Source: Homoserinibacter sp. YIM 151385 | Lineage (GTDB): Bacteria; Actinomycetota; Actinomycetes; Actinomycetales; Microbacteriaceae | Reading direction: 5' to 3' | DNA: 64,000 bases | NCBI RefSeq assembly: GCF_027912415.1 | Contig: NZ_CP115175.1 | Location: 620,001 to 684,000 of the forward strand | Shown: in pieces, positions 1-64,000 of the stretch | How positions within the stretch are numbered: the stretch's first letter is position 1 | How the letters are laid out: each line of letters opens with the position of its first letter | Program-made: the position numbers and the translations under genes | The notes under the pieces: model-generated | Told to the model about the DNA's origin: nothing | Database searches by the model: none | What the model saw: only the letters and a program-made list of their open reading frames with translations

Positions 1-1134
1 CTCGCGCCACTGCTCGTCCTCGTCCCAGAGGCCGAGCGCGGCGACCTCGCCGCCGAGCTGCTCGGCCCGCACGCCGATGAGGCGCACCGGCCGGCCGCCC
101 TGGGCGGCCTGATCGTAGAGCGAGCGCGCCTCCTCGGCGAGGCGACGGCCGAGATCGGTCGGCTCGGCGAGCGTGCGGCTGCGGGTCACGGTGGTGAAGT
201 CCTCGAAGCGGAGCTTGAGCACGACGGTGCGGGCCGTCACGCCCGCACGGCGGAGCCGGGCCCCGACGCCGTCGGCGAGACGGAGGAGCTCGCGGTGCAG
301 CTGCTCGCGGTCGACGACGTCGTGCTCGAAGGTCGTCTCGTGGCCGATGCTCTTCTCCTCGCGGCTCGTCTCGACGGAGCGGGGATCGCGCCCCCAGGCG
401 AGCTCGTGGAGCCGGGCCGCACCCGCGTCCCCGATCACGGAGCGGAGCGTCTCGACCGGGGTCTCGGCGAGATCCCCGATCGTCCGGAGGCCGAGGCGCG
501 AGAGCTGCTCCTCCGTCCGCCCGCCGACGCCCCAGAGCGCGGAGACCGGCAGGGGGTGCAGGAACGCGACCGTGTCGGCCGGCGGGACGACGAGCAGGCC
601 GTCCGGCTTCGAGCGGCTCGAGGCGAGCTTGGCGACGAACTTCGTCGCCGCGGCGCCGACCGAGCAGTCGAGCCCCGTCTCGGCGTGGACGCGCTCGCGG
701 ATGCGGGTGCCGATCGCGAAGGGCCCGCCGAGCAGGCGGCGCGCGCCGGCGACGTCGAGGAAGGCCTCATCGATGCTGAGCGGCTCGAGCGCCGGGGTCA
801 CCTCGCCGAGGAGCTCCATGACCCGGCGACTCGCCGCCTGGTAGCGGTCGAAGTGCGGCTCGAGGACGACGGCCTGAGGGCAGCGGCGCAGCGCGAGCGC
901 CATGGGCATCGCCGAGTTCACGCCGAAGCGACGCGCCTCGTAGGTCGCCGCGGTGACGACCGAGCGGCTCGACCGGTGGCCGACGATGACCGGCCGACCG
1001 CGCAGCTCGGGCCGCTCGAGCAGCTCGACGGAGGCGTAGAACGCGTCCATGTCGACGTGCAGGATCGTCGCGCCGGCCTCGCCATGCGGCGCCGTGACGC
1101 TCACCTGGCGGCCGCGGCCGTCCTGCTTGCTCAT
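1..1134 (-). CDS. dinB: DNA polymerase IV (Y-family), 3' end cut by window edge
   Basis: Error-prone translesion DNA polymerase. The frame reads from an ATG at 1134 leftwards through the window edge without a stop, 378 codons visible, so the C-terminus is missing. The N-terminal palm shows HVDMDAFYASVE, the first metal-binding motif of Y-family polymerases, followed by RPVIVG and a YEAR(R/K)FGV stretch, then LEPLSIDEAFLDV with the catalytic SIDE acids. A helix-hairpin-helix thumb region (ALWGVGGRTEEQL) and the little-finger domain follow. GAGG lies about 8 bases before the ATG. A terminator-like hairpin at 1189-1222 separates it from the upstream gene, so it is probably transcribed alone. Confidence 0.95.
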   Translation of the reverse strand, partial: MSKQDGRGRQVSVTAPHGEAGATILHVDMDAFYASVELLERPELRGRPVIVGHRSSRSVVTAATYEARRFGVNSAMPMALALRRCPQAVVLEPHFDRYQAASRRVMELLGEVTPALEPLSIDEAFLDVAGARRLLGGPFAIGTRIRERVHAETGLDCSVGAAATKFVAKLASSRSKPDGLLVVPPADTVAFLHPLPVSALWGVGGRTEEQLSRLGLRTIGDLAETPVETLRSVIGDAGAARLHELAWGRDPRSVETSREEKSIGHETTFEHDVVDREQLHRELLRLADGVGARLRRAGVTARTVVLKLRFEDFTTVTRSRTLAEPTDLGRRLAEEARSLYDQAAQGGRPVRLIGVRAEQLGGEVAALGLWDEDEQWRE

Positions 1135-1188
1135 GCCCACATCCTCGCACCCGGCACCGACGTTCCGCGGGCGCGCCCGGAACACGGA

Positions 1189-1222
1189 GGAGGGGCGCCG
1201 GCCGATCGGCCGACGCCCCTCC
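1189..1222 (-). terminator. Stem-loop downstream of the GlsB-type gene
   Basis: A near-perfect inverted repeat with one mismatch: arms GGAGGGGCG and CGCCCCTCC around an inner palindrome CGGCCGATCGGCCG. It lies just after the stop of the leftward gene at 1240 and before dinB. No strong T run follows, so termination is inferred from the stem alone. Confidence 0.55.
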
Positions 1223-1239
1223 GGGTCCGGTGTCCGCGG

Positions 1240-1506
1240 CTAGGCGCGGCTGCCCCGGCGACCCGTGATGGCGCCGTAGACGAGCAGGACGATGATCGCC
1301 CCGCCGACGGCGAGCAGGATGCTGCCGAGGTTGAGGCCGTCCACCGGCTCGTTGAAGAGCAGCGAGCCCAGCCATCCGCCGAGGAGCCCGCCGACGATGC
1401 CGATGATGATCGTCACGATGATGCCGCCGGGCTGCTTGCCCGGCAGGATGAGCTTGGCGATGGCGCCCGCGATGAGTCCGAGCACGATCCAGGCGAGAAT
1501 GCCCAT
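1240..1506 (-). CDS. GlsB/YeaQ/YmgE-family small membrane protein
   Basis: An 88-residue protein of the transglycosylase-associated / YeaQ family, found in many bacteria as a stress-linked inner membrane protein of unclear biochemical role. It has three hydrophobic helices: MGILAWIVLGLIAGAIAKLI at the start, a glycine-rich middle segment (IIVTIIIGIVGGLLGGWLG), and a last one at about residues 62-80, ending in a short basic tail GRRGSRA. The family hallmark PGKxPGG is present at about 22-28 (PGKQPGG). The start is set by GGGAGG about 10 bases upstream. The gene runs alone towards dinB and is followed by a stem-loop. Confidence 0.9.
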   Translation of the reverse strand: MGILAWIVLGLIAGAIAKLILPGKQPGGIIVTIIIGIVGGLLGGWLGSLLFNEPVDGLNLGSILLAVGGAIIVLLVYGAITGRRGSRA

Positions 1507-1599
1507 GTCTTTTCGACCTCCCAGTGTCGTCCGCATCCCCGTCGTGTGGGGACGCATCAAGCCAACACCTGCCGGAACCGGAGGGCAATCAGGAGTCGC

Positions 1600-1621
1600 C
1601 TGGGCGTGACCTGGCGCCCAG
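1600..1621. repeat. Perfect 7-bp inverted repeat in a divergent intergenic region
   Basis: CTGGGCG and CGCCCAG separated by 8 bases, in the 210-bp gap between the leftward GlsB-type gene and the rightward SGNH hydrolase. It could be a protein-binding site or a leader hairpin. Nothing else in the gap identifies its role. Confidence 0.3.
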
Positions 1622-1716
1622 CTGAGTGTCGCGAAAAGAACGCCCGGACGAGTGGTACCCGGCGAAACGCGCGCGGATGCCGATGCGGGACGCCGGAGAC
1701 GAGGCATCCTGGACGC

Positions 1717-2511
1717 ATGCAGCAGTCCCACCCCTGGTCGCGCTACGTCGCCATCGGCGACTCCTTCACCGAGGGCATCGGGGACCCCGAGCCCCGCAGC
1801 CCGGGAGGCCACCGCGGCTGGGCGGACCGCGTCGCCGAGGTGCTCGGCAGCGGCACCGAGGACTTCGCCTACGCCAACCTCGCGATCCGCGGCCGCCTCC
1901 TCCAGCAGATCCTCGACGAGCAGGTCGACGCCGCGCTCGAGCTCCGGCCGGACCTCATCACCATCTCGGCCGGCGGCAACGACATCATCCGCCCCGGCAC
2001 CGACCCCGACGAGGTCGCCGAGCGGCTCGGACGGGGGCTCGCCCGGCTCGGCCGCGACGGCGCGACCGTCGTCGTCTTCAACGGACCGGACATCGGCGGC
2101 ACCCCCGTCCTCGGGCGGATCCGCGGCAAGGTCGCGATCTACAACGAGAACGTCCGCGCCGTCGCCGCCCGCCACGATGCCGTCGTCGCCGACATGTGGG
2201 CGCTCCGCGAGCTCGCCGACTCCCGGATGTGGGCGCCCGACCGGCTCCACTTCTCGCCCGTCGGTCACCAGGCGATCGCCAGAATGGTGCTCGCGGCGCT
2301 CAACGTGCCCAACGACCTCGAGGCCTTCGAGGCGGAGCCGCTCCCGCCGCGGCCCTGGCGCGAGGCGCGCTCCGAGGACATCGGCTGGGCGCGCGAGTAC
2401 CTCGTGCCGTGGGTGCTGCGCCGCGTGCGCCACCAGTCCTCCGGAGACGGCATCCTCCCGAAGCGGCCCGAGCCCGGCGTCGTCCGCCGGGGCGAGGGCG
2501 CCGGCAGCTGA
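1717..2511 (+). CDS. SGNH/GDSL-family hydrolase
   Basis: A 264-residue serine esterase/lipase-like hydrolase of the SGNH fold. Block I is YVAIGDSFTEG with the nucleophile Ser16. Block III is SAGGNDI with the oxyanion Asn88. Block V is DRLHFSPVGH with Asp175 and His178 completing the triad. There is no signal peptide, so it is probably cytoplasmic. A C-terminal extension of about 75 residues carries PWREAR and AREYLVPW and ends basic, as in actinobacterial relatives. The substrate is unknown; ester bonds in lipids, glycans or peptides are all possible. The ATG at 1717 directly precedes the conserved block; a longer in-frame reading upstream is non-coding. Confidence 0.9.
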   Translation: MQQSHPWSRYVAIGDSFTEGIGDPEPRSPGGHRGWADRVAEVLGSGTEDFAYANLAIRGRLLQQILDEQVDAALELRPDLITISAGGNDIIRPGTDPDEVAERLGRGLARLGRDGATVVVFNGPDIGGTPVLGRIRGKVAIYNENVRAVAARHDAVVADMWALRELADSRMWAPDRLHFSPVGHQAIARMVLAALNVPNDLEAFEAEPLPPRPWREARSEDIGWAREYLVPWVLRRVRHQSSGDGILPKRPEPGVVRRGEGAGS

Positions 2512-2529
2512 GCGCGCCGGACGGGCGGG

Positions 2530-3762
2530 TCAGTCCAGCAGCGCGACCGGATTCGTCAGCCGCCAGGAGGCACCCGGATCGGTGATGGCGCGCGAGAGCT
2601 CCAGGGCGACCTCCACCTGCCGATCCCCCGCCGTCGCGATCACCGAGCCGACCTCCGCGCCCCGGGCGGTCACCGCCAGGGGCGACGCGTCGACGAGCGT
2701 CGTCACCGGCGAGTCGGACCAGGTGACGATCCGCGCCTCCTCGGCGGCCACCGCATCCGCGCGCTGTCCCCACTCCGTGCGGTAGCTCGCGAAGACCTGG
2801 CCGGGCTCCGCCACCACGACCTCGCGGAACCCCGCCTGCGCCGTCTTCAGGAGCGCGAGGATGCCGCGGTTGAGCTCGCCGTGATCGGGCCCCGGGCCCC
2901 CGAGGACGACCCCGACGACCGTCACCTCCTCCTCCCCGACCGCGAAGGTCGACGAGAACAGCAGATTCGCGGCCGTGCCGAGGGTGCCCGTCTTGATGCC
3001 GTCCACGCCGAGATCGCCGAGGAGGGCGTTCGTGTTGCGCAGCTGTCCCAGATCGTGCATCTCGAGACGCGACGTGCCGACGATCTCGCGCACGACCGGA
3101 TCCCGCAGCGCGATGCGGCCCAGCTCGACGAGATCCGAGGCTCGGGCTCGGTTGTCCGCCGAGAGGCCGGTCGGCTCGACGACCACCGTGTTCTCCAGCC
3201 CGTGCTCCGCGAGCCACGCCGCGGCCGCCGAGCGGAAGGCCTCGAGCGAGCCGGTCGACCAGATCGCCAGCGACCCCGCGTAGTTGTTCGCCGACTTGAC
3301 GAGGGTCAGCTCCAGCAGCTCCCGCTGCGTGAAGGCGAGTCCCGCCGCGACCGGCACCACGCTGCCGTTCTGCGCCAGGTACCGGTCGTAGAGCGCCGCG
3401 TCCGCCGCCGTCATCTCGATCGACGGACCCGCCTCGTCGACGCCGAGCGGCTTCGCGTCGAGCGCGACGAGCGCCGTCACCACCTTCGTGATGCTCGCGA
3501 TCGGCAGCGCCTTCTCCTGCCCGTCCTGTGCGAGCACGCCCGGGATGTCGAGCGCGCCGATCGCCGAGGCGCCGTAGCCGGGGAAGTCGAGCTCCGCGGC
3601 CGCCTGCGTCGCCGACGGCTGCTCCGCGACCACCGCGGTGGCCGCATCCAGCGGGGCGAGGAGCGTCAGCGGCAGGTAGATCGCCGTCGCGAGCACGGCG
3701 GCGAGCGTGCCGAAGACGGCGGCGCGGCGACGGCGGTAGATCTGTCGTCGGGTGAGGGGCAC
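2530..3762 (-). CDS. D-alanyl-D-alanine carboxypeptidase (S11 penicillin-binding protein)
   Basis: A low-molecular-weight PBP that removes the terminal D-Ala of peptidoglycan stem peptides outside the membrane. A basic stretch followed by a hydrophobic helix (about residues 14-37) anchors it. The penicillin-binding domain has SITK (Ser90, Lys93), SANN (Ser157, Asn159) and KTG (257-259). A C-terminal beta domain of about 100 residues follows, as in the DacA/PBP5 layout. The start is uncertain: tandem GTG codons at 3765 and 3762 open the conserved basic N-terminus, and no good ribosome binding site is visible. The next gene upstream, an APC permease, ends 35 bases away on the same strand. Confidence 0.88.
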   Translation of the reverse strand: MPLTRRQIYRRRRAAVFGTLAAVLATAIYLPLTLLAPLDAATAVVAEQPSATQAAAELDFPGYGASAIGALDIPGVLAQDGQEKALPIASITKVVTALVALDAKPLGVDEAGPSIEMTAADAALYDRYLAQNGSVVPVAAGLAFTQRELLELTLVKSANNYAGSLAIWSTGSLEAFRSAAAAWLAEHGLENTVVVEPTGLSADNRARASDLVELGRIALRDPVVREIVGTSRLEMHDLGQLRNTNALLGDLGVDGIKTGTLGTAANLLFSSTFAVGEEEVTVVGVVLGGPGPDHGELNRGILALLKTAQAGFREVVVAEPGQVFASYRTEWGQRADAVAAEEARIVTWSDSPVTTLVDASPLAVTARGAEVGSVIATAGDRQVEVALELSRAITDPGASWRLTNPVALLD

Positions 3763-3797
3763 CACGGAATCGTATGCGCCGGGCGTCGCCCCGCCGC

Positions 3798-5315
3798 TCA
3801 GACCCGCCCGCCGTCGACCGAGCGGCCGTAGGCGACCTCCTCGTCCGGCACGAGCACCGGCGTCTCCCGGTTCAGCGACTCGCCGCGGAAGAAGGGCCGG
3901 GATGCCGCGACGAGCGACCAGGCGACCATGAGGACCACGCCCACCAGCAGCGAGCCGATCCCGATCACGAAGACGCCGCCCACCCCGAACAGGACCGTGG
4001 CGCCGTAGTCCGGATTCAGCATGTCGATCGCCGACTTCACGAAGGCCGCCGTGAGCAGCAGCGCCCCCAGCAGCGGGAACACCAGCTTGAAGATCACGTT
4101 CGAGGCCGAGGCGAAGAGCTCCCGGCGGAAGTACCACACGCAGGCGTAGCCCGTGATCCCGTAGTAGAACGCGATCGCCAGCCCCAGCGAGTAGATCGAG
4201 TCCGCCAGGAAGTTCTCGCTCACGAAGGTCATCCCCACGTAGAACAGGATCGCCACCAGGCCCATCGTCAGCGTCGAGAAGCCGGGCGTGCGGAACCGCG
4301 GATGCACCTGGCCGAAGCGCCGAGGCAGCGCCCCGTACACCGCCATCGAGAGCGTGCCGCGCGCCGTCGGGAGGATCGTCGTCTGCGTCGACGAGACCGC
4401 CGAGATCAGCACCGCGAGCACCAGCAGCCACGCCCACGGCCCGAACAGCGCATCCTTCACCACCAGGAACACGTCGTCCTGCCCGTCGAGCGCCGCGAGC
4501 CCCGCATAGCTGATGGCGGCGACCGTCACGAGCACGTAGGTGACCATGAGGATCAGCGTCGACAGCAGCGCCGCGCGCCCCGGGATCGTCTTCGGGTCCT
4601 TCGTCTCCTCGTTGAGCGCCAGACAGGTGTCCCAGCCCCAGTAGATGAAGAGCGCCAGCAGCACCGCCTCCGTGAAGCCGTCGAAGCTCTCGAAGGCGAA
4701 GGGATCGAACCAGCTCAGCTGCGGCGGCAGGCTGTCCGCCGGCGGCTCGGCGCCCAGTGCGCTCGACAGGGCGAGCACCACGAACAGCGCCAGCGCCAGA
4801 TACTGGATGCCGAGCAGCACGTTCTGCAGGCGCTCGCCGATCTCCACGCCCCGGTAGCTGACCGCCACCATCGCCGCGATGAAGCCCACGCCCGTCGCCG
4901 TCGTCACCCACAGCTCGCCCGAGAGATCCGCGCCGATCAGCGGCGCCAGCAGGATCCAGAGGTAGATCCCCGCGATCTGCGCCAGATTCGCGAGCACGAT
5001 GATGCCCGCCACCGCGACGCCCCAGCCGCCCATCCAGCCCGCCCACGGCCCGAAGGCCTTCGTCGCCCAGGTGAACGTCGTCCCGCAGTCCGGGATCGCG
5101 CGGTTCAGCTCCCGGTAGGCGAACGCGATGAAGAACATCGGGATGAACGCCAGGACGAACGCGATCGGGGACTGCGCGCCGACCGCCGTGATCGTGAAGC
5201 CGAGGGTCGCCACCAGGGAGTAGACGGGGGCCGTGGAGGCGAGGCCCATGATGGTGGAGCCGAGGAGGCCGAGCTGGCCGGTGGCGAGGCCCTTGCCTGC
5301 GGATGCGTCCGACAT
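3798..5315 (-). CDS. APC-family amino acid permease
   Basis: A 505-residue secondary transporter of the amino acid-polyamine-organocation superfamily with about 12 hydrophobic helices. The family signature around helix 1 (GSTIMGLASTAPVYS) and the glycine-rich GPWAGWMGGWGVAVAG segment are clear. A long cytoplasmic C-terminal tail ends the protein. The substrate cannot be read from sequence; an amino acid or small amine taken up with protons is likely. It reads towards the carboxypeptidase 35 bases downstream, so the two may be co-transcribed, though no functional link is obvious. Confidence 0.92.
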   Translation of the reverse strand: MSDASAGKGLATGQLGLLGSTIMGLASTAPVYSLVATLGFTITAVGAQSPIAFVLAFIPMFFIAFAYRELNRAIPDCGTTFTWATKAFGPWAGWMGGWGVAVAGIIVLANLAQIAGIYLWILLAPLIGADLSGELWVTTATGVGFIAAMVAVSYRGVEIGERLQNVLLGIQYLALALFVVLALSSALGAEPPADSLPPQLSWFDPFAFESFDGFTEAVLLALFIYWGWDTCLALNEETKDPKTIPGRAALLSTLILMVTYVLVTVAAISYAGLAALDGQDDVFLVVKDALFGPWAWLLVLAVLISAVSSTQTTILPTARGTLSMAVYGALPRRFGQVHPRFRTPGFSTLTMGLVAILFYVGMTFVSENFLADSIYSLGLAIAFYYGITGYACVWYFRRELFASASNVIFKLVFPLLGALLLTAAFVKSAIDMLNPDYGATVLFGVGGVFVIGIGSLLVGVVLMVAWSLVAASRPFFRGESLNRETPVLVPDEEVAYGRSVDGGRV

Positions 5316-5372
5316 GGGCGGACTCTACTCCTGGGGGTGCGCTGTGGTCACGTGGGACGCGACGGGGCGGGG

Positions 5373-6173
5373 TCAGGGGGCGAGGGACCAGAGGGCGACG
5401 GCGCTCGCCGCGGCGACGTTGAGGGAGTCGACGCCGTGCGACATGGGGATGGTGACGACCCGGTCGGCGCCCGCGAGGGCCTCCCGGCTCAGGCCGTCGC
5501 CCTCCGTGCCGAGGAGGAGGGCGACCCGATCGGGAGCCGAGGCGGCGTAGTCGCGGAGGTCCACCGCACCGTCCGCGAGGGCGAGAGCGGCGATCTCGAA
5601 GCCGGCGGCGTGCAGCTGCTCCGCGCCCTCCGGCCAGTCGGCGAGCCGCGTCCACGGCACCTGCAGGACCGTGCCCATGCTCACGCGGACCGCGCGGCGA
5701 TAGAGCGGGTCGGCGCAGCGCGGGGTGATGAGCACGGCATCCGCGCCGAGACCGGCGGCGGCCCGGAAGATCGCCCCCACGTTCGTGTGGTCGACGACAT
5801 CCTCGATGACGACCACCCGGCTGGCGTCGCGGAGGACCTCCTCGACGGGCCGCAGCGGCGGACGGTGCATCGAGGCGAGCGCGCCGCGGTGCATCGTGTA
5901 GCCGGTCACCTGCTCGAGCACCGCCGACTCCCCCACGTAGACCGGCACGTCGAAGGGCTCCACCAGCGGGGTCAGCTCCTCGAGCCACTTCTCCTGCGTC
6001 AGCACGGAGCGGGGCACGTGGCCCGCTCGGATCGCCCGCTCCACGACGCGCGTCGACTCCGCGATGTAGAGCCCGTCGACGGGCTCCTGCAGGCGCCGCA
6101 GGACCACATCGGTGAGGCGGAGGTAGTCGGCGAGCCGCTCGTCGGCGGGATCGGAGACCGGGACGATGTGCAC
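5373..6173 (-). CDS. TrmH/SpoU-family RNA 2'-O-methyltransferase
   Basis: A 266-residue SPOUT methyltransferase that transfers a methyl group from S-adenosylmethionine to a ribose 2'-OH in rRNA or tRNA. After an N-terminal substrate-binding part (residues about 1-100), the three SpoU motifs follow in order: DHTNVGAIFRAAAGLGADAV, LLLGTEGDGLS and IPMSHGVDSLNVAAA, which form the knotted cofactor site. The target nucleotide is not deducible. A GTG at 6173 is chosen because GGAAGG lies 8 bases upstream; longer readings lack homology. A TAAGTT hexamer at 6223-6228 may be its -10 box. The gene diverges from the sirtuin gene. Confidence 0.92.
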   Translation of the reverse strand: MHIVPVSDPADERLADYLRLTDVVLRRLQEPVDGLYIAESTRVVERAIRAGHVPRSVLTQEKWLEELTPLVEPFDVPVYVGESAVLEQVTGYTMHRGALASMHRPPLRPVEEVLRDASRVVVIEDVVDHTNVGAIFRAAAGLGADAVLITPRCADPLYRRAVRVSMGTVLQVPWTRLADWPEGAEQLHAAGFEIAALALADGAVDLRDYAASAPDRVALLLGTEGDGLSREALAGADRVVTIPMSHGVDSLNVAAASAVALWSLAP

Positions 6174-6282
6174 GAGAGGGCCCTTCCGCCGGGGCACAGG
6201 ACGCACGCGCACGGCGAACGGCAACTTACCCGAATCCGAGACGCCGTATCCTGAGGTCGACCAGGAGGGCGGAAGCGATCGC

Positions 6283-7137
6283 ATGACCGCGACGGACACG
6301 GCGGGCCACGCCGGCACCGGGCTCGAGGCGGCGGTCGACCGCGCCGAGGAGCTGCTGCGCGGACGCGGGATCGCCGTGCTGACCGGGGCGGGCGTGAGCA
6401 CTGACTCCGGCATCCCCGACTACCGCGGCGCGGGCGCCCCCGTCCGCAGTCCCATGACGATCCAGCAGTTCCTCGCCGACGAGCGGGCCCAGCAGCGCTA
6501 CTGGGCGGGATCCCACCTCGGCTGGAAGCACTTCTCGGCAGCGCAGCCCAACGCGGGGCACGCGGCGCTCGCCGAGCTCGAGCGGGGCGGCGTCGTCGGC
6601 GGCATCGCGACGCAGAACGTCGACGGCCTGCACCTGCGCGCCGGCTCCCGGCGCGTCGTCGAGATCCACGGCTCCGTCGACCGGGTGCGCTGCCTGGTCT
6701 GCGGGCAGGCCTTCGCCCGCGAGGACATCGCGGACCGCATGGCCGCCGACAACCCCTGGCTGGACGCGCCCGAGGGCGTACAGCTCAACCCCGACGGAGA
6801 TGTCACCGTCGAGTCGGTCGAGCGCATGGTGCTCCCGAGCTGCACCGTCTGCGCCGGACGGCTCAAGCCCGAGGTCGTCTTCTTCGGGGAGTTCGTCCCC
6901 ACCGAGACCTTCCGCGAGGCGGCCGCGATCGTGCGTCGGGCCGACGCGCTCATCGTCGCCGGATCCTCGCTCGTCGTGAACTCCGGCATCCGCCTCCTCG
7001 ACATCGCGGTGAAGCGCCGCGTGCCGATCGTCATCGTCAACCGAGGCGAGACCCGCGGCGACGCGCGCGCGACCCTCAAGATCGACGCCGGCACCTCGAC
7101 GTTGCTCGGCGCCCTGCGCGACCGCCTGCTCGCCTGA
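6283..7137 (+). CDS. Sir2-family NAD-dependent deacylase, SIRT4-like (class II)
   Basis: A 284-residue sirtuin that uses NAD+ to remove acyl groups from lysine or to transfer ADP-ribose. The Rossmann motif is GAGVSTDSGIPDYRG (from residue 35), the catalytic segment QNVDGLH is at 111-117 with His129 (EIHG), and four zinc cysteines lie at 137, 140, 187 and 190. The insertion RYWAGSHLGWKHF and the VVFFGE block match the SIRT4-type class II group more than CobB. The substrate is inferred only from class. The ATG at 6283 follows a purine-rich GGAGGGCGGAAG. TATCCT at 6247-6252 is a possible -10. The histidine phosphatase gene starts 49 bases after its stop. Confidence 0.93.
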   Translation: MTATDTAGHAGTGLEAAVDRAEELLRGRGIAVLTGAGVSTDSGIPDYRGAGAPVRSPMTIQQFLADERAQQRYWAGSHLGWKHFSAAQPNAGHAALAELERGGVVGGIATQNVDGLHLRAGSRRVVEIHGSVDRVRCLVCGQAFAREDIADRMAADNPWLDAPEGVQLNPDGDVTVESVERMVLPSCTVCAGRLKPEVVFFGEFVPTETFREAAAIVRRADALIVAGSSLVVNSGIRLLDIAVKRRVPIVIVNRGETRGDARATLKIDAGTSTLLGALRDRLLA

Positions 7138-7186
7138 ACCCGCGCGGCGCCCGCGTCGCAGATCACCCCACGGAGGCTCCTCCCCC

Positions 7187-7825
7187 ATGACCGAGCTGTT
7201 CCTCGTGCGCCACGGCGAGACGGACTGGAACGCGGCCCGCCGCATCCAGGGTCGCACCGACATCCCGCTCAACGACACCGGCCGCGCGCAGGCGCGGGCC
7301 ACCGGCCGGCTCCTCGCTCGGCGCAGCTGGGACGGCGTCGTCACGAGTCCGCTCGCACGCGCCGCCGAGACCGCGGCGATCATCGCGGCGGAGCTCGGGC
7401 TCGGCGAGCCGGCGGTGAGCGAGCCGCTCGTCGAGCGCGACTACGGCGCGGCCGAGGGCCTCGACTACACGGAGATCGACCGCCGATTCCCCGAGGGCGC
7501 GCGGGTCCCGGGGCGCGAGACGCGCGAGCAGGTCGCCGCCCGGGTCGTCCCCGAGCTCGTGCGCCTCGCGCAGGCGCGACCGGGCGCCTCGCTCGTCGTC
7601 GTGAGCCACGGCGGCGCGATCCGCTCGGCGCTCACCGAGGTCGAGCCCGGCATCCAGCACGGGCGGATCGGGAACGGCTCGGTCCACAGCTTCCGGGTCG
7701 TCGACGGGACCCTCCGCCTCCTCGCCTTCGACGATCCCATCGAGACGGCGACGGCCGGCGCGCGCGCTGGCGACCTCGACGAGCAGAACGCCGTCGAGGG
7801 CCGCGAGTCCGAGGTGCGCGCGTGA
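7187..7825 (+). CDS. Histidine phosphatase family protein (phosphoglycerate mutase-like)
   Basis: A 212-residue branch 1 histidine phosphatase. The catalytic RHGETDW lies at residues 6-12 (LVRHGETDW) and the second His is in VVVSHGGAIRS. NDTGRAQA and TSPLARAAETA are the usual family landmarks. The length is close to CobC/GpmB-like phosphatases rather than glycolytic mutase. The substrate is unknown: a phosphosugar, alpha-ribazole phosphate or another small phosphate. GGAGG lies about 11 bases before the ATG. The end overlaps the next gene as GTGA, so the two are translationally coupled. Confidence 0.9.
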   Translation: MTELFLVRHGETDWNAARRIQGRTDIPLNDTGRAQARATGRLLARRSWDGVVTSPLARAAETAAIIAAELGLGEPAVSEPLVERDYGAAEGLDYTEIDRRFPEGARVPGRETREQVAARVVPELVRLAQARPGASLVVVSHGGAIRSALTEVEPGIQHGRIGNGSVHSFRVVDGTLRLLAFDDPIETATAGARAGDLDEQNAVEGRESEVRA

Positions 7826-8286
7826 GCGCCGGCGTCGAGCGCTTCCGGGAGCGCGTCGCGGCGCTCGGGGTCGAGCTCGACATCCGGGTCATGACCGAGC
7901 GCACCCACACGGCCCAGGAGGCCGCCGAGGCGCTGGGATGCCGGGTCGAGCAGATCGTGAAGAGCCTCGTCTTCGAGGCGGACGGCGCCGCGCTCCTCGT
8001 GCTCGCGAGCGGACCGACGCGGGTCGACACGGCGTGGCTCGGCGAGCAGCTCGGCACGACGATCTCGAAGGCCGATGCCGCGCTCGTGAAGCGCGCGAGC
8101 GGCTACAGCATCGGCGGGGTGCCGCCCTTCGCGCACGACGAGCGCATCCGCACGGTCGTCGACCGCGAGCTGCTCGGGCTCGAGGAGCTCTGGGCGGCGG
8201 CCGGCAGCGACCGATCGCTGTTCCCGATCGCGCCGGCGCTCCTCATGCGGCTCGCCGAGGCGGAGCCGGTCTCGATCTCGCGCTGA
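7822..8286 (+). CDS. YbaK/EbsC-family aminoacyl-tRNA deacylase
   Basis: A 154-residue single-domain trans-editing protein of the YbaK/ProX superfamily, which hydrolyses mischarged tRNAs (for example Cys-tRNA-Pro or Ala-tRNA-Pro). CRVEQIVKSLVFEADG with its conserved lysine, and GYSIGGVPPFAH with the GGVPP loop, identify the family. It starts with a GTG that overlaps the stop of the phosphatase gene by four bases, so translation is coupled. The specific editing substrate cannot be told from sequence. It ends 9 bases before the stop of the convergent glycosyltransferase gene. Confidence 0.92.
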   Translation: MSAGVERFRERVAALGVELDIRVMTERTHTAQEAAEALGCRVEQIVKSLVFEADGAALLVLASGPTRVDTAWLGEQLGTTISKADAALVKRASGYSIGGVPPFAHDERIRTVVDRELLGLEELWAAAGSDRSLFPIAPALLMRLAEAEPVSISR

Positions 8287-8295
8287 GCGCACCCC

Positions 8296-9396
8296 TCAGA
8301 CGCCGCGCGCGGTCCGTGTCGCGTGCACCCGCTCGAGCACCTCGAGCAGCGTCTGCGCCGAGGCACCCCAGTCGAACACCGCCGCCTGCTGGAAGCCCGC
8401 ACGCGAGTGCGCGGCCCACAGCGCCGGATCCTCGAGCTCGCGCACGCGCGCCGCAAGCGAGGCCGGGTCGGTGGCCGGGAAGTAGGCCGCGGCCTCCGCG
8501 CCGATCTCCCGGAAGATCGGGATGTCGCTGACGACGACGGGCGTGCCGAGCGCCATGGCCTCGACGAGCGGGATGCCGAAGCCCTCCTCCAGTGAGGCGT
8601 GGACGAGTGCGGTCGCCCGTCCGAGCAGCGCCGTGTACTCCGCCTCGGAGATCCCGTCGTGGAACTCGAGCGAGCCCTGCGGCGCGAGCGCCGCGAGGCG
8701 ATCGCGATCGGCCGGCCGGATGCGGCTGAGCAGGTGCAGGCGGTAGCCGGGCAGCTCGTGCATGGCGCGCGCGAGCGTCTCGACGTTCTTGTACGGCATG
8801 AAGGAGCCCATGTAGACGAGCTCCCGGCCGTCCGGCGCGCTCCGCCCCGCCATCCCGCCGCCGACCGGATCGGGGGCGTTGCGCACGACCGTGATGCGGT
8901 GCCGGGTGAGACGGTGCCGCTCCATGAGCTCGCGCGTCGTCTGCGAGACCGTGACGACCTCGTCGGCGCGGCGCAGCAGCAGCCGCTGCGGCCACCAGGC
9001 GAGGTGGTAGAGCCGCCAGAGCGCGCGGACGGGCCACGGCAGGTCGCGCGGCGGCGTCGGGTTCGAGTAGTAGATGAGGTCGTGGATCGTCAGCACGAGC
9101 CCGTAGCTCCGCCCCGCGGAGCCCATGGTCTGCATGGGGGTGAACACGACATCCGGCGCGAGGCGGTTCACCTGCCGGGCCACGAGCGGCTCGCGCGGGC
9201 TCGTCGGCGAGCTGGCGAGCTCCCACGGCAGCTCCGGCAGCATCGCGAGCTGGCGCTCGTCGCTCACGAGCATCGTGAGCTCGTGCCCCGCCTCCCCCGC
9301 CCGCGGCGCGAGCGCCTCGACGATGCGCGCCGTGTAGCGGCTGATGCCGTCGTGGTGCTCGAGGCGGGTGTAGCGGCAGTCGACGAGGATCCTCAT
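8296..9396 (-). CDS. GT4-type glycosyltransferase
   Basis: A 366-residue retaining glycosyltransferase of GT-B fold, family GT4. The N-terminal acceptor domain begins MRILVDCRYTRLEHHDGIS with the glycine-containing loop. The C-terminal donor domain shows GSFMPYKNVETLARA and the EX7E motif in EEGFGIPLVEAMALGTPVV. The sugar and acceptor are not deducible; a cell-envelope glycan or glycolipid is plausible. Its ATG overlaps the stop of the upstream alpha/beta hydrolase as ATGA, so the two form one operon with coupled translation. Confidence 0.9.
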   Translation of the reverse strand: MRILVDCRYTRLEHHDGISRYTARIVEALAPRAGEAGHELTMLVSDERQLAMLPELPWELASSPTSPREPLVARQVNRLAPDVVFTPMQTMGSAGRSYGLVLTIHDLIYYSNPTPPRDLPWPVRALWRLYHLAWWPQRLLLRRADEVVTVSQTTRELMERHRLTRHRITVVRNAPDPVGGGMAGRSAPDGRELVYMGSFMPYKNVETLARAMHELPGYRLHLLSRIRPADRDRLAALAPQGSLEFHDGISEAEYTALLGRATALVHASLEEGFGIPLVEAMALGTPVVVSDIPIFREIGAEAAAYFPATDPASLAARVRELEDPALWAAHSRAGFQQAAVFDWGASAQTLLEVLERVHATRTARGV

Positions 9397-10289
9397 GCCG
9401 CGCCCTCCGCGAGGAACGCCCGGATGAGGCGAGCCGCATCCTCGGGCCGCTCGTAGTGGACGAGGTGGCCGACCCCCTCGAGGACCTCGAGCCGCGCGCC
9501 CGGCGCCCGCGCAGCCAGCTCGCGCTGGCCCGCGAGCGGCGCGACGAGGTCGTCGTCGCCCGCGATGAGGAGCGTCGGCATCGTCAGCGACCCTGCCGCG
9601 CGGAGCACGTCGGTCGAGAGGGAGGCGTCGAAGCCCTCCGCGAGCGTGTCGCGATCGCTGAACGCCGAGAAGTAGCGGTCGTGCTCCTCGTGGATCCAGC
9701 GCTTGAGCCGGCCGTCGTCGGTCTTCGCGAGCGTCACCGACATGAAGCGCACGATGAGCCGGTTGCCCAGCCACGCCGCGCCGAGCCCGGCGGGCAGCCG
9801 GCGCCCGATCGCGTAGTAGAGGCGCGTGAGCCGGGCGAGCACCCCGTTGACGCCCGCCATCGGGTCGGTCGAGATGGGGTTCACGAGGATCGTGCGAGGG
9901 CTCTCGAGCCCGCCCGCGATCGCGTGCGCGACGACGATCGAGCCGAAGGAGTGGCCGAGCAGCGGCGTGCGGCCCTCGAGCCCGAGCCCCTCCAGGAGCC
10001 CCGCCAGCCAGCGCCCGTAGCCCTCGATCGAGTGCGGCGCGGCGGTCATCGGCGTCGAGCGCCCGAAGCCCGGGAGGTCGGGAGCGAGGATGCGCAGCTC
10101 CGGCAGCTGCGCGACGACCGGCTCGAGTCCGTGGTGGTCGCCGCGATAGCCGTGCACGAGCACCAGGGCCGTCTCGGCATCCGCCGGGCCGTAGTCCCAG
10201 TACCGGGTCCGGGAGCCGAGCACCTCCAGCTCGCCCTCCCTCACGGGGATGGCGGCGAGCTTCTCGGCATACGGCGACGGGACGGGCAT
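9393..10289 (-). CDS. Alpha/beta-fold hydrolase
   Basis: A 298-residue alpha/beta hydrolase. The oxyanion-hole HGYRG, the PGFGRS strand and the nucleophile elbow GHSFGS are visible; an aspartate (AGDDDLV) and a late histidine (VGHLVHYERP) complete the triad. A helical cap lies between residues of about 130 and 210. There is no signal peptide. The substrate is unknown. It overlaps the glycosyltransferase by four bases, which suggests a shared pathway. A TAGACT box 8 bases before the ATG suggests a leaderless transcript, divergent from treS. Confidence 0.88.
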   Translation of the reverse strand: MPVPSPYAEKLAAIPVREGELEVLGSRTRYWDYGPADAETALVLVHGYRGDHHGLEPVVAQLPELRILAPDLPGFGRSTPMTAAPHSIEGYGRWLAGLLEGLGLEGRTPLLGHSFGSIVVAHAIAGGLESPRTILVNPISTDPMAGVNGVLARLTRLYYAIGRRLPAGLGAAWLGNRLIVRFMSVTLAKTDDGRLKRWIHEEHDRYFSAFSDRDTLAEGFDASLSTDVLRAAGSLTMPTLLIAGDDDLVAPLAGQRELAARAPGARLEVLEGVGHLVHYERPEDAARLIRAFLAEGAA

Positions 10290-10297
10290 CGCTGTCG

Positions 10298-10303
10298 AGT
10301 CTA
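10298..10303 (-). promoter_or_regulatory. -10 box for the hydrolase/glycosyltransferase operon
   Basis: TAGACT on the minus strand, ending 8 bases before the ATG at 10289. No ribosome binding site fits in the gap, so the mRNA would be leaderless or nearly so. Confidence 0.55.
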
Positions 10304-10350
10304 GGTGGGCGGATGCTGAGAGCCCCTCCCGACATCCGGTCGCCTGTTCG

Positions 10351-10356
10351 TAGAGT
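10351..10356 (+). promoter_or_regulatory. -10 box of treS (leaderless)
   Basis: TAGAGT followed by GGGGCGG and the GTG start. A CCGACA at 10329-10334, 16 bases upstream, is a fair -35. The spacing puts the transcription start at or next to the GTG, so this hexamer also fixes the start codon. Confidence 0.6.
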
Positions 10357-10363
10357 GGGGCGG

Positions 10364-12091
10364 GTGACGTTCACTGCGCCGATCACCCTGCCCGGCCTCG
10401 CCCTGAACCCCCAGTGGTATCGGCGGAGCGTGTTCTACGAGGTCATGGTCCGCTCCTTCGTCGACTCCAACGGCGACGGCACGGGCGACCTCCAGGGCCT
10501 CATCTCGAAGCTGGACTACCTCCAGTGGCTCGGGATCGACGGCCTCTGGATCCCGCCGATCTACACCTCGCCGTTGCGCGACGGCGGCTACGACGTGCAG
10601 GACTACAAGGGGATCCTCCCCGAGTTCGGCACGCTCGACGACTTCCGCGAGCTCGTGACGAAGGCGCACGAGCGCAACATGCGCATCGTCATCGACCTCG
10701 TCATGAACCACACCTCGGATCAGCACGAGTGGTTCCAGCAGTCCCGCAGCGACCCCGACGGGCCGTACGGCGACTTCTACGTGTGGAGCGACACCGACGA
10801 GAAGTACGAGAACGTGCGCATCATCTTCGTCGACACCGAGGACTCCAACTGGACCTTCGACTCGGAGCGCCGGCAGTTCTTCTGGCACCGCTTCTTCTCG
10901 CACCAGCCCGACCTCAACTTCGAGAACCCGGCCGTGCGGGAGGCGATGTTCGACGTCGTCCGCTACTGGCTCGACATGGGCGTCGACGGCCTCCGCCTCG
11001 ACGCGATCCCGTACCTGTACGAGTCCGAGGAGGGCAACGGCGAGTCGGAGCCGCCGACCCACCAGTTCATCCGCGACCTGCGCGAGATGGTCGACACCGA
11101 GTACCCGGGGCGCGTGCTCATCGCCGAGGCGAACCAGTGGCCCGCCGAGGTCGCGAAGTTCTTCGGCACCGAGGAGGACCCGGAGTGCCACATGGCCTTC
11201 GACTTCCCCGTCATGCCGCGCATCTTCTACTCGCTCCGCTCGCAGTCGGCGGCGGAGCTCAAGCGCGTCCTCGCGGAGACCCAGGACGTGCCCGAGGGCG
11301 CCGCCTGGGGCGTGTTCCTGCGCAACCACGACGAGCTGACGCTCGAGATGGTGAGCGAGGAGTACCGGCAGGCGATGTACGGCTGGTACGCCTACGACCC
11401 CCGCATGCGCTCCAACATCGGCATCCGCCGCCGCCTCGCGCCGCTCCTCGACAACTCGCGCGCCGAGCTGGAGCTCGCGCACGCGCTCCTGTTCTCGCTC
11501 CCCGGCTCCCCCTTCCTCTACTACGGCGACGAGATCGGGATGGGCGACAACATCTGGCTGCCCGACCGCGACTCCTCGCGCACGCCCATGCAGTGGACGC
11601 CCGACCGCAACGCGGGCTTTTCGACCGCCGACCCGGGCAAGCTCTACCTGCCGGTCGTGCAGTCCCTCGTCTACCACTTCAACCAGATCAACGTCGAGGC
11701 GCAGCTCGCGCAGTCGCGCTCGCTCCTGCACTGGGTGCGCAACGTGATCCACGTGCGGAAGGCGCATCCCACCTTCGGCCTCGGCTCCATCCAGGTGCTC
11801 GAGACCGATCACGAGTCCGTGCTCGCCTTCATCCGCGACTACCCGGGCTCGGGGACCCAGTTCGGGGACGCGCCGGAGCGCATCCTGTGCGTGTTCAGCT
11901 TCGCGCACAACGCCGTCTCCGCCCGGATCCAGCTGCCGGACGACGCCGGGGAGCCGCTCTACGACCTCTTCGGCGGCGGCGAGTTCCCGGAGGTCGACGC
12001 GGACGGCTCGGTGCACCTCTCGCTCGGCACGCAGAGCTTCTACTGGCTCCACGTCGGCGAGGCGCGGTACCAGGCGACGCACCACCACTGA
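10364..12091 (+). CDS. treS: Maltose alpha-D-glucosyltransferase (trehalose synthase)
   Basis: A 575-residue GH13 enzyme that interconverts maltose and trehalose in the cytoplasm. The (beta/alpha)8 barrel carries the catalytic Asp213 (VDGLRLDAIPYLYE), Glu255 (LIAEANQWP) and Asp323 (LRNHDEL). AEANQWP and YYGDEIGMGDN are typical of TreS. Its length fits a stand-alone TreS without a fused maltokinase. In actinobacteria TreS supplies maltose for maltose-1-phosphate and GlgE-type glucan synthesis; neither partner gene is next to it here. The GTG at 10364 is preferred because a TAGAGT box sits 7 bases upstream. Confidence 0.93.
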   Translation: MTFTAPITLPGLALNPQWYRRSVFYEVMVRSFVDSNGDGTGDLQGLISKLDYLQWLGIDGLWIPPIYTSPLRDGGYDVQDYKGILPEFGTLDDFRELVTKAHERNMRIVIDLVMNHTSDQHEWFQQSRSDPDGPYGDFYVWSDTDEKYENVRIIFVDTEDSNWTFDSERRQFFWHRFFSHQPDLNFENPAVREAMFDVVRYWLDMGVDGLRLDAIPYLYESEEGNGESEPPTHQFIRDLREMVDTEYPGRVLIAEANQWPAEVAKFFGTEEDPECHMAFDFPVMPRIFYSLRSQSAAELKRVLAETQDVPEGAAWGVFLRNHDELTLEMVSEEYRQAMYGWYAYDPRMRSNIGIRRRLAPLLDNSRAELELAHALLFSLPGSPFLYYGDEIGMGDNIWLPDRDSSRTPMQWTPDRNAGFSTADPGKLYLPVVQSLVYHFNQINVEAQLAQSRSLLHWVRNVIHVRKAHPTFGLGSIQVLETDHESVLAFIRDYPGSGTQFGDAPERILCVFSFAHNAVSARIQLPDDAGEPLYDLFGGGEFPEVDADGSVHLSLGTQSFYWLHVGEARYQATHHH

Positions 12092-12123
12092 GCCGCGCGT
12101 CGGCGAGTGTCCCAGGCACCCCA

Positions 12124-12129
12124 TAGCCT
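12124..12129 (+). promoter_or_regulatory. -10 box of the DEDDh exonuclease gene (leaderless)
   Basis: TAGCCT, then GGGATGC (7 bases), then the ATG at 12137. This is the same geometry as treS, and there is no ribosome binding site. Confidence 0.6.
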
Positions 12130-12136
12130 GGGATGC

Positions 12137-12826
12137 ATGAGCAGCTGGGCAGAGTCACTCGCCGTGTTCGATCTCGAGACGACGGGGGTGGACGTCCGCA
12201 CGGCGCGCATCGTCACGGCGCACGTCGGCCTCATCGACGCGAGCGGCACGCTCGTCGCCCATCGCGACTGGCTCGCGGATCCCGGCGTCGAGATCCCCGA
12301 GCAGGCGACCGCCGTCCACGGGGTGACGACCGAGCGCGCCCGCACCGAGGGCCGCCCGGCCCCGGAGGTCGTCGCCGAGATCCTGACGAGCCTGCGCGGC
12401 TACCTCGACCGCGGCACCCCCGTCGTCATCTACAACGCCCCCTACGACCTCAGCCTCCTCGCGCACGAGGCGCGCCGCTACGGGCTCGCCCCGCTCGAGC
12501 AGCCCTCGCCCATCATCGATCCGCTCGTGATCGACAAGTGCGTCGACCGCTACCGGAAGGGCAAGCGGACCCTCGTGCTCGCCGCCGAGCACTACGAGGT
12601 CGAGCTCGAGGGCGCGCACGACGCGATGGCGGATGCCGTGGCCGCCGGGCGGGTGGCCCAGGCCATCGCGCGCGCCTACCCCGCCGAGCTCGGCATCACC
12701 GCAGCGGAGCTGCACGAGCTGCAGGTCGGCTGGTGCTCGGAGCAGTCGGCGAGCTTCCAGGAGTACATGCGCCGCGTCAAGGACCCCGCCTTCGTGTCCG
12801 ACGGCGCCTGGCCCGTCCGTGGCTGA
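12137..12826 (+). CDS. DnaQ-like 3'-5' exonuclease (DEDDh)
   Basis: A 229-residue exonuclease domain related to the DNA polymerase III epsilon subunit. Exo I is FDLETTGVD, Exo II is VVIYNAPYDLSLL with the N/Y-x-D form, and Exo III is HDAMADAVA, giving the DEDDh set with the His of GAHDA. It lacks polymerase-binding extensions, so it may act in repair or RNA trimming rather than as the replicative proofreader. The last 8 bases overlap the NUDIX gene, so the two are coupled. Confidence 0.9.
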   Translation: MSSWAESLAVFDLETTGVDVRTARIVTAHVGLIDASGTLVAHRDWLADPGVEIPEQATAVHGVTTERARTEGRPAPEVVAEILTSLRGYLDRGTPVVIYNAPYDLSLLAHEARRYGLAPLEQPSPIIDPLVIDKCVDRYRKGKRTLVLAAEHYEVELEGAHDAMADAVAAGRVAQAIARAYPAELGITAAELHELQVGWCSEQSASFQEYMRRVKDPAFVSDGAWPVRG

Positions 12827-13247
12827 GTCCCGCGACGACGCGCCCGCGCCGCTGCGGATCGCCGCCGCCATCATCGAGGGCGAGGACGGCCGGCTGCTCT
12901 TCGTGCGCAAGCGCGGCACGACCGCCTTCATGCAGCCGGGCGGCAAGCTCGAGCCGGAGGAGACGGCCGACGAGACGCTCGCGCGCGAGCTCGAGGAGGA
13001 GCTCGGTCTCGACGTCTCCCCCGCCCAGCTGCGCTACGTCGGGCGCTTCTCGGCTCCCGCCGCGAACGAGCCGGGCCTCGAGGTCGACGCCGAGGTCTAC
13101 GACGCCCCGCTGACGGGACGCCCCGCGGTCGCGGCCGAGATCGAGGAGCTCGCCTGGGTGGAGCCGACCGCCCTCGAGGGGATCGATGTCGCACCGCTCA
13201 GCCGCGACATCCTCGTGCCGCTGATCCTCGCCCGCCGGCGCAGCTGA
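12819..13247 (+). CDS. NUDIX hydrolase
   Basis: A 142-residue NUDIX protein that hydrolyses a nucleoside diphosphate linked to another moiety. The Nudix box is complete: GGKLEPEETADETLARELEE followed by ELGL, with the REXXEE metal site. FMQPGGKLEP before the box resembles small MutT/ADP-ribose type members. The GTG at 12819 lies inside the end of the exonuclease gene in another frame (8-base overlap), which suggests coupled expression and perhaps a shared nucleotide-cleaning role. The substrate is unknown. Confidence 0.9.
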   Translation: MAESRDDAPAPLRIAAAIIEGEDGRLLFVRKRGTTAFMQPGGKLEPEETADETLARELEEELGLDVSPAQLRYVGRFSAPAANEPGLEVDAEVYDAPLTGRPAVAAEIEELAWVEPTALEGIDVAPLSRDILVPLILARRRS

Positions 13248-13290
13248 GGCGCGGCGGCGCCGATCGGCTCGCCCGCCCGGGAACGCGAAA

Positions 13291-13316
13291 TGGGCACCGG
13301 CCGAAGCCGATGCCCA
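13291..13316 (-). terminator. Rho-independent-like terminator of rpmE2
   Basis: Arms TGGGCACCGGC and GCCGATGCCCA (one mismatch) around a CGAA loop, 15 bases after the rpmE2 stop. A short TTT follows on the minus strand. Confidence 0.65.
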
Positions 13317-13331
13317 CTCGTGAGGAACGCG

Positions 13332-13580
13332 TTACTTGCCGAAGTTCTTGAAGCGCGTGTTGAACTTCTCGACGCGGCCGGCGCTGTCGAGGATGCGCTG
13401 CTTGCCCGTGTAGAACGGGTGCGAGGCCGAGGAGATCTCGACGTCGATGACGGGGTAGGTCTCGCCGTCGAGCTCGATCGTCTTCTCGCTCGTCGCGGTG
13501 GAACGGGTGAGGAAGGTGGCACCGCTCGCGAGGTCGCGGAACACGATGGGCGCGTACTCGGGGTGGATGTCGGTCTTCAT
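13332..13580 (-). CDS. rpmE2: 50S ribosomal protein L31 type B
   Basis: An 82-residue ribosomal protein of the large subunit. It starts [16 protein letters not shown] and ends [16 protein letters not shown] is the L31 signature. It has no cysteines, so it is the zinc-independent C- form, which in many bacteria replaces the zinc-binding L31 when zinc is low. No Zur-box-like palindrome is obvious upstream. The leader contains a 6-bp hairpin (13621-13635) just after a TAGCAT -10 box. It runs alone, ended by a hairpin terminator. Confidence 0.96.
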
Positions 13581-13620
13581 GGCGGAACCTCGTGAGTCGA
13601 ACGGATGGGAAAGTCAGAAG

Positions 13621-13635
13621 TGGCCGAGACGGCCA
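13621..13635 (-). repeat. Hairpin in the rpmE2 leader
   Basis: TGGCCG and CGGCCA arms with an AGA loop, about 45 bases before the rpmE2 ATG and at the very start of the predicted mRNA. It could be an autoregulatory or mRNA-stability element. Confidence 0.4.
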
Positions 13636-13642
13636 AAAGTCG

Positions 13643-13648
13643 ATGCTA
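13643..13648 (-). promoter_or_regulatory. -10 box of rpmE2
   Basis: TAGCAT directly after the stop codon of the upstream ABC ATPase gene. The predicted leader is about 55 bases and contains the hairpin at 13621-13635. Confidence 0.45.
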
Positions 13649-14434
13649 TCAGATGGCGCGGGCGGCGAAGCGGCCGTCGTCGGTGCGGCTCACCGCGAGC
13701 TCCATGCCGAAGGCGCCGCCGAGGTGCTCGGCCGTGACGATCTCGTCGATCGGGCCCGAGGCGCGGATCGAGCCGTCGACCAGCAGGAGCGCGTGCGTGA
13801 AGCCGGCCGGGATCTCCTCGACGTGGTGCGTCACCATGACCATCGCGGGCGACTCGGGCGAGGAGGCGTAGTTGCCGAGGAGCTGCAGCAGCTCCTCGCG
13901 CGCGCCCAGGTCGAGGGAGGCGGCCGGCTCGTCGAGCAGCAGCAGCTCCGGGTCCGTCATGACGGCCCGGGCGATCTGGACGCGCTTCTGCTCGCCGTCG
14001 CTCAGCGTGCCGAAGGCGCGGTCCGCGTAGTGGTCGAGCTTCCACTCGGCGAGGACGCGGCGGGCGCGGCGCACGTCGACGTCCTCGTAGGTCTCGTTCC
14101 ATCGGCCGGTGACCGAGTAGGCGGCCGTGAGGACCGCGTTGAGCACGGTCTCATCGCCCGGGATGCGACGCGCGAGCGAGGTCGAGGCGAAGCCGATGCG
14201 GGGGCGGAGCTCGAAGACGTCGCTGTGGCCCATGCGCTCCCCCAGCAGCACGGCCTCGCCCTCGGTGGGGTGGAAGGTCGCGGAGCTCACCTGCAGCAGC
14301 GTCGTCTTGCCGGCGCCGTTGGGGCCGAGGACCACCCAGCGCTCTTCGGGCTCGACCGTCCAGGAGACGGAGTCGAGGATGCGGTTGCCGTCGCGGACCA
14401 CCGCGACGTCGGCGAGCTGGAGAACGCTTCCCAT
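13649..14434 (-). CDS. Orphan ABC transporter ATP-binding protein
   Basis: A 261-residue single ABC ATPase. Walker A is GPNGAGKTT, the signature is LSDGEQKRVQIARA (LSDGE instead of LSGGQ), Walker B is LLLLDEPAASLD, and the switch histidine is in VTHHVEEI. HSDVFELRPRIG after Walker A is typical of the YlmA/ModF-like group of ATPases that occur without a permease. No membrane or solute-binding gene is adjacent, so the transport partner, if any, is unknown. A TAGGCT box 10 bases before the ATG suggests its own promoter, separate from the glgA gene 23 bases upstream. Confidence 0.85.
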   Translation of the reverse strand: MGSVLQLADVAVVRDGNRILDSVSWTVEPEERWVVLGPNGAGKTTLLQVSSATFHPTEGEAVLLGERMGHSDVFELRPRIGFASTSLARRIPGDETVLNAVLTAAYSVTGRWNETYEDVDVRRARRVLAEWKLDHYADRAFGTLSDGEQKRVQIARAVMTDPELLLLDEPAASLDLGAREELLQLLGNYASSPESPAMVMVTHHVEEIPAGFTHALLLVDGSIRASGPIDEIVTAEHLGGAFGMELAVSRTDDGRFAARAI

Positions 14435-14444
14435 GATGCGTGAC

Positions 14445-14450
14445 AGCCTA
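14445..14450 (-). promoter_or_regulatory. -10 box of the orphan ABC ATPase gene
   Basis: TAGGCT on the minus strand, 10 bases before the ATG at 14434, in the 23-base gap after glgA. Confidence 0.45.
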
Positions 14451-14457
14451 GTCGCCC

Positions 14458-15645
14458 TCAGCTCAGGGAGTCGTAGATCTCGCGTGTGCGCGTCGCGATC
14501 GCGCCCCAGCTGAAGTGCTGCTCCGCGCGGCGGCGACCCGCCTCGCCCATGCGCGTCGCGGCATCCGGATCGCGCGTCACCTCGGTGAGGGTCGCCGCGA
14601 GGTCGGCGACGAAGCGCTCGGGGTCGACCGGCGTGCCGGTGCCGTCCTGCACCTGCTCGATGGGCACGAGGCGGCCCGTCTCGCCGTCGGCGACGACCTC
14701 GGGGATGCCGCCCGTGGCCGTTCCCACGACCGCGGCGCCGCACGCCATGGCCTCGAGGTTGACGATGCCGAGCGGCTCGTAGACCGAGGGGCAGACGAAG
14801 GTGGTCGCGGCGGAGAGCAGCGCCGCCAGCTCGGGCTGGCTGAGGAGGCGGTCGAGCCACACCACGCCGGAGCGCTCCGCCTGGAGGGCCGCGACGCCCG
14901 CCTGCACCTCGGCGAGGATCTCGGGCGTGTCGGGGGCGCCGGCGCAGAGCACGAGCTGCACGTCGGCGGGCAGTCGGCGCGCCGCCTCGAGGAGGTACGG
15001 CAGGCCCTTCTGACGGGTGATGCGCCCGACGAACACGACGCTCGGCCGGTCCGGGTCGACGCCGAGCGAGCGGACGAGCTCGGGCTCGTCGACGCGGTGC
15101 CAGCGCTCGAGGTCGATGCCGTTGTGCACGACGTGCACGCGGGAGGAGTCGATCGCCGGGTAGGAGCGGAGGATGTCGGCGGCCATGCCGGCGCTCACCG
15201 CGATCACGGCATCCGCGGCCTCGAAGGCGGTCTGCTCGATCCAGCTGGAGACGCGGTAGCCGCCTCCGAGCTGCTCGGCCTTCCACGGTCGCAGCGGCTC
15301 GAGGCTGTGGGCGGTGACGACGTGCGGGATGCCGTGGAGCAGCTTGGCGAGGTGGCCGGCGCCGTTCGCGTACCAGGTGTGCGAGTGCACGAGATCGGCG
15401 CCCGCGATGTCCTGCGCGATCTGGAGGTCGACGCCGAGCGTCGCGAGCGCGGGGTTCGCCTCGCCGAGCGGGGCGGGGACGAGGTAGCTGTGCACGCCGG
15501 GCTCCTCGCGCGGCATCCCGAAGGCCCGGACGAGGACCTCCGTGTCGGTGCCGGCACGCAGCGCGGCCACGAGCTCGGCGACGTGGACGCCCGCTCCGCC
15601 GTAGACCTCGGGGGGATACTCGCGGCTCAGCACGTCGACTCTCAT
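14458..15645 (-). CDS. glgA: Actinobacterial glycogen synthase / alpha-maltose-1-phosphate synthase
   Basis: A 395-residue GT4-type glucosyltransferase. It begins MRVDVLSREYPPEVYGGAGV with the donor-binding glycine loop and has the EX7E motif in VYEPLGIVNLEAMACG. Its length and the divergent pairing with glgC match mycobacterial Rv1212c, shown to work as GlgM, which joins ADP-glucose and glucose-1-phosphate into maltose-1-phosphate. Classical chain-extending activity cannot be excluded from sequence. The 47-base gap to glgC holds promoters for both genes. Translation starts at the ATG 8 bases after a TACCGT box. Confidence 0.9.
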   Translation of the reverse strand: MRVDVLSREYPPEVYGGAGVHVAELVAALRAGTDTEVLVRAFGMPREEPGVHSYLVPAPLGEANPALATLGVDLQIAQDIAGADLVHSHTWYANGAGHLAKLLHGIPHVVTAHSLEPLRPWKAEQLGGGYRVSSWIEQTAFEAADAVIAVSAGMAADILRSYPAIDSSRVHVVHNGIDLERWHRVDEPELVRSLGVDPDRPSVVFVGRITRQKGLPYLLEAARRLPADVQLVLCAGAPDTPEILAEVQAGVAALQAERSGVVWLDRLLSQPELAALLSAATTFVCPSVYEPLGIVNLEAMACGAAVVGTATGGIPEVVADGETGRLVPIEQVQDGTGTPVDPERFVADLAATLTEVTRDPDAATRMGEAGRRRAEQHFSWGAIATRTREIYDSLS

Positions 15646-15653
15646 GGAACCCG

Positions 15654-15659
15654 ACGGTA
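15654..15659 (-). promoter_or_regulatory. -10 box of glgA (leaderless)
   Basis: TACCGT on the minus strand, 8 bases before the ATG at 15645, within the 47-base glgA/glgC divergent gap. Confidence 0.45.
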
Positions 15660-15680
15660 GTACAGGCCGCGCGGCTGGCC

Positions 15681-15686
15681 TAGATT
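15681..15686 (+). promoter_or_regulatory. -10 box of glgC (leaderless)
   Basis: TAGATT followed by GAGGAC and the ATG at 15693. The GAGG in the spacer is too close to the start to act as a normal ribosome binding site. Confidence 0.5.
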
Positions 15687-15692
15687 GAGGAC

Positions 15693-16937
15693 ATGGCATC
15701 GAAGAAGATCTTCGGCATCGTGCTCGCCGGCGGAGAAGGCAAGCGGCTGATGCCCCTCACGGCGGATCGGGCCAAGCCCGCGGTCCCCTTCGCCGGCGGC
15801 TACCGCCTCATCGACTTCGCGCTCTCCAATCTGGTGAACTCGGGCCTGCGCCAGCTCGTGGTCCTCACGCAGTACAAGTCCCATTCGCTCGACCGCCACG
15901 TCTCGCAGACCTGGCGACTCTCGGGGATGCTCGGCGCCTACGTCGCCTCGGTCCCGGCGCAGCAGCGGCTCGGCAAGCGCTGGTTCTCGGGCTCCGCCGA
16001 CGCGATCCTGCAGAGCCTCAACCTGCTCCGCGACGAGAAGCCGGACATCGTCGTCGTCGTCGGCGCCGATCACGTCTACCGCATGGACTTCTCGCAGATG
16101 ATCGAGGCGCACATCGCCTCCGGCGCCGGCTGCACGGTCGCCGCGATCCGCCAGCCGATCTCGCTCGCGAACCAGTTCGGCGTCATCGAGACGGAGGCGG
16201 ACGACCCGACCCGGATCGCGGCCTTCCGCGAGAAGCCCTCCGACCCGGTCGGCCTCGCCGACTCGCCCGACGAGGTGCTCGCCTCGATGGGCAACTACGT
16301 CTTCGACGCCGACGTCCTCATCGACGCCGTGATCCGCGACGGCGAGCGAGCCGAGTCGAATCACGACATGGGCGGCGACATCGTGCCCGACTTCGTGGAC
16401 CGCGGCGACGCGGCCGTCTACGACCTCCAGCGCAACGAGGTGCCGGGATCCACCGACCGCGACCGCTTCTACTGGCGCGACGTGGGGACGATCGACTCGT
16501 TCTTCGAAGCGCACCAGGACCTCATCTCGGCGCTCCCGGTCTTCAACCTCTACAACCAGGACTGGCCGATCTTCAGCCAGCAGCTCAACTCGCCGCCCGC
16601 GAAGTTCGTGCGCGACGGCCGCGACCGCGTCGGCACCGCGATCGACTCGATCGTGTCGCTCGGCTGCGTCGTCTCGGGCGGCCACCTCGAGCGCAGCGTG
16701 CTCGGGCCCTGGGTGACGGTCGACTCGGGCGCCACGGTCGTGGACTCGGTCGTCTTCGAGCGGGTCCACATCGAGCACGACGCGACGGTGCAGCGCGCGA
16801 TCCTCGACAAGGAGGTCGTGGTCGAGTCCGGCGCGACCGTCGGCGTGGACGCCGCGCTCGACCGCTCGCGCGGCTTCACCGTCACCGACTCGGGGATCAC
16901 CGTGGTCGGCAAGGGCGAGCGCGTCGCGGCGGGCTGA
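15693..16937 (+). CDS. glgC: Glucose-1-phosphate adenylyltransferase
   Basis: A 414-residue ADP-glucose pyrophosphorylase, the entry enzyme of bacterial glycogen and glucan synthesis (ATP + glucose-1-phosphate gives ADP-glucose). The nucleotidyltransferase domain opens [14 protein letters not shown] with the [11 protein letters not shown] allosteric/ATP region. [10 protein letters not shown] and GADHVYRMD are the substrate loops. The C-terminal left-handed beta helix is visible as repeated VVxxGATV turns from about residue 320. It is divergent from glgA and followed 24 bases later by serB with its own -10 box. Confidence 0.97.
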
Positions 16938-16947
16938 GCGGGGCCGC

Positions 16948-16953
16948 TAGGCT
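16948..16953 (+). promoter_or_regulatory. -10 box of serB
   Basis: TAGGCT, 8 bases before the GTG start at 16962, in the 24-base gap after glgC. Confidence 0.5.
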
Positions 16954-16961
16954 CGGGGCCC

Positions 16962-17603
16962 GTGCCCTCCTTCCTCGTCGTGCTCGATGTCGACTCCACG
17001 CTGATCGAGGAGGAGGCGATCGAGCTCCTCGCCGAGGAGGCGGGCGTCGTCGACGAGGTCCGCGAGGTCACGCTCCGCGCCATGAACGGCGAGCTCGACT
17101 TCGAGGCCTCGCTCCGCGAGCGCGCCGCGACCCTCACGGGGCTCGGCGCCGGGGTCTTCGAGCGGGTGCGCGAGCGCGTGACGCTCACGCGCGGCGTCCC
17201 GGAGATGGCGGCCGGCATCCGGGCGGCGGGCGGCGCCGTCGCGGTCGTGTCGGGCGGCTTCCACGAGATCATCGACCCCGTCGCCGAGGCGCTGCGACTC
17301 GACTTCTGGCGAGCCAACCGTCTCGAGGTCCGCGACGGCGCGCTGACCGGCGAGGTCGTGCCGCCCGTCGTCGACGCGGCCGCGAAGGCGGACGCGCTGC
17401 GCGAATGGGCGGCGGCCCTCGACCTGCCGCTCGCGCGCACGCTCGCGATCGGCGACGGCGCGAACGACCTCGAGATGATGGCGATCTGCGGGCTCTCGAT
17501 CGGCTTCGACGCGAAGGCCCCCGTCCGGCAGGCCGCCGATCTGCTCCTCGACGAGCGCGACCTGTCGGCCGTGCTCGCCGTGCTCCAGCTGCCCCGCGTC
17601 TGA
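16962..17603 (+). CDS. serB: Phosphoserine phosphatase
   Basis: A 213-residue HAD phosphatase that makes L-serine from phosphoserine. Motif I is LDVDSTLIEEE with the nucleophile Asp, motif II is VVSGGFHEI, and motif III is GDGANDLEMM. EEEAIELLAEEAG and the cap helices match SerB without the N-terminal ACT domain. The GTG start has no good ribosome binding site but follows a TAGGCT box. It converges on fabG, with 21 bases between their stops. Confidence 0.92.
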   Translation: MPSFLVVLDVDSTLIEEEAIELLAEEAGVVDEVREVTLRAMNGELDFEASLRERAATLTGLGAGVFERVRERVTLTRGVPEMAAGIRAAGGAVAVVSGGFHEIIDPVAEALRLDFWRANRLEVRDGALTGEVVPPVVDAAAKADALREWAAALDLPLARTLAIGDGANDLEMMAICGLSIGFDAKAPVRQAADLLLDERDLSAVLAVLQLPRV

Positions 17604-17624
17604 GCGCGCCGCGGCGAGAGCGGC

Positions 17625-18332
17625 CTAGTGCCCCATCCCGAGTCCGCCGTCGACGGGGATGACGGCGCCCGAGATGTAGGCCGCGTCGTCGCCCGCGAGC
17701 CACAGCACGGCCTTGGCGACCTCCTCCGCGCTGCCGTACCGCCCGGCGGGGATGGACTTCCGGTACTCGGCCTGCGTCGCCTCCGGCAGCTCGGCCGTCA
17801 TGTCGGTCTCGATGAAGCCGGGTGCGACGACGTTCGCCGTGATGCCGCGTGCGCCGAGCTCGCGCGTGATCGAGCGGGCCATGCCGACGAGACCGGCCTT
17901 CGAGGACGAGTAGTTGATCTGGCCCGGCCCGCCGAAGAGGCCCACGACGCTCGAGATGAGCACGACGCGGCCGAAGCGGGCCTTGAGCATGCCCTTCGAG
18001 GCGCGCTTCACGACGCGGAACGAGCCGCCCAGGTTCGTGTCGACGACCGCCGAGAAGTCCTCCTCCGACATGCGGAGCAGGAGGGTGTCGCGCGTGATGC
18101 CCGCGTTCGCGACGACGACCTCGACCGCGCCGAGCTGCTCCTCGACCTGCGTGAACGCCGCATCGATCGAGGCCGCGTCCGTCATCTCCGCGCGGACGGT
18201 GAGGGCGCCCTCGGGGCCCTCGCCCGAGCGCGCCGTCACGGCGACGCGGTGGCCCGCCGCGATGAAGGCCTCCGCGATGGCGCGGCCGATGCCGCGGTTG
18301 CCGCCGGTGATGAGGACAGTGCGCTGGGTCAT
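17625..18332 (-). CDS. fabG: 3-oxoacyl-ACP reductase (SDR family)
   Basis: A 235-residue short-chain dehydrogenase that reduces 3-ketoacyl-ACP with NADPH in fatty acid synthesis. The cofactor site is LITGGNRGIGRAIAEA, the NAG motif is VVANAGIT, and the catalytic set is Ser (ISSVVG) with Tyr and Lys in NYSSSKAG. ANVVAPGFIETDMT and the GAVIPVDGGLGMGH end are typical of FabG, similar to mycobacterial FabG1/MabA. No other fatty acid gene is adjacent. The ATG at 18332 is set by a TACGCT box 7 bases upstream; longer readings are unlikely. Confidence 0.92.
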   Translation of the reverse strand: MTQRTVLITGGNRGIGRAIAEAFIAAGHRVAVTARSGEGPEGALTVRAEMTDAASIDAAFTQVEEQLGAVEVVVANAGITRDTLLLRMSEEDFSAVVDTNLGGSFRVVKRASKGMLKARFGRVVLISSVVGLFGGPGQINYSSSKAGLVGMARSITRELGARGITANVVAPGFIETDMTAELPEATQAEYRKSIPAGRYGSAEEVAKAVLWLAGDDAAYISGAVIPVDGGLGMGH

Positions 18333-18339
18333 GCGCTCC

Positions 18340-18345
18340 AGCGTA
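18340..18345 (-). promoter_or_regulatory. -10 box of fabG (leaderless)
   Basis: TACGCT on the minus strand, then GGAGCGC (7 bases), then the ATG at 18332. Confidence 0.5.
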
Positions 18346-18387
18346 GCGACGCGGGGCGCGCGCACGGCGCACGGCGGCGCACGAGCG

Positions 18388-18393
18388 TAGGCT
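18388..18393 (+). promoter_or_regulatory. -10 box of the DUF3099-SURF1 operon
   Basis: TAGGCT, 9 bases before the ATG at 18403. The three following genes overlap one another, so this is likely the promoter of the whole set. Confidence 0.5.
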
Positions 18394-18402
18394 GGAGCGG
18401 TC

Positions 18403-18696
18403 ATGCGCCGTCCACCCGCCTCCAGCATCACGGAGCTGCCGGCCTCCCCCGAGGAGGAGCAGCGGGGGCGCGTCCTGCGCTACAGCATCGCGATGGGCGT
18501 GCGCATGCTGTGCATCGTCGCCTGCGTGTTCGTGCACGGCTGGTGGCTCGTCATCCCGGCGGTCGGCGCGATCGTCCTCCCGTACTTCGCGGTCCTCATC
18601 GCGAACGCGCACATCGCGAAGCCGGCGGCCGTCGTCGAGCGCCCCGGCGCGATCGTGCCGGTCGCCCCCTCGGTCCGCCGCGAGGGGCCGCGGTGA
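18403..18696 (+). CDS. DUF3099 small membrane protein
   Basis: A 97-residue actinobacterial membrane protein of unknown function. Two hydrophobic helices at about residues 30-68 (starting SIAMGVRMLCIVACVFV) are followed by a cytoplasmic tail. The N-terminal SSITELPASPEEE is typical of the family. Its stop overlaps the GTG of the next gene (GTGA), so it heads a coupled operon with a mini zinc protein and SURF1, which hints at a role around cytochrome oxidase or the membrane; that is inference only. Confidence 0.85.
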   Translation: MRRPPASSITELPASPEEEQRGRVLRYSIAMGVRMLCIVACVFVHGWWLVIPAVGAIVLPYFAVLIANAHIAKPAAVVERPGAIVPVAPSVRREGPR

Positions 18697-18932
18697 TCGG
18701 CTTCGGCGAGACCCGCATCCGCTGCTCGGCGTCCGCCTGCGAGTCGGAGGCGGCGTGGGGGATCAACTGGCGCAACCCCCGCATCCACGGCCCCGAGCGC
18801 GTCAAGGTGTGGCTCGCCTGCGACGCGCACCGCGAGCACCTCGCCGGCTATCTCTCGAGCCGCGGGTTCCCGGTCGTCGTCGCGCCGCTCGGCGAGACGG
18901 TGGAGCTCGTGCCGGACGGGGCGGTGCCGTGA
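18693..18932 (+). CDS. 79-residue putative zinc-binding protein
   Basis: A short conserved-looking protein without an assigned role. Cys11 and Cys16 (CSASAC), then Cys43, His46 and His49 (CDAHREH), could form a zinc knuckle. In between, WRNPRIHGPERVKVWLAC looks strongly constrained. No membrane helix or signal peptide is present. It starts with a GTG overlapping the DUF3099 stop and ends overlapping the GTG of SURF1, so all three are translated in series. Comparable small proteins in actinobacteria carry unreliable transferred names. I treat its function as unknown. Confidence 0.85.
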   Translation: MIGFGETRIRCSASACESEAAWGINWRNPRIHGPERVKVWLACDAHREHLAGYLSSRGFPVVVAPLGETVELVPDGAVP

Positions 18933-19756
18933 ACGGCACCAGGCGGTGGATCGGGTACGTCGCGCTCACGGTCGTCTTCGCGCTCGCCTGCGGGCTCCTC
19001 TCCTGGTGGCAGTGGTCCCGTCGAGCCGAGGCCGTCGAGGCGATCGAGCTCGTCGAGCAGAACTTCGACGCGGCGCCCGTGCCGCTCGAGGCGGAGCTGC
19101 CGGTGCTCGACGACTGGTCGCCCTCGCAGGAGTGGCAGCCGGTCGTGATGACCGGCACCTACCTCGTGGAGGATCAGCTGCTCGTGCGCAACCGCCCCCG
19201 CAACGGCGGGCCGGGCTGGGAGGTGCTCACGCCGCTCCGCCTCGACGACGGGCGGGTCTTCGTCGTCGATCGGGGCTGGCTCCCGCTCGGCAGCGTCGAC
19301 GATGTGCCGGATGTCGTGCCGGCCCCGCCCGAAGGGGTGGTCACGGTGGTCGCGCGCCTCAAGGCCGGCGAGCCGACGCTCCCCGGCCGCTCGGCGCCCG
19401 AGGGCCAGATCTCGACCATCCACCTCCCCCAGGTCGCGGACCTCGTCGCGGGCGAGACCTGGACGGGCGCCTACGGCCTCCTCGAGTCCGAGGATCCGGC
19501 CGCCGACAGCCGCCCGCTGCCGGTCGTCCGCCCGCCCGCCGACGAGGGCCCCCACCTCTCCTACGCCTTCCAGTGGATCGCCTTCGGCGTGCTCGCCTTC
19601 GTCGCGCTCTTCTGGGGCATCCGCCACGAGCGCCGCGCGCGGCTCGAGGAGGAGCGCGTCGCCGCCGGCGGCGAGCCCGCCCCCGAGCGACGCCGCGGAC
19701 GCGGCGGCGAGGACGCCGACGCGGAGGACGCGCTGCTCGATGCCGCCGGACGCTGA
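18929..19756 (+). CDS. SURF1-family cytochrome oxidase assembly protein
   Basis: A 275-residue membrane protein of the SURF1/Shy1 family, which helps insert heme a into cytochrome c oxidase subunit I. It has the family layout: one N-terminal helix (about 8-26, ending LLSWWQWSRR), a large extracellular loop with GTYLVEDQLLVRNRP and VFVVDRGWLP, and a second helix near residues 210-230 (SYAFQWIAFGVLAF). A charged tail of about 40 residues with Arg/Glu runs ends it. It fits with ctaA and ctaB elsewhere in the window. It starts with a GTG coupled to the previous gene. Confidence 0.9.
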   Translation: MNGTRRWIGYVALTVVFALACGLLSWWQWSRRAEAVEAIELVEQNFDAAPVPLEAELPVLDDWSPSQEWQPVVMTGTYLVEDQLLVRNRPRNGGPGWEVLTPLRLDDGRVFVVDRGWLPLGSVDDVPDVVPAPPEGVVTVVARLKAGEPTLPGRSAPEGQISTIHLPQVADLVAGETWTGAYGLLESEDPAADSRPLPVVRPPADEGPHLSYAFQWIAFGVLAFVALFWGIRHERRARLEEERVAAGGEPAPERRRGRGGEDADAEDALLDAAGR

Positions 19757-19777
19757 GCGCTCCGGCAGCGGGCGCAC

Positions 19778-21376
19778 CTAGGCGAGGGTGATGAGCTCGG
19801 CGTAGTCCTTGTTCCAGTGGTCCTCGACCCCGTCGGGGAGGATGAGCACGCGCTCCGGGTTGAGCGCCTCGACCGCGCCCTCGTCGTGCGAGACGAGCAC
19901 GACGGCGCCCGAGTAGCCGGCGAGGGCGCCGAGGATCTCCTCGCGGCTCGCAGGGTCGAGGTTGTTCGTGGGCTCATCGAGCAGCAGCACGTTCGCCCCC
20001 GAGACGACGATCATCGCGAGCGCGAGGCGGGTCTTCTCGCCGCCCGAGAGGACGCCCGCGGGCTTGTCGGCGTCATCCCCCGTGAACAGGAAGGAGCCGA
20101 GCACGCGCCTGGCCTCGGTCGCGTTGAGCTGCGGCGAGGAGGAGAGCATGTTCTCGAGCACCGAGCGCTTGACGTCGATCGTCTCGTGCTCCTGCGCGTA
20201 GTACCCGATGCGGAGGCCGTGGCCGGGCTCCACCTGGCCGGTGTCGGGGCGGTCGACGCCCGCCAGGATGCGGAGCAGCGTCGTCTTGCCGGCGCCGTTG
20301 AAGCCGAGCACGACGACCTTCGAGCCGCGGTCGATCGCGAGATCCACGGCGGTGAAGATCTCGAGCGAGCCGTAGGACTTCGAGAGGTCGGATGCCGTGA
20401 GCGGCGTGCGCCCGCAGGCGGCGGGCTCCGGGAAGCGGAGCTTCGCGACGCGGTCCACCTGGCGGACCTCCTCGAGGCCCGAGAGCATCTTCTCCGCCCG
20501 CGCGACCATCTGGTGCGCCGCAGCCGCCTTCGAGGCCTTCGCGCCGAAGCGCGCCGCCTGCTGCTGCAGCTGCGTCGCCTTCTTCTCGACGTTGGAGCGC
20601 TCCTTGCGGCGGCGCTCCTCGTCGGCGGCGCGCTGGCGCAGGTAGTGCTTCCAGCCCATGTTGTAGACGTCGATGACCTGGCGGTTCGCGTCGAGGTAGA
20701 AGACCTTGTTGACGACCTCGTCGACGAGGTCGACGTCGTGGCTGATCACGATGACGCCGCCCTGATACTGCTTGAGGAACTCGCGCAGCCAGACGACCGA
20801 GTCGGCATCGAGGTGGTTGGTCGGCTCGTCGAGGATCATCGTGTCGGCGCCTGAGAACAGGATCCTGGCGAGCTCGATGCGGCGCCGCTGACCGCCCGAG
20901 AGGGTCTTCAGCTGCTGATCGAGGATGCGATCCGGCAGGGCGAGGTTCGAGGCGATCGACGCCGCCTCGGCCTCCGCCGCGTAGCCGCCGAGCGCGAGGA
21001 AGCGATCCTCGGCCTTCGCATAGGCGTCCATGCCCGCCTCGCTGGTGCGCGCATCCTCGCTCGCCATGTCCTCGGTCGCCTGCCGCATGCGCAGCACGAT
21101 CGATCCGAGCCCGCGGGCGTCGAGGATGCGGGTGCGGGCCGTCTGCTCCGGGTCGCCCGTGCGCGGGTCCTGCGGGAGGTAGCCGATCTCGCCGGTGCGG
21201 GTGATCTCGCCGGCGCTCGGCTGCCCCTCCCCCGCGAGCGTCTTCGTGAGCGTCGTCTTGCCCGCCCCGTTGCGCCCGACCAGCCCGATCTTGTCGCCCT
21301 TGTCGACGCGGAAAGCCACGTCCTCCATGAGCACGCGGGCTCCGACGCGGATCTCGAGGCCGGTGACGGCGAGCAC
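19778..21376 (-). CDS. ABC-F family ATPase
   Basis: A 532-residue soluble protein with two ABC domains and no membrane part. Walker A motifs are GRNGAGKTT and GFNGAGKTT, signatures LSGGQRRRIELARI and LSGGEKTRLALAMI, and Walker B segments ILDEPTNHLD and LLDEPTNNLD. A charged linker (about residues 235-310, KERSNVEKKATQLQQQAAR) is the P-site tRNA-interaction motif of this family, so a role at the ribosome is likely (EttA/Uup-like translation factor). An antibiotic resistance role is possible but not indicated. It starts with a GTG about 54 bases after a TAGACT promoter box. Confidence 0.9.
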   Translation of the reverse strand: MLAVTGLEIRVGARVLMEDVAFRVDKGDKIGLVGRNGAGKTTLTKTLAGEGQPSAGEITRTGEIGYLPQDPRTGDPEQTARTRILDARGLGSIVLRMRQATEDMASEDARTSEAGMDAYAKAEDRFLALGGYAAEAEAASIASNLALPDRILDQQLKTLSGGQRRRIELARILFSGADTMILDEPTNHLDADSVVWLREFLKQYQGGVIVISHDVDLVDEVVNKVFYLDANRQVIDVYNMGWKHYLRQRAADEERRRKERSNVEKKATQLQQQAARFGAKASKAAAAHQMVARAEKMLSGLEEVRQVDRVAKLRFPEPAACGRTPLTASDLSKSYGSLEIFTAVDLAIDRGSKVVVLGFNGAGKTTLLRILAGVDRPDTGQVEPGHGLRIGYYAQEHETIDVKRSVLENMLSSSPQLNATEARRVLGSFLFTGDDADKPAGVLSGGEKTRLALAMIVVSGANVLLLDEPTNNLDPASREEILGALAGYSGAVVLVSHDEGAVEALNPERVLILPDGVEDHWNKDYAELITLA

Positions 21377-21436
21377 GGCGGACGTCGCTTTCTCTCAGGG
21401 GAAGGTGGTCGGCCCGGGAATGCGGGCCAGCCGTCG

Positions 21437-21442
21437 AGTCTA
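21437..21442 (-). promoter_or_regulatory. -10 box of the ABC-F gene, overlapping the CHY stop codon
   Basis: TAGACT on the minus strand. Its first three bases are the TAG stop of the upstream CHY zinc finger gene. The predicted leader is about 54 bases. Confidence 0.45.
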
Positions 21443-21838
21443 GCCCGCCCGCGCGGCCCCGGCCGACGCAGGCTGCTCGGCGAAGTACCGGTGACGGTGG
21501 AGACGGCACCCCGGGTTGAAGACCGCGGCGCAGCAGGGGCAGGCGTCCGCCGCCAGATAGCGCTCGATCGACATCGGGGATCCGCAGGCGCCGCAGAGGA
21601 TCGCCTCCGCGTCGAACCGATCGGGCGGCCACAGCTGCGCCTCGTGCCCGGCGACAGCGTCATGGCATTCCCGACACGGATGCAGCCGCTCGCAGCATGG
21701 CAGGGCGAGCGCCACGACATCCCACGGCTGATGCCAGTGGACGCAGCGCGTCTCCAGGTCGACCGGGAGGCCGTGGACCTCGTGCCCGCCGACCCGCACC
21801 GAGTCCTCCGCCGAGCCGTCGGTCAGCGCGCGGGGCAT
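21440..21838 (-). CDS. CHY zinc finger protein
   Basis: A 132-residue protein of the CHY zinc finger family. The metal ligands are dense: CVHWHQPWDVVALALPCC, PCRECH, CGACG and CPCCAAVFNPGC, followed by HRHRYF. The C-x-H-x-H opening and paired CC and CxxC motifs match the CHY domain shared with eukaryotic RCHY1 and Hot13, expected to bind about three zinc ions. No E3 RING or transmembrane part is present. It lies 19 bases after sufT on the same strand, with CGGAG before the ATG, so it is probably the last gene of the suf operon; a metal-handling role is inference. Confidence 0.88.
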   Translation of the reverse strand: MPRALTDGSAEDSVRVGGHEVHGLPVDLETRCVHWHQPWDVVALALPCCERLHPCRECHDAVAGHEAQLWPPDRFDAEAILCGACGSPMSIERYLAADACPCCAAVFNPGCRLHRHRYFAEQPASAGAARAG

Positions 21839-21857
21839 CCGGGACTCCGAGCGGGGG

Positions 21858-22187
21858 TCAGATCGAGAAGCCGATCGCGCGCATCATGTCGCGACCGTCG
21901 TCGGTGATCCGCTCGGGGCCCCACGGCGGCATCCACACCCAGTTGATGCGGAAGCGCTCGACGATGCCGTCGAGCGCCTGCCCGATCTGCTCCTCGATGA
22001 CATCCGTCAGCGGGCAGCCGGCGGAGGTGAGCGTCATCGAGATGATGAGCGCATCGTTCTCCTCGTCCCAGGCCAGGTCGTAGACGAGTCCGAGATCGAC
22101 GATGTTGACCCCGAGCTCGGGGTCGATGACATCCTTCAGCCCCTCCTCGACCTTGTCGAAGAGCGCGGGCTCGAGTGCGGTGGGCAT
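21858..22187 (-). CDS. sufT: SufT-like metal-sulfur cluster assembly factor (DUF59/MIP18)
   Basis: A 109-residue single-domain protein of the DUF59 (MIP18/PaaD) family, implicated in maturation of iron-sulfur proteins. IDPELGVNIVDLGLVYD and the conserved TLTSAGCPLTDVI loop with its cysteine define the family. The C-terminal VWMPPWGPERIT is also conserved. It follows sufC by 35 bases on the same strand, the usual place of sufT in actinobacterial suf operons. The biochemical step is not settled for the family. Confidence 0.93.
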   Translation of the reverse strand: MPTALEPALFDKVEEGLKDVIDPELGVNIVDLGLVYDLAWDEENDALIISMTLTSAGCPLTDVIEEQIGQALDGIVERFRINWVWMPPWGPERITDDGRDMMRAIGFSI

Positions 22188-22222
22188 GGAGGCCTCCTTG
22201 CGGCCAGCTTAGGCGGCTCGGC

Positions 22223-22981
22223 TCAGGCTCGCGCGGCGAGGTAGCGGTCGTAGCCCTCGTCCTCGAGGCGGTCGGCGAGCTCGGCGCCGCCCTCCTCCGC
22301 GACCTTGCCGTCGACGAAGACGTGGACGAAGTCCGGCTTGATGTAGCGGAGGATGCGCGTGTAGTGGGTGATGAGCAGGATGCCCATGTCGGACTCCGCG
22401 TGCGCGCGGTTGACGCCCTCCGAGACGATCTTCAGCGCGTCGACGTCGAGGCCGGAGTCGGTCTCGTCGAGCACCGCGAACTTGGGCTTCAGCAGCTCGA
22501 GCTGGAGGATCTCGTGGCGCTTCTTCTCGCCGCCCGAGAAGCCCTCGTTGACGTTGCGCGCCGAGAAGGAGGAGTCCATGCGGAGCTTCTCCATCGACTC
22601 GTTGACGGTCTTCGCCCAGCCGCGGATCGCCGGCGCCTCGCCGTCGACGGCGGTCTTCGCGGTGCGGAGGAAGTTCGCGACCGTGACGCCGGGGATCTCG
22701 ACCGGGTACTGCATCGCGAGGAAGAGCCCCGCGCGAGCGCGCTCGTCGACGCTCATCTCGAGGACGTCCTCGCCGTCGAGCGTGATCGTGCCGCCGTCGA
22801 CGTTGTAGCGCGGGTGCCCCGCGATCGTGTACGCGAGGGTCGACTTGCCGGAGCCGTTCGGGCCCATGACCGCGTGGATCTCGCCCTGCTTGATCGTGAG
22901 GTCGACCCCCTTGAGGATCGGCTTCGTGCCCTGGTCGGTCTCGATCGAGACCTGGAGGTCGCGGACTTCGAGTGTCGCCAT
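22223..22981 (-). CDS. sufC: Fe-S cluster assembly ATPase SufC
   Basis: A 252-residue ABC ATPase that powers the SufBCD scaffold complex. Walker A is GPNGSGKST, the signature FSGGEKKRHEILQ, and Walker B FAVLDETDSGLDVDALK; the E-T-D-S-G-L-D form and the EGFSGGEKKR segment are SufC hallmarks. MATLEVRDLQVSIE opens the protein; AGGAG lies upstream of the ATG at 22981. It follows the Rieske protein gene by 23 bases. Confidence 0.97.
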   Translation of the reverse strand: MATLEVRDLQVSIETDQGTKPILKGVDLTIKQGEIHAVMGPNGSGKSTLAYTIAGHPRYNVDGGTITLDGEDVLEMSVDERARAGLFLAMQYPVEIPGVTVANFLRTAKTAVDGEAPAIRGWAKTVNESMEKLRMDSSFSARNVNEGFSGGEKKRHEILQLELLKPKFAVLDETDSGLDVDALKIVSEGVNRAHAESDMGILLITHYTRILRYIKPDFVHVFVDGKVAEEGGAELADRLEDEGYDRYLAARA

Positions 22982-23004
22982 GTTCGTTCTTCTCTCCTGC
23001 GCCG

Positions 23005-23331
23005 TCAGACGGCGAGCTTGGTGCTGGGGTCGATGTACACGTCGCCGTCGCGGATCTCGACCGCGAAGACGGGGACCGGCTCGTAGGCCGGGAGGGTGAG
23101 GGGCTTGCCGGTCGTCAGCTCGAACTTCGAGCCGTGCGCCCAGCACTCGAGCGTGTCGTCCTCGACGAAGCCCTCGCTCAGCGAGATGTCGCCGTGCGTG
23201 CAGACGTCGCCGATCGCGTGGACGGCGCCCGCCGAGTCGATGACGACCGCGATCGCGACGCCGTCGAGCACGACGCGCTGCGCGGTGCCCACACCGAGCT
23301 CCGCGACGGCGCAGGCGCGCTGCGCCGTCAT
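23005..23331 (-). CDS. Rieske [2Fe-2S] ferredoxin-like protein of the suf operon
   Basis: A 108-residue soluble Rieske domain. The cluster ligands are Cys and His in CTHGDISLSEG and in CWAHGSKF. The domain is like dioxygenase ferredoxins (NirD/BphF type), without a membrane anchor. It sits between sufD and sufC, overlapping the sufD stop as ATGA, a position found in actinobacterial suf operons. It may deliver electrons for cluster assembly or repair; direct evidence for this role is lacking to my knowledge. Confidence 0.92.
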   Translation of the reverse strand: MTAQRACAVAELGVGTAQRVVLDGVAIAVVIDSAGAVHAIGDVCTHGDISLSEGFVEDDTLECWAHGSKFELTTGKPLTLPAYEPVPVFAVEIRDGDVYIDPSTKLAV

Positions 23332-24506
23332 CGCGCCGCCTCGAGCTCGGCGACGAGGGCCGCCTGGAGGCGCGTCTCGAGCTCGGGCTCGCCGATCTGC
23401 TGCACGACCTCGCTGAGGAAGCCGAGCACGACGAGGCGACGCGCCTCCGCCTCCTCGATCCCGCGGGCCTGCAGGTAGAAGAGCTGCTCGTCGTCGAAGC
23501 GGCCGGTCGCGCTCGCGTGCCCGGCGCCCGCGATGTCGCCCGTCTCGATCTCGAGGTTCGGGATGCTGTCGGCGCGCGTCCCGTCCGAGAGGACGAGGTT
23601 GCGGTTCTGCTCGTAGCTGTCGGTGCCGGTCGCCTCGCGGCCGATGAGCACGTCGCCGATCCAGACGCTGCGCGCGCCCGCGCCGTTGAGCGCCCCCTTG
23701 TACGTCACGCGGCTCTTCGAGTGCGGCGCGTCGTGGAAGACGTAGACCTGCTGCTCGAGGTGCTGGCCGGCGTCCGAGAAGTACAGGCCGAGCATCTCGG
23801 CATCCGCGCCGTCCTCGGCGAGGTGCGCCGAGGGGTTCACGCGGACCACCGAGCCGCCGAGGGAGACGACGATGTGCTTGAGGCGCGCGTCCCGGCCGAT
23901 GCGGGCGAAGTGGCTCGCGAGGTGGATCGCGTCGTCATCCCAGCCCTGGACGCTCACGAGGGTGAGCTGCGCGCCCTCGCCGACCACGATCTCCACGTTC
24001 TCGACGAGCTTCGCGGGGCCGCGGCTGTCGAGGACGACGAGGCCGGAGCTGTGCGGCGCCGCCTCGACGAGGACGTGCGCGCCGCGCGCGCGCGCATCGA
24101 GTGCGGCGCGGCTGATCGAGACGGGCTGCGTCTCGCCCTCGACGCGGATGCGGAGCGCCCGCTCGAAGCTCGACCAGGCGTTCGCGCTCGCGCGGTCCTC
24201 CGGGAGGCCGGCGGCGCCGATCCCCTCGGCGTCGCGCGCGACCCACTCGATCGACACGCCCTCGACCTCGGGGGCCTCGAACGCGTAGGCGGAGCCGTCG
24301 AGCTCGCCGTCGATGAGGTCGCGCAGGCGGTCGACGGGCGAGAGCTTCCAGTCGACCTCGCGGCCGGTGACCGCGGGGAACTCGGCGTGGACGGCGGAGC
24401 GGAAGCGCTCCGAGCGCGTCTGGACGGGCACACGGCGCGCCGCGCCATCCCATCCTCCGTCGCTGTGCGCCTTCGCGCCGTGCTGTTCGGGAGTGACGAG
24501 CGTCAT
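23328..24506 (-). CDS. sufD: Fe-S cluster assembly protein SufD
   Basis: A 392-residue scaffold subunit of SufBC2D. The C-terminal half has the parallel beta-helix repeats and the conserved block DSYEQNRNLVLSDGTRADSIP and ATGRFDDEQLFYLQARG, with a histidine in AGHASATG. It begins MTLVTPEQHGAKAHSDGGWD and has the variable N-terminus usual for SufD. The ATG lies two bases after the sufB stop, and its stop overlaps the Rieske gene, so translation is coupled along the operon. Confidence 0.95.
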   Translation of the reverse strand: MTLVTPEQHGAKAHSDGGWDGAARRVPVQTRSERFRSAVHAEFPAVTGREVDWKLSPVDRLRDLIDGELDGSAYAFEAPEVEGVSIEWVARDAEGIGAAGLPEDRASANAWSSFERALRIRVEGETQPVSISRAALDARARGAHVLVEAAPHSSGLVVLDSRGPAKLVENVEIVVGEGAQLTLVSVQGWDDDAIHLASHFARIGRDARLKHIVVSLGGSVVRVNPSAHLAEDGADAEMLGLYFSDAGQHLEQQVYVFHDAPHSKSRVTYKGALNGAGARSVWIGDVLIGREATGTDSYEQNRNLVLSDGTRADSIPNLEIETGDIAGAGHASATGRFDDEQLFYLQARGIEEAEARRLVVLGFLSEVVQQIGEPELETRLQAALVAELEAAR

Positions 24507-24508
24507 GA

Positions 24509-25927
24509 CTAGCCGACGGATCCTTCCATGCTCATCTCGATGAGCTTGTTGAGCTCGAGTGCGTACTCCATGGGGAGCTCGCGGGCGATCGGCTCGATGA
24601 AGCCGCGGACGATCATCGCCATCGCCTCGTCCTCCTCCATGCCGCGCGACATGAGGTAGAAGAGCTGCTCCTCGCTCACGCGGGAGACGGTCGCCTCGTG
24701 GCCGAGCTGGACGTCGTCCACCCGGATGTCGATCGCGGGGTACGTGTCGGAGCGGGAGATCGTGTCGACGAGGAGCGCGTCGCAGCGCACCGTGTTCGCC
24801 GCGTGGTGCGCGTTCGCATCCACGCGGACCTCGCCGCGGTAGCCCGCACGGCCGCCGCCGCGCGCGATCGACTTCGAGACGATCGAGGACGTCGTGTGCG
24901 GCGCCATGTGGATCATCTTCGCGCCGGCGTCCTGGTGCTGGCCGGGGCCCGCGAAGGCCACCGACAGGGTCTCCCCCTTCGCGTGCTCGCCCATGAGGAA
25001 GATCGAGGGGTACTTCATCGTCACCTTGGAGCCGATGTTGCCGTCGATCCACTCCATGGTGGCGCCCTCGTGCGCGACCGCGCGCTTCGTGACGAGGTTG
25101 TAGACGTTGTTCGACCAGTTCTGGATGGTCGTGTAGCGGACGCGGGCGCCCTTCTTCACGACGATCTCGACGACGGCCGAGTGCAGCGAGTCCGACTTGT
25201 AGATCGGGGCCGTGCAGCCCTCGATGTAGTGGACGTAGCTGTCCTCGTCGGCGATGATCAGGGTCCGCTCGAACTGGCCCATGTTCTCCGTGTTGATGCG
25301 GAAGTAGGCCTGCAGCGGGATCTCGACGTGCACGCCCTTCGGGACGTAGACGAAGGAGCCGCCCGACCACACGGCCGTGTTGAGCGCCGCGAACTTGTTG
25401 TCGCCCGAGGGGATGACGGTGCCGAAGTACTCCTCGAAGAACTCGGGGTGCTCCTTGAGCGCCGTGTCGGTGTCCATGAAGATGACGCCCTGCGCCTCCA
25501 GCTCCTCCTGGATCTGGTGGTAGACGACCTCGGACTCGTACTGCGCGGCGACGCCCGCGACCAGTCGCGCGCGCTCCGCCTCGGGGATGCCGAGCCGGTC
25601 GTAGGTGTTCCGGATGTCCTCCGGGAGGTCCTCCCACGACTGCGCCTGCTTCTCCGTCGAGCGGACGAAGTACTTGATGTTGTCGAAGTCGATGCCCGAC
25701 AGATCGGCGCCCCAGGTCGGCATGGGCTTCATGCCGAAGAGCTTGTACGCCTTGAGGCGGCGCTGGAGCATCCACTCCGGCTCGCCCTTCTTCTGCGAGA
25801 TGTCGGCGACGACCTCCTCGCTGATGCCGCGCCGGGCGGAGGCGCCGGCGGAATCCGAGTCGGCCCAGCCGAACTCGTACTGGCCGAGGCCCTCGAGCTC
25901 GGGTCGGTCGATGAGCACATCTGACAT
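24509..25927 (-). CDS. sufB: Fe-S cluster assembly protein SufB
   Basis: A 472-residue core scaffold protein on which nascent [Fe-S] clusters form. Landmarks include [40 protein letters not shown] and [15 protein letters not shown] with the cysteine believed to hold persulfide or cluster. No intein is present, unlike mycobacterial SufB. It is the first gene of the operon sufB-sufD-Rieske-sufC-sufT-CHY. AGGAG sits upstream of the ATG, after a long leader of about 150 bases. There is no adjacent sufR repressor gene and no sufS or sufU in this operon. Confidence 0.97.
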
Positions 25928-26082
25928 GCGTTGCCTCTTCTCCTGCCGAGTCGAGCTGTCCTGCTCGTATCGGCATCCGTCGGGATGGTCGCCGTCGTCT
26001 CCGGGCGCCGGGCTCTCGTTCCCGGCTGCGGGCGCACGCCGGGGCGGGCGCGCCGCGGGCGACGTCGCTCCTCAACCCGACG

Positions 26083-26088
26083 AGTCTA
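26083..26088 (-). promoter_or_regulatory. -10 box of the suf operon
   Basis: TAGACT preceded by TG, about 155 bases before the sufB ATG. The long leader is unusual for this window, where many genes look leaderless. Confidence 0.45.
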
Positions 26089-26171
26089 CAGGGCCGCGCG
26101 CGTCCTGGCCGGGCACACCGGGTGCCGGCATCGGCGCGTCCTCCCCGTCCTGATGCACAGGAACACGCTCG

Positions 26172-26177
26172 TAGAAT
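26172..26177 (+). promoter_or_regulatory. -10 box of ctaA
   Basis: TAGAAT, with a leader of about 45 bases and AGGAAGCAGGAGC ahead of the GTG start at 26229. Confidence 0.5.
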
Positions 26178-26228
26178 GGCGGTGCCCGCCGATCGCGGGA
26201 GCCCCATCCAGGAAGCAGGAGCACGCCG

Positions 26229-27149
26229 GTGCCCGGAACCTCTGCGCCCGCTGCCGGCGCTCTCCTCGCAGCGCTGCCCGCCGGCGTCGCCGACCGCCGC
26301 GTCCGCGCCCTCGCCTGGGCCTCGCTCGTCTCCCAGACGGTGATCGTCGGCACGGGCGGACTCGTGCGGCTCACCGCCTCGGGCCTCGGCTGCCCGACCT
26401 GGCCGCGCTGCACCGAGGAGAGCTACGTGTCGACGCCCGAGATGGGCATCCACGGGATCATCGAGTTCGGGAACCGCCTGCTCACCTTCGCGCTCATCCT
26501 CATCGCGCTCGCGGCCTTCATCTCGATCCTGCGATTCCGCCGGGAGCGGCGCGACCTCTTCGCGCTGACCCTCGCGCTCGGCCTCGGCATCCCGGGGCAG
26601 GGCGTCATCGGCGGCATCACGGTCCTCACGAACCTCAACCCCTACGTCGTCGGCCTGCACTTCGTGCTCTCGATCGGGCTGGTCTGCCTCGCGACCGTCC
26701 TCGTGTACCGCGTGCACCTCGTCGACCCGGCCGTGCCGCGCGCGCTCGCCGTGCCGCGGCCCTTCGCCGGCGCGGTCCACGCGCTGTCCGGCATCGTGCT
26801 CGTCACGATCCTCGTCGGCATCCTCACGACCGGGTCCGGCCCGCACGCGGGCGACCACGGCGCCGCGCGCAACGGCCTCGACCCCGAGCTGCTGCAGCAC
26901 ATCCACAGCTGGCCCGCCTACGCGATGCTCGCGCTGACGGTCGTGCTCGTCGGGATCGCCGTGCTCCGCGGGATCACGGCCCCTCGCCGCTTCCTCGTGG
27001 CGCTGCTGGCGGCGCAGCTCGTCCAGGTCGCGGTCGGGCTCATCCAGGCGCGACTCGGCCTCCCGCCCTTCCTCGTCGGCGTGCACATGGTGCTCGCCTG
27101 CGTGCTCGCCTCGCTCACGACCGCCTCGGTGCTCTCGCTCAAGCGCTGA
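26229..27149 (+). CDS. ctaA: Heme A synthase (COX15/CtaA family)
   Basis: A 306-residue membrane enzyme that oxidises the C8 methyl group of heme O to give heme A for aa3-type cytochrome oxidase. It has about eight helices. The first conserved block is GTGGLVRLTASGLGCPTWPRC with the Cys pair; histidines in GIHGIIEFGNR, VGLHF, AVHALSG, QHIHSW and GVHMV are the expected heme ligands. It starts with a GTG after an AGGAGC-type ribosome binding site. It converges on ctaB, which makes its substrate heme O. Confidence 0.95.
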   Translation: MPGTSAPAAGALLAALPAGVADRRVRALAWASLVSQTVIVGTGGLVRLTASGLGCPTWPRCTEESYVSTPEMGIHGIIEFGNRLLTFALILIALAAFISILRFRRERRDLFALTLALGLGIPGQGVIGGITVLTNLNPYVVGLHFVLSIGLVCLATVLVYRVHLVDPAVPRALAVPRPFAGAVHALSGIVLVTILVGILTTGSGPHAGDHGAARNGLDPELLQHIHSWPAYAMLALTVVLVGIAVLRGITAPRRFLVALLAAQLVQVAVGLIQARLGLPPFLVGVHMVLACVLASLTTASVLSLKR

Positions 27150-27158
27150 TCGCCGGCG

Positions 27159-27177
27159 CTCCCGGCACCTCCGGGAG
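27159..27177 (+). terminator. Stem-loop after ctaA
   Basis: A perfect 7-bp stem, CTCCCGG and CCGGGAG, with a CACCT loop, 9 bases after the ctaA stop. The T-run is weak. Confidence 0.45.
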
Positions 27178-27253
27178 GGGTTCCCGTCGCGCGGCGGCGT
27201 GTCAGCGCATCCGGGCCGGCGCGTCGCCCCGATCCCCTCCCGGGGGATAAGAG

Positions 27254-27277
27254 GCGGCGTCCGGTCCGCGACGCCGC
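27254..27277 (-). terminator. Stem-loop after ctaB
   Basis: A perfect 8-bp stem, GCGGCGTC and GACGCCGC, 8-base loop, 13 bases past the ctaB stop. On the minus strand it is followed by CTCTTATC. Confidence 0.55.
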
Positions 27278-27290
27278 TCGGCTCGCCCGA

Positions 27291-28226
27291 TCAGAACGGG
27301 ATCGGCAGATGCACCAGCGGGTCGATGCCGACCGAGATGAAGACGAGCGTGAGATACGTGATGCTGGCGTGGAAGACCCGCATCGGCTTGACCTCCTCGT
27401 CGCCGCGGATCGCCCGCGCGTAAAGGCGGTGCGACTCGACGACGAACCAGACGCCCGAGCCGGCCGCCGCGATCGCGTAGACGAGCCCCATCTGCCCGAC
27501 CGGGATGAGGAGGAGCGAGCAGGCGACCGTCGCCCAGGCGTAGAGGATGACCTGCAGCCCGACCGCGGTCTCGCCGCGGACGACGCCGAGCATCGGCACG
27601 CTCACGGAGGCGTAGTCCTCCCGGTAGCGCATCGAGAGCGGCCAGTAGTGCGGCGGCGTCCACAGGAACACGATGCCGAAGAGGATGAGCGCCTCGAGGC
27701 TCAGCGAGCCCGTCACGGCGGCCCAGCCGATGAGCACCGGCATGCAGCCGGCGATGCCGCCCCACACGATGTTCTGCGGCGTGCGGCGCTTGAGCCAGAG
27801 GGTGTAGACGAAGACGTAGAAGAGGATCGCGAAGACCGAGAGCGCCGCCGCGAGCGGCGTCGTCGTCCAGGCGAGCCAGGCGGTCGAGCCGATGCCGAGC
27901 ACCCACGCGAAGACGAGCGCCTCCCGGTCGCTCAGCTCGCCGGTCACGAGCGGGCGCTTCTGGGTCCGCTTCATGACGCGGTCGATGTCGCGGTCGATGT
28001 AGCAGTTGAAGGCGTTCGCGGAGCCCGCCGAGAGGGCGCCGCCGAGGAGCGTCGCGAGCACGAGCCACAGGTCGGGGATGCCGCGCGCGGCGAGGACCAT
28101 GACGGGCGCGGTCGTGATGAGCAGCAGCTCGATCACCCGCGGCTTCGTCAGCGCGACATAGGCCTTCGCCTTGCGGAGGACGCCGACGCGGGGCCGATCG
28201 ACGCGGCCGTCGACTGTCAGCTGCAT
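27291..28226 (-). CDS. ctaB: Protoheme IX farnesyltransferase (heme O synthase)
   Basis: A 311-residue UbiA-family prenyltransferase that attaches farnesyl to heme B. The first aspartate-rich motif is in [18 protein letters not shown], the second in [14 protein letters not shown]; about nine hydrophobic helices are visible. [10 protein letters not shown] is a typical CtaB N-terminal motif. GAGG lies before the ATG at 28226, and a TAGACT box about 35 bases further up is the likely -10. It is divergent from tkt, as in many actinobacteria. Confidence 0.96.
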
Positions 28227-28261
28227 GGGACCTCGTGATCGCGGGACGGTTGTGCAGGAAG

Positions 28262-28267
28262 AGTCTA
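28262..28267 (-). promoter_or_regulatory. -10 box of ctaB
   Basis: TAGACT on the minus strand, giving a leader of about 30 bases with a GAGG ribosome binding site before the ATG at 28226. Confidence 0.5.
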
Positions 28268-28336
28268 GGCGATCCGCGGGCCGACGCCGGACGTCCCACG
28301 TCCGCACGCGCGTCTGCGGCGCGTGCCTCACCTGAC

Positions 28337-28342
28337 TATGAT
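28337..28342 (+). promoter_or_regulatory. -10 box of the pentose phosphate operon
   Basis: TATGAT, close to the TATAAT consensus, in the 255-base gap between ctaB and tkt. The predicted tkt leader is about 130 bases and carries GGAAGG before the GTG. No good -35 is seen. Confidence 0.5.
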
Positions 28343-28481
28343 CTTGAGTGCTCGCCAGCGCCGAGCCCTCCCCCACGCCGTGATGGCGCGCGGATGCGGC
28401 GGCGCCCGATCCCGGACGGCGAGCGGATCCCGCGGGGACGTTGGCCGACGCCCCGCATCGAATCGGAAGGTCAGCATCACC

Positions 28482-30563
28482 GTGCCAGCTCTGCAGTGGG
28501 ACCCCATCGACGACAAGGCAGTGGATACGGCGAGGGTGCTCGCCGCCGACGCGGTCGAGAAGGTCGGCAACGGCCACCCCGGGACGGCCATGAGCCTCGC
28601 GCCCCTCGCCTACCTCCTCTTCCAGAAGGTGATGCGCCGCGACCCGTCCGACAACGAGTGGATCGGCCGCGACCGCTTCATCCTCTCGGCCGGCCACAGC
28701 TCGCTCACCCAGTACGTGCAGCTCTACTTCGGCGGCTACGGCCTCGAGATCGAGGATCTCGAGGCGCTGCGCACCTGGGGCTCGAAGACCCCCGGCCACC
28801 CCGAGTACGGCCACACCGACGGCGTCGAGATCACGACGGGCCCGCTCGGCCAGGGTCTGGCCTCGGCGGTCGGCTTCGCCTACGCCCAGCGCTACGAGCG
28901 CGGGCTCTTCGACCCCGAGACGCCCGCCGGCGAGAGCCCCTTCGACCACTTCACCTATGTGATCGCGGGCGACGGCGACATCCAGGAGGGCGTCACGAGC
29001 GAGGCCGGCTCGCTCGCCGGCCACCAGCAGCTCGGCAACCTCATCGCCTTCTACGACAGCAACCAGATCTCCATCGAGGACGACACGCAGATCGCCTTCA
29101 CGGAGGACGTGCAGGCCCGCTACGAGGCCTACGGCTGGCAGGTCCAGGTCGTCGACTGGAAGAAGACCGGCGAGTACGTCGAGGACGTCGCCGAGCTGCA
29201 CCGCGCCATCGAGGCCGCCCAGGGCGAGACCTCGAAGCCCTCGCTCATCATCCTCAAGACGATCATCGGGTGGCCGAGCCCGAAGAAGCAGAACACGGGC
29301 AAGATCCACGGCTCCGCTCTCGGCGGCGACGAGCTCGCGGCGCTCAAGGAGGTGCTCGGCTTCGACCCGGAGCAGACCTTCCAGGTCGCGCCCGAGGTCA
29401 TCGAGCACACCCGGAAGGCGCTCGAGCGCGGCGCCGCGGCGCACGCCGAGTGGCAGCGGGGCTTCGACGCCTGGGCCGCCGCGAACCCCGAGCGCAAGAC
29501 GCTCCTCGACCGCGTGCTCACGGGCGAGCTGCCCGAGGGCGTGGACGAGGTGCTCCCGGTCTTCGAGGCCGGCAAGGACGTCTCCACCCGCGCGGCGAGC
29601 GGCAAGGTCCTCGCGGCGCTCGGCCCGGTCATCCCCGAGCTGTGGGGCGGCTCGGCCGACCTCGCCGAGTCGAACAACACGACCATCCCCGATGTCGCGT
29701 CCTTCGTCCCCGAGGAGCACTCGACGCACGAGTGGACCGGCAACCCCTACGGCCGCACGCTGCACTTCGGCATCCGCGAGCACGCCATGGCCGCGATCCT
29801 CAACGGCATCGTGCTGCACGGCAACACGCGCCCCTACGGCGGCACCTTCCTCATCTTCAGCGACTACATGCGCCCCGCGGTCCGCCTCGCGGCGCTCATG
29901 AAGGCGCCGTCGATCTTCGTCTGGACGCACGACTCCGTCGCCCTCGGCGAGGACGGGCCGACGCACCAGCCGATCGAGCAGCTCACGACGCTCCGCGCGA
30001 TCCCGGGTCTCGACGTCGTGCGCCCCGCCGACGCCAACGAGGTCTCGTGGGCGTGGAAGACGATCCTCGAGCGCCGCGAGGGCCCGGCCGGCATCGCGCT
30101 GAGCCGCCAGAACCTCCCGGTCTTCGAGCGCGGCGAGGGCGGCTTCGCCTCCGCCGCCGGGACCGCGAAGGGCGCCTACGTCCTCGCGGACGCCGACGGC
30201 ACGCCGGACGTGATCCTGCTCGCCTCGGGCTCGGAGGTGCAGATCGCCGTCGAGGCCCGCGAGCAGCTCGAGGGCGAGGGCATCCGGGCGCGCGTCGTCT
30301 CGGTCCCCTCGCAGGAGTGGTTCGAGGAGCAGGACGACGCCTACAAGGAGTCCGTCCTCCCCGCCGCGGTGACCGCCCGCGTCTCCATCGAGGCCGGTCT
30401 CGCGCTCACCTGGGCGCCCTACCTCGGCGCCCACGGCCGCTCCGTCTCGATCGAGCACTTCGGCGCCTCGGCGGACTACAAGACCCTCTACCGCGAGTTC
30501 GGCATGACGACCGAGTCGGCCGTCGCCGCCGCGAAGGACTCGCTCGCCGCAGCCCGCGGCTGA
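28482..30563 (+). CDS. tkt: Transketolase
   Basis: A 693-residue thiamine diphosphate enzyme of the non-oxidative pentose phosphate pathway. [16 protein letters not shown] is near the start, the ThDP motif is [19 protein letters not shown], and the pyrimidine domain shows [15 protein letters not shown] and [16 protein letters not shown]. The GTG at 28482 (13 bases after GGAAGG) is chosen; an upstream ATG at 28323 would add 53 residues without similarity and would lie ahead of the TATGAT box. It is the first gene of tkt-tal-pgi-zwf-opcA-pgl. Confidence 0.96.
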
Positions 30564-30610
30564 GCGACGCACGCACCGACGCCGTCTCTCCAGGAAGCAC
30601 AGGCAACGAC

Positions 30611-31720
30611 ATGACCACCACCCCCACCGCAGCCCTCTCCGCCGTCGGCGTGAGCATCTGGCTCGACGACCTCTCGCGCGAGCGGATCCAGTCGGGCGGA
30701 CTCGAGAAGCTCATCGCCGAGCGCGACGTCGTCGGCGTGACGACGAACCCCACGATCTTCGCGGCCGCGCTCGCGAAGGGCGAGGCCTACGACACCCAGG
30801 TCGCCGAGCTCGCGAAGGCGGGCACCGGCGTCACCGACGCGGTCTTCGAGATCACCACGGACGACGTCCGCGACGCCTCCGACGTGTTCCGCCCGGTCTA
30901 CGACCGCACCGCGGGCATCGACGGACGCGTCTCGATCGAGGTCGAGCCGGGTCTCGCGCACGACGCGGCCGGCACCATCGCGGAGGCCAAGCGCCTCTGG
31001 GCGAAGGTCGACCGTCCGAACGCGATGATCAAGATCCCCGCGACGATCGAGGGCCTCGAGGCCATCACGGCCGTCATCGCCGAGGGCATCAGCGTCAACG
31101 TGACCCTGATCTTCTCGCTCGAGCGCCACCGCGCGGTCATCGACGCCTACCTCGCGGGTCTCGAGCAGGCGAAGGCGAACGGCCGCGACCTGTCGACGAT
31201 CCACTCGGTCGCGTCCTTCTTCGTGTCCCGCGTCGACAGCGAGATCGACAAGCGCCTGGATGCGATCGGCACCGAGGAGGCGACAGCGCTCAAGAGCAAG
31301 GCGGGCGTCGCGAACGCCCAGCTCGCCTACGAGCTCTACGAGCAGGAGTTCTCGAGCGACCGCGCCCGCGAGCTCCTCGCGCTCGGCGCGAACGCGCAGC
31401 GCCCGCTCTGGGCCTCGACCGGCGTCAAGGACCCCTCGCTCCCCGACACGCTCTACGTGACGGAGCTCGCGGTCGCCGGCGTCGTGAACACGATGCCGGA
31501 GAAGACGCTCGAGGCGACCTTCGACCACGCGAGCATCGAGGGCGACCGGGTCACCGGCTCCTACGCCGACGCGAAGGCCGTCCTCGACCAGCTCGCCGCG
31601 ATCGGCGTGGACTACGACGAGGTCACCGCGCTCCTCGAGCGCGAGGGCGTCGAGAAGTTCGTCGTCTCGTGGAACGAGCTCCTCGACACCGTCACCGCGG
31701 CGCTGGAGGCGGCCAAGTGA
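30611..31720 (+). CDS. tal: Transaldolase
   Basis: A 369-residue actinobacterial-type transaldolase, moving a dihydroxyacetone unit between sugar phosphates. [14 protein letters not shown] and [11 protein letters not shown] lie near the start, the Schiff-base lysine is in NAMIKIPAT, and [13 protein letters not shown] follows. It is a stand-alone protein and not the Tal-Pgi fusion found in some bacteria, although pgi follows with a four-base GTGA overlap. Confidence 0.96.
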
Positions 31721-33315
31721 CCGCCACGGTCGTCGCGAGCGGTGCGGCGGCCGAGGCCGTCGCCCGTGTCGTGCCGCAACTCGTCGAGGACGAGTTCGCG
31801 AGCCGGCTCTTCGCGAAGGACGCCACCCTGTGGGGCGAGGCGGCCGAGCCCGAGAGCGCGAAGCGCCTCGGCTGGACCGAGGCCGCCGAGGTCTCGAGCG
31901 CGCTCGTGCCCGAGATCCTCGCCCTCCGCGATGAGCTCCGTGCCGCGGGCGTGTCCCACATCGTCCTCGGCGGCATGGGCGGCTCCTCGCTCGCGCCCGA
32001 GGTCATCGCGGGCACCTACGGCCACGAGCTCACCGTCCTGGATGCGACCGACCCCGGTCAGGTGCGCTCCGCCCTCGAGGACCGTCTCGAGCAGACGGCG
32101 GTCGTCATCTCCTCGAAGTCCGGCTCCACCGTCGAGACCGACAGCCAGAAGCGCGTCTACGAGGGCGCCTTCCGCGCCGCGGGGATCGACCCGACGAGCC
32201 GCATCGTGATCGTGACCGACCCGGGCTCGCCGCTCGACGAGGCCGCGCGCGCCGACGGCTACCGCGTCTTCAACGCCGACCCGACGGTCGGCGGCCGCTA
32301 CTCGGCACTGACCGCCTTCGGGCTCGTCCCGACGGGACTGGCCGGCGTCGACATCCAGCAGCTCCTCGACGAGGCCAAGGCCGCGGAGCTCGAGCTCGCG
32401 CTCGACTCGCCCGAGAACCCGGGCCTCGTGCTCGGCGCGGCGATCGCCGGCACCGAGCCGCTCAAGGACAAGCTCGGCATCGTCCCCGACGGCACCCACA
32501 TCGTGGGCCTCGGCGACTGGGCCGAGCAGCTCATCGCGGAGTCGACCGGCAAGGACGGCCGCGGCGTGCTCCCCGTCGTGCTCACGACCGGCTCCCCCGA
32601 GCTCGACGTCGTGATCGACGACCTCCAGATCGTGCGGCTCGTCGCCGACGCCAAGGCCACCGAGGAGGTCGCGGAGGGCGAGATCGAGGTCTCCGGCTCG
32701 CTCGGCGCGCAGCTGCTGCTCTGGGAGGTCGCGACGGCGGTCGCCGGCCGCCTCCTCGGGATCAACCCCTACGACCAGCCCGACGTGGAGTCGGCGAAGA
32801 TCGCCGCGCGCGGCCTGCTCGACCAGCGTCCCGAGCCGACGGAGCCCGTCTTCGTCGACGCCGGGATCGAGGTGCGCACCGCAGGCGGGCTCGAGATCGC
32901 CGACCGCACCCTCGCGGGCGCGGTGTCGGCGCTCCTCGCGCAGCTCGGCGCCGACGGCTACGTGGCGATCCAGGCCTACCTGGACCGCCCGGCGAACCCC
33001 GAGCTCACCGGGCTGCGGGATGCCGTGGCGGCCCGCACCGGCCGGCCCGTCACCTTCGGCTGGGGCCCGCGCTTCCTCCACTCCACCGGCCAGTACCACA
33101 AGGGCGGCCCCGCGCAGGGCGTGTTCCTGCAGGTCGTGGGCACGGCGTCCGAGGATCTCGAGATCCCGGAGCGGCCCTTCACCTTCGGCCAGCTCATCCA
33201 GGCCCAGGCGGCGGGCGACGCGAGCGTCCTCGCCGACCACGGACGCCCCGTGCTGACGCTGACCGTCACGGATCCGGCCGCGGCGACCGCCGCCATCCGG
33301 TCCGCGATCGCCTGA
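31717..33315 (+). CDS. pgi: Glucose-6-phosphate isomerase
   Basis: A 532-residue SIS-domain enzyme that interconverts glucose-6-phosphate and fructose-6-phosphate. [13 protein letters not shown] binds the phosphate, [14 protein letters not shown] and [12 protein letters not shown] are the central motifs, and [11 protein letters not shown] holds the base histidine region. This is the divergent actinobacterial form that follows transaldolase. Its GTG overlaps the tal stop, so the two are translated together. Confidence 0.94.
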
Positions 33316-33341
33316 CGCCCGCACCGCACGGAAGCAGACGC

Positions 33342-34883
33342 ATGCCCGTCGAGATCACCCCGGAGTTCAACCCGCTCCGGCTGCCGAGCGACCGCCGCCT
33401 CAACCGGATCGCGGGGCCCAGCGCCCTCGTGATCTTCGGGGTGACGGGCGACCTCTCGCGCAAGAAGCTCATGCCCGCCGTCTACGACCTCGCGAACCGC
33501 GGGCTGCTGCCCCCGGGCTTCGCCCTCGTCGGCTTCGCGCGCCGAGACTGGGCGGACGAGGACTTCGAGCAGGTCGTGCACGACGCGGTCAAGCAGTACG
33601 CGCGGACCCCCTTCGACGAGGAGGTCTGGCGCCAGCTCGCGCAGGGCATCCGCTTCGTGCAGGGGACCTTCGACGACGCGGCCGCCTTCGAGCAGCTCAA
33701 GTCGACGCTCGAGGGACTCGACCGGGATCGCGGCACGATGGGCAACCACGCCTTCTACCTCTCGATCCCGCCGAAGTCCTTCCCCGAGGTCACCGAGCAG
33801 CTCCGGCGCTCCGGGCTCGCGGAGCAGCGCGACGGCACCTGGAGCCGCGTGGTCATCGAGAAGCCCTTCGGCTCGGACCTCGAGACCGCACGCGAGCTCA
33901 ACGCCGTCGTCGAGTCGGTGTTCCCCGCCGACTCGGTGTTCCGGATCGACCACTACCTCGGCAAGGAGACCGTCCAGAACATCCTGGCGCTCCGCTTCGC
34001 GAACCAGCTCTACGAGCCCCTCTGGAACGCGAACCACGTGGACCACGTGCAGATCACGATGGCCGAGGACATCGGCGTCGGCGGGCGCGGCGGCTACTAC
34101 GACGGGATCGGGGCGGCACGCGACGTCATCCAGAACCACCTCCTCCAGCTCCTCGCGCTGACCGCCATGGAGGAGCCGGTCTCCTTCGACGCGGCCGACC
34201 TGCGGGCCGAGAAGGAGAAGGTGCTCTCGGCGGTGCGCCTCCCCGCGGACCTCTCGGCGGCGACGGCCCGAGGACAGTACTCCGGCGGGTGGCAGGGCGG
34301 CGAGAAGGTCCTCGGCTTCCTCGAGGAGGACGGCATGAACCCGGACTCCCAGTCCGAGACCTACGCCGCGATGCGACTCGACATCGGCACCCGGCGGTGG
34401 GCGGGCGTGCCGTTCTACCTCCGGGCCGGCAAGCGTCTGGGCCGCCGCGTGACCGAGATCGCGGTCGTGTTCAAGCGCGCGCCGCAATATCTCTTCGCCG
34501 ACAGCCAGACCTCGGCGCTCGGCGAGAACGCGCTCGTGATCCGCGTGCAGCCCGACGAGGGCGTCACGATCCGCTTCGGCTCGAAGGTCCCGGGTGCCAC
34601 CATGCAGGTGCGCGACGTCACCATGGACTTCGGCTACGGCCATGCGTTCACCGAGGCGAGCCCCGAGGCCTACGAGCGGCTCATCCTCGACGTGCTGCTC
34701 GGCGACCCGCCCCTCTTCCCGCGCCACGAGGAGGTCGAGCTCAGCTGGAAGATCCTCGACCCCATCGAGGAGCACTGGGCCTCGCTCGACGAGCAGCCCG
34801 AGCAGTACCGTCCCGGGACCTGGGGTCCCGCCTCCGCGGACGAGCTCCTCGCCCGCGACGGCCGCGTCTGGAGGCGCCCGTGA
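33342..34883 (+). CDS. zwf: Glucose-6-phosphate 1-dehydrogenase
   Basis: A 513-residue enzyme, first step of the oxidative pentose phosphate pathway, making NADPH and 6-phosphogluconolactone. The NADP site is FGVTGDLSRKKLMPAVYDLA, the substrate motif FRIDHYLGKETVQN holds the catalytic His and Lys, and EKPFGSDL precedes it. GGAAG lies upstream of the ATG. Its stop overlaps opcA by four bases; OpcA is its assembly partner. Confidence 0.97.
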   Translation: MPVEITPEFNPLRLPSDRRLNRIAGPSALVIFGVTGDLSRKKLMPAVYDLANRGLLPPGFALVGFARRDWADEDFEQVVHDAVKQYARTPFDEEVWRQLAQGIRFVQGTFDDAAAFEQLKSTLEGLDRDRGTMGNHAFYLSIPPKSFPEVTEQLRRSGLAEQRDGTWSRVVIEKPFGSDLETARELNAVVESVFPADSVFRIDHYLGKETVQNILALRFANQLYEPLWNANHVDHVQITMAEDIGVGGRGGYYDGIGAARDVIQNHLLQLLALTAMEEPVSFDAADLRAEKEKVLSAVRLPADLSAATARGQYSGGWQGGEKVLGFLEEDGMNPDSQSETYAAMRLDIGTRRWAGVPFYLRAGKRLGRRVTEIAVVFKRAPQYLFADSQTSALGENALVIRVQPDEGVTIRFGSKVPGATMQVRDVTMDFGYGHAFTEASPEAYERLILDVLLGDPPLFPRHEEVELSWKILDPIEEHWASLDEQPEQYRPGTWGPASADELLARDGRVWRRP

Positions 34884-35824
34884 TCGTCGAACTGCCCGAG
34901 ACCACGACGAGCAAGGTCTCGAAGGCCCTCGTCAAGATCCGCGAGGAGGGAGGCGCCGTCGCCCTCGGCCGCGTGCTCACCCTCGTCATCTCGACGGCGC
35001 TCGGCGAGGAGGAGGAGGCCATCGAGGCCGCCAACGACGCCTCCCGCGAGCACCCGATGCGCGTCATCGTGCTCTCGGCGGACCGGGATGCGGGCGACTC
35101 GCGGCTCGACGCCCAGATCCGGGTCGGCGGCGACGCCGGCGCGAGCGAGGTCATCGTTCTCCGCGCCCACGGCGAGGTCGCGAGCGATGAGGAGGGCCTC
35201 GTGACGGGGCTGCTCCTCCCCGACGCCCCCGTCGTCGTCTGGTGGCCGGGCGCGCATCCCCTCGATCCCGGCGACTCCGCGCTCGGCGCGATCGCGACAC
35301 GGCGCATCACGGACGCCGCCGCGACCGCCCGGCCGCTCGAGTCCCTCGCCGCGATCGCCCGCAGCTATCGTCCCGGCGACACCGACTTCGCCTGGACCCG
35401 GCTCACGCTCTGGCGCGCGCAGCTCGCCGCCGTCCTCGATCAGCCGCCGTACCAGCCGGTCGAGCGCATCGAGGTCCGCGGCTCGGACGACTCGCCCTCG
35501 ACCGAGCTCCTCGCCGCCTGGCTGCAGCTGCAGCTCGACGTCGACGTGGAGCTGCAGCTCGTCGACCACGAGGAGGGCTCGAGCGGCATCCACCGCGTGG
35601 TCCTCCATCGCGCCGCGGGGCCCATCGTCCTCGAGCGGATCCAGCCGAAGGTGGCCCGCCTCGAGCAGCCCGAGCAGCCCCGTCACGACATCTCCCTGCC
35701 GCGCCGCAGCCTCCGCGACTGCCTGGCCGAGGAATTGCGTAGGCTCGATCCCGACGACCTCTTCGGCGAGGTCGTGCAGAAGGGGCTCGACCGCCTGGGC
35801 ATCGCCGCGGCGTCCGAGTCCTGA
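34880..35824 (+). CDS. opcA: Glucose-6-phosphate dehydrogenase assembly protein OpcA
   Basis: A 314-residue protein found in actinobacteria and cyanobacteria that is needed for assembly or activation of G6PDH. It opens IVELPETTTSKVSKALVKIR and has the WWPGAHPLDP and RSYRPGDTDFAWTRLTLWR motifs typical of the family. No catalytic domain is recognised. The GTG start overlaps the zwf stop, which keeps the two subunits in step. Confidence 0.95.
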   Translation: MIVELPETTTSKVSKALVKIREEGGAVALGRVLTLVISTALGEEEEAIEAANDASREHPMRVIVLSADRDAGDSRLDAQIRVGGDAGASEVIVLRAHGEVASDEEGLVTGLLLPDAPVVVWWPGAHPLDPGDSALGAIATRRITDAAATARPLESLAAIARSYRPGDTDFAWTRLTLWRAQLAAVLDQPPYQPVERIEVRGSDDSPSTELLAAWLQLQLDVDVELQLVDHEEGSSGIHRVVLHRAAGPIVLERIQPKVARLEQPEQPRHDISLPRRSLRDCLAEELRRLDPDDLFGEVVQKGLDRLGIAAASES

Positions 35825-35843
35825 CCCGAGCAGAGGAGCACGC

Positions 35844-36644
35844 GTGACGAACGAGAGACGGGTTCTCGTCCATCCGGACAAGGAATCGCTCGCCGGGAGC
35901 GTCGCTGCACGGTTCATCACGAAGATCATCGACGTGATCGAGGAGCAGGGCCACGCGCACGTCTCGCTCACGGGCGGCACCATGGGCTCGGCCGTGCTCG
36001 AGGCGATCGCCGCGAGCCCGGCGCGCGAGAGCGTCGACTGGTCGAAGATCACCTTCTGGTGGAGCGACGAGCGCTACCTCCCGCACGGCGACCCCGAGCG
36101 CAACGACACCCAGTCGAAGGCGGCGCTGCTCGACGCGCTCGGCCTCGAGCCGGACCAGGTCAAGACCCTCCCGGCGCCGGGCGAGCACCGCACGATCGAG
36201 GAGGCCGCGCTGGCCGCCGAGCGGATGCTCGCGGAGGCCGCACCGGAGGGGGCGCCGGCTCCGCGCTTCGACGTCATGTTCCTCGGCGTCGGTCCGGATG
36301 GCCACATCGCCTCCCTCTTCCCCGAGCACGCGCAGGTGCACGAGACGGCGCGGGTCGTCGTCGCCGAGCCCGACTCCCCCAAGCCGCCCGCGGCGCGACT
36401 GTCCCTGACCCTCCCGGTGATCAACGCCGCCGAGCGGATCTGGCTCGTGCTCGCCGGCGCCGACAAGGCCGGCGCCCTCGGCCTCGCGCTCGCGGGCGCG
36501 AGCATCGGCGAGGTGCCGGCTGCCGGGGTCCAGGGACGGAAGCGGACGGTGTTCTTCGTCGATGCGGCGGCCGCCGCGGAGGTGCCGGAGGCGCTCATCG
36601 CGCCGAACCAGTACTGGACGGCCGCGCACGACATCCCGTCCTGA
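35844..36644 (+). CDS. pgl: 6-phosphogluconolactonase
   Basis: A 266-residue DevB-type lactonase that opens 6-phosphogluconolactone. SLTGGTMGSAVLEAI is the sugar-phosphate loop, WSDERYLPHGDPERN is the conserved central motif, and FLGVGPDGHIASLFPEH contains the active-site histidine. AGAGGAG precedes the GTG start. It ends the pentose phosphate operon; a strong hairpin follows. gnd is not in the operon. Confidence 0.95.
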   Translation: MTNERRVLVHPDKESLAGSVAARFITKIIDVIEEQGHAHVSLTGGTMGSAVLEAIAASPARESVDWSKITFWWSDERYLPHGDPERNDTQSKAALLDALGLEPDQVKTLPAPGEHRTIEEAALAAERMLAEAAPEGAPAPRFDVMFLGVGPDGHIASLFPEHAQVHETARVVVAEPDSPKPPAARLSLTLPVINAAERIWLVLAGADKAGALGLALAGASIGEVPAAGVQGRKRTVFFVDAAAAAEVPEALIAPNQYWTAAHDIPS

Positions 36645-36670
36645 GCGCCGGCGCGGCGGCCCTCGGGACC

Positions 36671-36714
36671 GACGAGGAAGGCCCCGGCTCTCGCGAGCCG
36701 GGGCCTTCCTCGTC
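36671..36714. terminator. Strong bidirectional terminator between pgl and rbpA
   Basis: A perfect 20-bp inverted repeat (arms 36671-36690 and 36695-36714) with a TCGC loop. It lies between the convergent pgl and rbpA genes and can serve both. It carries GGAAGG and CCTTCC inside the arms, and no T-run longer than two. Confidence 0.8.
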
Positions 36715-36735
36715 GACGTGAGGAGCTGCGGGGCG

Positions 36736-37104
36736 TCAGGCCTTCGCGGTCTCGCCCGAGCGGCGGGCGCGCAGCTGCACGAGCGCCTCCTCGAGGAGCT
36801 GCGCGGCCTCCTCCTCGCTGCGGCGTTCCTTCACGTACGCGAGGTGCGTCTTGTAGGGCTCCGACTTCTGCGACTGCGGCGGGTTCGCCTTGTCACGGCC
36901 GGCCGGGAGGCCGGTCGTCGGGCTGTCGATCACGTCGGGGATCTCCTCGTCCGGGAGATTCGCCGCGAAGTAGCGGACGGTCTCGTTGCCGGACGCGTCC
37001 CAGTAGGAGACGGCGATCCGCTCCGCGTGGAAACCGCGATCCTGCTCGCCCATCGGGCCGGAGCCAACCCGCGATCCACGGATCGCGCTGCCACCAGATG
37101 CCAC
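36736..37104 (-). CDS. rbpA: RNA polymerase-binding protein RbpA
   Basis: A 122-residue actinobacterial transcription factor that binds sigma-A-type sigma factors and stabilises the open promoter complex. The N-terminal RGSRVGSGPMGE is the polymerase-binding tail, the core is about residues 25-65, and KTHLAYVKERRSEEEAAQLLEEALVQLRARR is the linker and sigma-interaction helix (shown here only as a region). It has no cysteines, so no zinc site. It starts with a GTG after AGGAAGG. I see no SigR-type promoter. Confidence 0.93.
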   Translation of the reverse strand: MASGGSAIRGSRVGSGPMGEQDRGFHAERIAVSYWDASGNETVRYFAANLPDEEIPDVIDSPTTGLPAGRDKANPPQSQKSEPYKTHLAYVKERRSEEEAAQLLEEALVQLRARRSGETAKA

Positions 37105-37190
37105 GGTGGTGTCCTTCCTCGGGTGCCGCGCGAGTCGCGGCGGTGCTGTGGGGTGCTACGTGATTCGGCGCGCTACGTGCCGCACGGCGC

Positions 37191-37448
37191 TCAGACGGCG
37201 CCGCCGCCGTCGAACTTCGTGATGAGCCCGAGCACGACGATGCACGAGACCCACACGATGCCGAGGATGACCGTGATGCGGTTCAGGTTACGCTCCGCGA
37301 CACCCGATGCGCCGAGGTTCGAGGTGACGCCGCCGCCGAACATGTCGGAGAGACCGCCGCCGCGACCCTTGTGCAGGAGGATGAGCAGCGTCAGCAGGAG
37401 GCTCGTGACGCCGAGCAGCACCTGGATGACGACCTGGAGGATTTCCAC
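37191..37448 (-). CDS. secG: Preprotein translocase subunit SecG
   Basis: An 85-residue membrane subunit of the SecYEG channel. Two helices (about 4-24 and 55-76) flank a cytoplasmic loop with HKGRGGGLSDMFGGG, the SecG signature. It starts with a GTG after AAAGG. The position after tpiA is conserved in actinobacteria. A TATGAT box upstream suggests extra transcription independent of the glycolytic genes. Confidence 0.95.
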   Translation of the reverse strand: MEILQVVIQVLLGVTSLLLTLLILLHKGRGGGLSDMFGGGVTSNLGASGVAERNLNRITVILGIVWVSCIVVLGLITKFDGGGAV

Positions 37449-37484
37449 GGAGAACCTTTCGCATCGGCCGAACGGCCGGGGTAC

Positions 37485-37490
37485 ATCATA
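37485..37490 (-). promoter_or_regulatory. -10 box of secG
   Basis: TATGAT on the minus strand in the 66-base tpiA-secG gap. The leader then contains CGGCCG-AA-CGGCCG at 37465-37478, a small palindromic hairpin. Confidence 0.45.
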
Positions 37491-37514
37491 ACCGCTGGGA
37501 GGACTCCCGGCGCG

Positions 37515-38303
37515 TCAGACCACGTGCTTCTGATAGCGCACGATCGCGGAGAACTCCTCCAGCTGGAGGCTCGCGCCGCCGACGAGCGCGCCGTCGACGT
37601 TCGGCTGCCGCATGAAGCCCGCGATGTTGCCCGACTTCACCGAGCCGCCGTAGAGCACGCGGGTCGACTCGCCCGCCTCCTCGCCGAGCAGCTCGGCGAC
37701 CACGGGACGCAGCGCCGCGCAGACCTGCTCGGCCTGCTCCGCGGTCGCCGCCTGGCCGGAGCCGATGGCCCAGACGGGCTCGTAGGCGACCACGACCTCC
37801 TTGCCCTGCTCGGCACCGCCGAGTGCGGTCCGGAGCTGGGCGACCGGCACGGCACTCGGACCGTGCTCCTCGAGGTCCTCCGCGGTCTCGCCGACGCAGA
37901 TCACGGGGACGAGCCCGTGCTTGTGCGCCGCAGCCACCTTCGCCGCCACGAGCTCGTCGGTCTCGCCGTGGTACTGGCGTCGCTCCGAGTGGCCGATGAT
38001 GACGTAGCCGGCTCCGAGCGCGGAGAGGAACGCGCCCGAGATCTCGCCCGTGTAGGCGCCCGAGTCGTGCGCCGAGAGATCCTGGCCGCCGAAGGCGATC
38101 TCGTACTTGTCGGCGCTGACGAGCGTCTGCACGCTGCGCAGGTCGGTGAACGGCGGGAAGACCGCCACCTCGACCGCACCGTAGTCGTGGTTCGCGTCCT
38201 TGAGCGCCCACTCGAGCTTCTGGAGGAACGCGATCGACTGCAGGTGGTCGAGGTTCATCTTCCAGTTGCCCGCGATGAGCGGGCGACGGGTCGTGGTGTT
38301 CAT
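37515..38303 (-). CDS. tpiA: Triosephosphate isomerase
   Basis: A 262-residue glycolytic enzyme. It begins MNTTTRRPLIAGNWKMNLDH with the catalytic Lys in GNWKMN, the electrophile His in IIGHSERRQ, and the base Glu in VVAYEPVWAIGSG. The ATG at 38303 overlaps the pgk stop as ATGA and is preferred to an ATG four codons earlier, which would lie deeper in pgk. Confidence 0.97.
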   Translation of the reverse strand: MNTTTRRPLIAGNWKMNLDHLQSIAFLQKLEWALKDANHDYGAVEVAVFPPFTDLRSVQTLVSADKYEIAFGGQDLSAHDSGAYTGEISGAFLSALGAGYVIIGHSERRQYHGETDELVAAKVAAAHKHGLVPVICVGETAEDLEEHGPSAVPVAQLRTALGGAEQGKEVVVAYEPVWAIGSGQAATAEQAEQVCAALRPVVAELLGEEAGESTRVLYGGSVKSGNIAGFMRQPNVDGALVGGASLQLEEFSAIVRYQKHVV

Positions 38304-39520
38304 GCTGACTGCCATCCGAGGACCTCCAGGCCGGGAAGCTGCTTGCCCTCCAGGAACTCGAGGCTGGCGCCTCCGCCCGTGGAGATGTGACCGAACTGCG
38401 CGTCCTCGAATCCGAGCGCGCGCACGGCGGCGGCGGAGTCGCCGCCGCCGACGACGCCGAGGCCGGAGACCTCGGTGAGCGCCTGGGCGACCGCCTTCGT
38501 GCCCGCCGCGAAGGGCGCGAGCTCGAAGACGCCCATGGGGCCGTTCCAGAAGACGGTCGAGGACGCCGCGACGATCTCCGCGAACCGCGCGGCGGTCTCG
38601 GGCCCGATGTCGAGACCGAGTCCGGAGGCGCCGAAGGGGGTCTCCTCGATGCCGTCGGCGGGACGCACCATGTGCTCCGTGTCGGCGCCGAACCTCGACG
38701 CGACCACGACATCCGTCGGCAGCACGATCTCCACGCCGCGGCGCTCGGCCTCGGCCAGGTAGCCGCGCACGGTGTCGATCTGATCCGCCTCGAGCAGGCT
38801 GGATCCCACCTTGTGGCCCTGCGCCGCGAGGAAGGTGAAGAGCATGCCGCCGCCGATGAGCAGCGAGTCGACCCGCGGGAGCAGATGCTCGATGACCCCG
38901 AGCTTGTCGGAGACCTTGGAGCCGCCGAGCACGACCGCGTAGGGGCGCTCCGGGCTCTCGGTGAGCCGATCGAGGACCTCGAGCTCGCGGGCGATGAGGA
39001 GACCTGCCGCACTCGGCAGGGCCTCGGCGAGCTCGAACACGCTCGCCTGCTTGCGGTGCACGACGCCGAAGCCGTCGGACACGAGGACGTCGCCGAGCTC
39101 CGCGAGCTCGCGTGCGAAGGCCTCGCGCTCGCCCGCGTCCTTCGAGGTCTCCCGCGCGTCGAAGCGCAGGTTCTCGAGGAGCAGGACGCCGTCCGCCGGG
39201 AGGCCGGCGACGGCATCCCGAGCCTCCTCCCCGACCGTGGTCGAGGAGAAGGACACGGGCTTGCCGAGGAGCTCGCTGAGCCGCTGCGCGACCGGCGCGA
39301 GGCTGTACCGCGCGTCGGGCGCGCCGTCGGGCCGCCCGAGGTGGGACATGGCCACGACCCGCGCACCCGCCGTCAGGAGGGCGTCGATCGTCGGGACGGA
39401 CGCGCGCACGCGCCCGTCATCCGTGATGACGCCCTCCTTCAGCGGGACGTTGAGGTCGCAGCGCAGGAGGACCGTCGTGCCCGAGAGCTCGCCGAGGCTC
39501 TCGATGGTGCGCAGCGTCAT
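38300..39520 (-). CDS. pgk: Phosphoglycerate kinase
   Basis: A 406-residue two-domain kinase making ATP from 1,3-bisphosphoglycerate. VLLRCDLNVPLKEG and HLGRPDG are the substrate motifs; LGGSKVSDKLGV and the ATP-binding GGGDSAAAVR are in the C-domain. It lies 30 bases after gap and overlaps tpiA by four bases, so gap-pgk-tpiA is a single operon. Confidence 0.97.
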   Translation of the reverse strand: MTLRTIESLGELSGTTVLLRCDLNVPLKEGVITDDGRVRASVPTIDALLTAGARVVAMSHLGRPDGAPDARYSLAPVAQRLSELLGKPVSFSSTTVGEEARDAVAGLPADGVLLLENLRFDARETSKDAGEREAFARELAELGDVLVSDGFGVVHRKQASVFELAEALPSAAGLLIARELEVLDRLTESPERPYAVVLGGSKVSDKLGVIEHLLPRVDSLLIGGGMLFTFLAAQGHKVGSSLLEADQIDTVRGYLAEAERRGVEIVLPTDVVVASRFGADTEHMVRPADGIEETPFGASGLGLDIGPETAARFAEIVAASSTVFWNGPMGVFELAPFAAGTKAVAQALTEVSGLGVVGGGDSAAAVRALGFEDAQFGHISTGGGASLEFLEGKQLPGLEVLGWQSA

Positions 39521-39550
39521 GCTGTCGGATCCCGGGGTGCGTTCCGGCGC

Positions 39551-41294
<1,744 letters not shown>

Positions 41295-41354
41295 CGTTCA
41301 TCTCTCCTAGAGGTTGATCCCCGCATGGCATCCGCCACGCCGGGCGACGCTCCG

Positions 41355-41360
41355 AGCCTA
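41355..41360 (-). promoter_or_regulatory. -10 box of sodA
   Basis: TAGGCT on the minus strand, with a leader of about 54 bases containing AGGAGAG. Confidence 0.5.
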
Positions 41361-41428
41361 TCGAGGACGGGGGCGGCGGCGCCGGGCCGGGGTCCGGGAT
41401 GACGCCGCGTGTCAGCGGATGCGGAGGC

Positions 41429-42406
41429 TCACTCCGCCAGCTCGGGCGGGAGTCCCGCATCCGTGCCGGGGATCCCCTCGTCGGAGGCCTTCTTGTCGGC
41501 CATCGCGAGGAGGCGCCGGATGCGGCCGGCGACGGCATCCTTCGTCATGGGCGGATCGGCGTGGTGGCCGAGCTCGTCGAGGCTCGCATCGCGATGCGCG
41601 AGCCGCAGGTCGCCCGCGTACTTCAGGTGCTCGGGCACCTCGTCGCCGAGGATCTCGAGCGCGCGCTCGACGCGGGCGCACGCGGCGACGGCGGCCTGCG
41701 CGCTGCGGCGCAGGTTCGCGTCGTCGAAGTTCACGAGCCGGTTCGCGGTCGCGCGCACCTCGCGGCGCTGCCGCAGCTCCTCCCACGCGGCGACCGTCGC
41801 ATCCGCGCCCATGAGCCGGAGGATCGCGCCGATCGCCTCGCCCTCGCGGACGACGACGCGGTGCACGCCGCGCACCTCGCGCGCCTTCGCGGGGATGCGG
41901 AGGCGGCCCGCCGCGCCGACGAGCGCCATCGCGGCCTCGTTGCCGGGGCAGACGATCTCGAGCGCCGCGGAGCGGCCGGGGTCCGTGAGGCTGCCTGCCG
42001 CGAGGAAGGCCCCGCGCCAGACGGCGGCGAGATCCTCGCGGTTGCCGGTCGTGAGGCGGTTCGGGAGGCCGCGGATCGGCCGGCGGCGGGCGTCGAGGAG
42101 CCCCGTCTGACGGGCCAGGGTCTCGCCCCCCTCGACGACGCGCACCAGGTACGCGGGCCCCTTCCGGGCGCCGCCCGCGGAGATCATGGTCGCCTCGCTG
42201 CGGACGCCGTAGAGCTCGGCGAGATCCTTGCGGACCCGGCGCGCGATCTGCGGCGAGTCGACCTCCGACTCGACCGCGATCCGCCCCGAGATGATGTGGA
42301 GGCCGCCGGAGAAGCGCAGGATCGTCGCGAGCTCCGCCGCCCTCACCGTCGTCTTGCCGACCTCGATTGCGGTCAGCTCCTGCTTGACGTCGGCGGTCAG
42401 TGCCAC
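41429..42406 (-). CDS. whiA: DNA-binding protein WhiA
   Basis: A 325-residue regulator with a LAGLIDADG-like N-terminal part and a C-terminal helix-turn-helix, conserved in Gram-positives; in Streptomyces it controls sporulation division genes. [14 protein letters not shown] opens the protein, [11 protein letters not shown] is the degenerate endonuclease motif, and [20 protein letters not shown] is in the HTH. The GTG at 42406 is chosen because GGAGAGG lies just before it; an ATG at 42424 overlapping the rapZ stop is the alternative. yvcK is missing between rapZ and whiA. Confidence 0.95.
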
Positions 42407-42420
42407 GCGATCCTCTCCTG

Positions 42421-43296
42421 TCATTCGCGGCCGAGGTCGCGATGCTTGACGCTGGCGGCGACTCCGGGGATCTCACGGAATCTGCGGGCCAGCTCCTCGG
42501 CGAGCGCGACGGAACGGTGCTTGCCGCCCGTGCATCCGATAGCGATCGTAGCGTGCCGCTTGTTCTCACGACGGTACCCCGCGAAGACCGGGACCAGCGC
42601 CTGCAGGTAGCCGTCGAGGAAGGCCTCGGCGCCCTCCTGCGCGAGCACGTACTCGCTCACCTCGAGGTCGCGGCCCGTCCCCGGGCGCAGCTCCGGCACC
42701 CAGAACGGGTTCGGCAGGAAGCGCGCGTCGGCCACGAGATCGGCGTCCGTGGGCATGCCGTACTTGAAGCCGAAGCTCTGCACCGTGAGCCGGAGCGCGT
42801 CGTCGTCGGCCTCGCTGAAGCGCTCGACGATGCGGTTCGCGAGCTGGTGGATGTTGAGCTCGGAGGTGTCGATGATGAGGTCGCTCTCGCTGCGCAGCTC
42901 GCGGAGCATCGACCGCTCCGTCGTGATGCCGTCGAGGAGCGTGCCGTCGCCCTGGAGCGGGTGCGGGCGCCGGACCTGCTCGAAGCGCCGCACGAGGGCC
43001 GCGTCGGTGGCATCGAGGAACAGGATGCGGACCGTCGCGTCGCGGCGGAGCGACTCGAGCGTCGCCTCGACGTCCCGGAACAGGGCGCCGCCGCGGACGT
43101 CCATGACGGCGGCGATGCGGGGCATGGCCTCGGCGGAGGCGCTCGCGAGGTCGACGAGCGGGCGCAGCATCTGCGTCGGCAGGTTGTCGACGACGTACCA
43201 GCCGACGTCCTCGAGCGCCTTCGCGACGGTCGAGCGGCCGGCGCCCGACATGCCGGTGACGAGCAGCATCTCGCGTGCGGTGTCGTTCTCGGTCAT
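42421..43296 (-). CDS. rapZ: RNase adapter protein RapZ (YvcJ family ATPase)
   Basis: A 291-residue P-loop protein. Walker A is [11 protein letters not shown], and [10 protein letters not shown] and [10 protein letters not shown] are the family motifs. The C-terminal domain carries [20 protein letters not shown] and the [18 protein letters not shown] signature. In E. coli RapZ directs RNase E to small RNAs; in actinobacteria the target is unknown. Its ATG overlaps the uvrC stop and its stop adjoins whiA, giving uvrC-rapZ-whiA coupling. Confidence 0.96.
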
Positions 43297-45203
43297 GGCT
43301 CCGTCTGCGGGTCGGCGGCGGGCGTGGGCGACGAGCCCAGCCTAGCCGCGATCGCGGCGGCCGTCGCGGGCCCGACACCCTTGACCTCGGCGATCTGCTC
43401 GGGGCTCGCGGCCCGCAGGCGGGCGACCGAGCCGAAGTGCTTGAGCAGCGCCGTGATCCGCGACGGGCCGAGCCCCGGGACCTCGGCGAGCACCGTCTGG
43501 ATGTCGCCCTTGCGCTTCTGCCGCTGGAAGGTGATCGCGAAGCGGTGCGCCTCGTCGCGGATCCGCTGCACGAGGAAGAGCGCCTCGCTGTTGCGGGGCA
43601 GGATGACCGGGAACGCGTCGTCCGGCATCCAGATCTCCTCGAGCCGCTTTGCGATCCCGACGACCGGGATGTCGGCGGCGCCGCTGTCGCGGAGCGCCCG
43701 CGCGGCCGCCTCGACCTGCGGCTGGCCGCCGTCGACGATGAGCAGGCTCGGCCGGTAGGCGAAGCGCTTCCGCGCGCCCTCCTCGTCGACGCCCGCCTCC
43801 GTCTCCTCGTCGAGGCGCGCCAGTCGCCGCATGAGCACCTGGTAGAGCGCCGCGGTGTCGTCCGCGTACTCGGCGATCGAGAACTTCCGGTACTGGTTCT
43901 TGCGCGGCAGGCCGTCCTCGAACACGACCATCGAGGCGACGATGTTGGTGCCGCCGAGGTGGGACACGTCGTAGCACTCGATGCGGAGGGGGGCGTCGGG
44001 GAGACCGAGCGCGTCCTGGATGTCGGTGAGGGCCTGGGTGCGGGCCACGTAGTCGGCCGTTCGGCGCGTCTTGTAGAGCATGAGCGCCTGCTTCGCGTTG
44101 AGCGTCGCCGTCTGCATGAGCGCGGCCTTCTCGCCGCGCTGCGCCGTCCGGAGGCTCACCTGGCCGCCGCGCGGGCGGCGGGCGGCGAGCCAGGTCTCCA
44201 TCGCGCTCGAGTCCTCCGGGAGCTCGGGCACGAGGATCTCGCGCGGGGGCGGCTCCGACTCGTAGGCGCTCTCGAGCACCGAGTCGACGAGCTCGCCGAC
44301 GGGCACGTCGAGCTCCTTGTCGACCACCCAGCTGCGGGTGCCCCGGATGCGGCCGCCGCGCACCACGAACTGCTGGACCGCGGCCGCGAGCTCGTCGTGC
44401 TCGATCGCGAAGAGGTCCGTGTCGACGCCGTCGCGGAGGACGACGGCGCTCTTCTCGAGCACGTTCTCGAGCGCCTGGATGCGGTCGCGCAGCCGCCCCG
44501 CCTCCTCGTAGCGCTGCTCCTCGGCGGCGCGGACCATCGAGCGCCGCAGCGCCGCCACGGCGCTCTGATCGTGGCTCGCCATGAAGTGCGCGAACTGCTC
44601 GACGACGGCGCGGTGCTCCTCGATCGAGACCGTCATGGAGCACGGGCCGCCGCAGCGGCCGATCTGCCCGGGGAAGCACGGCCTCCCGGTCTGCATCGCC
44701 CGCTTGTAGCTCGAATCCGAGCAGGTGCGGATCGGGAACGCCTTCACCATGAGGTCGACGGTCTCGCGCACCGCCCAGATCTTCGGGTAGGGCCCGAAGT
44801 AGCGCGCACCCGGGATGCGGCGGTTGCGCGTCACGATGACGCGGGGGGCCTCATCGGCCATGGTGAGGGCGAGGAACGGGTAGGTCTTGTCGTCCCGGAA
44901 CTTCACGTTGAACGGCGGGTCGAACTCCTTGATCCAGGTGTACTCGAGCTGGAGCGACTCGATGTCGGTGCCGACGATCGTCCACTCCACGCCCGAGGCG
45001 CGCAGCACCATGGCGCGGGTGCGCTCGTGGAGGCTCCGCAGCGGCTGGAAGTAGTTCGCGAGGCGCTGGCGCAGGTTCTTCGCCTTGCCGACGTAGAGCA
45101 CGCGCCCCTGCGCGTCCGAGAACCGGTACACGCCGGGGCTCGTCGGGATCTCCCCCGCCTTCGGCCGCCACGGGATCGCGTCGGCCCGCTCGACGCGCGC
45201 CAC
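43293..45203 (-). CDS. uvrC: Excinuclease ABC subunit C
   Basis: A 636-residue nuclease making both incisions in nucleotide excision repair. The GIY-YIG domain is at the N-terminus ([20 protein letters not shown]), a UVR domain near residues 205-240 ([20 protein letters not shown]), the RNase H-like domain has [18 protein letters not shown] and [10 protein letters not shown], and two HhH motifs end the protein ([18 protein letters not shown]). The GTG at 45203 lies one base after the uvrA stop. Confidence 0.96.
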
Positions 45204-45204
45204 C

Positions 45205-48117
<2,913 letters not shown>

Positions 48118-48124
48118 TCTCACC

Positions 48125-48130
48125 ATTCTA
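48125..48130 (-). promoter_or_regulatory. -10 box of uvrA (leaderless)
   Basis: TAGAAT on the minus strand, GGTGAGA spacer, then the GTG at 48117. The hexamer includes the first two bases of the upstream ATG at 48126, so that ATG could not be translated from this promoter. Confidence 0.6.
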
Positions 48131-48232
48131 CGAAGACCACCGACATTCGGCTGTCCGACGCGTCTCGCTCTCAGGTCGACCGGGGGTCCGGACCGCGCCC
48201 GTCACGCCGGGATCGCCGACCCGAGGTCACAG

Positions 48233-50302
<2,070 letters not shown>

Positions 50303-50309
50303 GGCATCC

Positions 50310-50315
50310 AGCCTA
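50310..50315 (-). promoter_or_regulatory. -10 box of uvrB (leaderless)
   Basis: TAGGCT on the minus strand, GGATGCC spacer (7 bases), ATG at 50302. No LexA-type palindrome is evident nearby. Confidence 0.55.
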
Positions 50316-50384
50316 GGCGGGGCCCCCGACACGGCGCCGGGCGAACCTTCTCGCGCCGCGACGGGGGATGGTCCGCCGGGGCTC

Positions 50385-50390
50385 TAGCGT
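50385..50390 (+). promoter_or_regulatory. -10 box of the EamA transporter gene (leaderless)
   Basis: TAGCGT, six-base spacer TGACCC, ATG at 50397. Confidence 0.5.
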
Positions 50391-50396
50391 TGACCC

Positions 50397-51296
50397 ATGC
50401 CCCTCATCCGCTCCGAGCGCGCCGCCGCGGCCGCCTCCATGACGGGCGCCGTCTCGAACCAGCTCGGCGCGGCGATCGGCGCCACGATCTTCCCCCTCGT
50501 CGGACCCGTCGGCGTCGTCGCGGCGCGCCAGTTCGTCTCCGCGATCGTCCTGCTCGGCATCAGCCGGCCGCGGCTGCACCGGCTCACCTGGCGGCAGTTG
50601 CGGCCCGCGCTCCTCCTCGGCGCGGCGCTCGTCTCGATGAACGTCTCCATCTACTTCGCGATCGAGCGCATCGGGCTGGGTCTCGCGGTGACGCTCGAGT
50701 TCCTCGGGCCGCTCGCGCTCGCGCTCATCTCCTCGCGGCGGCGCCGGGATCTCGGCATCGCCGCGCTCGCGGGCCTCGGCGTCGTGCTCCTCACCGGGAC
50801 CGTGTCGGGGCTCGACCCGCTCGGGATCGCCTTCGCGCTGCTCGCCGCCGCCTCGTGGGCCGGGTACATCCTGTGCAATCAGGTCGCCGGCCGCAGCCTT
50901 CCGGGGCTCCAGGGCACCGCGATCGGCAGCCTCGTCGCGACCATCACGACCCTCCCGCTGCTCGTGGTCGCCGTCCTCCACGTCCCGGAGGGCGAGCTGC
51001 CCCGGGTGCTGCTCGTCTTCCTCGCGGCCGGCCTGCTCGCCTCGGTCGTGCCGTACTCGATCGACCTCGTGGTCCTCCGGCACCTCCGGCGCGAGGTGTT
51101 CGGGATCCTGCAGAGCATCCACCCCGCCGCCGCCGCGCTCGCGGGCCTCCTGGTGCTGCAGCAGCTGCTGACGCCGCTCCAGTGGGCCGGACTCCTGCTC
51201 GTCAGTGCCGGCAACGTCCTCGCGGTGCTGCTCGGGGCGCGCGGCGGCGGCCCCGCCTCGGATCCGGGCGTCCCCGAAGCCGATCCGCGCGGCTGA
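50397..51296 (+). CDS. EamA-family (DMT) transporter
   Basis: A 299-residue drug/metabolite transporter superfamily protein with ten hydrophobic helices arranged as two EamA repeats. Motifs in helix 3-4 ([20 protein letters not shown]) and repeat 2 ([20 protein letters not shown]) match the RhtA-like group, which exports amino acids such as threonine and homoserine; the substrate here is unproven. It is divergent from uvrB and converges with coaE. Confidence 0.92.
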
Positions 51297-51327
51297 GCCG
51301 CCCAGCGTCGATGGACACCCGAACTCA

Positions 51328-51359
51328 GCCCCGGACCACATCGGTTTGCCGTCCGGGGC
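51328..51359. terminator. Stem-loop between the EamA gene and coaE
   Basis: A perfect 9-bp stem, GCCCCGGAC and GTCCGGGGC, with a 14-base loop, between the two convergent stops. It can serve either strand. Confidence 0.55.
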
Positions 51360-51372
51360 GCGAGAGACGTGT

Positions 51373-51981
51373 CTACGGGAGTGCTGAGATGACCGGCCAG
51401 GCCGCATCGACCCGGGCGAGCGTCTCCTCGAGCGTGCCGTCGGCATCGATCACGGTGTCCGCGATCGCGAGGCGCGCGGCGTCATCCGCCTGGGAGGCGA
51501 TCCGGCGCTCCGCCTCCTCGCGGCGCATCCCGCGCAGCTCCACCATGCGGCGGATCCGCTCCTCGACCGCCGCCTGCACGACCACCACGTGGTCGAAGCG
51601 GAGGCGTCCCTCGGGCGCGCTCTCGACGAGCAGCGGCACGTCGTACACCACGATCGCCTCCGGATCCGCGGCCTGGGCGCGCGCGATGCGCTCGCGCGTG
51701 CGGCGGCCGATCGCGGGATGCGTGATCGCCTCGAGCGCCCGACGCGCCTCCGGATCGCCGAAGACGATCGCCCCGAGCGCCGGGCGGTCGAGCCGCCCGC
51801 CGGCATCGATCACGGCGTCGCCGAAGCGCTCCTGGATCTCGAGCAGCGCGGGCTCCCCCGGCTCGACGACCTCCCGGGCCACCTGATCGGCGTCGATCAC
51901 GATCGCGCCGTGCTCGCGCAGCCGGGCGGCGACCGCCGACTTGCCGGAGGCGATGCCGCCCGTGAGGCCGATGAGTCGCAT
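51373..51981 (-). CDS. coaE: Dephospho-CoA kinase
   Basis: A 202-residue P-loop kinase, last step of coenzyme A synthesis. Walker A is [13 protein letters not shown], the [13 protein letters not shown] motif and the LVVYDVPLL-like segment ([12 protein letters not shown]) follow. It is the kinase alone, without the C-terminal GrpB-like extension seen in some actinobacteria. The ATG follows a TAGGCT box by 6 bases. It is divergent from the DUF4126 gene. Confidence 0.96.
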
Positions 51982-51987
51982 CCCCGA

Positions 51988-51993
51988 AGCCTA
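51988..51993 (-). promoter_or_regulatory. -10 box of coaE (leaderless)
   Basis: TAGGCT on the minus strand, six-base spacer TCGGGG, ATG at 51981. Confidence 0.55.
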
Positions 51994-52007
51994 CTCAGCT
52001 CGACTGC

Positions 52008-52013
52008 TAGCCT
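52008..52013 (+). promoter_or_regulatory. -10 box of the DUF4126 gene (leaderless)
   Basis: TAGCCT, six-base spacer CGCCGC, ATG at 52020. It shares a 38-base gap with the coaE promoter on the other strand. Confidence 0.55.
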
Positions 52014-52019
52014 CGCCGC

Positions 52020-52649
52020 ATGCTGGAGCTGCTGACCGGGACGGGCCTCGCGGCGGCGGCCGGACTCAACGCCTACGTGCCGATGCTGATCCTCGGGCTC
52101 GCGAGCCGGTTCACGGAGGTCGTGAACCTCCCGGCGGGCTGGCTCTGGCTCGAGAACGGCTGGGTGCAGCTCGTGCTCGGCGTGCTCCTCGTCATCGAGG
52201 TCGTCGCCGACAAGGTTCCCGCGGTCGACTCGATCAACGACTGGCTCCAGACGATCGTCCGACCGGCCGCGGGCGGCATCGTGTTCGGCTCGGGCGCCGG
52301 GGCGCAGACCGCCGTGGTGGAGGACCCGGCCGCGTTCGTCGAGCGCGGCGAATGGGTGCCGATCGTCATCGGCATCCTCATCGCGCTCCTCGTGCACGGC
52401 GGCAAGGCGCTCGTCCGGCCCGCCGCGAACGCGATGACGGCCGGCGTCGCAGCCCCGGTGCTCTCGACGATCGAGGATGCCGGCAGCATCGGCTTCTCGA
52501 TCGCGGCGCTCGTCGCGCCCGTGCTCGTCCTGCTCGGCCTCGGCGGCCTCCTCGCGGGCTTCATCGTGCTCGCCCGCCGCCGTCGCCTCGCCCGCGAACG
52601 GCGGAGGGCCGACCGCGCCATGCGCGATCGGCCCTCCGTCGGTGCGTGA
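52020..52649 (+). CDS. DUF4126 membrane protein
   Basis: A 209-residue membrane protein of unknown function with about five hydrophobic segments. ATGLAAAAGLNAYVP-type opening (GTGLAAAAGLNAYVPML), the EVVADKVPAVDSINDWLQT motif and a glycine/alanine-rich region are characteristic. The basic C-terminus (RRRRLARERRRADRAMRD) is encoded over a strong stem-loop. Its stop codon abuts the rpsA stop with no base between. Confidence 0.9.
   Translation: MLELLTGTGLAAAAGLNAYVPMLILGLASRFTEVVNLPAGWLWLENGWVQLVLGVLLVIEVVADKVPAVDSINDWLQTIVRPAAGGIVFGSGAGAQTAVVEDPAAFVERGEWVPIVIGILIALLVHGGKALVRPAANAMTAGVAAPVLSTIEDAGSIGFSIAALVAPVLVLLGLGGLLAGFIVLARRRRLARERRRADRAMRDRPSVGA
52602..52638. terminator. Stem-loop inside the 3' end of the DUF4126 gene
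   Basis: A perfect 11-bp stem, CGGAGGGCCGA and TCGGCCCTCCG, with a 15-base loop that can pair further (CGCG/CGCG). It lies 12 bases beyond the rpsA stop on the minus strand and 9 bases before the DUF4126 stop on the plus strand, so it may terminate rpsA. Confidence 0.55.
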
Positions 52650-54128
52650 TTAGGAGTTGCTCGAGAGCTTCTCCCGGAGCGCCGCGAGCGACTCGTCGTC
52701 CGCGAGCGTGCCGCCCGTGGAGGACGCCGAGGACGACGCGCCCTCGCCGCCGCCGTAGGAGCTCGACGAGGGGAGCAGATCCTTCTCGCCCTCCTCCTCG
52801 GCCTTGAGGACCTGCGCCTTGTGGGCCTCCCAGCGGGTCTGAGCGGCCGCGTACTCGGCCTCCCACGCCTCGCGCTGGGCGTCGAAGCCCTCCATCCACT
52901 CGCCGGTCTCCGCGTCGAAGCCCTCGGGGTACTTGTAGTTCCCCTGCTCGTCGTACTCGGTGACCATGCCGTACAGCGCGGCGAGGCCGGAGTCGAACTC
53001 GGCGTTGTTCGGGTCGACGCCCTCGTTCGCCTGCTTGAGCGAGAGCGAGATGCGGCGGCGGTCCAGGTCGATGTCGATGACCTTGACGAAGACCTCCTCG
53101 CCGACCGACACGACCTGCTCGGCGAGCTCGACGTGCTTCGCGGAGAGCTCCGAGATGTGCACGAGGCCCTCGATGCCGTCCGCGACGCGGACGAAGGCGC
53201 CGAAGGGGACGAGCTTCGTGACCTTGCCCGGTGCGATCTGGCCGATCGCGTGGGTGCGGGCGAAGATCTGCCACGGGTCCTCCTGGGTCGCCTTGAGCGA
53301 GAGCGACACGCGCTCGCGCTCGAGGTCGACCTCGAGGATCTCGACGGTGACCTCCTGGCCGACCTCGACGACCTCGGAGGCGTGCTCGATGTGCTTCCAC
53401 GAGAGCTCCGAGACGTGCACGAGGCCGTCGACGCCGCCGAGGTCGACGAAGGCGCCGAAGTTGACGATCGAGGACACGACGCCCTTGCGGACCTGGCCCT
53501 TCTGGAGGTTGTTGAGGAAGGTCGAGCGCGACTCGGACTGCGTCTGCTCGAGGAGCGCGCGGCGCGAGAGGACGACGTTGTTGCGGTTCTTGTCGAGCTC
53601 GAGGATCTTCGCCTCGAGCTCCTGACCGAGGTACGGCGTGAGGTCGCGGACGCGGCGCAGCTCGATGAGCGAGGCCGGGAGGAAGCCGCGGAGGCCGATG
53701 TCGACGATGAGGCCGCCCTTGACGACCTCGATGACGGTGCCGGTGACGACGCCGTCCGCCTCCTTGATCTTCTCCACGTCGCCCCAGGCGCGCTCGTACT
53801 GCGCGCGCTTCTTGGACAGGATGAGGCGGCCTTCCTTGTCCTCCTTCTGGAGGACGAGCGCCTCGACGCTGTCGCCGACCTCGACGACCTCGTTGGGGTC
53901 GACGTCGTGCTTGATGGAGAGCTCGCGCGAGGGGATGACGCCCTCGGTCTTGTAGCCGACGTCGAGGAGGACCTCGTCGCGGTCGATCTTGACGACGGTG
54001 CCCTCGATGAGGTCGCCGTCGTTGAAGAACTTGAGGGTCTTCTCGACCGCGGCCAGGAAGTCCTCAGCAGATCCGATGTCGTTGATCGCGACCTGCTTGG
54101 CGGCCGTGGCGGTCGTTGCGGTTGTCAT
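52650..54128 (-). CDS. rpsA: 30S ribosomal protein S1
   Basis: A 492-residue RNA-binding ribosomal protein with four clear S1 domains, at about residues 35-105, 120-190, 205-275 and 290-360, each with the G-x-V ... G-F/A-F-V pattern (for example GVVSSIVNFGAFVDLGG and GKVTKLVPFGAFVRVADG). The C-terminal 130 residues are acidic and end serine/glycine-rich, as in other actinobacteria. GGAG lies about 10 bases before the ATG. The leader is about 94 bases from a TAGGCT box. Confidence 0.97.
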   Translation of the reverse strand: MTTATTATAAKQVAINDIGSAEDFLAAVEKTLKFFNDGDLIEGTVVKIDRDEVLLDVGYKTEGVIPSRELSIKHDVDPNEVVEVGDSVEALVLQKEDKEGRLILSKKRAQYERAWGDVEKIKEADGVVTGTVIEVVKGGLIVDIGLRGFLPASLIELRRVRDLTPYLGQELEAKILELDKNRNNVVLSRRALLEQTQSESRSTFLNNLQKGQVRKGVVSSIVNFGAFVDLGGVDGLVHVSELSWKHIEHASEVVEVGQEVTVEILEVDLERERVSLSLKATQEDPWQIFARTHAIGQIAPGKVTKLVPFGAFVRVADGIEGLVHISELSAKHVELAEQVVSVGEEVFVKVIDIDLDRRRISLSLKQANEGVDPNNAEFDSGLAALYGMVTEYDEQGNYKYPEGFDAETGEWMEGFDAQREAWEAEYAAAQTRWEAHKAQVLKAEEEGEKDLLPSSSSYGGGEGASSSASSTGGTLADDESLAALREKLSSNS

Positions 54129-54228
54129 GTAGTTGTTGCTCCGTAATGGGCGTCTCTCGGGCCCGGGCATCGGAGAGCTTGGGATGTGATGCCGGGCAGG
54201 CGGATAGAAGTCGCGATTGCGACGCTCA

Positions 54229-54234
54229 AGCCTA
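54229..54234 (-). promoter_or_regulatory. -10 box of rpsA
   Basis: TAGGCT on the minus strand. A small inverted repeat GTCGC-GATT-GCGAC at 54210-54223 lies at the start of the predicted 94-base leader. Confidence 0.45.
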
Positions 54235-54266
54235 CCCCGCCCGGACAGGCCCGGCAACCGCGCCCC

Positions 54267-56624
54267 TCAGCCGCGCCGCAGCCCCGCGAGCTGGAGGTCG
54301 AAGCTCGAATCCGGCGTCGCCCGGTAGTTGAGGTGCACCGAGACGGCGAGCACGTTCTCCCCCGCCCGGAGCGCCGAGGCGGGGACCGCGAAGCTCGTGC
54401 CCGCGGCGACCGCCGTGCTCGTCCGGGGCGCCGCCGTCGCATAGCTCTGCGCGCTCAGCGCGCCGGTCGGCATCCCGGCGCGGCCCAGCTCGACGCCGTT
54501 GAGGAAGACGACCAGGCCGTCGTCGGCACGGGTGCGCAGCACGAGCTCGCGCCAGCGGCTCGGATCGTCGACCGTGAAGCGGTGGCGCATGACCGTGCTG
54601 CGCGGCCGGTCGGAGCTCGGCGGCGGCACGTCGGTGCTCGTCGCGATCGAGCTCGAGCCGAAGCCGAGCGGGGCGCGCCCCTGCGCCCACGCTCCGTCGG
54701 CGAAGCCCGCCCCCGTCCAGCCGGCCGGCCACGCCGCCGGGGTCCGCAGCCACCGCCAGCTCGAGCCCGAGGCGACGAGCGTCGCCGGCTGCTCGACGGG
54801 CGCCGCGGGCGTCGTCGCCGAGGCGCGCCCGGGGGCGGAGGCGAGGGCGCCCGCCCGTGCGACGAGCTCGTACTCGTAGCGCGTCGAGGGACTGAGCCCG
54901 GCATCCGCGAAGCTCCGCGCGGATGCCGGGGGCGTGGCGACGAGCGCGCCGTCGCGGCGCAGCTCGAAGCCGGTGACGCCGGGGCCGGCGCTCGTCCAGC
55001 TCAGGGTCACGGCATCCGGCCCGCTGGCGGCGGCGCTCAGCACGGGCGCCGCGGGCGCGGTCGGAGCGCCGGCGCGCTGCGCCGTGATGGAGAGGTCGAA
55101 GCTCGCGTCCGGCGTCGCCCGGTAGTTGAGGTGCGTCGAGGCGGCGACGACGTTGGCGCCGTCGCGCAGGAGGCCCGCCGGGATCGCGAAGGTGCGCGGC
55201 GCGGCCGTCGCCGCGGAGGTCGAGGGCGCGGCGCTCGCGTAGGTGCTCGTCGAGAGCGTGCCCGCCGGCAGCCCCGCCCGCCCGACCTCCGTGCCGTTGA
55301 CCCACACCGCGACGCCGTCGTCGGCGCGCGTGGTGATCGTCGCCCCGCTCAGGCCGGCGGCGTCAGCGACGTCGAAGGACTGGCGGAAGAGCATCGTGCG
55401 CGGGCGGTTCGAGCTCGGCGGGGGCACGTCGATGCTGGTCGCGACGCCGGAGCCGAAGCCGAGCGGCGCCCGCGCGGAGCCCCAGCCGCCGTCGGCGAAG
55501 CCCGCGCCCGTCCACCCCGCGGGCCAGGCTCCCGCGTCGTTGCGCCAGCGCCACGTCGCGCCGCCCGCGAGGAGCACCTCGGGCGTCCGCCCGGACAGGT
55601 CGGCGCTCAGCGAGAAGCGGCTGCTCGCATCCTCCTCGTACCGGCCGAGGGTCGGCGAGTAGGTCGCGGCGTCGATCCGGTCCTCGGCCGGCGTGAAGGT
55701 GTAGGTGCGCAGCCAGCCGTCGCCGCCGTTCGCGCGGCTCTGATAATCGGTGAGGATCTGGTGCACGGGCCGCCCGCAGGCGTTCGGGTCGCTGCGACGC
55801 GCCTCCCCGTTCTCGCCGTCGTGCCAGTGCCCGTTGACGACCATGAAGACGCGGCAGTTCGGGTACACGAGCCGCTGCCACAGCTGATTCGCCGTGAGCA
55901 CGGTCGTGTCGGGACGGACCACCGTGTTCGAGCGCGCCCCGCCCGTGTGGATGAAGCCGTGCGTCGCGAGGATCACCTGCCGGTCCGGATGGGCGTCGAT
56001 GACGCGCTGCGCCCAGCCGATCGTGTACTCGGGGCTCTCGAACTCGAGGTTGAGGATCAGGAGGTCGAGGCCCTCGGCGCTCAGCAGGCTGTAGCTGTCC
56101 TTGTTGCCGCGGTCGACCGGCTCGCGGCCCAGCCGCCCGTCGCCGAGGTAGCCGCCGTAGCTCACGGCGGGCGAGTTCCAGCTCGCCTCCGCGTAGCGGC
56201 TCGGCGGGAAGAGCCGGTCGTAGTGCGGCGAGCCGCCGGTCGAGAAGTCGAGATCGTGGTTGCCGGGCAGGACCGAGCTCGGGATGCCCGCCCGGTCGAG
56301 CACCGCCATCGAGGCGCTCGCGCGCTCCCACTGGGCCGCGACCGGCCAGGACTCCACGAGGTCCCCGAGGTGGATCGCGAACGCGATCCCGAGCTCCTCG
56401 CGCTGGGCGGCGATCCACTCCGTCTGCGCCGTGAAGGTGGGCGCGAGCGCCGCCGAGGCCGTGTAGCCCTGCGTGTCGGGGATGATCGCGATCGTGAAGG
56501 AGCCCTCGGGGGCAGCCGCGGCGGGCTCCGGCGGCAGGAGGACGCCGGCTGCGATCGGCAGCGCGAGCAGGAGGGATGCGGCGGCGCGGGCCGTCGATCG
56601 GCGGGCGCGGGCGGGGCTGGTCAT
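54267..56624 (-). CDS. Secreted calcineurin-like phosphoesterase with duplicated beta modules
   Basis: A 785-residue exported protein. The signal peptide spans about residues 1-37 and ends PPEPAAAA. The metallophosphoesterase domain (about 40-345) shows PDTQ (Asp50), GDLV (Asp88), GNHD (121-124), ATHG (His222) and GHWH (265-268). Module 1 (about 350-516) and module 2 (about 612-783) are closely similar to each other, sharing WPAGWTGAGFADG, DVPPPSS and NYRATPD. An FnIII domain (about 520-606) separates them. There is no sortase signal. The substrate is unknown; extracellular phosphate scavenging or glycan binding is plausible. Confidence 0.9.
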   Translation of the reverse strand: MTSPARARRSTARAAASLLLALPIAAGVLLPPEPAAAAPEGSFTIAIIPDTQGYTASAALAPTFTAQTEWIAAQREELGIAFAIHLGDLVESWPVAAQWERASASMAVLDRAGIPSSVLPGNHDLDFSTGGSPHYDRLFPPSRYAEASWNSPAVSYGGYLGDGRLGREPVDRGNKDSYSLLSAEGLDLLILNLEFESPEYTIGWAQRVIDAHPDRQVILATHGFIHTGGARSNTVVRPDTTVLTANQLWQRLVYPNCRVFMVVNGHWHDGENGEARRSDPNACGRPVHQILTDYQSRANGGDGWLRTYTFTPAEDRIDAATYSPTLGRYEEDASSRFSLSADLSGRTPEVLLAGGATWRWRNDAGAWPAGWTGAGFADGGWGSARAPLGFGSGVATSIDVPPPSSNRPRTMLFRQSFDVADAAGLSGATITTRADDGVAVWVNGTEVGRAGLPAGTLSTSTYASAAPSTSAATAAPRTFAIPAGLLRDGANVVAASTHLNYRATPDASFDLSITAQRAGAPTAPAAPVLSAAASGPDAVTLSWTSAGPGVTGFELRRDGALVATPPASARSFADAGLSPSTRYEYELVARAGALASAPGRASATTPAAPVEQPATLVASGSSWRWLRTPAAWPAGWTGAGFADGAWAQGRAPLGFGSSSIATSTDVPPPSSDRPRSTVMRHRFTVDDPSRWRELVLRTRADDGLVVFLNGVELGRAGMPTGALSAQSYATAAPRTSTAVAAGTSFAVPASALRAGENVLAVSVHLNYRATPDSSFDLQLAGLRRG

Positions 56625-56690
56625 CGGCGACTCCGGTGTCTGCTCGGTCCCCCAGCGCCTGGTCTACACCCGGAGGGCACACGGCGGCAA

Positions 56691-56712
56691 GGGCGGACCG
56701 CCCGGTCCGCCC
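56691..56712 (-). terminator. Stem-loop after the DUF885 gene
   Basis: A perfect 9-bp stem, GGGCGGACC and GGTCCGCCC, with a GCCC loop, 18 bases past the DUF885 stop. Confidence 0.5.
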
Positions 56713-56730
56713 CGCCCGGGCGGCCGCCCC

Positions 56731-58413
56731 CTAGCCGCCGAGGGCCGCGCGCAGCGTGTCGAGCCCGACCCCGCCGATGTCCAGCGCCCGCTTGTGGAAG
56801 GCCTTGATGTCGAAGGCGGCGCCCTCCCGCGCCTTCGCGTCGTCGCGGAGCTGCTCCCAGATCCGCTGGCCCACCTTGTACGAGGGCGCCTGGCCCGGCC
56901 ACCCGAGGTAGCGGTTCACCTCGAAGCGCACGAAGCCCTCGTTCATGTTCACGTTGCGGCCGAGGAAGCCGAAGGCGTCATCGCCCGACCAGGTGCCCGA
57001 GCCGTCCGGCAGCGGCTTCTCGAGGTGCACGCCGATGTCGAGCACGACGCGCGCGGCGCGCATGCGCTGCCCGTCGAGCATCCCGAAGCGGTCGGCCGGG
57101 TCGTCGAGGTAGCCGAGCTCCTCCATGAGCCGCTCGGCGTAGAGCGCCCAGCCCTCGGCGTGGCCGGACGTGCCCGCGAAGCGCCGCCACGAGTTGAGCT
57201 GCGCCCGGTTGTACGTCGCCTGCCCGATCTGGAGGTGATGGCCCGGCACGCCCTCGTGATAGACGGTCGTCAGCTCGCGCCACGTGTCGAACTCGGTGAC
57301 GCCCTCGGGGACGCTCCACCACATCCGCCCGGGCCGGGAGAAGTCGTCGGCGGGGCCCGTGTAGTAGATGCCGCCCTCCTGCGTGGGGGCGATCATGCAC
57401 TCGAGCGCGCGGATCTCCGAGGGGATGTCGAAGTGGGTCCGGCCGAGCTCCTCGACCGCGCGGTCGCTCGTCTCCTGCATCCAGCGCTGGAGCGCCTCGG
57501 TGCCGTGCAGCTTGCGCGACTCGTCCGCGTCGAGGAAGGCGACCGCCGCCTCGACGCCGCCGCCCTCGACGATCTCGCGCGCGATCGACTCCTGCTCGGC
57601 GACCATGCGCGCGAGCTCCTCGATCCCCCACTCGTAGGTCTCGTCGAGGTCGACCTCGGCGCCGAGGAAGTCGCGCGAGGCGAGCGCATAGAGCTCGCGG
57701 CCGACCGCGTCTTTCTCGGGCGCGACGGGCGCGAGCTCGTCGCGGAGGAAGGCCGCCAGCTCGCCGTACGCGACAGCCGAGGCCTCGGCGCCCGAGCGGA
57801 GCTCCGCGCGGAGCGAGTCGGGGAGCGCGCTGCCGTCCTCCGCCGAGGCACCGCCCGCGAGCTCGAAGAAGAAGCCCGTCGGCGCGATCTGCTTCTCCGC
57901 CTGCGCGATGACCTCGCGGACCTGGCGCACCGCCGGCGTCTGCCCCGTGCGGATGCCCTCGCGGAGCGTCTCGATGTAGCCGCGCATCGCGCCGGGCAGG
58001 TTGTGCAGCCGCGTCGCGATGTGCGCCCAGTCCTGCTCCGTCGACGTGGGGAGCAGGTCGAAGATGTCGCGGAGTCCCTGCGGCTCCGAGGCGATCACGT
58101 TGAGCTCGCGGCGGTGCATGCCCGCCTCGTGCTTCTCGATCTGCAGCTCAAGCTCGCGCGACAGATCCATCTTCGTGACCTCGTCGACCGCATCCTGCGG
58201 CGTCGCGCCGCGGAGCTCGGCGAGCGTCGCCGTCGCGGCCGCGAGCGAGGCCTCGTGCCCGGCGGGCGAGAGGTCGGAGTACTCGCCCTCGCGTCCCGGC
58301 CGTCCGAGCCACACGTGCATCTCGGGGTGGAGCTCGAGCTCGGTGTCGACCCACCGCTCCGCGATGTCGTCGATGGGGGTGGCTGGCCGCGCGGGCTGCG
58401 TCGCATCCGTCAT
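56731..58413 (-). CDS. DUF885 zinc metallopeptidase-like protein
   Basis: A 560-residue member of the DUF885 family, mostly alpha-helical and related to gluzincin peptidases. The HEXXPGHH motif is YHEGVPGHH (His386, Glu387, His392/393), and the glutamate ligand is in SGHAEGWALYAE (Glu420). RYLGWPGQAPSYKVG near the C-terminus is a strong family motif. No signal peptide is present, so it is probably cytoplasmic. The substrate is unknown. It stands alone between the PTS operon and the phosphoesterase gene. Confidence 0.9.
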   Translation of the reverse strand: MTDATQPARPATPIDDIAERWVDTELELHPEMHVWLGRPGREGEYSDLSPAGHEASLAAATATLAELRGATPQDAVDEVTKMDLSRELELQIEKHEAGMHRRELNVIASEPQGLRDIFDLLPTSTEQDWAHIATRLHNLPGAMRGYIETLREGIRTGQTPAVRQVREVIAQAEKQIAPTGFFFELAGGASAEDGSALPDSLRAELRSGAEASAVAYGELAAFLRDELAPVAPEKDAVGRELYALASRDFLGAEVDLDETYEWGIEELARMVAEQESIAREIVEGGGVEAAVAFLDADESRKLHGTEALQRWMQETSDRAVEELGRTHFDIPSEIRALECMIAPTQEGGIYYTGPADDFSRPGRMWWSVPEGVTEFDTWRELTTVYHEGVPGHHLQIGQATYNRAQLNSWRRFAGTSGHAEGWALYAERLMEELGYLDDPADRFGMLDGQRMRAARVVLDIGVHLEKPLPDGSGTWSGDDAFGFLGRNVNMNEGFVRFEVNRYLGWPGQAPSYKVGQRIWEQLRDDAKAREGAAFDIKAFHKRALDIGGVGLDTLRAALGG

Positions 58414-58446
58414 GGCTCCACCCTACGACCGGTCCCGACGGACACG

Positions 58447-58491
58447 CGACGGCCCCGAGCGCACCCCCATCGGGGCGGCCCGGGGCCGTCG
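58447..58491 (-). terminator. Terminator at the end of the PTS operon
   Basis: A perfect 11-bp outer stem, CGACGGCCCCG and CGGGGCCGTCG, with an inner CCCC/GGGG stem, 25 bases past the ptsH stop. Confidence 0.6.
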
Positions 58492-58516
58492 GGAGCGTCC
58501 TCGCGGACGGTGCGGA

Positions 58517-58786
58517 CTACTCCTTGTCGAGGTCCGTCTCGAGCAGCGTCTGCAGCTCGTCGAGCGCGGCCTCGGCACCCTCCGCGTCGGAGGCGATCGT
58601 GACCTCCTCGCCGTGGCCGATGCCGAGCGAGAGCACCCCGAGGATGCTCGCCGCGTTGACGCTCTTGCCGGCGGCCGAGGTGAGCGTCACGGCGACGCCG
58701 GTCTTGGCGGCGGCCTGGCTGAAGAGCGAGGCGGGGCGGGCGTGCAGCCCGACCGACGATGCGACGACGACCTTGCGTTCGGACAT
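58517..58786 (-). CDS. ptsH: Phosphocarrier protein HPr
   Basis: An 89-residue PTS phosphocarrier. The phosphorylated His15 is in GLHARPAS. The second site region NAASILGVLSLG has Ser47 at the position of the regulatory serine of Gram-positives. It passes phosphate from enzyme I to the EIIA of the same operon. It is the last gene of the PTS operon, 61 bases after the dehydrogenase gene. Enzyme I is not in the window. Confidence 0.96.
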   Translation of the reverse strand: MSERKVVVASSVGLHARPASLFSQAAAKTGVAVTLTSAAGKSVNAASILGVLSLGIGHGEEVTIASDAEGAEAALDELQTLLETDLDKE

Positions 58787-58847
58787 TGGGGGTTCCTCCT
58801 TGATCGGGGGGCGGTGGTCTTGGGGGTGGGGTTCGGGCGCGAGCCGC

Positions 58848-59891
58848 TCAGGGCTCGATCGTGACCTTGATGGCGTCGCCGCTCGCGACGAGGTCGAAGG
58901 CCTCGAGCACGCGATCGAGCGGGAGGCGGTGGGTCACGAGATCCGCGACGGGCACGCGGCCCGAGGCGATGAGCTCGAGCGCCTCGCGGTTGTGCGCGGG
59001 ACTCGAGCCGTTGACGCCGACGAGGGTGAGCTCGCGGTAGTGCACGAGGTTCGCGTCGACCGTGATCATGGGCGCGTCCTTCGCGAGGCCGCCGAAGAGG
59101 CTGAGCCGGCCGCGACGTGCGAGCATCCGGAGCCCGGCCTCCTGTGCGGGGCCGGACGCGGCGGCGGTGATGACGACGTCGGCGCCGCGGCCGCCCGTCG
59201 CATCCAGCACCGCCTGGACGGCGGAGGCGTCGTCCGCCGGGGAGACGACGTCATCCGGCTCGACCAGCTCGGCCGCGCGGGCGAGCCGCTCGGCGTTGAC
59301 GTCGAGCAGCATGACCCGGGCGGCGCCGCGCGCCCGGGCGAGCCGGACATGGAGGCAGCCGATCGGCCCGGAGCCGATCACGACGACCGTGTCGCCCTCG
59401 CCGACTCGCGCCAGCTCCTGGCCGTTGAGGACGCAGGCGAGCGGCTCCGCGACCGAGGCCTCGACGTACGAGAGCGCCTCGGGGATGCGGTTCACGCCGT
59501 CCACCGCGAGGACCTCGCGCGGCACGATGACGTGCTCGGCGAAGCCTCCCGGGAACTGATAGCCCATGGAGCGCTGGTTCTCGCACACGGCGAGATGGCC
59601 GCGACGGCACTCGGCGCAGGACCCGTCGGGGATCGCGGCGATGATCTGCACGCGATCCCCGACGGTCCATCCGTCGACTCCGGCTCCGACCTCGTGGATC
59701 TCCCCCGCGATCTCGTGCCCCATGACCTGTGGCGGGGTCATGTTGGGGTGCCCGGATCGGGAGATCTTGACGTCGGTGCCGCACATCGAGCACGCACGCA
59801 CCCGGACGAGCAGCTCCCCCTCGCCGACGACAGGTGACGGGTCGTCGTCGAGGCGGATGTCGCCCGGGGCGTAGTACCTCGCGACTCTCAC
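58848..59891 (-). CDS. Zinc-dependent MDR dehydrogenase, probable polyol-phosphate dehydrogenase
   Basis: A 347-residue medium-chain dehydrogenase of the sorbitol/threonine dehydrogenase type. Catalytic zinc residues are Cys37 (SMCGTD), His59 and Glu60 (MGHE). The structural zinc loop has Asp89, Cys92, Cys95 and Cys103 (PDGSCAECRRGHLAVC), with an Asp where the first Cys is usual. The NAD site is IGSGPIG. It replaces the MtlD expected beside a mannitol PTS. It most likely oxidises the phosphorylated polyol imported by this PTS; the exact polyol is not known. GTG start, 7 bases after EIIA. Confidence 0.85.
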   Translation of the reverse strand: MRVARYYAPGDIRLDDDPSPVVGEGELLVRVRACSMCGTDVKISRSGHPNMTPPQVMGHEIAGEIHEVGAGVDGWTVGDRVQIIAAIPDGSCAECRRGHLAVCENQRSMGYQFPGGFAEHVIVPREVLAVDGVNRIPEALSYVEASVAEPLACVLNGQELARVGEGDTVVVIGSGPIGCLHVRLARARGAARVMLLDVNAERLARAAELVEPDDVVSPADDASAVQAVLDATGGRGADVVITAAASGPAQEAGLRMLARRGRLSLFGGLAKDAPMITVDANLVHYRELTLVGVNGSSPAHNREALELIASGRVPVADLVTHRLPLDRVLEAFDLVASGDAIKVTIEP

Positions 59892-59898
59892 GGGACGG

Positions 59899-60366
59899 CT
59901 ACTCGTCCTCGTCGTCCTCGGCGGCCAGCAGCTCGTACACCTCGTCGGAGGTGGTGGCGTTGCGGAGCGCCTCGGCCTTGTCGGGGTCGAGCAGCACGGT
60001 GGCGAGCTGGGAGAGCAGGGCGATGTGCCCGTTGCCCTTGGCGGCGATGCCGACGGCGACGCGCACGTCGTTGCCGTCCCAGTCCACGCCCTCCGGGAAG
60101 CGGAGGACGCTCAGCGCGTCCTGCTTCACGGAGTCCTTGCCGGCGAGGGTGCCGTGCGGGATCGCCACACCCTCGCCGACGTAGGTGGACACCGTGTTCT
60201 CCCGCTCGAGCATGGCGTCGATGTACGAGTCATCGATCGCCCCCGCCTCGAGCAGGGCCTGACCGGCCTGGCGGATCGCCTCGTCCCGGCTGGATGCCGT
60301 GGCATCCAGCCGGATCGAGGACTCCGACAGGAGCTCGGTCAGCGGAGTCGCAGCCTCATCCGACAC
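59899..60366 (-). CDS. PTS EIIA component (mannitol/fructose family)
   Basis: A 155-residue EIIA of the Fru/Mtl class that relays phosphate from HPr to EIIB. The active histidine is His71 in EGVAIPHGTLAGKD. Residues about 10-145 form the domain; a short acidic tail ends it. It starts with a GTG 3 bases after the EIIB stop, and GGAGG sits in the end of the EIIB gene. It is free-standing and not fused to EIICB as in E. coli MtlA. Confidence 0.93.
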   Translation of the reverse strand: MSDEAATPLTELLSESSIRLDATASSRDEAIRQAGQALLEAGAIDDSYIDAMLERENTVSTYVGEGVAIPHGTLAGKDSVKQDALSVLRFPEGVDWDGNDVRVAVGIAAKGNGHIALLSQLATVLLDPDKAEALRNATTSDEVYELLAAEDDEDE

Positions 60367-60369
60367 GGA

Positions 60370-60678
60370 TCAGACCTCCACCGTCTCGCCGTTCTGGATG
60401 GCCTTGACGATCTTCGTGACCGCCGGGTCGCCCATGAACAGCTGGAAGGGGATGACCGGCACCTCCGGCACGACGCCGCGTGCGCGCTCGGCGAGCGCCG
60501 ACTGCGTCACGACGACATCCGCATCGCTGGGGATGTTCGCGACCGGCGAGTGCTCGACCGTGACGCCGCTCTTCGCGAGCTGCTTCTTGAGGGTCGAGGC
60601 GAGCATGACGCTCGACCCCATCCCCGCGTCGCAGGCGACGATGAGCTTCTTGACGCTGGATCCGTCGATGGTTGCCAT
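60370..60678 (-). CDS. PTS EIIB component (mannitol type)
   Basis: A 102-residue EIIB. The phosphorylated Cys16 is in VACDAGMGSSVM, the typical P-loop of mannitol EIIB. The chain ends AIQNGETVEV. It is separate from EIIC, 37 bases downstream of it, and close to EIIA. It transfers phosphate to the incoming polyol bound by EIIC. Confidence 0.94.
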   Translation of the reverse strand: MATIDGSSVKKLIVACDAGMGSSVMLASTLKKQLAKSGVTVEHSPVANIPSDADVVVTQSALAERARGVVPEVPVIPFQLFMGDPAVTKIVKAIQNGETVEV

Positions 60679-60715
60679 GTGGTTCTCCTTGTCGTGTCTG
60701 AGCCTGCTTGAGAGG

Positions 60716-61948
60716 CTACGCGGTCGCGCCCTTGGACGCGGCCTTGTTCGCGGCGGACTGCTCCTTCGCGGCCTCGAGGTCGACCGGGTCGACCTGCTCC
60801 TTGCGACCGAAGCCGAGGAGCAGCGCGCCGATGATCGCCGAGACGGCGGCCGAGAGGATGATGCCGAGCAGGTTGAGCAGGATCTTGTCCGGCGGCGAGA
60901 CGAGCGCCCACGCGATGATCGATCCGGGCGATGCCGGGCCTGCGAGGCCGAGGTCCCAGATGACGGCCCAGAGCACGCCCGTGGCGCCGCCGACGATCGC
61001 CGCGAGGACGAGGATCGGCTTCATGAGGACGTAGGGGAAGTAGATCTCGTGGATGCCGCCGAGGAAGTGGACGACCATCGCGGCCGGCACCGTCGGGCGG
61101 ATCGCGCGCGGCCCGAAGAGCAGCATCGCGGTGAGGATGCCGAGCCCCGGGCCGGGGTTCGACTCGATCATGTAGAACACCGAGCGACCGAGCTCATCGG
61201 CCTGCTGCGCGCCGAGCGGCGTGAAGACGCCGTGGTTGAGCGCGTTGTTGAGGAACAGCACCTTCGCGGGCTCGACGATGATCGAGACGAGCGGGAGGAG
61301 CTTGAGCTCGACGAGCCAGCTCGTCGCGGCGCCGAGCGCCTGGCCGAGGTAGAACGTCGCCGGGCCGACCACGTAGATGCCGAAGGCCGCCATGAGACCG
61401 CCGAGGATGCCGGCCGAGAAGTTGTCGACGAGCATCTCGAAGCCGCCCTGGACCTTGCCCGAGATCGCGTTGTCCCACAGCTTGAGCAGGAGCGCCGTGA
61501 GCGGGCCGAGGATGAACGCGCCGATGAAGTTCGCCCCGATGCCGGCGATGTTCTCCGGGGCGGGCAGCGGCTCGACGCCGTTGATGCTGAGGCCGGTGAG
61601 CTGCAGCGCGACCGGGGCGAGCATCGCGCCGAGCGTCGCCACGGCGCCGACGACCGCGCCGCGGGTGCCGTGCACCATCTTGCCGCCCGTGTAGCCGATG
61701 AGCAGCGGGAGCAGGATGTTGATCAGCGGGCCGACGAGGGTCGAGAGCTGCACCGTGATGGGCAGCGGGTCATCGGTCGTGCCGGCGAGGGAGTTGATCC
61801 AGCCGTCGGGGATGAAGAGCGCGGTGATGAGACCGAACGCGATGAAGGCGCCCAGGTTCGGCATCACCATGCCCGCGAGGAACGCGCCGAAGCGCTGGAC
61901 CTTCGCTCGGGCACCGGTGCCGGAGGCGGCGGGTGTGTAGTCGGACAT
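60716..61948 (-). CDS. PTS EIIC permease (mannitol type)
   Basis: A 410-residue membrane permease with about nine to ten hydrophobic helices. GAFIAFGLITALFIPDGW at the start, FNNALNHGV-like LFLNNALNHGVFTPLG and MVVHFLGGIHEIYFPYVLMK are hallmarks of the mannitol (MtlA/CmtA) EIIC group. A charged C-terminal tail of about 35 residues follows, where E. coli MtlA continues into EIIB. AAGGAG lies before the ATG at 61948. The substrate is a hexitol by family; mannitol is the default but not assured, given the missing MtlD. Confidence 0.93.
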   Translation of the reverse strand: MSDYTPAASGTGARAKVQRFGAFLAGMVMPNLGAFIAFGLITALFIPDGWINSLAGTTDDPLPITVQLSTLVGPLINILLPLLIGYTGGKMVHGTRGAVVGAVATLGAMLAPVALQLTGLSINGVEPLPAPENIAGIGANFIGAFILGPLTALLLKLWDNAISGKVQGGFEMLVDNFSAGILGGLMAAFGIYVVGPATFYLGQALGAATSWLVELKLLPLVSIIVEPAKVLFLNNALNHGVFTPLGAQQADELGRSVFYMIESNPGPGLGILTAMLLFGPRAIRPTVPAAMVVHFLGGIHEIYFPYVLMKPILVLAAIVGGATGVLWAVIWDLGLAGPASPGSIIAWALVSPPDKILLNLLGIILSAAVSAIIGALLLGFGRKEQVDPVDLEAAKEQSAANKAASKGATA

Positions 61949-62001
61949 CAGGTGGTACTCCTTCGTACGGATCGGAGAAGGGTGGTGGATGGATTGCGGC
62001 G

Positions 62002-62955
62002 TCAGGTGGCCACGAGTGGCCGATCCAGATCTGGCTGCCACACCAGCTGGACGATCGAGCGGTCGAGGTCCTCGGGGCCCGGGACCGCGCTGCCGGGGAG
62101 ACCGGTCGCGGCGGCGCCCCAGGCGAGGGCCTCGACGAGCGCGCCGGCGAGATCGCTCTCGTCGGCGGAGAAGCGGGAGAGGAAGCCGGCGAGGAAGCTG
62201 TCCCCCGCGCCGACGGTCGAGACGGGCCGCGGCACGCGCGACTCGCCCACGAGGACCACGTCGGGCCCGACGAGCACGGCGCCCTCGGCGCCGAGGCTGA
62301 CGAGGACGAGCTCGACGCCGCGGGCGCGGATCTCCTGCGCGCCCTCGACGACCGCGGCGATGGAGCCGAGCTCCCGGCCGACGAGCTCGGAGAGCTCCTG
62401 CCGGTTCGGCTTCACGATGCGCGGGCTCACCTCGACGGAGGCCGCCAGGGCGTAGCCGGAGGAGTCGATCGCGAGGCACGCGCCCGCCTGGACGGCATCC
62501 CGGAGGAGGCTCCGGATGTCGCTGCCCTCGATCGACGGCGGCGTGCTGCCGGAGACGACCAGCCAGTCGCCCTCGCGGACCGCGGAGCGCACGGCGGTCG
62601 CGACGGCGCGGAGATCGGCCTCGCCGAGCGGAGAGCCGGGCTCGTTGAGCTTCGTGACGGCGCCGTCGGCCTCGCAGATCGTGAGATTCGAGCGGGTGCG
62701 GCCCGAGACCGGAACGAAGCGGCACGGCACGGAGGCGGACTTCAGCAGGCGCGTCAGCTCGGCCCCCTCGGGACCGGCGACGCCGACGACCGCGATCGAC
62801 TCGTGGCCGTTCGCCGTGAGTGCGCGCGTGACGTTGACGCCCTTGCCGCCCGGCTCGAGCACCGGCTCGGAGGTGCGCAGCACCGCGCCCGGCTCCAGCT
62901 CGTCGACGAGGACCGTGCGATCGAGGCTCGGGTTGAGCGTGAGGGTGACGATCAC
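62002..62955 (-). CDS. PfkB-family kinase, 1-phosphofructokinase type
   Basis: A 317-residue ribokinase-fold kinase. It opens IVTLTLNPSLDRTVLVDEL, the signature of 1-phosphofructokinase/tagatose-6-phosphate kinase; GGKGVNVTRALTANGH follows and the catalytic GAGDSFLAGF is near the C-terminus. It probably adds a second phosphate to the ketose phosphate made by the operon dehydrogenase (fructose-1-phosphate or a tagatose/sorbose form). The GTG overlaps the regulator stop by four bases; EIIC starts 53 bases later. Confidence 0.9.
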   Translation of the reverse strand: MIVTLTLNPSLDRTVLVDELEPGAVLRTSEPVLEPGGKGVNVTRALTANGHESIAVVGVAGPEGAELTRLLKSASVPCRFVPVSGRTRSNLTICEADGAVTKLNEPGSPLGEADLRAVATAVRSAVREGDWLVVSGSTPPSIEGSDIRSLLRDAVQAGACLAIDSSGYALAASVEVSPRIVKPNRQELSELVGRELGSIAAVVEGAQEIRARGVELVLVSLGAEGAVLVGPDVVLVGESRVPRPVSTVGAGDSFLAGFLSRFSADESDLAGALVEALAWGAAATGLPGSAVPGPEDLDRSIVQLVWQPDLDRPLVAT

Positions 62956-63713
62956 ACGATCACCACCCGGGGGCCCGCGTTCTCGAGCTCCTCCGCGAAG
63001 TCCGCGTCGACGCCCGAGTCGGTGATGACGGTGTCGATGCCGGCGAGGGGCGCGACGCGCGCGAAGTCCTCGCGGCCGAACTTCGAGTGGTCGGCGAGCA
63101 CGACGATGCGCCGCGCCGCGTCGATGAGGGCCCGCTTGACGATCGCCTCCGCCATGTCGGGCGTCGTGAGGCCCCGCTCGACGCTGAGGCCGTTCGTGCC
63201 CATGAAGGCGACGTCGGCGAAGACCTCGGAGATCTGGCTGCGCGTCCACTCGCCGACCGCGGCGAGCGTGCGACCGCGGACGATGCCGCCGAGGAGGTGG
63301 AGGTTGATGTTCGCGCGCCCGACGAGCGCGCTCGCGACGGGGATCGAGTGGGTCACGACCGTGAGCTCGCGGTCGGTCGGCAGGAGCTCGGCGACGCGGA
63401 CGGTCGTCGTGCCGGCGTCGAGGATGAGCGAGCCGCCGTCGGGCAGCTCCTCGAGGGCGGCGCGCGCGATCCGGTCCTTCTCCCCCGTGGCGTGCGCCTC
63501 GCGATCGGCGACCGCCGGCTCGATGCCGAGACGCTCCACCGGGATGGCGCCGCCGTGGACCCGGCGGAGGACGCCGCGGCGCTCGAGGGCCGTCAGGTCG
63601 CGGCGGACGGTCTCCGGGGTGACGGAGAGCTCGCGTGCGAGGCCGGCGACCTCGACGCGACCGCGCGAGCGTGCCGTGTCCAGGATCTGCTGGTGTCGCT
63701 CCGGTGCGTACAA
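62952..63713 (-). CDS. DeoR/GlpR-family transcriptional regulator
   Basis: A 253-residue DeoR-type regulator. The N-terminal HTH is in RHQQILDTARSRGRVEVAGL and VTPETVRRDLTALERRG, and the C-terminal sugar-phosphate sensor has LDAGTTTVRVAELL and LADHSKFGRED. It is expected to repress the PTS operon until a phosphorylated sugar binds. The start is a TTG at 63713 with GAGG 5 bases upstream, an uncommon codon. It leads the operon; direct repeats overlap its promoter. Confidence 0.93.
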   Translation of the reverse strand: MYAPERHQQILDTARSRGRVEVAGLARELSVTPETVRRDLTALERRGVLRRVHGGAIPVERLGIEPAVADREAHATGEKDRIARAALEELPDGGSLILDAGTTTVRVAELLPTDRELTVVTHSIPVASALVGRANINLHLLGGIVRGRTLAAVGEWTRSQISEVFADVAFMGTNGLSVERGLTTPDMAEAIVKRALIDAARRIVVLADHSKFGREDFARVAPLAGIDTVITDSGVDADFAEELENAGPRVVIV

Positions 63714-63741
63714 TCCGACCTCGTCGTCCGTGGTGGCAGGC

Positions 63742-63756
63742 GAACCGTTGTGGTTC
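63742..63756. repeat. Inverted repeat in the regulator leader
   Basis: GAACC, 5 bases, GGTTC. It lies at or just after the predicted transcription start of the DeoR gene and could be a regulator-binding site or a leader hairpin. Confidence 0.35.
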
Positions 63757-63763
63757 TGGGCTT

Positions 63764-63792
63764 ATGTAAGTCCGTTTGTGTCCGCTTGTCAA
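63764..63792 (-). promoter_or_regulatory. Promoter of the PTS operon
   Basis: On the minus strand a perfect -35 TTGACA (63787-63792), a 17-base spacer and TTACAT (63764-63769) as the -10. It is one of the few promoters here with a consensus -35. Confidence 0.6.
63770..63789 (-). promoter_or_regulatory. Tandem 10-bp direct repeat, putative DeoR operator
   Basis: ACAAGCGGAC directly followed by ACAAACGGAC on the minus strand, one mismatch, filling the -35/-10 spacer. A regulator bound here would block RNA polymerase. Direct repeats of about one helical turn are common for DeoR-family operators. Confidence 0.5.
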
Positions 63793-63842
63793 CGTGACGG
63801 GCACCCTGGCGTGTCGTCTCGATGTTGATCTCTGCCCGCCCA

Positions 63843-63857
63843 CCCCCGTTCTGGGGG
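63843..63857 (-). terminator. Possible terminator of polA
   Basis: A 5-bp CCCCC/GGGGG stem with a GTTCT loop, 39 bases past the polA stop. No T-run; weak evidence. Confidence 0.3.
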
Positions 63858-63895
63858 ATCCCTGGGAAGACAGGCATGCCGGCCGCGTACCGCGA

Positions 63896-64000
63896 TCAGT
63901 GCGCCGCGGCGTCCCAGTCGCGGCCCGTGCCGACCTGCACCTCGAGCGGCACGGCCAGCTCCGCGGCACCCGACATCCGGGTCTCGACGATCGAGCTCAT
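63896..64000 (-). CDS. polA: DNA polymerase I, C-terminal end only
   Basis: Only the last 34 codons and the stop lie in the window, reading in from the right edge. The end MSGAAELAVPLEVQVGTGRD followed by WDAAAH matches the conserved C-terminus of family A DNA polymerase I, beyond the polymerase active site. The rest of the gene is outside. It is on the same strand as the PTS operon, 182 bases upstream of its regulator gene. Confidence 0.85.
   Translation of the reverse strand: MSSIVETRMSGAAELAVPLEVQVGTGRDWDAAAH

Follow-up and report, generated by a model that had tools for sequence, protein, structure and literature searches.

Few sugar alcohols are as common in nature as mannitol, whose breakdown after PTS import is taught as the conversion of mannitol-1-phosphate to fructose-6-phosphate by MtlD, which oxidises C5 of its substrate. 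The canonical mannitol PTS operon (MtlA/MtlF/MtlD) has a mannitol-class EIIC, EIIB and EIIA in common with the operon studied here, in which, however, a zinc MDR and a FruK-like kinase stand in for MtlD. As in the galactitol operon (GatABC-GatD), a PTS is joined to an MDR hexitol-phosphate dehydrogenase, but our EIIC is matched by mannitol models only, the MDR is 28% identical to GatD, the kinase is not LacC-like, and the operon has no tagatose-bisphosphate aldolase. The fructose operon (FruR-FruK-FruA, HPr, EI) shares the DeoR-type regulator, the FruK-type kinase and HPr, whereas ours lacks FruA and carries mannitol-class EII and the MDR instead. In Pontimonas salivibrio the operon C3B54_111147-111140 was read by its authors as serving mannitol or fructose and, in the accessible text, not as a fructose-1-phosphate chain (PMC6106888); there the kinase precedes DeoR and EI comes last, unlike in our operon, and that genome lacks MtlD, unlike the one analysed here. 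The PTS operon atlABCD of Bacillus methanolicus likewise includes a dehydrogenase, acting on arabitol phosphate, but it serves a pentitol, D-arabitol, and the accessible part of its description names no kinase among the operon genes (PMC6685057). For Haloarcula, the text available on mannitol/sorbitol degradation (PMC11519228) takes mannitol carbon through fructose-1-phosphate and FruK, as we propose here, but by ABC uptake, free fructose and ketohexokinase, with neither PTS nor a sugar-alcohol phosphate. Saltwater Aquiluna, relatives of Pontimonas, are reported to have mtlA and mtlD, and Luna-1 cultures to use mannitol and fructose, in the portion of PMC12422013 available; both are strains other than those compared here.

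The window, a stretch of 64,000 nucleotides from Homoserinibacter sp. YIM 151385, gave no matches in Rfam (gathering thresholds) and tRNA scans. Seven of its genes, all on the minus strand, were identified with Pfam and NCBIfam models: a DeoR/GlpR-family regulator of 253 aa (62952..63713; PF00455 179.6 bits, PF08220 55.5), under the cut-off of every one of the 11 NCBIfam models listed; a FruK-like PfkB kinase of 317 aa with a GTG start (62002..62955); a mannitol-class EIIC of 410 aa (60716..61948); a mannitol-type EIIB (60370..60678; PF02302 52.8, NF011663 62.8); a fructose/mannitol-type EIIA (59899..60366; PF00359 133.3, fructose IIA/HPr model 146.5, mannitol IICBA 117.6); a zinc MDR dehydrogenase of 347 aa (58848..59891); and an HPr of 89 aa (58517..58786; PF00381 85.9, TIGR01003 86.7 against a cut-off of 47.9). 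With intergenic gaps of -4, 53, 37, 3, 7 and 61 bases, this is the closely spaced, single-strand operon described in the earlier note, whose gene identities and positions held. The gene order is conserved in 15 related loci (14 from Microbacteriaceae or a genus thereof and one from an 'uncultured actinobacterium'; L005 and L017 are truncated by contig ends), so the arrangement is not a chance one. EIIB, EIIA and HPr contain the stretches CDAGMGSS, IPHGT and LHARPAS, respectively, which we take to be their phosphorylation motifs. The gene for Enzyme I (EI) lies apart from the operon, near 1.595 Mb in the window genome.

The window EIIC was matched by mannitol models only, with 383.5 bits for TIGR00851 (cut-off 468.4) and 406 for NF011663 (cut-off 589), a model of the fused IICBA protein. 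Among ten other EIICs scanned, those of the MDR loci L104, L112, L059 and L119 passed the TIGR00851 cut-off and those of L117, L118, L119 and L123 that of the IICBA model; the L073 EIIC fell under both. A genome search for further EIIC copies, as had been suggested, found the operon EIIC to be the sole PF02378 match in the window genome, and TIGR01427 detected no FruA (fructose EIIC) there. The dehydrogenase (PF08240 95.7 bits, PF00107 79.5) is by its sequence a member of the zinc MDR superfamily, with ADH_N and ADH_zinc_N domains and the residues C37, H59, E60 and E149, presumably the zinc ligands, conserved in at least 97% of 76 alignment rows. Its AlphaFold model (pTM 0.86) matched 50 listed structures at Z above 31, nearly all of them alcohol or polyol dehydrogenases; arabinitol (Z 34.5) and sorbitol (Z 34.4) dehydrogenases were among the nearest, on a par with others. 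Because the best matches lie within 1 Z of one another and the pLDDT is below 50 for residues 41-56, which by their position are probably near the active site, the regiochemistry is not readable from this model. The likeness to GatD claimed previously did not survive scoring: the MDR is 28.1% identical to E. coli GatD and reaches 128.9 bits against the GatD cut-off of 550, outscored by the Tdh (200; cut-off 458) and IolM (177) models.

Nor did the parallel with tagatose-6-phosphate kinase stand, since the kinase scored 106.7 bits with LacC TIGR01231 (cut-off 409.55), compared with 288 for TIGR03168 (cut-off 216.4) and 279.5 for the 1-phosphofructokinase model TIGR03828 (cut-off 292); on these model scores we set a GatD/tagatose reading aside. 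TIGR03828 was the best equivalog model for all nine operon kinases scanned (the window and eight relatives), with 298-312 bits for L107, L108, L112 and L113, 288.7 for L104, and 269.3, 207.9 and 205.2 for the lower-scoring orthologues L007, L059 and L060; the FruK adjoining FruA in L123 itself scored just 271.3. The FruK-only Asn104 is carried by 42 of 42 operon kinases. Against a FruK assignment, operon kinases are not uniform at two of the three FruK-only columns, and in plain identity E. coli Pfk-2 (35.2%) lies nearer to the window kinase than E. coli FruK does (30.4%). In the kinase tree the operon kinases fall at three places, of which well-supported branches require at least two, and the window kinase sits inside an operon-kinase clade beside, not within, the FruA-linked FruKs. 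On balance, its sequence resembles that of a fructose-1-phosphate kinase (FruK) and not that of a tagatose-6-phosphate kinase.

The operon itself has no MtlD, but the earlier note's 'instead of MtlD' was wrong for the window genome, and the candidate reading that MtlD is absent there was rejected: a canonical mtlD (C1:1397244-1398389; 384.5 bits against the 356-bit cut-off of the mannitol-1-phosphate 5-dehydrogenase model) lies away from the operon as a lone gene near 1.397 Mb, between ilvC and serA. Outside the host's family, mannitol-class EIIC/B/A adjoin the MDR in 44 of 44 MDR genomes, and a search for MtlD at E 1e-15 was negative in all 44 and positive in four of four control genomes; across the class, the MDR looks like an MtlD substitute. 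IIC, IIB, IIA and MtlD are contiguous in 24 MDR-negative family genomes read, 21 of which have HPr or EI in the stretch. The exchange is visible in one pair of orthologous loci, L224 (DeoR-IIC-IIB-IIA-MtlD-HPr-EI, genome G095) and L059 (PfkB-DeoR-IIC-IIB-IIA-MDR-HPr-EI, genome G030), which are 76% identical in IIC and 78% in IIB, the kinase being found solely in the MDR-bearing L059.

Kinase and MDR are coupled within the host's family as well, where all 15 MDR loci carry the kinase and none of the 30 mannitol-class loci without the MDR has it in the operon. The kinase is missing from all four MDR-negative versions of the window's locus, which in the best EII tree lie at three places among MDR-positive loci, with well-supported branches requiring two of these placements. 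DeoR is also missing from three of these four, so a single deletion may have removed both it and the kinase; gain, rather than loss, may also have occurred at these versions. Among the 56 MDR genomes whose loci could be read (G203, G248 and G391, from the 44 outside the family, were left aside with loci cut by contig ends), 40 have the kinase at the locus, and 38 of these 40 are FruA-negative; among the 16 without it, 12 have FruA with an adjoining FruK. Against the reading we favour, G297, G478 and G481 have the MDR with neither FruA nor the kinase in the stretches read, and G072 still carries the operon kinase although it has a fructose operon with FruK. The division between kinase and FruA genomes largely tracks taxonomic family, and the genomes are thus not independent; for MDR-negative family genomes, FruA status covers G016, G097, G035 and G089. 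The earlier proposal of a mannitol-class permease wired to a GatD-like two-step route is upheld as regards the permease and the two steps, dehydrogenase and kinase, whose coupling draws support from their joint absence and the MtlD slot swap; its GatD-like part is dropped.

Upstream of the operon, on the minus strand, a promoter at 63763..63792 comprises TTGACA (63787-63792) and TACATA (63763-63768), 18 bases apart, with the putative operator CGGACACAAACGGACT (63769-63784) between them. In the window's clade, TTGAC is conserved in 23 of 23 upstream regions and the operator, with at most one mismatch, in 16 of the 23 (L005, L008, L016 and L017 not included). It occurs once in the window genome at up to two mismatches; the five three-mismatch sites all lie elsewhere than near mtlD or EI. 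An mtlD co-regulated with the operon had been named as evidence against the first reading; mtlD is present, but carries no operator-like site at up to three mismatches. At up to two mismatches the operator was absent from ten other loci scanned (four MDR-negative, the Pontimonas type, f24 and f44), and L077, which retains DeoR, has a four-mismatch site 136 bases before that gene.

We consider it somewhat better than an even chance that the operon serves to take up mannitol and degrade it via mannitol-1-phosphate, fructose-1-phosphate and fructose-1,6-bisphosphate, avoiding fructose-6-phosphate. PEP, EI, HPr, EIIA and EIIB would phosphorylate mannitol during its import by EIIC; the MDR would act as a mannitol-1-phosphate 2-dehydrogenase, probably with NAD, oxidising C2, beside the phosphate, to give fructose-1-phosphate; and the FruK-like kinase would convert this to fructose-1,6-bisphosphate. 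DeoR would repress from a site lying between the -35 and -10 boxes and be released by a pathway intermediate, probably fructose-1-phosphate. Against this scheme, we know of no MDR that oxidises a carbon adjoining a phosphate, and mtlD is retained in 13 of 15 MDR genomes of the host's family, the window genome included, so that mannitol-1-phosphate already has an exit there. The accessible parts of the open-licence literature searched yielded no proposal of a step from mannitol-1-phosphate to fructose-1-phosphate. P. salivibrio, whose sole PTS is of this operon type, is reported, in the text available, to grow on mannitol and not on fructose (PMC6106888), and we count this combination in favour; its mannitol use could nevertheless depend on another transporter, and the phenotype is second-hand.

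Three other readings must be weighed against this route. The MDR might be a non-orthologous mannitol-1-phosphate 5-dehydrogenase yielding fructose-6-phosphate, with the kinase a FruK for fructose imported by the same EII as fructose-1-phosphate. This would explain why it is chiefly FruA-negative genomes (the 38 of 40) that have the kinase at the locus, and it agrees with a fructose IIA as the top-scoring EIIA model and with the authors' mannitol-or-fructose reading of the Pontimonas operon; we nevertheless find it improbable, given that P. salivibrio does not use fructose, as the same accessible text reports (PMC6106888), that the kinase is missing with the MDR and not with the EII in four of four MDR-negative versions (among them that of the FruA-negative G089), and that the MtlD-bearing orthologue L224 is also without a kinase. 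That last absence also weighs on the idea, which we think quite unlikely, that the MDR yields fructose-6-phosphate and the PfkB protein is a dedicated 6-phosphofructokinase speeding or replacing entry into glycolysis. The identity to Pfk-2 and the close phmmer scores of Pfk-2 (141) and FruK 2abq (145) speak for it, as does the paper on Rhodoluna lacicola, a Pontimonas relative, which in its accessible text reports finding no phosphofructokinase gene there (PMC4156110); however, the window genome encodes a PfkA-family protein, loci without the kinase are mostly paired with a FruK elsewhere, and the window kinase has Val at the position of Pfk-2 Lys27 and the FruK-like Asn104.

The operon might instead be for a different hexitol, such as sorbitol, galactitol or altritol, degraded along GatD-like lines, leaving mannitol to the distant mtlD. 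The window genome does hold MtlD and the operon together, and arabinitol and sorbitol dehydrogenases are among the tied nearest folds of the MDR, but the EIIC is matched by mannitol models only and is the sole PF02378 match in that genome, the L059 EIIC, from an MDR locus, is 76% identical to that of an MtlD-bearing operon, the kinase is weak as a tagatose-6-phosphate kinase, and MtlD is found in none of the 44 MDR genomes outside the host's family, all of which makes this an unlikely reading.

Returning to the fructose-1-phosphate route, we would put it a little above an even chance that several families of Actinomycetes use PTS mannitol through an MDR mannitol-1-phosphate 2-dehydrogenase and a FruK, operon-encoded or borrowed from the fructose operon, thereby bypassing fructose-6-phosphate and 6-phosphofructokinase control and replacing MtlD in part of the class. 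If true, this would be a new enzyme activity, oxidation next to a phosphate, in a route that skips the phosphofructokinase step controlling glycolysis, and it would explain genomes that have a mannitol permease but no MtlD. Even if just the replacement of MtlD holds, a dehydrogenase family that has no curated name would gain a substrate.

The seven minus-strand genes at 58517-63713 that the earlier note had described, encoding a DeoR regulator, a PfkB kinase, a mannitol-class EIIC, EIIB, EIIA, a zinc MDR dehydrogenase and HPr, were confirmed in identity and coordinates in the window genome (G000), a single contig of 2.88 Mb in which the window spans 620001-684000. The promoter 5' of the DeoR gene comprises TTGACA, the operator-like CGGACACAAACGGACT and a -10 box, and is conserved across the window's clade: among 23 upstream regions, some of them from close relatives, TTGAC is present in all, and the operator-like sequence is intact or has a single mismatch in 16, against two to four mismatches in the other 7. 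This sequence lies between the -35 and -10 boxes, a location at which a repressor would block polymerase. It occurs once in G000 at up to two mismatches; five more sites appear at three mismatches, none of them at mtlD or EI. In most of the Microbacteriaceae loci that were read, the operon is followed by a DUF885 gene (56731-58413 in the window), which is also kept in the four loci lacking kinase and MDR and therefore appears to be a constant neighbour outside the route. At 54267-56624 lies a gene for a large secreted-looking protein with two similar stretches in its translation.

The idea that the MDR stands "instead of MtlD" fails for this genome, which carries a canonical mtlD (L039:5242-6390, equal to G000:C1:1397241-1398389). 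Of nine MtlD models, its 382-aa product passes one at the curated cut-off, and the gene stands alone between ilvC and serA, away from PTS genes. A PfkA-family gene and EI are also present in G000, in which FruA was not found. Among 120 family genomes, MtlD was found in 81, a mannitol-class EIIC in 82, both in 80 and the MDR in 15; 13 of these 15 have MtlD, the exceptions being G030, taken as Pontimonas salivibrio, and G104. The MtlD locus was read in a non-random sample of 30 MDR-negative genomes: in 24, IIC, IIB, IIA and MtlD are together (HPr or EI also lies in the stretch for 21 of these, EI for 18), and in the other six (G006, G016, G035, G058, G089 and G097) MtlD is set apart, as it is in all 11 MDR genomes whose mtlD was read. 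One of the six, G006, has MtlD and no EIIC, which shows that MtlD can occur alone in the absence of this PTS.

Across the class, the comparison supports well the view that the MDR behaves as an MtlD substitute. With five candidates scored per genome and a threshold of E 1e-85 or better, the MDR was called in 45 of 394 genomes taken from the class, the window's own included. EIIC, EIIB and EIIA resembling those of the window, fused into one protein in some, adjoin it in all 44 others (visible even in the three loci cut by contig ends), and MtlD was found in none of these 44 MDR genomes outside the family at E 1e-15 (positive controls, 4/4). Seven of eight EIICs or IICBAs from MDR loci (L059, L104, L112, L117, L118, L119 and L123) pass a curated mannitol model; the window EIIC is the one that passes none. 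Nonomuraea gerenzanensis (Streptosporangiaceae) has the full operon, EI included; the 11.85 Mb Nonomuraea record NZ_LT559118.1, labelled plasmid, looks like a mislabelled chromosome. In a Pseudonocardia MAG (L019:7001-10245) an MDR sharing 70% identity with that of the window lies beside a fused EIICB and EIIA; the regulator there is SorC-like by eye, and the stretch, which runs to a contig end, holds no kinase.

Within the family, kinase and MDR travel together: the kinase accompanies all 15 MDR loci, whereas none of the 30 mannitol-class loci that lack the MDR (from 29 genomes) has it in the operon. At one of the latter, L225, the opposite strand carries a distant PfkB-family gene. A slot swap between two loci whose IIC and IIB are 76% and 78% identical gives the clearest example: L224 of G095 reads DeoR-IIC-IIB-IIA-MtlD-HPr-EI and L059 of G030 reads PfkB-DeoR-IIC-IIB-IIA-MDR-HPr-EI, the kinase accompanying the MDR only. 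The permease common to both points to mannitol as the substrate of each. The best EII tree intersperses the MDR-negative versions of the window's locus (L073/L074, L075 and L077) with MDR-positive ones at three points, of which two are forced. All four lack both genes, which a single deletion cannot explain because the EII genes lie between them; DeoR, the kinase's neighbour, is also absent from L073, L074 and L075, and only L077 keeps it.

Residues C37, H59, E60 and E149 of the MDR, which we take to be the zinc ligands, are conserved in 97% or more of the 76 rows compared; the second Rossmann strand is followed by an acidic residue, which suggests NAD as cofactor. The proposed likeness to GatD did not hold: threonine dehydrogenase and IolM models are closer, for the window protein and for four relatives alike. 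The predicted structure is an MDR fold, with arabinitol and sorbitol dehydrogenases among the tied best matches. Mannitol is two-fold symmetric, and mannitol-1-phosphate yields fructose-6-phosphate when oxidised at C5, as by MtlD, and fructose-1-phosphate when oxidised at C2. The MDR would catalyse the C2 oxidation, giving the product that fits the kinase. For the window kinase, the 1-PFK subfamily model gives a score of 288 (cut-off 216.4) and the 1-phosphofructokinase equivalog one of 279.5 (cut-off 292), and the Pfk-2, E. coli FruK and LacC models give 171, 165 and 107; with the equivalog, the scores of eight operon orthologues range from 205 to 312, and one FruK beside FruA reaches 271. 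Against a FruK likeness, however, the window kinase is 35.2% identical to E. coli Pfk-2 and 30.4% to E. coli FruK. FruKs differ from Pfk-2 and LacC alike at three alignment columns; at one of them, Asn104, the operon kinases agree with FruK in 42 of 42 cases, and at the other two they are mixed. The kinase tree, in which the root and the long branches are uncertain, puts operon kinases at three separate positions, and well-supported branches force two of the changes. These positions are a large clade (Microbacteriaceae and families f24 and f16), a second f24 clade, which joins FruA-linked FruKs (support 97/94), and G030/G104. Elsewhere in G000, two PfkB-family genes are adjacent (L034 and L035, G000:C1:1498518-1500238), one of which shares 34% identity with the operon kinase across 250 residues.

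Loci were readable in 56 of the 59 MDR genomes (15 from the family, 44 others). The kinase is at the locus in 40. FruA is absent from 38 of these, the exceptions being G072 and G502; in G502, FruK, DeoR, EI and HPr are at the mannitol/MDR locus and FruA lies elsewhere with HPr and no adjoining FruK (L156, L163). The remaining 16 have no kinase at the locus, and 12 of them carry FruA with FruK adjoining. In G243, where FruA was not found, an EI-DeoR-FruK-HPr cluster lies about 17 kb from the MDR (L170:16146-19881); in G297, G478 and G481 there was no FruA, and neither a window-type nor a FruK query found a kinase in the stretches read. Fisher's test on kinase at the locus against FruA gave p 2.5e-7, on genomes that are not independent and with a split that follows taxonomic families. 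Such a distribution suggests that a FruK, whatever its source, is required by the MDR route, and hence that fructose-1-phosphate is the intermediate. Two MDR-negative genomes, G016 and G097, have FruA with DeoR and no FruK in the stretch (L151, L161), and a mannitol locus without kinase, MDR and DeoR.

The kinase could instead serve imported fructose. P. salivibrio is reported, second-hand in a passage of PMC6106888, to grow on mannitol and not to use fructose, which argues against this. A role as 6-phosphofructokinase is another possibility: for Rhodoluna lacicola, a relative of P. salivibrio, a passage of PMC4156110 reports the phosphofructokinase gene absent, and were G030 also to lack it, that role would become more likely for its kinase. 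The operon type is already in print for one species, P. salivibrio, in passages that suggest mannitol or fructose as substrates and propose no chain (PMC6106888); a literature search of open-licence papers found no proposal of a route from mannitol-1-phosphate to fructose-1-phosphate. The seven-gene set is genuine and conserved; its best single explanation, as yet unproven, is the fructose-1-phosphate route. The co-presence of MtlD is the weakest point of this reading for the window's organism, which may run both exits or employ MtlD otherwise, for example in mannitol synthesis.
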